Assembly: GCA_013314865.1 (NCBI GenBank)
Contig: JABUEV010000012.1
Span: forward strand, 1-14,026
DNA length: 14,026 nucleotides
Direction of reading: 5' to 3'
DNA from: Bacteroidales bacterium
GTDB taxonomy: Bacteria > Bacteroidota > Bacteroidia > Bacteroidales > VadinHA17
How positions within the stretch are numbered: position 1 is the first letter of the stretch; every line of letters begins with the position of its first letter. A program made the translations under genes and the position numbers. The notes under the pieces are model-generated. The model ran no database searches and was not told where the DNA came from. It saw only the letters and a list, made by a program, of their open reading frames with translations. Below are positions 1-14,026 of this stretch, piece after piece.

Positions 1-1
1 A

Positions 2-103
2 AAAGGTATTGAAAAAGTCGTGTTCGACAGAGGCGGTTATAAGTATCATGGAAGAGTGAAATCACTTGCAGAAGCAGCCCGTGAAGGCGGATTAAAATTT
101 TAA
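2..103 (+). CDS. rplR: 50S ribosomal protein L18, C-terminal end (partial)
   Basis: The first 33 codons visible in this frame end in TAA and match the L18 C-terminus: a [14 protein letters not shown] segment, then a helix ending [10 protein letters not shown]18 binds 5S rRNA in the 50S central protuberance. The 5' part lies outside the window. It sits six bases before rpsE, the order expected in the spc operon. Family assignment rests on the conserved tail and its position, and is firm. Confidence 0.93.
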
Positions 104-109
104 AGGATT

Positions 110-625
110 ATGGCAAACGGAATAAGAAAAGTAAAAACCAGCGACCTGGAACTGAAAGACAGACTCGTAAGCATTCAAAGAGTGACTAAAGTCACAAAGG
201 GAGGTCGTACATTTAGTTTCTCCGCAATCGTTGTTGTTGGAAACGAGGACGGAATTGTCGGTCACGGACTTGGAAAGGCAAGTGAAGTCACAACGGCAAT
301 AGCAAAAGGTATTGAAGATGCAAAAAAGAACCTTATTAAGGTTCCGGTAATTAACGGCACAATTCCGCATGAGCAGATAGCTAAATTTGGCGGAGCCAAA
401 GTATTTATCAAGCCTGCCTCTGAAGGTACAGGTGTCAAGGCAGGAGGCGCTATGCGCGCAGTTCTTGAAAGTGTCGGGGTTAAAAATGTGCTGGCAAAAT
501 CGAAAGGATCTTCAAATCCCCATAACCTTGTCAAAGCAACATTCCAGGCACTGCTTCAGATGCGTGACGCATACACAGTGGCAGAACACAGGGGAGTACC
601 TATGGAAAAGGTGTTTAACGGATAG
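110..625 (+). CDS. rpsE: 30S ribosomal protein S5
   Basis: This 171-residue protein matches S5, which sits near the 30S mRNA entry channel and contributes to decoding accuracy. The N-terminal double-stranded RNA-binding fold covers about residues 14-77 ([18 protein letters not shown], then [17 protein letters not shown]). The C-terminal S5 domain includes [28 protein letters not shown] and ends with [11 protein letters not shown]. Its length is normal for the family. The ATG at 110 lies six bases after the L18 stop and eleven bases precede rpmD, so it is part of one transcript. No purine-rich ribosome-binding site stands out, as is common in Bacteroidota. Confidence 0.98.
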
Positions 626-636
626 AAATTACTGAA

Positions 637-816
637 ATGGCAAAAATTCGTATTACCCAGGTAAAAAGCACCAACAGAAGGCCAGGAGTACAAAAGAGAA
701 TACTTGCGGCACTCGGCATTCACAAAATGCACCATTCAGTCGAGCATGAGGCTACTCCGGCAATCCAGGGCATGGTGGAAAAGGTGAAACATCTTGTTAA
801 AGTGGAAAACATTTAA
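637..816 (+). CDS. rpmD: 50S ribosomal protein L30
   Basis: This short 59-residue gene begins MAKIRITQVKSTNRRP and continues with the L30 core QKRILAALGIHKMHHSVEHEATPAIQGMVEKVKHLVKVENI. L30 is a small protein on the 50S surface near 5S rRNA, present in bacteria of this group though missing from some lineages. Length, start motif and position between S5 and L15 all agree with spc-operon order. The start follows the rpsE stop by eleven bases. Confidence 0.96.
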   Translation: MAKIRITQVKSTNRRPGVQKRILAALGIHKMHHSVEHEATPAIQGMVEKVKHLVKVENI

Positions 817-833
817 GGAAAATATTTTTAGCG

Positions 834-1280
834 ATGGACTTGAGTAACTTAAAACCTGCAAAAGGGTCAGTAAAAAGAAGCAAACGGCTTGGCCGGGGAC
901 AGGGATCAGGCAAGGGCGGAACCTCCACAAGAGGTCACAAAGGAGCTCAGCAGAGATCGGGATATAACAAGAAAATTGGTTTTGAAGGTGGTCAGATGCC
1001 CCTCCAGCGCCGTCTTCCAAAATTTGGTTTTAATAATATTAACCGGACGGAATACAAAGCCATTAACCTTGAAACATTACAGCGGCTTGCAGAAAACGGA
1101 AACCTTGAAAAAATTGATCTTGGTGTACTGATCAGCGCCGGACTTGTTTCAAAAAATGCAAAGGTAAAAATACTGGGTAAAGGCTCGCTTGAAAGAAAAC
1201 TCGAAGTACATGCTCACGCTTTCAGCCAGTCTGCAGTTAAGGCAATCGAAGCCCAAAATGGTACCATTGTAAAAATTTAA
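834..1280 (+). CDS. rplO: 50S ribosomal protein L15
   Basis: This 148-residue protein matches L15, a 50S assembly protein with a long basic N-terminal extension that threads into 23S rRNA. The extension is obvious at residues 8-55 (KGSVKRSKRLGRGQGSGKGG, then TSTRGHKGAQQR and GFEGGQMPLQRRLPKFGF). The C-terminal globular part contains VKILGKGSLERKLEVHAHAFSQSAVKAIEAQNG, typical of the family. It lies between rpmD and secY as in most bacterial spc operons. The ATG at 834 is the only good start, seventeen bases after the L30 stop. Confidence 0.98.
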   Translation: MDLSNLKPAKGSVKRSKRLGRGQGSGKGGTSTRGHKGAQQRSGYNKKIGFEGGQMPLQRRLPKFGFNNINRTEYKAINLETLQRLAENGNLEKIDLGVLISAGLVSKNAKVKILGKGSLERKLEVHAHAFSQSAVKAIEAQNGTIVKI

Positions 1281-1284
1281 TTTG

Positions 1285-2613
1285 ATGAGACTTATTCAAA
1301 CCTTAAAAAACATCTTCAAGATAGAGGACCTGAGGGCAAGACTTCTCTATACCTTGGGAATAATTTTATTGTACAGGCTGGGAAAATATATTACATTACC
1401 CGGGATCGATCCCTCCCAGCTGGCAGGTTTGAAAAGCCAGACCTCTTCGGGTATAATGGGACTTCTGGATATGTTCTCAGGAGGTGCCTTTTCACAGGCA
1501 TCAATCTTTGCCCTGGGAATTATGCCTTATATCAGCGCCTCAATCGTTGTCCAGCTTCTCGGAATAGTATTCCCTTATTTCCAGAAACTGCAGAAGGAGG
1601 GAGAGAGCGGAAGAAGAAAAATGAATCAGTACACAAGATACCTTACTGTTGCAATTCTTATCCTTCAGGCTCCTACATACCTAGTCAACCTCTCTAATCA
1701 ACTCCCTCAGTCGGCATTCGTCCTTTCGGGTTTCTTTTTCAAATTTTCATCAGTGGTGATTCTTACTGCAGGAACTATGTTCGTAATGTGGCTAGGAGAG
1801 AGGATAACCGACAAAGGTATTGGCAACGGTATCTCACTTATAATTATGATAGGTATTATTGCCAGGCTCCCGGCAAACTTCATTTTTGAAGCCGGAACAA
1901 GAATGAATGGAGCAGGCGGCCCCGTTGCACTGATCGCTGAAATAGTTCTGCTTTTCGTTGTCATACTCGGTACAATAATGCTTGTTCAGGCAACAAGAAG
2001 GGTGCCGGTACAATACGCAAGAAGAATTGTCGGCAATAAACAATACGGAGGTGTGAGACAATACATACCGCTTAAAGTGAATGCCGCCGGTGTTATGCCT
2101 ATAATATTTGCACAGGCAATAATGATGCTTCCGATAATTATTGCAGGATATTCAAATTCAAGCTCAGGATTTGTTGTGGCATTTTCAAATATGTACGGCT
2201 TCTGGTATAATCTGGTGACCGCCATTCTGATTATCCTGTTTACATACTTTTATACCGCCATTACCATCAATCCCGTTCAGATTGCTGAAGACATGAAAAA
2301 GAACGGAGGGTTTATTCCCGGTATCAAACCCGGAAGAAAAACTGTGGAATTCTTTGATTCAGTGATGTCAAGAATTACACTGCCCGGATCAATATTCCTG
2401 GCCATTATAGCAATTCTTCCGGCAATAGCGGTTAAAGCAGGTATTACACCCCAGTTTGCACAGTTCTACGGCGGAACTTCTCTGCTGATACTTGTGGGTG
2501 TGGTACTTGACACACTTCAGCAGATTGAAAGCCATCTGCTGATGCGTCATTATGATGGCCTTATGAAATCAGGCAGAGTGAAGGGTAGAACTGGTGCAGT
2601 CACTTCAATTTAA
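1285..2613 (+). CDS. secY: Preprotein translocase channel subunit SecY
   Basis: SecY forms the channel of the SecYEG translocon in the cytoplasmic membrane, through which unfolded secretory proteins pass and membrane proteins are inserted. The 442 residues alternate strongly hydrophobic segments with short basic loops, consistent with ten membrane helices. Recognisable landmarks are LPGIDPSQLAG after helix 1, the plug region SGGAFSQASIFALGIMPYI, the GIGNGISLIIMIGI helix, and the cytoplasmic loop GGFIPGIKPGRKT. The last motif has Lys where E. coli has the functionally important Arg357. From memory this is a lineage-typical variant, not a defect. I chose the ATG at 1285 over the in-frame TTG one codon earlier. 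The gap from rplO is only four bases. Confidence 0.98.
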   Translation: MRLIQTLKNIFKIEDLRARLLYTLGIILLYRLGKYITLPGIDPSQLAGLKSQTSSGIMGLLDMFSGGAFSQASIFALGIMPYISASIVVQLLGIVFPYFQKLQKEGESGRRKMNQYTRYLTVAILILQAPTYLVNLSNQLPQSAFVLSGFFFKFSSVVILTAGTMFVMWLGERITDKGIGNGISLIIMIGIIARLPANFIFEAGTRMNGAGGPVALIAEIVLLFVVILGTIMLVQATRRVPVQYARRIVGNKQYGGVRQYIPLKVNAAGVMPIIFAQAIMMLPIIIAGYSNSSSGFVVAFSNMYGFWYNLVTAILIILFTYFYTAITINPVQIAEDMKKNGGFIPGIKPGRKTVEFFDSVMSRITLPGSIFLAIIAILPAIAVKAGITPQFAQFYGGTSLLILVGVVLDTLQQIESHLLMRHYDGLMKSGRVKGRTGAVTSI

Positions 2614-2631
2614 TACAGTTTACGTTCTTTG

Positions 2632-3408
2632 ATGTTGAATCTTAAGACAGATGAGGAGATAGGGTTACTTAAGGAAAGCAATATGCTGGTGTCGCGAACA
2701 CTTGCAATTGTTGCTGAGCATATCAGACCCGGAGTAACAACTCTTTACCTCGATAAGATTGCCGAGAGCTTCATCCGTGATAACGGCGGCATACCGGCAT
2801 TCAAGGGATATGGAGGATTCCCGGGGACCCTGTGTACTTCTGTCAATGATGAGGTAGTGCATGGCATCCCTTCAGATTATGTCCTGAAATCCGGTGATAT
2901 TGTTTCAGTCGATTGCGGTGTAATCCTAAACGGCTGGTACGGAGACAGTGCATACACTTTTGCGGTAGGATCTGTCGGGGATGAATTAAGAAGGCTTCTG
3001 GATTTTACCAGAGCTTCGCTTGAAGAAGGTGTCAGAGCTGCAATTGCAGGAAACAGAATCGGAGATATCTCATTTGCAGTCCAGTCCAAAGCTGAAAGCG
3101 GAGGTTACTCAGTGGTGAGGGAGCTTGTAGGGCATGGAATCGGCAGAAGGCTTCATGAACCGCCGGAAGTTCCGAACTTCGGTAAAAGAGGAACAGGTCC
3201 TAAAATGGAAAAAGGCCTGGTAATCTGCATCGAACCCATGATTAACATGGGAAGAAAGGAGACAGTCCAGATGAGAGACGGGTGGACAATAAGAACTCTC
3301 GACGGCAAGCCTTCGGCACACTTTGAGTACGCGATTGCAGTAAATAAAGGGAAAGCCGATGTTCTGACAACTTTTGAATTTATTGAAGAAGTTTTAAATA
3401 AAATATAA
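2632..3408 (+). CDS. map: Methionine aminopeptidase, type I
   Basis: This enzyme removes the initiator methionine from new proteins after deformylation. The 258-residue pita-bread fold carries all expected metal ligands: D94 (VSVDCG), D105 (YGDSAYT), H168 (GHGIG), E201 (IEPM) and E232 (HFEYAI), plus the substrate-side histidines H77 and H175. Residue spacing matches E. coli MetAP offset by three. There is no N-terminal zinc-finger extension, so it is the short type Ia form. It lies directly between secY and infA; the adk gene found here in many bacteria is absent. I preferred the ATG at 2632 to the TTG one codon upstream. Confidence 0.97.
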
Positions 3409-3412
3409 TCGC

Positions 3413-3631
3413 ATGCCGAAACAATCATCAATCGAACAGGACGGTACAATAATCGAAGCCCTTTCCAATGCCATGTTCAGAGTGGAACTGGAAAACGGCC
3501 ACGTTATTACAGCACATATATCCGGTAAAATGAGGATGCATTATATAAAAATCCTCCCGGGCGACAAGGTGAAGGTGGAAATGTCACCCTATGACCTTAC
3601 AAAAGGAAGAATAACATTTAGATATAAATAG
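3413..3631 (+). CDS. infA: Translation initiation factor IF-1
   Basis: IF-1 binds the 30S A site during initiation and modulates IF-2 and IF-3. The 72-residue protein is a single S1/OB-fold domain with the family signature [20 protein letters not shown], then [28 protein letters not shown] and the tail GRITFRYK. Length equals the family norm. The ATG at 3413 lies four bases after the map stop, suggesting coupled translation. rpmJ follows after fourteen bases. Confidence 0.98.
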
Positions 3632-3645
3632 AAAATTAGTATATA

Positions 3646-3762
3646 ATGAAAGTAAGAGCATCTATTAAAAAGCGTAGTGCCGACTGCAAGATTGTCAGGC
3701 GCAAAGGGCGGCTTTATGTAATTAATAAGAAAAATCCCAAGTTTAAGCAGAGACAGGGATAA
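3646..3762 (+). CDS. rpmJ: 50S ribosomal protein L36, zinc-ligand-poor form
   Basis: This gene encodes a 38-residue protein starting [15 protein letters not shown] and ending KFKQRQG, clearly L36, which helps fold 23S rRNA near the peptidyl-transferase region. Classical L36 holds zinc through C11, C14, C27 and H33. Here these positions are S11, C14, N27 and F33, so only one ligand survives and zinc binding is not expected. As I recall, other Bacteroidota L36 proteins share this pattern, so it is probably functional and lineage-typical. It sits between infA and rpsM, and its stop codon overlaps the first TAATTTTG box of a possible promoter. Confidence 0.96.
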
Positions 3763-3777
3763 TTTTGTTTAATTTTG
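3760..3777 (+). promoter_or_regulatory. Possible internal promoter before rpsM (tandem TAATTTTG boxes)
   Basis: Two exact matches to the Bacteroidota -7 box TAnnTTTG, both TAATTTTG, lie at 3760-3767 and 3770-3777, ten bases apart, and 22 bases before the rpsM start. The first overlaps the rpmJ stop codon. No convincing -33 TTTG box is seen at the usual distance, so this is a tentative internal promoter for the rpsM-rplQ (alpha operon) part. The duplication could also be chance in AT-rich sequence. Confidence 0.4.
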
Positions 3778-3799
3778 CATCTCATTTAAAAAAGGTTTT

Positions 3800-4177
3800 A
3801 TGGCACGCATAGTTGGTGTTGATTTACCAAGAAACAAGAGAGGTGAGATCGGTCTCACATATATCTACGGAGTTGGCAGAAGCACTGCTCAAAAGGTGCT
3901 TGATGCTGCAGGCGTTGACAGGAATGTAAAGGTACAGGACTGGACCGATGAACAGATCAATACAATCCGTCGTATTCTCAGTGAAAACTATAAACTGGAG
4001 GGTGAACTGCGTTCCGAAACTCAGTTGAATATCAAAAGACTGATGGATATAGGATGCTACAGGGGAATACGTCACAGACTTGGTCTGCCGGTAAGGGGAC
4101 AAAGTACCAAGAACAACGCAAGAACCCGCAAGGGGAAAAAGAAAACCGTTGCTAACAAGAAGAAAGCTACTAAATAA
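3800..4177 (+). CDS. rpsM: 30S ribosomal protein S13
   Basis: S13 sits in the 30S head and contacts the P-site tRNA and the 50S subunit. The 125-residue protein begins [26 protein letters not shown], has the helix-two-turn-helix core around residues 15-60, then [24 protein letters not shown]. Its tail, [23 protein letters not shown], is the basic extension that reaches the decoding centre. Length is normal. It is the first gene of the alpha-operon part, 37 bases after rpmJ. That is the widest gap so far in the cluster and it contains the possible internal promoter. Confidence 0.98.
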
Positions 4178-4183
4178 TAAGAT

Positions 4184-4573
4184 ATGGCAAAGAAAACCGG
4201 AGTACTTAAAAAACGAATTGTTAAGGTTGAACCGTCGGGTCAGGCTCATATCCACTCATCCTTTAATAATATAATAATTTCCCTTACCAATAATTCCGGA
4301 CAGGTAATTGCATGGTCCTCTGCCGGAAAGATGGGATTTAAAGGATCCAAGAAAAATACCCCCTATGCAGCACAGATGGCTGCCGAAGAATGCAGTAAAG
4401 CTGCTTATGAACTTGGATTGAGAAAAGTAAAAGTGTTTGTGAAAGGACCCGGAGCCGGACGCGAGTCTGCAATCAGATCAATTAATAATATTGGCATTGA
4501 AGTAACTGAAATAGTCGATGTTACTCCATTACCGCATAACGGCTGCCGTCCTCCCGGAAGAAGAAGAGTTTAA
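4184..4573 (+). CDS. rpsK: 30S ribosomal protein S11
   Basis: This 129-residue S11 lines the 30S platform near the mRNA exit and the E site. Family landmarks are the core [58 protein letters not shown], and the nearly invariant [11 protein letters not shown] near the C-terminus. The Asn-Gly in that motif is the site of isoaspartate formation in E. coli S11. The final residues read GRRRV, whereas related proteins as I recall them have KRRRV or KKRRV, a small oddity at residue 125. The gene follows rpsM after six bases and is co-transcribed. Confidence 0.98.
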
Positions 4574-4611
4574 TGATCTGAACTGTTGAACTGAAGAAAA
4601 ATAAATTTACA

Positions 4612-5220
4612 ATGGCAAAATATATTGGTCCAAAATCAAAAATAGCAAGAAAATTCGGTGAACCGATTTATGGCCCTGATAAGTACCTCGACAGGAAAAA
4701 TTTTCCGCCAGGACAGCATGGCATTAACAAGAAACGGAAAAAGAGCTCGGAGTACGGTATTCAGCTGAGAGAGAAACAAAAGGCCAAATATACCTACGGA
4801 ATTCTTGAAAGACAGTTCCGTAATACCTTCGAAAAAGCATCAAGAAGCAAAGGTGTTACTGGAGTTGTATTGCTTCAACTGCTCGAATCAAGACTTGATA
4901 ATGTCGTCTATCGTTTCGGACTAGCCCCGACAAGGGCAGGAGCAAGACAACTTGTTTCGCACAGACATATTACTGTTAACGGAAACGTAATTAATATACC
5001 TTCATACCAGGTGAAACCCGGTGATATTGTTGGTGTGCGTGAAAAATCAAAATCTCTTGAATCCATTCACGAGTCTCTCTCAACCAGGAGATACGCAAAA
5101 CTGTCCTGGCTTGAATGGGATGATGCTCAAATGGCAGGCAAGTTTATGAATGTGCCTGACCGTACTGAAATTCCTGAAGATATAAGGGAACAACTCATAA
5201 TTGAACTCTATTCGAAATAA
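4612..5220 (+). CDS. rpsD: 30S ribosomal protein S4
   Basis: S4 is a primary 16S rRNA-binding protein that nucleates 30S assembly; in some bacteria it also represses its own operon. The 202 residues show the N-terminal region [21 protein letters not shown] without the zinc-binding cysteines of some homologues, then [34 protein letters not shown]. The S4 RNA-binding domain runs from about residue 93, including [34 protein letters not shown]. Length is usual. The 38-base gap from rpsK is A-rich and has no promoter-like box or obvious autoregulatory fold that I could establish. Confidence 0.98.
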
Positions 5221-5234
5221 TTAAGACTAATTCT

Positions 5235-6227
5235 ATGGCTATTTTATCATTCCAGAAGCCTGATAAAGTTATAATGCTCGAGGCCGACAACAGGTCCGGA
5301 AAGTTTGAATTCCGCCCTCTTGAACCCGGCTATGGCATCACTGTCGGAAATGCCCTCAGAAGAATACTCCTCTCTTCTCTCGAGGGATATGCAATCACTA
5401 CCGTCAAAATTGACGGTGTTGACCATGAATTCTCAACTATCCCGGGTGTTATCGAGGATGTGACTGAAATAATACTCAATCTTAAACAGATCAGATTTAA
5501 AAAGATAGTTGAGGATGCCGATCATGAGAAAGCAGTAATAAAGATTACAGGCCAGGATGCCTTCAAGGCAGGGGCATTGAACGGAGTTCTCAGCAACTTT
5601 GAGGTGCTGAATCCGGACCTTGTGATCTTCAGGATGGAACCTGATGTGAAGGTCCAGATGGAACTTAATATAGCCAAGGGAAGAGGATATGTTCCTGCTG
5701 AGGAAAATCAACCTGTGGATGCAGAGTTCGGCCTGATTGCAATCGATTCAGTCTTTACCCCGATAAGAAATGTCAAATATTCTGTTGAAAACTACAGGGT
5801 TGAACAAAAGACTGACTATGAGAAACTTCTTATAGAGATCGAGACAGACGGGTCAATTCATCCCAAAGATGCGCTTAAGGAAGCAGCCAAAATACTGATA
5901 TATCATTTTATGCTCTTTTCAGATGAGAAAATTACTATTGATTCGGATGAAAAGCTTGCAAATGAAGAATTTGATGAAGAAATACTGCATATGAGACAGC
6001 TTCTCAAGACAAAGCTGGTCGACCTTGATCTTTCAGTAAGAGCTCTTAACTGCCTTAAGGCAGCTGAGGTTGAAACACTCGGAGATCTTGTTAAATTCAA
6101 TAAAAATGATCTTCTCAAATTCAGGAATTTTGGAAAAAAATCACTTACAGAACTTGATGAACTTCTTGAATCAATGAATCTGTCATTTGGAATGGATGTG
6201 TCAAGATACAGGCTGGATAAGGATTAA
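5235..6227 (+). CDS. rpoA: DNA-directed RNA polymerase alpha subunit
   Basis: Alpha dimerises to start RNA polymerase assembly, and its C-terminal domain contacts promoter UP elements and activators. The 330 residues contain the N-terminal assembly domain (residues about 1-240, with [20 protein letters not shown] and the [25 protein letters not shown] segment). An acidic linker around 240-255 leads to the C-terminal helix-hairpin-helix domain ([21 protein letters not shown], then [13 protein letters not shown]). The Arg, Asn and Gly-Lys-Lys-Ser positions used for DNA contact in E. coli are kept. It sits between rpsD and rplQ, the standard order. Confidence 0.98.
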
Positions 6228-6255
6228 TTTGTGTAACTGGTTAAGTTAGAAAGAA

Positions 6256-6780
6256 ATGCGACATCAAAGAGTAATAAATCATCTGGGAAGAAGCAGTTCC
6301 CACAGAAAGGCAATGCTGGCAAACCTGGCAACCTCATTGATCCTCCATAAAAGGATCACAACCACTGTGGCTAAAGCCAAAGCTCTCAGAACATACGTTG
6401 AGCCTCTTATCACAAAGTCTAAAACTGACTCGACTCACTCGAGAAGAACGGTTTTCAGTATGCTGAAAGATAAATCTGCTGTGGCAGAACTTTTCAGGGA
6501 AATATCTCCTAAGATTGCAGACAGACCGGGTGGATATACACGTATACTGAAAACAGGAAACAGAATCGGTGATAATTCGGAAATGTGCATTATAGAGCTT
6601 GTTGATTACAATGAAAACATGCTCAAAGAAACCGCTCAGAAGCCTAAAGCCACGAGAAGAAGGCGGCCATCAAAGAAAGCTTCTGCAGGAACTACTGCCA
6701 AACCTCAGGCAGAAGAGGCTATACAAAAGCCTGATGCTGAAGAAAAGGAGGAGGCTTCCGGAAACAAGGATATCCAATAA
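6256..6780 (+). CDS. rplQ: 50S ribosomal protein L17 with charged C-terminal extension
   Basis: L17 lies near the polypeptide exit on the 50S subunit. Residues 1-120 are the conserved core: [52 protein letters not shown], then [30 protein letters not shown]. Residues from about 121 to 174 form a low-complexity tail, first basic (Lys/Arg-rich, [13 protein letters not shown]), then acidic ([13 protein letters not shown]). Many L17 proteins end after about 120 residues, and such tails are usual in Bacteroidota as far as I recall. It is the last gene of the ribosomal cluster and an intrinsic terminator follows within 20 bases. Confidence 0.97.
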
Positions 6781-6798
6781 TAAGCATTACGAAATGGC

Positions 6799-6829
6799 GG
6801 GATATGATTCACTCATATCCCTTTTTTTT
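6799..6829 (+). terminator. Intrinsic terminator ending the ribosomal operon
   Basis: A perfect 9-bp stem, GGGATATGA (6799-6807) with TCATATCCC (6813-6821), has a five-base loop TTCAC and runs straight into eight T residues (6822-6829). It begins 18 bases after the rplQ stop. The opposite strand has no matching U-run, so it acts on + strand transcripts. It separates the long spc/alpha transcript from eno. Confidence 0.93.
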
Positions 6830-6857
6830 GGACAAACAAATTCTAACTAAATAATAA

Positions 6858-8141
<1,284 letters not shown>

Positions 8142-8211
8142 CACACATATTATCAAATAATTAGATCTATCAGACTCCTCTCAGAGAATCTGACAAGTCC
8201 GTTTAAGGCTT

Positions 8212-8252
8212 AAACCAGACGTTATTAACAATTGTTGATAACGTCTGTTTAT
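8212..8252 (+). terminator. Probable eno terminator stem-loop
   Basis: A perfect 10-bp stem, CAGACGTTAT (8216-8225) with ATAACGTCTG (8238-8247), has a 12-base loop that itself contains CAATTG. One bulged base allows AAA (8212-8214) to pair with TTT (8248-8250). A short T-rich stretch TTTAT follows. It lies about 70 bases after the eno stop. The U-run is poor, so termination is likely but not certain. Two smaller hairpins precede it (8170-8193 and 8201-8215). Confidence 0.55.
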
Positions 8253-8267
8253 ATTCCGTGTACAATT

Positions 8268-8283
8268 ATAACCTTAAGGTTAT
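8268..8283. promoter_or_regulatory. 16-bp perfect palindrome, possible operator
   Basis: ATAACCTTAAGGTTAT at 8268-8283 equals its own reverse complement over all 16 bases. It abuts the TTTG -33 element of the promoter beginning at 8283, the place where a dimeric regulator or a curved-DNA signal could act. There is no loop, so it is more like a protein-binding dyad than a hairpin. No binding protein can be named from the sequence. Confidence 0.35.
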
Positions 8284-8313
8284 TTGTCGTAATATTATAT
8301 TTTTCTATATTTG
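8283..8313 (+). promoter_or_regulatory. Consensus Bacteroidota promoter for the structured RNA
   Basis: TTTG at 8283-8286 and TATATTTG at 8306-8313 are separated by 19 bases. This fits the Bacteroidota sigma factor consensus (TTTG at -33, TAnnTTTG at -7) exactly. Transcription should start about 6-8 bases downstream, near 8319-8321. No credible reading frame begins within the following 490 bases, which are full of inverted repeats instead, so the promoter most likely drives an RNA gene. Confidence 0.7.
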
Positions 8314-8318
8314 ATCTA

Positions 8319-8808
8319 TCAGGTGAGCGATAAAAGGTTGCTCAAATGATGTGGAAACAGAAAAGTTTCCTTAAGTGGGAACCACTCTGTTTCGGTCAGG
8401 CCTCCGGGCCTGCGCATCAGGAGAGCCGAAGCCTGACCAGGTAAACTTCGGTTTACGATGGTCAGTAAGTCGCAGAAGACCGGAAACGTTCCTTCAACGA
8501 CTGAGTCACAGGGCACAAGATAATAAACAGCTTCGGCTGTCGATATCTTAAACGTATAACTGTTCCTCCGGGAACTGAATACGGAGCCTGAATGACGCTT
8601 CGTCCCGGAATCCCGCCCCGGCGGGAGAAAGGACAGCCGGAAGATTCTGCTGTAACAGGCAGAATCCGAAAGCCACGGGCTGTGAAACCTGGTCATGTAT
8701 CAGGGTGACATGGCCGACCATAATAACAGTAACCTGACGCCGGATGCGGCTCCGGCTGCAACCGGTGAATGGGAACTACTCCACGGAATAGTTCCCATTA
8801 CTGTTTTT
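8319..8808 (+). ncRNA. Candidate stand-alone structured RNA of about 490 bases, family unknown
   Basis: The segment runs from the predicted start of a consensus promoter to a strong intrinsic terminator. It is dense in perfect inverted repeats: 8325-8330/8338-8343, 8353-8358/8365-8370, 8394-8401/8431-8438 (8 bp), 8441-8446/8451-8456 (cUUCGg loop), 8517-8522/8544-8549 around 8527-8531/8536-8540 (second cUUCGg loop), 8553-8557/8579-8583 around 8562-8566/8571-8575, 8611-8616/8621-8626, 8643-8650/8659-8666 (8 bp), 8691-8698/8708-8715 (8 bp with one G-U) and 8739-8744/8751-8756. TCAGGT at 8319-8324 can pair with ACCTGA at 8732-8737, closing a multi-branched fold. It appears more GC-rich than its flanks. 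No open frame looks coding. It lacks the RNase P (GGAAAGTCC, ACAGNRA) and tmRNA (TTCGA-type ends, tag frame) signatures. Function is unknown. Confidence 0.62.
8768..8808 (+). terminator. Strong intrinsic terminator of the structured RNA
   Basis: A perfect 11-bp stem, AATGGGAACTA (8768-8778) with TAGTTCCCATT (8789-8799), has a ten-base loop. It is followed by ACTG and then five T residues (8804-8808). The orientation of the T-run fits + strand transcription. It lies well before the UbiD gene start at 8900, so it separates the RNA gene from that gene. Confidence 0.8.
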
Positions 8809-8844
8809 ATAACCTGCCATCTGACTGTTATTGCTAATCCTCAG

Positions 8845-8874
8845 CTTGCCTTTCTGCTTTATTCCTTATCTTTA
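8845..8874 (+). promoter_or_regulatory. Possible promoter of the UbiD-family gene
   Basis: CTTG at 8845-8848 and TATCTTTA at 8867-8874, spaced by 18 bases, differ from TTTG / TAnnTTTG by one base each. The implied start is near 8881, giving a leader of about 20 bases before the ATG at 8900. This supports that start over the in-frame TTG at 8831. Confidence 0.42.
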
Positions 8875-8899
8875 TCCACAATCGTTACCCGTCTTGATT

Positions 8900-10789
8900 A
8901 TGGCTTACAATAGTCTGTCTGAATTTATTGCTGCTCTTGACCGTAATGGCGAACTTCACAGAGTTAAGGAATTTGTAAACCCGGTTCTTGAAATCACTGA
9001 AATAACTGAACGTGTTGCCAGAAACGGAGGTAAAGCACTTCTTTTTGAAAATAACGGTACACAATTTCCAGTGCTCACTAATGCATTCGGATCTGATAAA
9101 CGCATGGAACTTGCTCTCGGACATGATATCAGCCGTGATGCTGCCGGTATAATCAGTAAACTGTCGGAGAGAATCTCAGGCATCCGTCCGAAAAGAACTT
9201 TGAAAGCACTCTCAGACCTGCTGAAAATTGCTTCCTATATGCCCGTTCGTTCTTCAAAAAAAGGGTTGTGCCAACAGGTAATTCACCTGAATCCCGACCT
9301 CGGAATCCTACCTGTTCTGAAATGCCGGCCTTTTGACGGAGGACGTTTTCTGACTCTCCCCCTGGTTCATACTGTCCATCCGGATTCCGGAGCCGTAAAC
9401 CTGGGAATGTACAGAATGCAAATCATCGATAAACAAACTACTGCAATGCACTGGCAGCGCCATAAAACCGGTGCCAGTCATTTTGAAGCATGGGAAAAAA
9501 CCGGCAAAAAAATGCCTGTGGCAGTTGCGCTCGGAGGTGATCCGGTGTATACTTACGCAGCTACTGCCCCACTGCCTGAAAATGTTAATGAATATATACT
9601 GGCCGGCATCATCAGAAGAAAGAGGGTGAAACTTGTAAAGTGTCTTACAAACGATCTTTACGTTCCATACGACTGTGATATCGTAATAGAAGGATATGTT
9701 GACCCTTCAGAGGAAATGATTATGGAAGGACCGTTTGGTGATCATACAGGTTTCTACTCACTTCCTGACCTCTACCCGCTTTTTCATGTCACTTGTATTA
9801 CTCATGCCAGAAAAGCAGTCTACCCGGCAACTGTAGTGGGAATCCCTCCCCAGGAAGACGCCTGGTTTGCAAAAATTACTGAGAAACTGTTCCTGATGCC
9901 AATAAAGACTCTTTTACTGCCTGAAATAGAAGACCTTCATATGCCTCCTGCAGGCGTCGCCCATAACCTTGCTGTCGTGAGGATAAAAAAATCCTATCCC
10001 GGACAAGGAATGAAAGTGATAAACTCACTGTTTGGTGCCGGACAAATGATGTTTACAAAATACCTCATTGTTGTTAGCGGGGATATTGATATCAGAGACT
10101 ACCGGAAACTCTCAAAATATGTTCTTGAAAACACCGATTTCAGAAACCATATACTCTTTACCCGCGGTCCCCTTGATGCTCTCGATCATTCTTCAGGATC
10201 AGATTCATTCGGCGGAAAGGCAGGTATCGATGCAACTTTAAAATTGCCTGAAGAAACCTCAGAAACATACGGGAAATTTCATGAAACGGAAATGCAAGAT
10301 AAAGAATCTTTCGAAACGGAAGATTCAGTACTAATTATAAAGGATTTTCTTTCATATGGCATACCAGTTGCCTTCATCACTTTAAACATCTCCGGCCGAT
10401 TTGCCGACATAAATGAGGTTGTGCATCTTGTCATGAAAGGCAATTATCATAACAGGTATCGTCTTATCCTGATTGTGGATAAGAATGTCGACACGGAGGA
10501 TGCCTTTATGGTTGCCTGGCAGGTGCTTGGCAACTCCGACCCTTTGAGGGATCACGCATTTGCAGGACCTTCATGTCTGATTATCGACGGCAGGATAAAA
10601 GCAGAACTTTTCAGATATTCAGAGAGAAACTGGCCTGAAATAGTGTGCTCTGACCCTGCAACCATAAAAGCTGTAGATGAAAAATGGCATTCTCTGGGAT
10701 TCCGCGATTTTATAGAATCCCCCTCATTAAAATTCAGTAAGCTTGCCAGGGGAAACAGTGCGAAAGTGGATATTTCTGCCTCTGCCTGA
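8900..10789 (+). CDS. UbiD-family prenylated-FMN decarboxylase, possibly for menaquinone synthesis
   Basis: UbiD enzymes decarboxylate aromatic or unsaturated acids using prenylated FMN. The core spans about residues 1-455 of 629. It contains the cofactor and metal region VNLGMYRMQ (N167, R172), MHWQRHK, VALGGDP, and the catalytic segment MEGPFGDHTGFY with E276 and D281, matching the Glu and Asp of E. coli UbiD. The FGGKAGIDATLKLPEE motif closes the core. A further 170 residues follow, in which 520-563 (IVDKNVDTEDAF, then NSDPLRD) resembles the core segment 387-428, suggesting internal duplication. Bacteroidota enzymes of about this size are commonly annotated as menaquinone decarboxylases, so that role is likely but inferred. 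The ATG at 8900 begins the conserved N-terminus (MAYNSLSEFIAALDRNGEL). Its partner flavin prenyltransferase (UbiX) is not in the window. Confidence 0.88.
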   Translation: MAYNSLSEFIAALDRNGELHRVKEFVNPVLEITEITERVARNGGKALLFENNGTQFPVLTNAFGSDKRMELALGHDISRDAAGIISKLSERISGIRPKRTLKALSDLLKIASYMPVRSSKKGLCQQVIHLNPDLGILPVLKCRPFDGGRFLTLPLVHTVHPDSGAVNLGMYRMQIIDKQTTAMHWQRHKTGASHFEAWEKTGKKMPVAVALGGDPVYTYAATAPLPENVNEYILAGIIRRKRVKLVKCLTNDLYVPYDCDIVIEGYVDPSEEMIMEGPFGDHTGFYSLPDLYPLFHVTCITHARKAVYPATVVGIPPQEDAWFAKITEKLFLMPIKTLLLPEIEDLHMPPAGVAHNLAVVRIKKSYPGQGMKVINSLFGAGQMMFTKYLIVVSGDIDIRDYRKLSKYVLENTDFRNHILFTRGPLDALDHSSGSDSFGGKAGIDATLKLPEETSETYGKFHETEMQDKESFETEDSVLIIKDFLSYGIPVAFITLNISGRFADINEVVHLVMKGNYHNRYRLILIVDKNVDTEDAFMVAWQVLGNSDPLRDHAFAGPSCLIIDGRIKAELFRYSERNWPEIVCSDPATIKAVDEKWHSLGFRDFIESPSLKFSKLARGNSAKVDISASA

Positions 10790-10803
10790 CAGGCAGGCTC
10801 TCC

Positions 10804-12153
10804 TCATATCATCCTGCTTAGTTTCTCAATCAGAACTGATGGATCGAAAGGCTTGCTGATGTAGTCGTCAATTCCTGCTGAGAGACATTTCTCTTCATCT
10901 CCAGGCATTGCTTCCGCAGTAATTGCAATTATGGGAGTATGTCTGTGTTTAACCAGATCGGTTGCCCTTATCTTTTCAGTTGTTGCCAGTCCGTCCATTA
11001 CAGGCATCCTGATATCCATCAGTATACAGTCGTATTCCGCTGATTCAATCTTGCCCAGAGCTTCCTGCCCGTTTGCCGCAGTGTCAATCTGTGAAACATG
11101 CGGACTTAGAGTAAGAATTAAAGTTTTCTGATTCAGAAGGTTATCCTCAACAATCAGGATCCTGGCATCCTTCAGTTCCAAAGCCTTCTTCCCGGTCAGT
11201 AATTCATCTCCCGCACCTATAACCTTTGCCTTGATTGATTCATCAGGAAGAGTAAAAGGCAAAGTGAAGTTGAAAACTGAATAATTATCTACGTCTTCCT
11301 GAAAATATGTACCATTTGCGGATGAAATAAGTTTTGATGTTATTGCCAATCCAGACAAAGTGCTGTCAGTAAAAGAGATTAATTTGTCTGTCTGAATCCT
11401 GAAATGAGCATCAAAATGGTGTTTGTCCCTGCTTTCTTTTCTGACATTTATATTAACCCTTACCGTTCTTCCTTCGGCATGGTCTTCAATGGTCTTGAAA
11501 AGATTTAAAAATATCTGTTTGAGAAAAACCGGATCCCCCTCACATTCGTAATCGCTGAAATCTTTTTTGCTTAGAACCGGATCTATAAGGGATTTTTGTT
11601 TCAGGTTATACAGCTGTATCGTATTCTGGATAGCTGACAGTAAATTGAAACGCATTACCCTGTTGCGTTCCGGCTTCATTTCTGAAACAGGCTGTATTGT
11701 TAACTCATTAACAACAGATGCCAGATTTTTGGTCGAAGCAGTAAGAGTCAGTGCCAGTTCTTTTTGTTTTTTCGGAAGATCAGAATTCAACAGAATATCA
11801 CTTATCAGAACAATGTCGTTCAGATGCTCCCTGATACTGTGAGAAATGTCTGACATATCCGGCAGTTTCACTTCTTCAGGGAGAACTTCTGTTTTTGGCT
11901 GAACCTTAACAGGTTCCTGTACGGATTGAGCTTTCCCCTTCTTATAGGCCACTATTCCCAGAGCAATTCCTGTTATAGTCATTATTCCTGCAGGCAGCCG
12001 TAGATCAAATGATAAAAGTATAAGCGAAATTAGCAAAGACGAAAGAGCGGACAATGAACATAAATCAAACAATGTTGTTTTTTTTTCGGTACTGCCGGAA
12101 TCTTCGGAGGCCATATTCTTCGATGATTCCATATATTCATTTTTCCGGATCAT
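10804..12153 (-). CDS. Membrane-anchored degenerate hybrid histidine kinase with intact receiver domain
   Basis: This 449-residue protein has two hydrophobic segments near the N-terminus (about 28-50 and 53-70), a dimerisation/H-box-like helix (DISHSIREHLNDIVLISDIL, His at 105), a region shaped like a HATPase domain (about 200-305) and a receiver domain (330-449). The receiver keeps its acidic pair E336/D337, phospho-acceptor D380 (CILMDIRMPVMDG), T412 and K434 (ISKPF). The kinase part looks broken: the N-box Asn is replaced (LNLFKTIEDHA), and the DTGIGI box and following loop are missing ahead of a GLAI-like helix. I infer a phosphorelay receiver or regulator that may not autophosphorylate. 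It converges on the UbiD gene with a 14-base gap. ATGs at codons 8 and 14 are alternative starts. Confidence 0.85.
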   Translation of the reverse strand: MIRKNEYMESSKNMASEDSGSTEKKTTLFDLCSLSALSSLLISLILLSFDLRLPAGIMTITGIALGIVAYKKGKAQSVQEPVKVQPKTEVLPEEVKLPDMSDISHSIREHLNDIVLISDILLNSDLPKKQKELALTLTASTKNLASVVNELTIQPVSEMKPERNRVMRFNLLSAIQNTIQLYNLKQKSLIDPVLSKKDFSDYECEGDPVFLKQIFLNLFKTIEDHAEGRTVRVNINVRKESRDKHHFDAHFRIQTDKLISFTDSTLSGLAITSKLISSANGTYFQEDVDNYSVFNFTLPFTLPDESIKAKVIGAGDELLTGKKALELKDARILIVEDNLLNQKTLILTLSPHVSQIDTAANGQEALGKIESAEYDCILMDIRMPVMDGLATTEKIRATDLVKHRHTPIIAITAEAMPGDEEKCLSAGIDDYISKPFDPSVLIEKLSRMI

Positions 12154-12233
12154 AATGCTGGTATGTCAGGGTTTTATTTCCGGTTAAATTTATTAATTAT
12201 AATTATTATGGGAATCCTTTAAAAGGAAAAGGT

Positions 12234-12241
12234 TAAATTTG
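12234..12241 (+). promoter_or_regulatory. Possible -7 box for the exported-protein pair
   Basis: TAAATTTG at 12234-12241 matches TAnnTTTG exactly, but no clear -33 TTTG is present at the usual distance; a TCCTTT-A-AAAGGA inverted repeat (12215-12227) occupies that region. Transcription would begin near 12247-12249. That would leave the GTG at 12241 and ATG at 12247 without a leader and favours the ATG at 12289 as the translation start. Confidence 0.4.
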
Positions 12242-12288
12242 TGAGTATGGTACAGAATTTGAAATGGAATTGTAAACCGGTTTTTGAT

Positions 12289-13056
12289 ATGTGGAAGTTT
12301 AAAAATATAGTACTTCTTATTCTTGTATTAGCCTCAGGCAATTATTATGCAGTTCTGAAAGGACAGGAAAATGAAGGTACAGTCAAATATACGCCTGATT
12401 TCCGCTTCCGGGACGGCATTTATTTGAATTTTGAGCAGGTCCGGCAGAATAATCCGATCCCTAAGGCTAAAATTCTGACATCCACCGATTACAATGACAA
12501 AGATTTCTTTAAAAAGCTGTTATCATCTGATAAAATCTATTATTACGACAGCATGGGTATTCGTCAGGAAGTCGAAAAGAATTCAATATGGGGTTTTGCC
12601 CGTAATGGAATTCTTTATATTCAGATACAGGGTAATTTTAACAGGATAACCTTCGTAGGCAGTATATGTCATTTTGTGGCTGACATTACATCTTACGACA
12701 ACAGATATTACAATTATCCTTACGGATACTATGATCCCTATTATTCTCCTTATTATTCGCCTTATTACGCTTTTAATCCATATTATTACGGAAGCTATTA
12801 CTATCCTTATCCTTATTATTCTCCTTACAGGCAGAATATGACTAGAAATGAGATGAAGCAATACCTGATAGATTTTGAAAGCGGTAATATCCTGGAATAT
12901 GATGTAAGCAATACAGAGCTTCTTTTAATGAAGGACCCTGATCTTCACCAGGAATACGTTCAGCTTCCAAGAAAAAAGAAAAGGGAACTGATGTTTGTCT
13001 ATATACGGAAGTTTAATGAGAGAAACCCACTGTATATCCCTGTAAATCAAGAGTAA
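12289..13056 (+). CDS. Putative exported protein of unknown function with tyrosine-rich tract
   Basis: I do not recognise the family. From the ATG at 12289 the 255-residue protein starts MWKFKNIVLLILVLASG, a good signal peptide (basic start, hydrophobic core), so it is probably exported. In-frame upstream starts (GTG 12241, ATG 12247) would add sixteen or fourteen residues ahead of this signal. The middle contains RDGIYLNFEQVRQNNPIP and SIWGFARNGILYIQ, giving a beta-rich appearance. Residues about 136-180 (12694-12828) form a low-complexity tract rich in PYY repeats, with 23 Tyr in 45 residues. The C-terminal part is charged and ends KFNERNPLYIPVNQE. Its stop overlaps the next start by one base (TAATG), so the two genes are probably co-translated and their products may act together. 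Confidence 0.72.
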   Translation: MWKFKNIVLLILVLASGNYYAVLKGQENEGTVKYTPDFRFRDGIYLNFEQVRQNNPIPKAKILTSTDYNDKDFFKKLLSSDKIYYYDSMGIRQEVEKNSIWGFARNGILYIQIQGNFNRITFVGSICHFVADITSYDNRYYNYPYGYYDPYYSPYYSPYYAFNPYYYGSYYYPYPYYSPYRQNMTRNEMKQYLIDFESGNILEYDVSNTELLLMKDPDLHQEYVQLPRKKKRELMFVYIRKFNERNPLYIPVNQE

Positions 13057-13904
13057 TGAGGAAATTTTGGATGTTTATTGCCTTGTGGTTTTTTGTATCA
13101 TTTTCCATTACCGCACAGGCACCCTTCCCGTCTGCTGATGAAATAAAACAGTTTGTTAACTCGAAAACATGTGTTGTGCTTGAGGCAAACACGATGTCGG
13201 TGTACAATACTTATATCAGAAAAGCGATAAACGGTTATTGGAAAATCACACCCTTTGAGTTTATTACCAGCGATGACTTTGAGTCAAGGCGGAATGACCC
13301 TGCATATTCATTTATTTTGCTGACAGAAACAAAGTACGAAAAAGACAAATCAGGTACTGTCTACTATTTTCTGAATCTACTTCAGGGGAAAAATGTGGAA
13401 GAGATTGGCAAAATGCCGGAGGTATGTGCCGTGCCTCTTGCCGTTGCAGGTGTGGATGACCTGGAATATGGTTATAAGCTCGGTGCAGTTCTTTCTTTCA
13501 TTCAGAACCATGCCCTTAGGATTTCTGAAAATCCGTCATTAACCGGGCGACGCTATCTCAGGTTCTATAACAGTTATAGCCCGGAAGTCAAGAAAAAAGT
13601 CCTTTTGCTAAGAAAAGAAGACCTTGCCCCGGATGTTAATACTGACGAAAAAATCAAAGCCGTATACCCCGGGAAGTTTGAGATTGTCGGGGATGAAGAG
13701 ATAATCAGGGCAGTTCAGGAGAAGGCAGAGGGTAAGCTGATTCTTCATAAAGTCGGCCCTTCGGAAAACAGTACGTCAGGCATCTGCTTTAAAATGCTTA
13801 TTGGTACGGATGATGCTCAGATGTACTATTATAATGAGCATATGATAAGTAAAACCTATCCCGATGGATTCCTGTCATCCGATTTTAAAAGAATTGCAGA
13901 ATAA
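13056..13904 (+). CDS. Putative exported protein of unknown function
   Basis: I do not recognise this 282-residue protein. It begins MRKFWMFIALWFFVSFSITAQA, a clear signal peptide with a plausible cleavage after AQA, so it is likely periplasmic or surface-exposed. No lipobox cysteine is seen. The mature part is mixed alpha/beta in appearance, with a possible strand-rich stretch VCAVPLAVAGVDDLEYGYKLGAVL and an ENPSLTGRRYLRFYNSYSPEVKKKVLLLRKEDL segment. No catalytic motif stands out. The ATG overlaps the stop of the upstream tyrosine-rich gene by one base, which implies translational coupling and a shared role. The role itself cannot be stated. Confidence 0.75.
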   Translation: MRKFWMFIALWFFVSFSITAQAPFPSADEIKQFVNSKTCVVLEANTMSVYNTYIRKAINGYWKITPFEFITSDDFESRRNDPAYSFILLTETKYEKDKSGTVYYFLNLLQGKNVEEIGKMPEVCAVPLAVAGVDDLEYGYKLGAVLSFIQNHALRISENPSLTGRRYLRFYNSYSPEVKKKVLLLRKEDLAPDVNTDEKIKAVYPGKFEIVGDEEIIRAVQEKAEGKLILHKVGPSENSTSGICFKMLIGTDDAQMYYYNEHMISKTYPDGFLSSDFKRIAE

Positions 13905-13919
13905 AACAATGCATCATTA

Positions 13920-13941
13920 AGAAAAGAGATCCGTCTTTTCT
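13920..13941 (+). terminator. Weak AT-rich stem-loop, possible terminator
   Basis: AGAAAAGA (13920-13927) pairs perfectly with TCTTTTCT (13934-13941) around a six-base loop, 15 bases after the exported-protein stop. The stem is AT-rich and no real T-run follows, so termination is uncertain; it may also be a leader hairpin of the next gene. Confidence 0.3.
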
Positions 13942-13956
13942 ATAAAAATGTGAGTC

Positions 13957-14026
13957 ATGAAAGAAATCACACAACTGTCAGAAACTGAAAGAAACTGGGC
14001 AATGTTATGCCATCTTACTGCATTTG
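13957..14026 (+). CDS. Probable DUF4870-type small membrane protein, N-terminal fragment (partial)
   Basis: The visible 23 codons read MKEITQLSETERNWAMLCHLTAF and continue off the window. The sequence ERNWAMLCHLTAF is reminiscent of the start of DUF4870 proteins, small integral membrane proteins of unknown function with a similar N-terminal W-x-M-x-x-H-L-x-A motif. The start follows the weak stem-loop by fifteen bases. The assignment rests on a short motif and should be taken as a suggestion. Confidence 0.55.
   Translation, partial: MKEITQLSETERNWAMLCHLTAF

Follow-up and report, generated by a model that had tools for sequence, protein, structure and literature searches.

To our knowledge, bacteria have few large structured RNAs that are widely distributed, and what most of these do is still an open question. 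The window analyzed here, a stretch of 14,026 nucleotides from a Bacteroidales genome of the VadinHA17 lineage, raises the question of whether the DNA between eno and ubiD encodes a further RNA of this kind and, if so, what that RNA does. The original prediction was made from this single copy and proposed an independent, highly structured RNA gene without family assignment. The RNA gene has stood, and what proved too narrow was the extent of the story: the window holds one copy of a class-wide RNA family with its own array of sites upstream of the promoter.

An RNA gene with its own promoter and terminator

The gene and the elements that frame it are as follows.

8283-8313, + strand: Bacteroidota-type promoter, with TTTG at 8283-8286 (-33 element) and TATATTTG at 8306-8313 (-7 element)
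8317-8808, + strand: large structured RNA, with a predicted 5' end at 8317-8319 and a predicted 3' end in the T run 8804-8808
8768-8808, + strand: intrinsic terminator, a terminal hairpin opening with AAUGGGAACUA and closing with UAGUUCCCAUU, followed by a U run (from the sequence and its relatives)

The promoter follows what we take to be the Bacteroidota consensus, as had been proposed, and relatives retain it. Conservation was counted over 98 distinct copies of the RNA, window included (99 copies minus L181, the one spurious hit of our core finder). The -7 element is found as TAnnTTTG in 93 of them, and likewise in 93 its TTTG stops 5 or 6 nt ahead of the closing helix P1; given this fixed distance, the RNA should start with P1. 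At the other end, the strong terminator of the original prediction consists of an inverted repeat (8768-8799) and then TTTTT (8804-8808), and a loose hairpin-plus-T test was passed by all 98 copies. A perfect 16-bp palindrome, ATAACCTTAAGGTTAT, lies at 8268-8283 just 5' of the -33 element and is absent from the examined upstream regions of other family members.

The 493-nt sequence folds with -208.9 kcal/mol compared with a mean of -151.1 kcal/mol (s.d. 6.2) for shuffled sequences (z = -9.4), and none of 100 shuffles was as good. The UUCG tetraloops noticed earlier are there, in that UUCG-type loops are present in the sequence. An antisense open reading frame is broken by indels in all 43 homologues, which carry 201 indels that are not a multiple of three versus 15 that are, and codon mapping places extra stops in 18 of the 43; as judged from its homologues, this frame is not coding. 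On the sense strand there is a short ORF at 8695. The lack of an Rfam match, the strong covariation and the conserved promoter and terminator all uphold an independent gene of about 490 nt, and we regard its existence at 8317-8808 as practically certain.

A conserved core, variable bodies and an upstream array

Alignment of relatives resolves the RNA into a closing helix with a core loop, a 5' domain, a variable middle domain and a 3' domain, all on the + strand.

8319-8324, +: P1, 5' strand UCAGGU, pairing with 8732-8737
8325-8335, +: core loop, 5' side, GAGCGAUAAAA, almost without variation across the 98 copies, in part through the search expression
8336-8339, +: P1b, 5' strand GGUU, pairing with GACC at 8716-8719
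8340-8426, +: 5' domain, from covariation in 45 sequences
8340-8343/8423-8426, +: P3, preferred by relatives
8348-8353/8413-8418, +: P2
8354-8360/8387-8393, +: P2a, with an apical helix 8366-8370/8377-8381
8397-8402/8407-8412, +: P2b
8427-8432/8597-8602, +: P4, from covariation, closing the variable middle domain 8433-8596
8602-8719, +: 3' domain, from covariation in 45 sequences
8602-8605/8631-8634, +: P5, in which G8602 is able to pair in P4 or P5
8612-8616/8621-8625, +: P5a
8636-8637/8672-8673, +: P6
8643-8650/8659-8666, +: P6a
8678-8683/8710-8715, +: P7
8716-8719, +: P1b, 3' strand
8720-8731, +: core loop, 3' side, AUAAUAACAGUA, followed by the P1 3' strand ACCUGA at 8732-8737
8738-8767, +: P8 hairpin

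Two covariance models underlie the alignments, R1 for the 5' domain (built from family members) and R2 for the separate 3' domain. One locus with a run of N (L040) was removed before the 44-row alignment, of which alignments A1 and A2 give 41 and 39 rows with near-duplicates omitted. Alignments A3 and A4 were built from 43 loci: 13 of the order, 26 taken from the set of 45 family loci and four additional family loci; the loci found by R1 without an R2 match (L166 and L168) were omitted.

Covariation, which the original prediction had proposed to test, gave a strong signal against shuffles, long-range helices included. Over both domains, 54 of 61 pairs are changed on both sides in 45 sequences, a count that ignores the relatedness of the sequences. 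In the 5' domain (window plus distant relatives, 45 sequences) 90.1% of cells are paired and 23 of 27 pairs show a change on both sides, and none of 500 shuffles reaches any of five measures. In the 3' domain, with P8 counted in, the corresponding values are 91.7% and 31 of 34 pairs, again with none of 500 shuffles. Slid controls pair 34-41% of cells in the 5' domain and 20-40% in the 3' domain. The alignments were fitted to the models and therefore lean towards the model structures; P2 and P3 are absent from the R1 structure, so these two helices are guarded against that bias. Compensatory covariation above shuffles, the mark of a structured noncoding RNA, is thus present in both domains.

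The closing helix, put forward earlier as possible, is real: UCAGGU (8319-8324) and ACCUGA (8732-8737) are paired in 267 of 270 cells, 30 of them double-changed, in the 45 sequences (window included). This count is free of the upward bias of P1 counts in the 98-copy set, where selection required five of the six pairs. P4 is paired in 242 of 265 cells (27 double-changed). For the segment between them two pairings compete. The minimum-free-energy (MFE) fold is not the one favoured by relatives: it pairs GAGC 8325-8328 with GCUC 8340-8343, an alternative hairpin that is also part of model R1 and is formed in 38-44 of 44 sequences at its four central pairs. P3 pairs GCUC 8340-8343 with GAGC 8423-8426 in 41-44 of 44. 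We prefer P3 because it has more double changes; the relatives appear to favour it, not decisively. Both pairings are kept in most sequences, and a switch between them is possible.

Across the 98 copies the core consists of P1, the loop GAGVGAUAAAA / AAUAACNGUA and helix P1b, where GAGVGAUAAAA directly follows the P1 5' strand and AAUAACNGUA directly precedes the P1 3' strand. The invariance of this loop is partly set by the search expression, so that only positions left free carry information; the third core-loop base, one of those left free, is G in all 98 copies. The first three pairs of P1b are paired in 90, 91 and 93 of 98 copies and double-changed in 4, 33 and 7, the second pair being GC in 41, AU in 33 and GU in 17. 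The fourth pair (71 of 98 paired) does no better than its shuffles and is unsupported. The bodies enclosed by the core are variable, and the P1-closed length ranges from 212 to 579 nt. A natural short form is found in L160 (G361:C26), which carries a GCAA tetraloop on P4 in place of the middle domain and measures 301 nt from the R1 start to the R2 end. The core finder gave no hit in reversed sequence, and none either in named eno loci (816 kb) or viral loci (346 kb). L200 (G597) and L204 (G820) have a variant 3' core, AACAGUAG without AAUAAC.

Upstream of the promoter, the copies share a set of repeated sites.

8221-8265, + strand: upstream site array, from site counts over 98 copies
8221-8242: inverted pair GTTATTAACAATTGTTGATAAC, with halves TTATTAACA (8222-8230) and TGTTGATAA (8233-8241)
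8246-8254 and 8259-8265: further array sites, TGTTTATAT and TGTACAA

The sites are of the types TTATnAACA/TGTTnATAA, and the general layout is TTATTAACA, TGTTAATAAC and then as many as two additional TGTTnATA sites at a spacing of about 12 bp. In 92 of 98 copies one or more strict sites fall within 205 nt 5' of the promoter, an interval in which their density is 7.6 per kb, compared with 0.16 per kb for the remainder of the loci. Of the 94 copies with a correctly placed TTTG, 51 have the strict inverted pair. Control DNA of 1.62 Mb gave two counts of this pair, both at one palindromic place, and this sole place is the array of another copy of the RNA. The extent given in the original prediction, 8319-8808, agrees with the predicted ends of the RNA and falls short for the conserved unit, which extends upstream to the array from about 8221. 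In the window the inverted pair also serves as a terminator-like hairpin 3' of eno (8216-8247). We infer that the array is an operator, which would imply a dedicated regulator.

Distribution in the class Bacteroidia and comparison with known RNAs

The homologue search proposed with the original prediction found relatives in the family, the order and the class. By BLAST, the window RNA matches 76 of 117 genomes of its family, including 57 of 62 genomes of its genus (own genome included). Copies from the genus are mostly full length, with approximately 70-79% identity; many matches outside it are short, with E near 0.001, and unverified. The model R3, which does not include the 3' core, finds the RNA in 106 of 117 family genomes and all 15 genera at E 0.001, mostly with one copy each and with its weak hits partly verified: of eight weak members that were fetched, five have the promoter and both core halves and three fail the expression. 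Five of the 62 genomes in the window's genus have no match by BLAST or R3. Two of these five, G055 and G069, lack a copy despite completeness ratings of 98-100%; they are in hundreds of contigs, so that loss and assembly gap are indistinguishable.

Outside the family detection is patchy. R1 matched 16 of 393 genomes of the order, and R2 was present at matching spacing in 13 of the 15 order regions brought in by R1 (the exceptions are L166 and L168), as well as in four of four further family loci. On an order sample, R3 matched 32 of 247 genomes at E 0.001, of which 26 have the full core by expression, five fail it and one was not fetched. On a class sample of 395 genomes it matched 34 at E 0.01, counting that of the window. 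Of 35 non-self places in this sample, all of them fetched, 19 are the RNA (17 by expression and two, L200 and L204, by eye), and these lie in 18 genomes besides the window's and in six families. The remaining 16 are not this RNA, as judged by eye for L198, L207, L210, L211 and L212 and by expression for 11 of 16 further places. Altogether, 22 families of the class have a verified core; 16 of them belong to the order and 6 lie outside it.

By enolase, the carriers sit among Bacteroidales-like lineages, with carrier family f134 near Echinicola (87%); G597 is close to Echinicola and G820 has no clear placement. No copy was found in 80 named eno loci, where a single sub-threshold R2 hit occurred (L079, E 0.43). 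A 17-base core pattern run on 395 genomes sampled from the phylum gave three matches, namely the window and two places with neither promoter nor 3' core; the pattern is insensitive, having missed the carriers G597 and G763 within its own sample, and therefore says nothing firm on absence beyond the class. Two RNA hits lie close together in one genome at L156, L163, L233 and L238, and G123 carries three hits on separate contigs, two of them verified copies and one unverified.

None of this corresponds to a family in Rfam. At gathering score no model matches anywhere in the window, and none matches the relatives in 33 fetched loci, which answers the check that had been suggested; among 38 loci scanned, the single match is a tRNA in L198, a locus without a relative. 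At E up to 5, window 8200-8950 gives chance matches far below the cut-off (Six3os1_3 at 14.1 bits and PhotoRC-I at 12.3 bits), and L209 gives one chance match at E up to 3. The earlier claim that signatures of RNase P RNA, tmRNA, SRP RNA and introns are lacking agrees with these scans and with separate RNase P, SRP and tmRNA genes. Class A RNase P RNA is alike in size and in joining a conserved core to variable peripheral domains; unlike the RNA at 8317-8808, which RF00010 does not match, it has its own canonical gene in the window's genome (G000:C521:3959-4345), and a separate copy is found in 23 of 24 genomes tested. For tmRNA (RF00023), ARAGORN reports 0 genes in the window and there is no Rfam match; a separate gene exceeds the cut-off in 18 of 24 genomes, the window genome (G000, 89% complete) not among them. 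SRP RNA (RF00169) has no match in the window and a separate gene over the cut-off in 23 of 24 genomes. No group I or II intron model matches, and the RNA is intergenic, framed by a promoter and a terminator of its own.

Models of the large RNAs OLE, ROOL and GOLLD and of the raiA motif, all of which we take to be in Rfam 15, have no match in the window or in the relatives at 33 loci. OLE, ROOL and GOLLD are likewise large, highly structured, free-standing and poorly understood in function, and the present RNA is best read as resembling them in style, not as matched to them. ROOL and GOLLD are placed near tRNA islands and in prophages and phages in PMC12286853, whereas the contigs that carry the RNA described here are chromosomal, and the patterns used matched both core halves in no IMG/VR contig. 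The raiA motif (ModT) RNA is similarly widespread and structured; PMC12286853 gives it a biochemical role still being worked out and an occurrence in Bacillota and a further phylum. The L17 downstream element, listed for Lactobacillales and Listeria in a table of PMC2864571, shares with the RNA of some genera a location 3' of rplQ, and has no Rfam match here. In the open literature, at the level of titles and abstract openings, no description of the RNA was found. By the Rfam and literature tests this is hence a new RNA family.

What the RNA may do

We consider a trans-acting structural noncoding RNA, the window copy of a new class-wide family, to be the best explanation, with a probability of approximately 60%; action in trans, taken by itself, is very probable. 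A mechanism of docking and scaffolding, for which we would give even odds, could run as follows. A dedicated regulator would bind the upstream array and set the timing of RNA production, the RNA would accumulate as a stable particle, the core would dock a single conserved partner (either a protein or, in an oligomer, the same RNA) and the body would supply a lineage-specific architecture. The main argument for this mechanism is that the core is constant and the body is free.

The same division into a conserved core and optional peripheral domains, with its length range and the GCAA loop of L160, would suit a ribozyme, with the core loop as active site and the variable bodies as stabilizers at the periphery, an arrangement known from RNase P and group II introns. 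This is an unlikely reading, given that no ribozyme or intron model in Rfam matches and that promoter and terminator frame a free-standing transcript that is neither spliced nor self-cleaved.

A counterpart of 6S RNA, in which the A-rich internal loop by the closing helix would bind RNA polymerase and mimic an open promoter, is slightly less probable still. A closing helix and an open internal loop are common to both RNAs, and the RNA is free-standing and near universal in the family. RF00013 finds no 6S RNA in any of 24 genomes, a lack that is uninformative because the model also misses the Bacteroides control. Hence the earlier statement that no 6S signature is present holds as far as RF00013 has no match in the window, and this model is a weak test here. 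Against the reading, the window copy is approximately 2.6 times the 187-position model and is multibranched. 6S-Flavo (RF01685) is tabulated in PMC2864571.

A cis-regulatory leader of the following gene, ubiD in the window, is improbable. It would account for the genera nearest the window, where 41 of 45 loci have ubiD 3' of the RNA. Among the four exceptions, the sequence available 3' of the RNA is too short in L019 (0 nt) and L005 (188 nt), L034 ends in a weak match to the ubiD N terminus (E 0.025), and in L007 the 493 nt that follow the RNA contain no ubiD. The gene 5' of the RNA in these 45 loci is eno, in some rplQ. In L018, L026, L049 and L050 it is rplQ, not eno, that is directly 5' of the RNA, which indicates that eno was inserted or lost there. 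Beyond these genera the downstream gene class is not constant: neither eno nor ubiD, nor any other window protein, was found near the hit in eight weak-match loci from other genera of the family, and downstream ORFs vary outside the nearest genera. Outside the family, at least five loci (L156, L158, L162, the second copy of L163, and L165) have a next substantial downstream ORF that faces the RNA, as judged from ORFs and not from annotated genes, so the RNA is not a general cis leader; the terminator-like hairpin in every one of the 98 copies also speaks against it. The original placement between eno and ubiD is thus right for the window and not a general location among relatives. An added cis role is possible in the genera nearest the window, given how often ubiD follows there.

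That the RNA is part of a mobile or selfish element is just as improbable. Paired close hits in G382, G188, G154 and G271 and the patchy detection outside the family would fit it, but the RNA is mostly single copy with conserved synteny in the window's genus, and BLAST of the window RNA finds no match in phages and plasmids. In IMG/VR viral contigs three core patterns gave 0 matches, and the 3' core pattern alone gave 36 places, of which one has a loose GAGCGATAAAG upstream and none has a P1-flanked 5' core.

A replication origin, with the RNA as by-product or helper of initiation and TTATnAACA sites as DnaA boxes, can be set aside: the sites, in arrays of up to four, are similar to the DnaA box consensus TTATnCACA, but the half-site is TGTTnATA 124 times versus TGTGnATA 9 times, some genomes have two or more copies, and GC skew sampled on two long contigs keeps its sign at the RNA (in G397:C9 the sign changes near 700 kb with the RNA at 135 kb, and G040:C7 has no clear change).

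The most far-reaching reading would make the RNA an ancient machine of this bacterial class, the Bacteroidia, with a near-invariant core, lineage-built bodies and the same dedicated operator array at each copy. We hold this tentatively, as a possibility well short of the main reading. Such a machine could have been overlooked because the much-studied members of the group may lack the RNA. If it is true, the RNA machine is perhaps as old as the class itself and would be either a new ribozyme found in nature or a new particle, made of RNA alone or of RNA and protein. Near universality in the family and a core verified in so many families of one class point to importance by spread, and identifying the regulator of the array and the partner of the core would open the function of the RNA directly.
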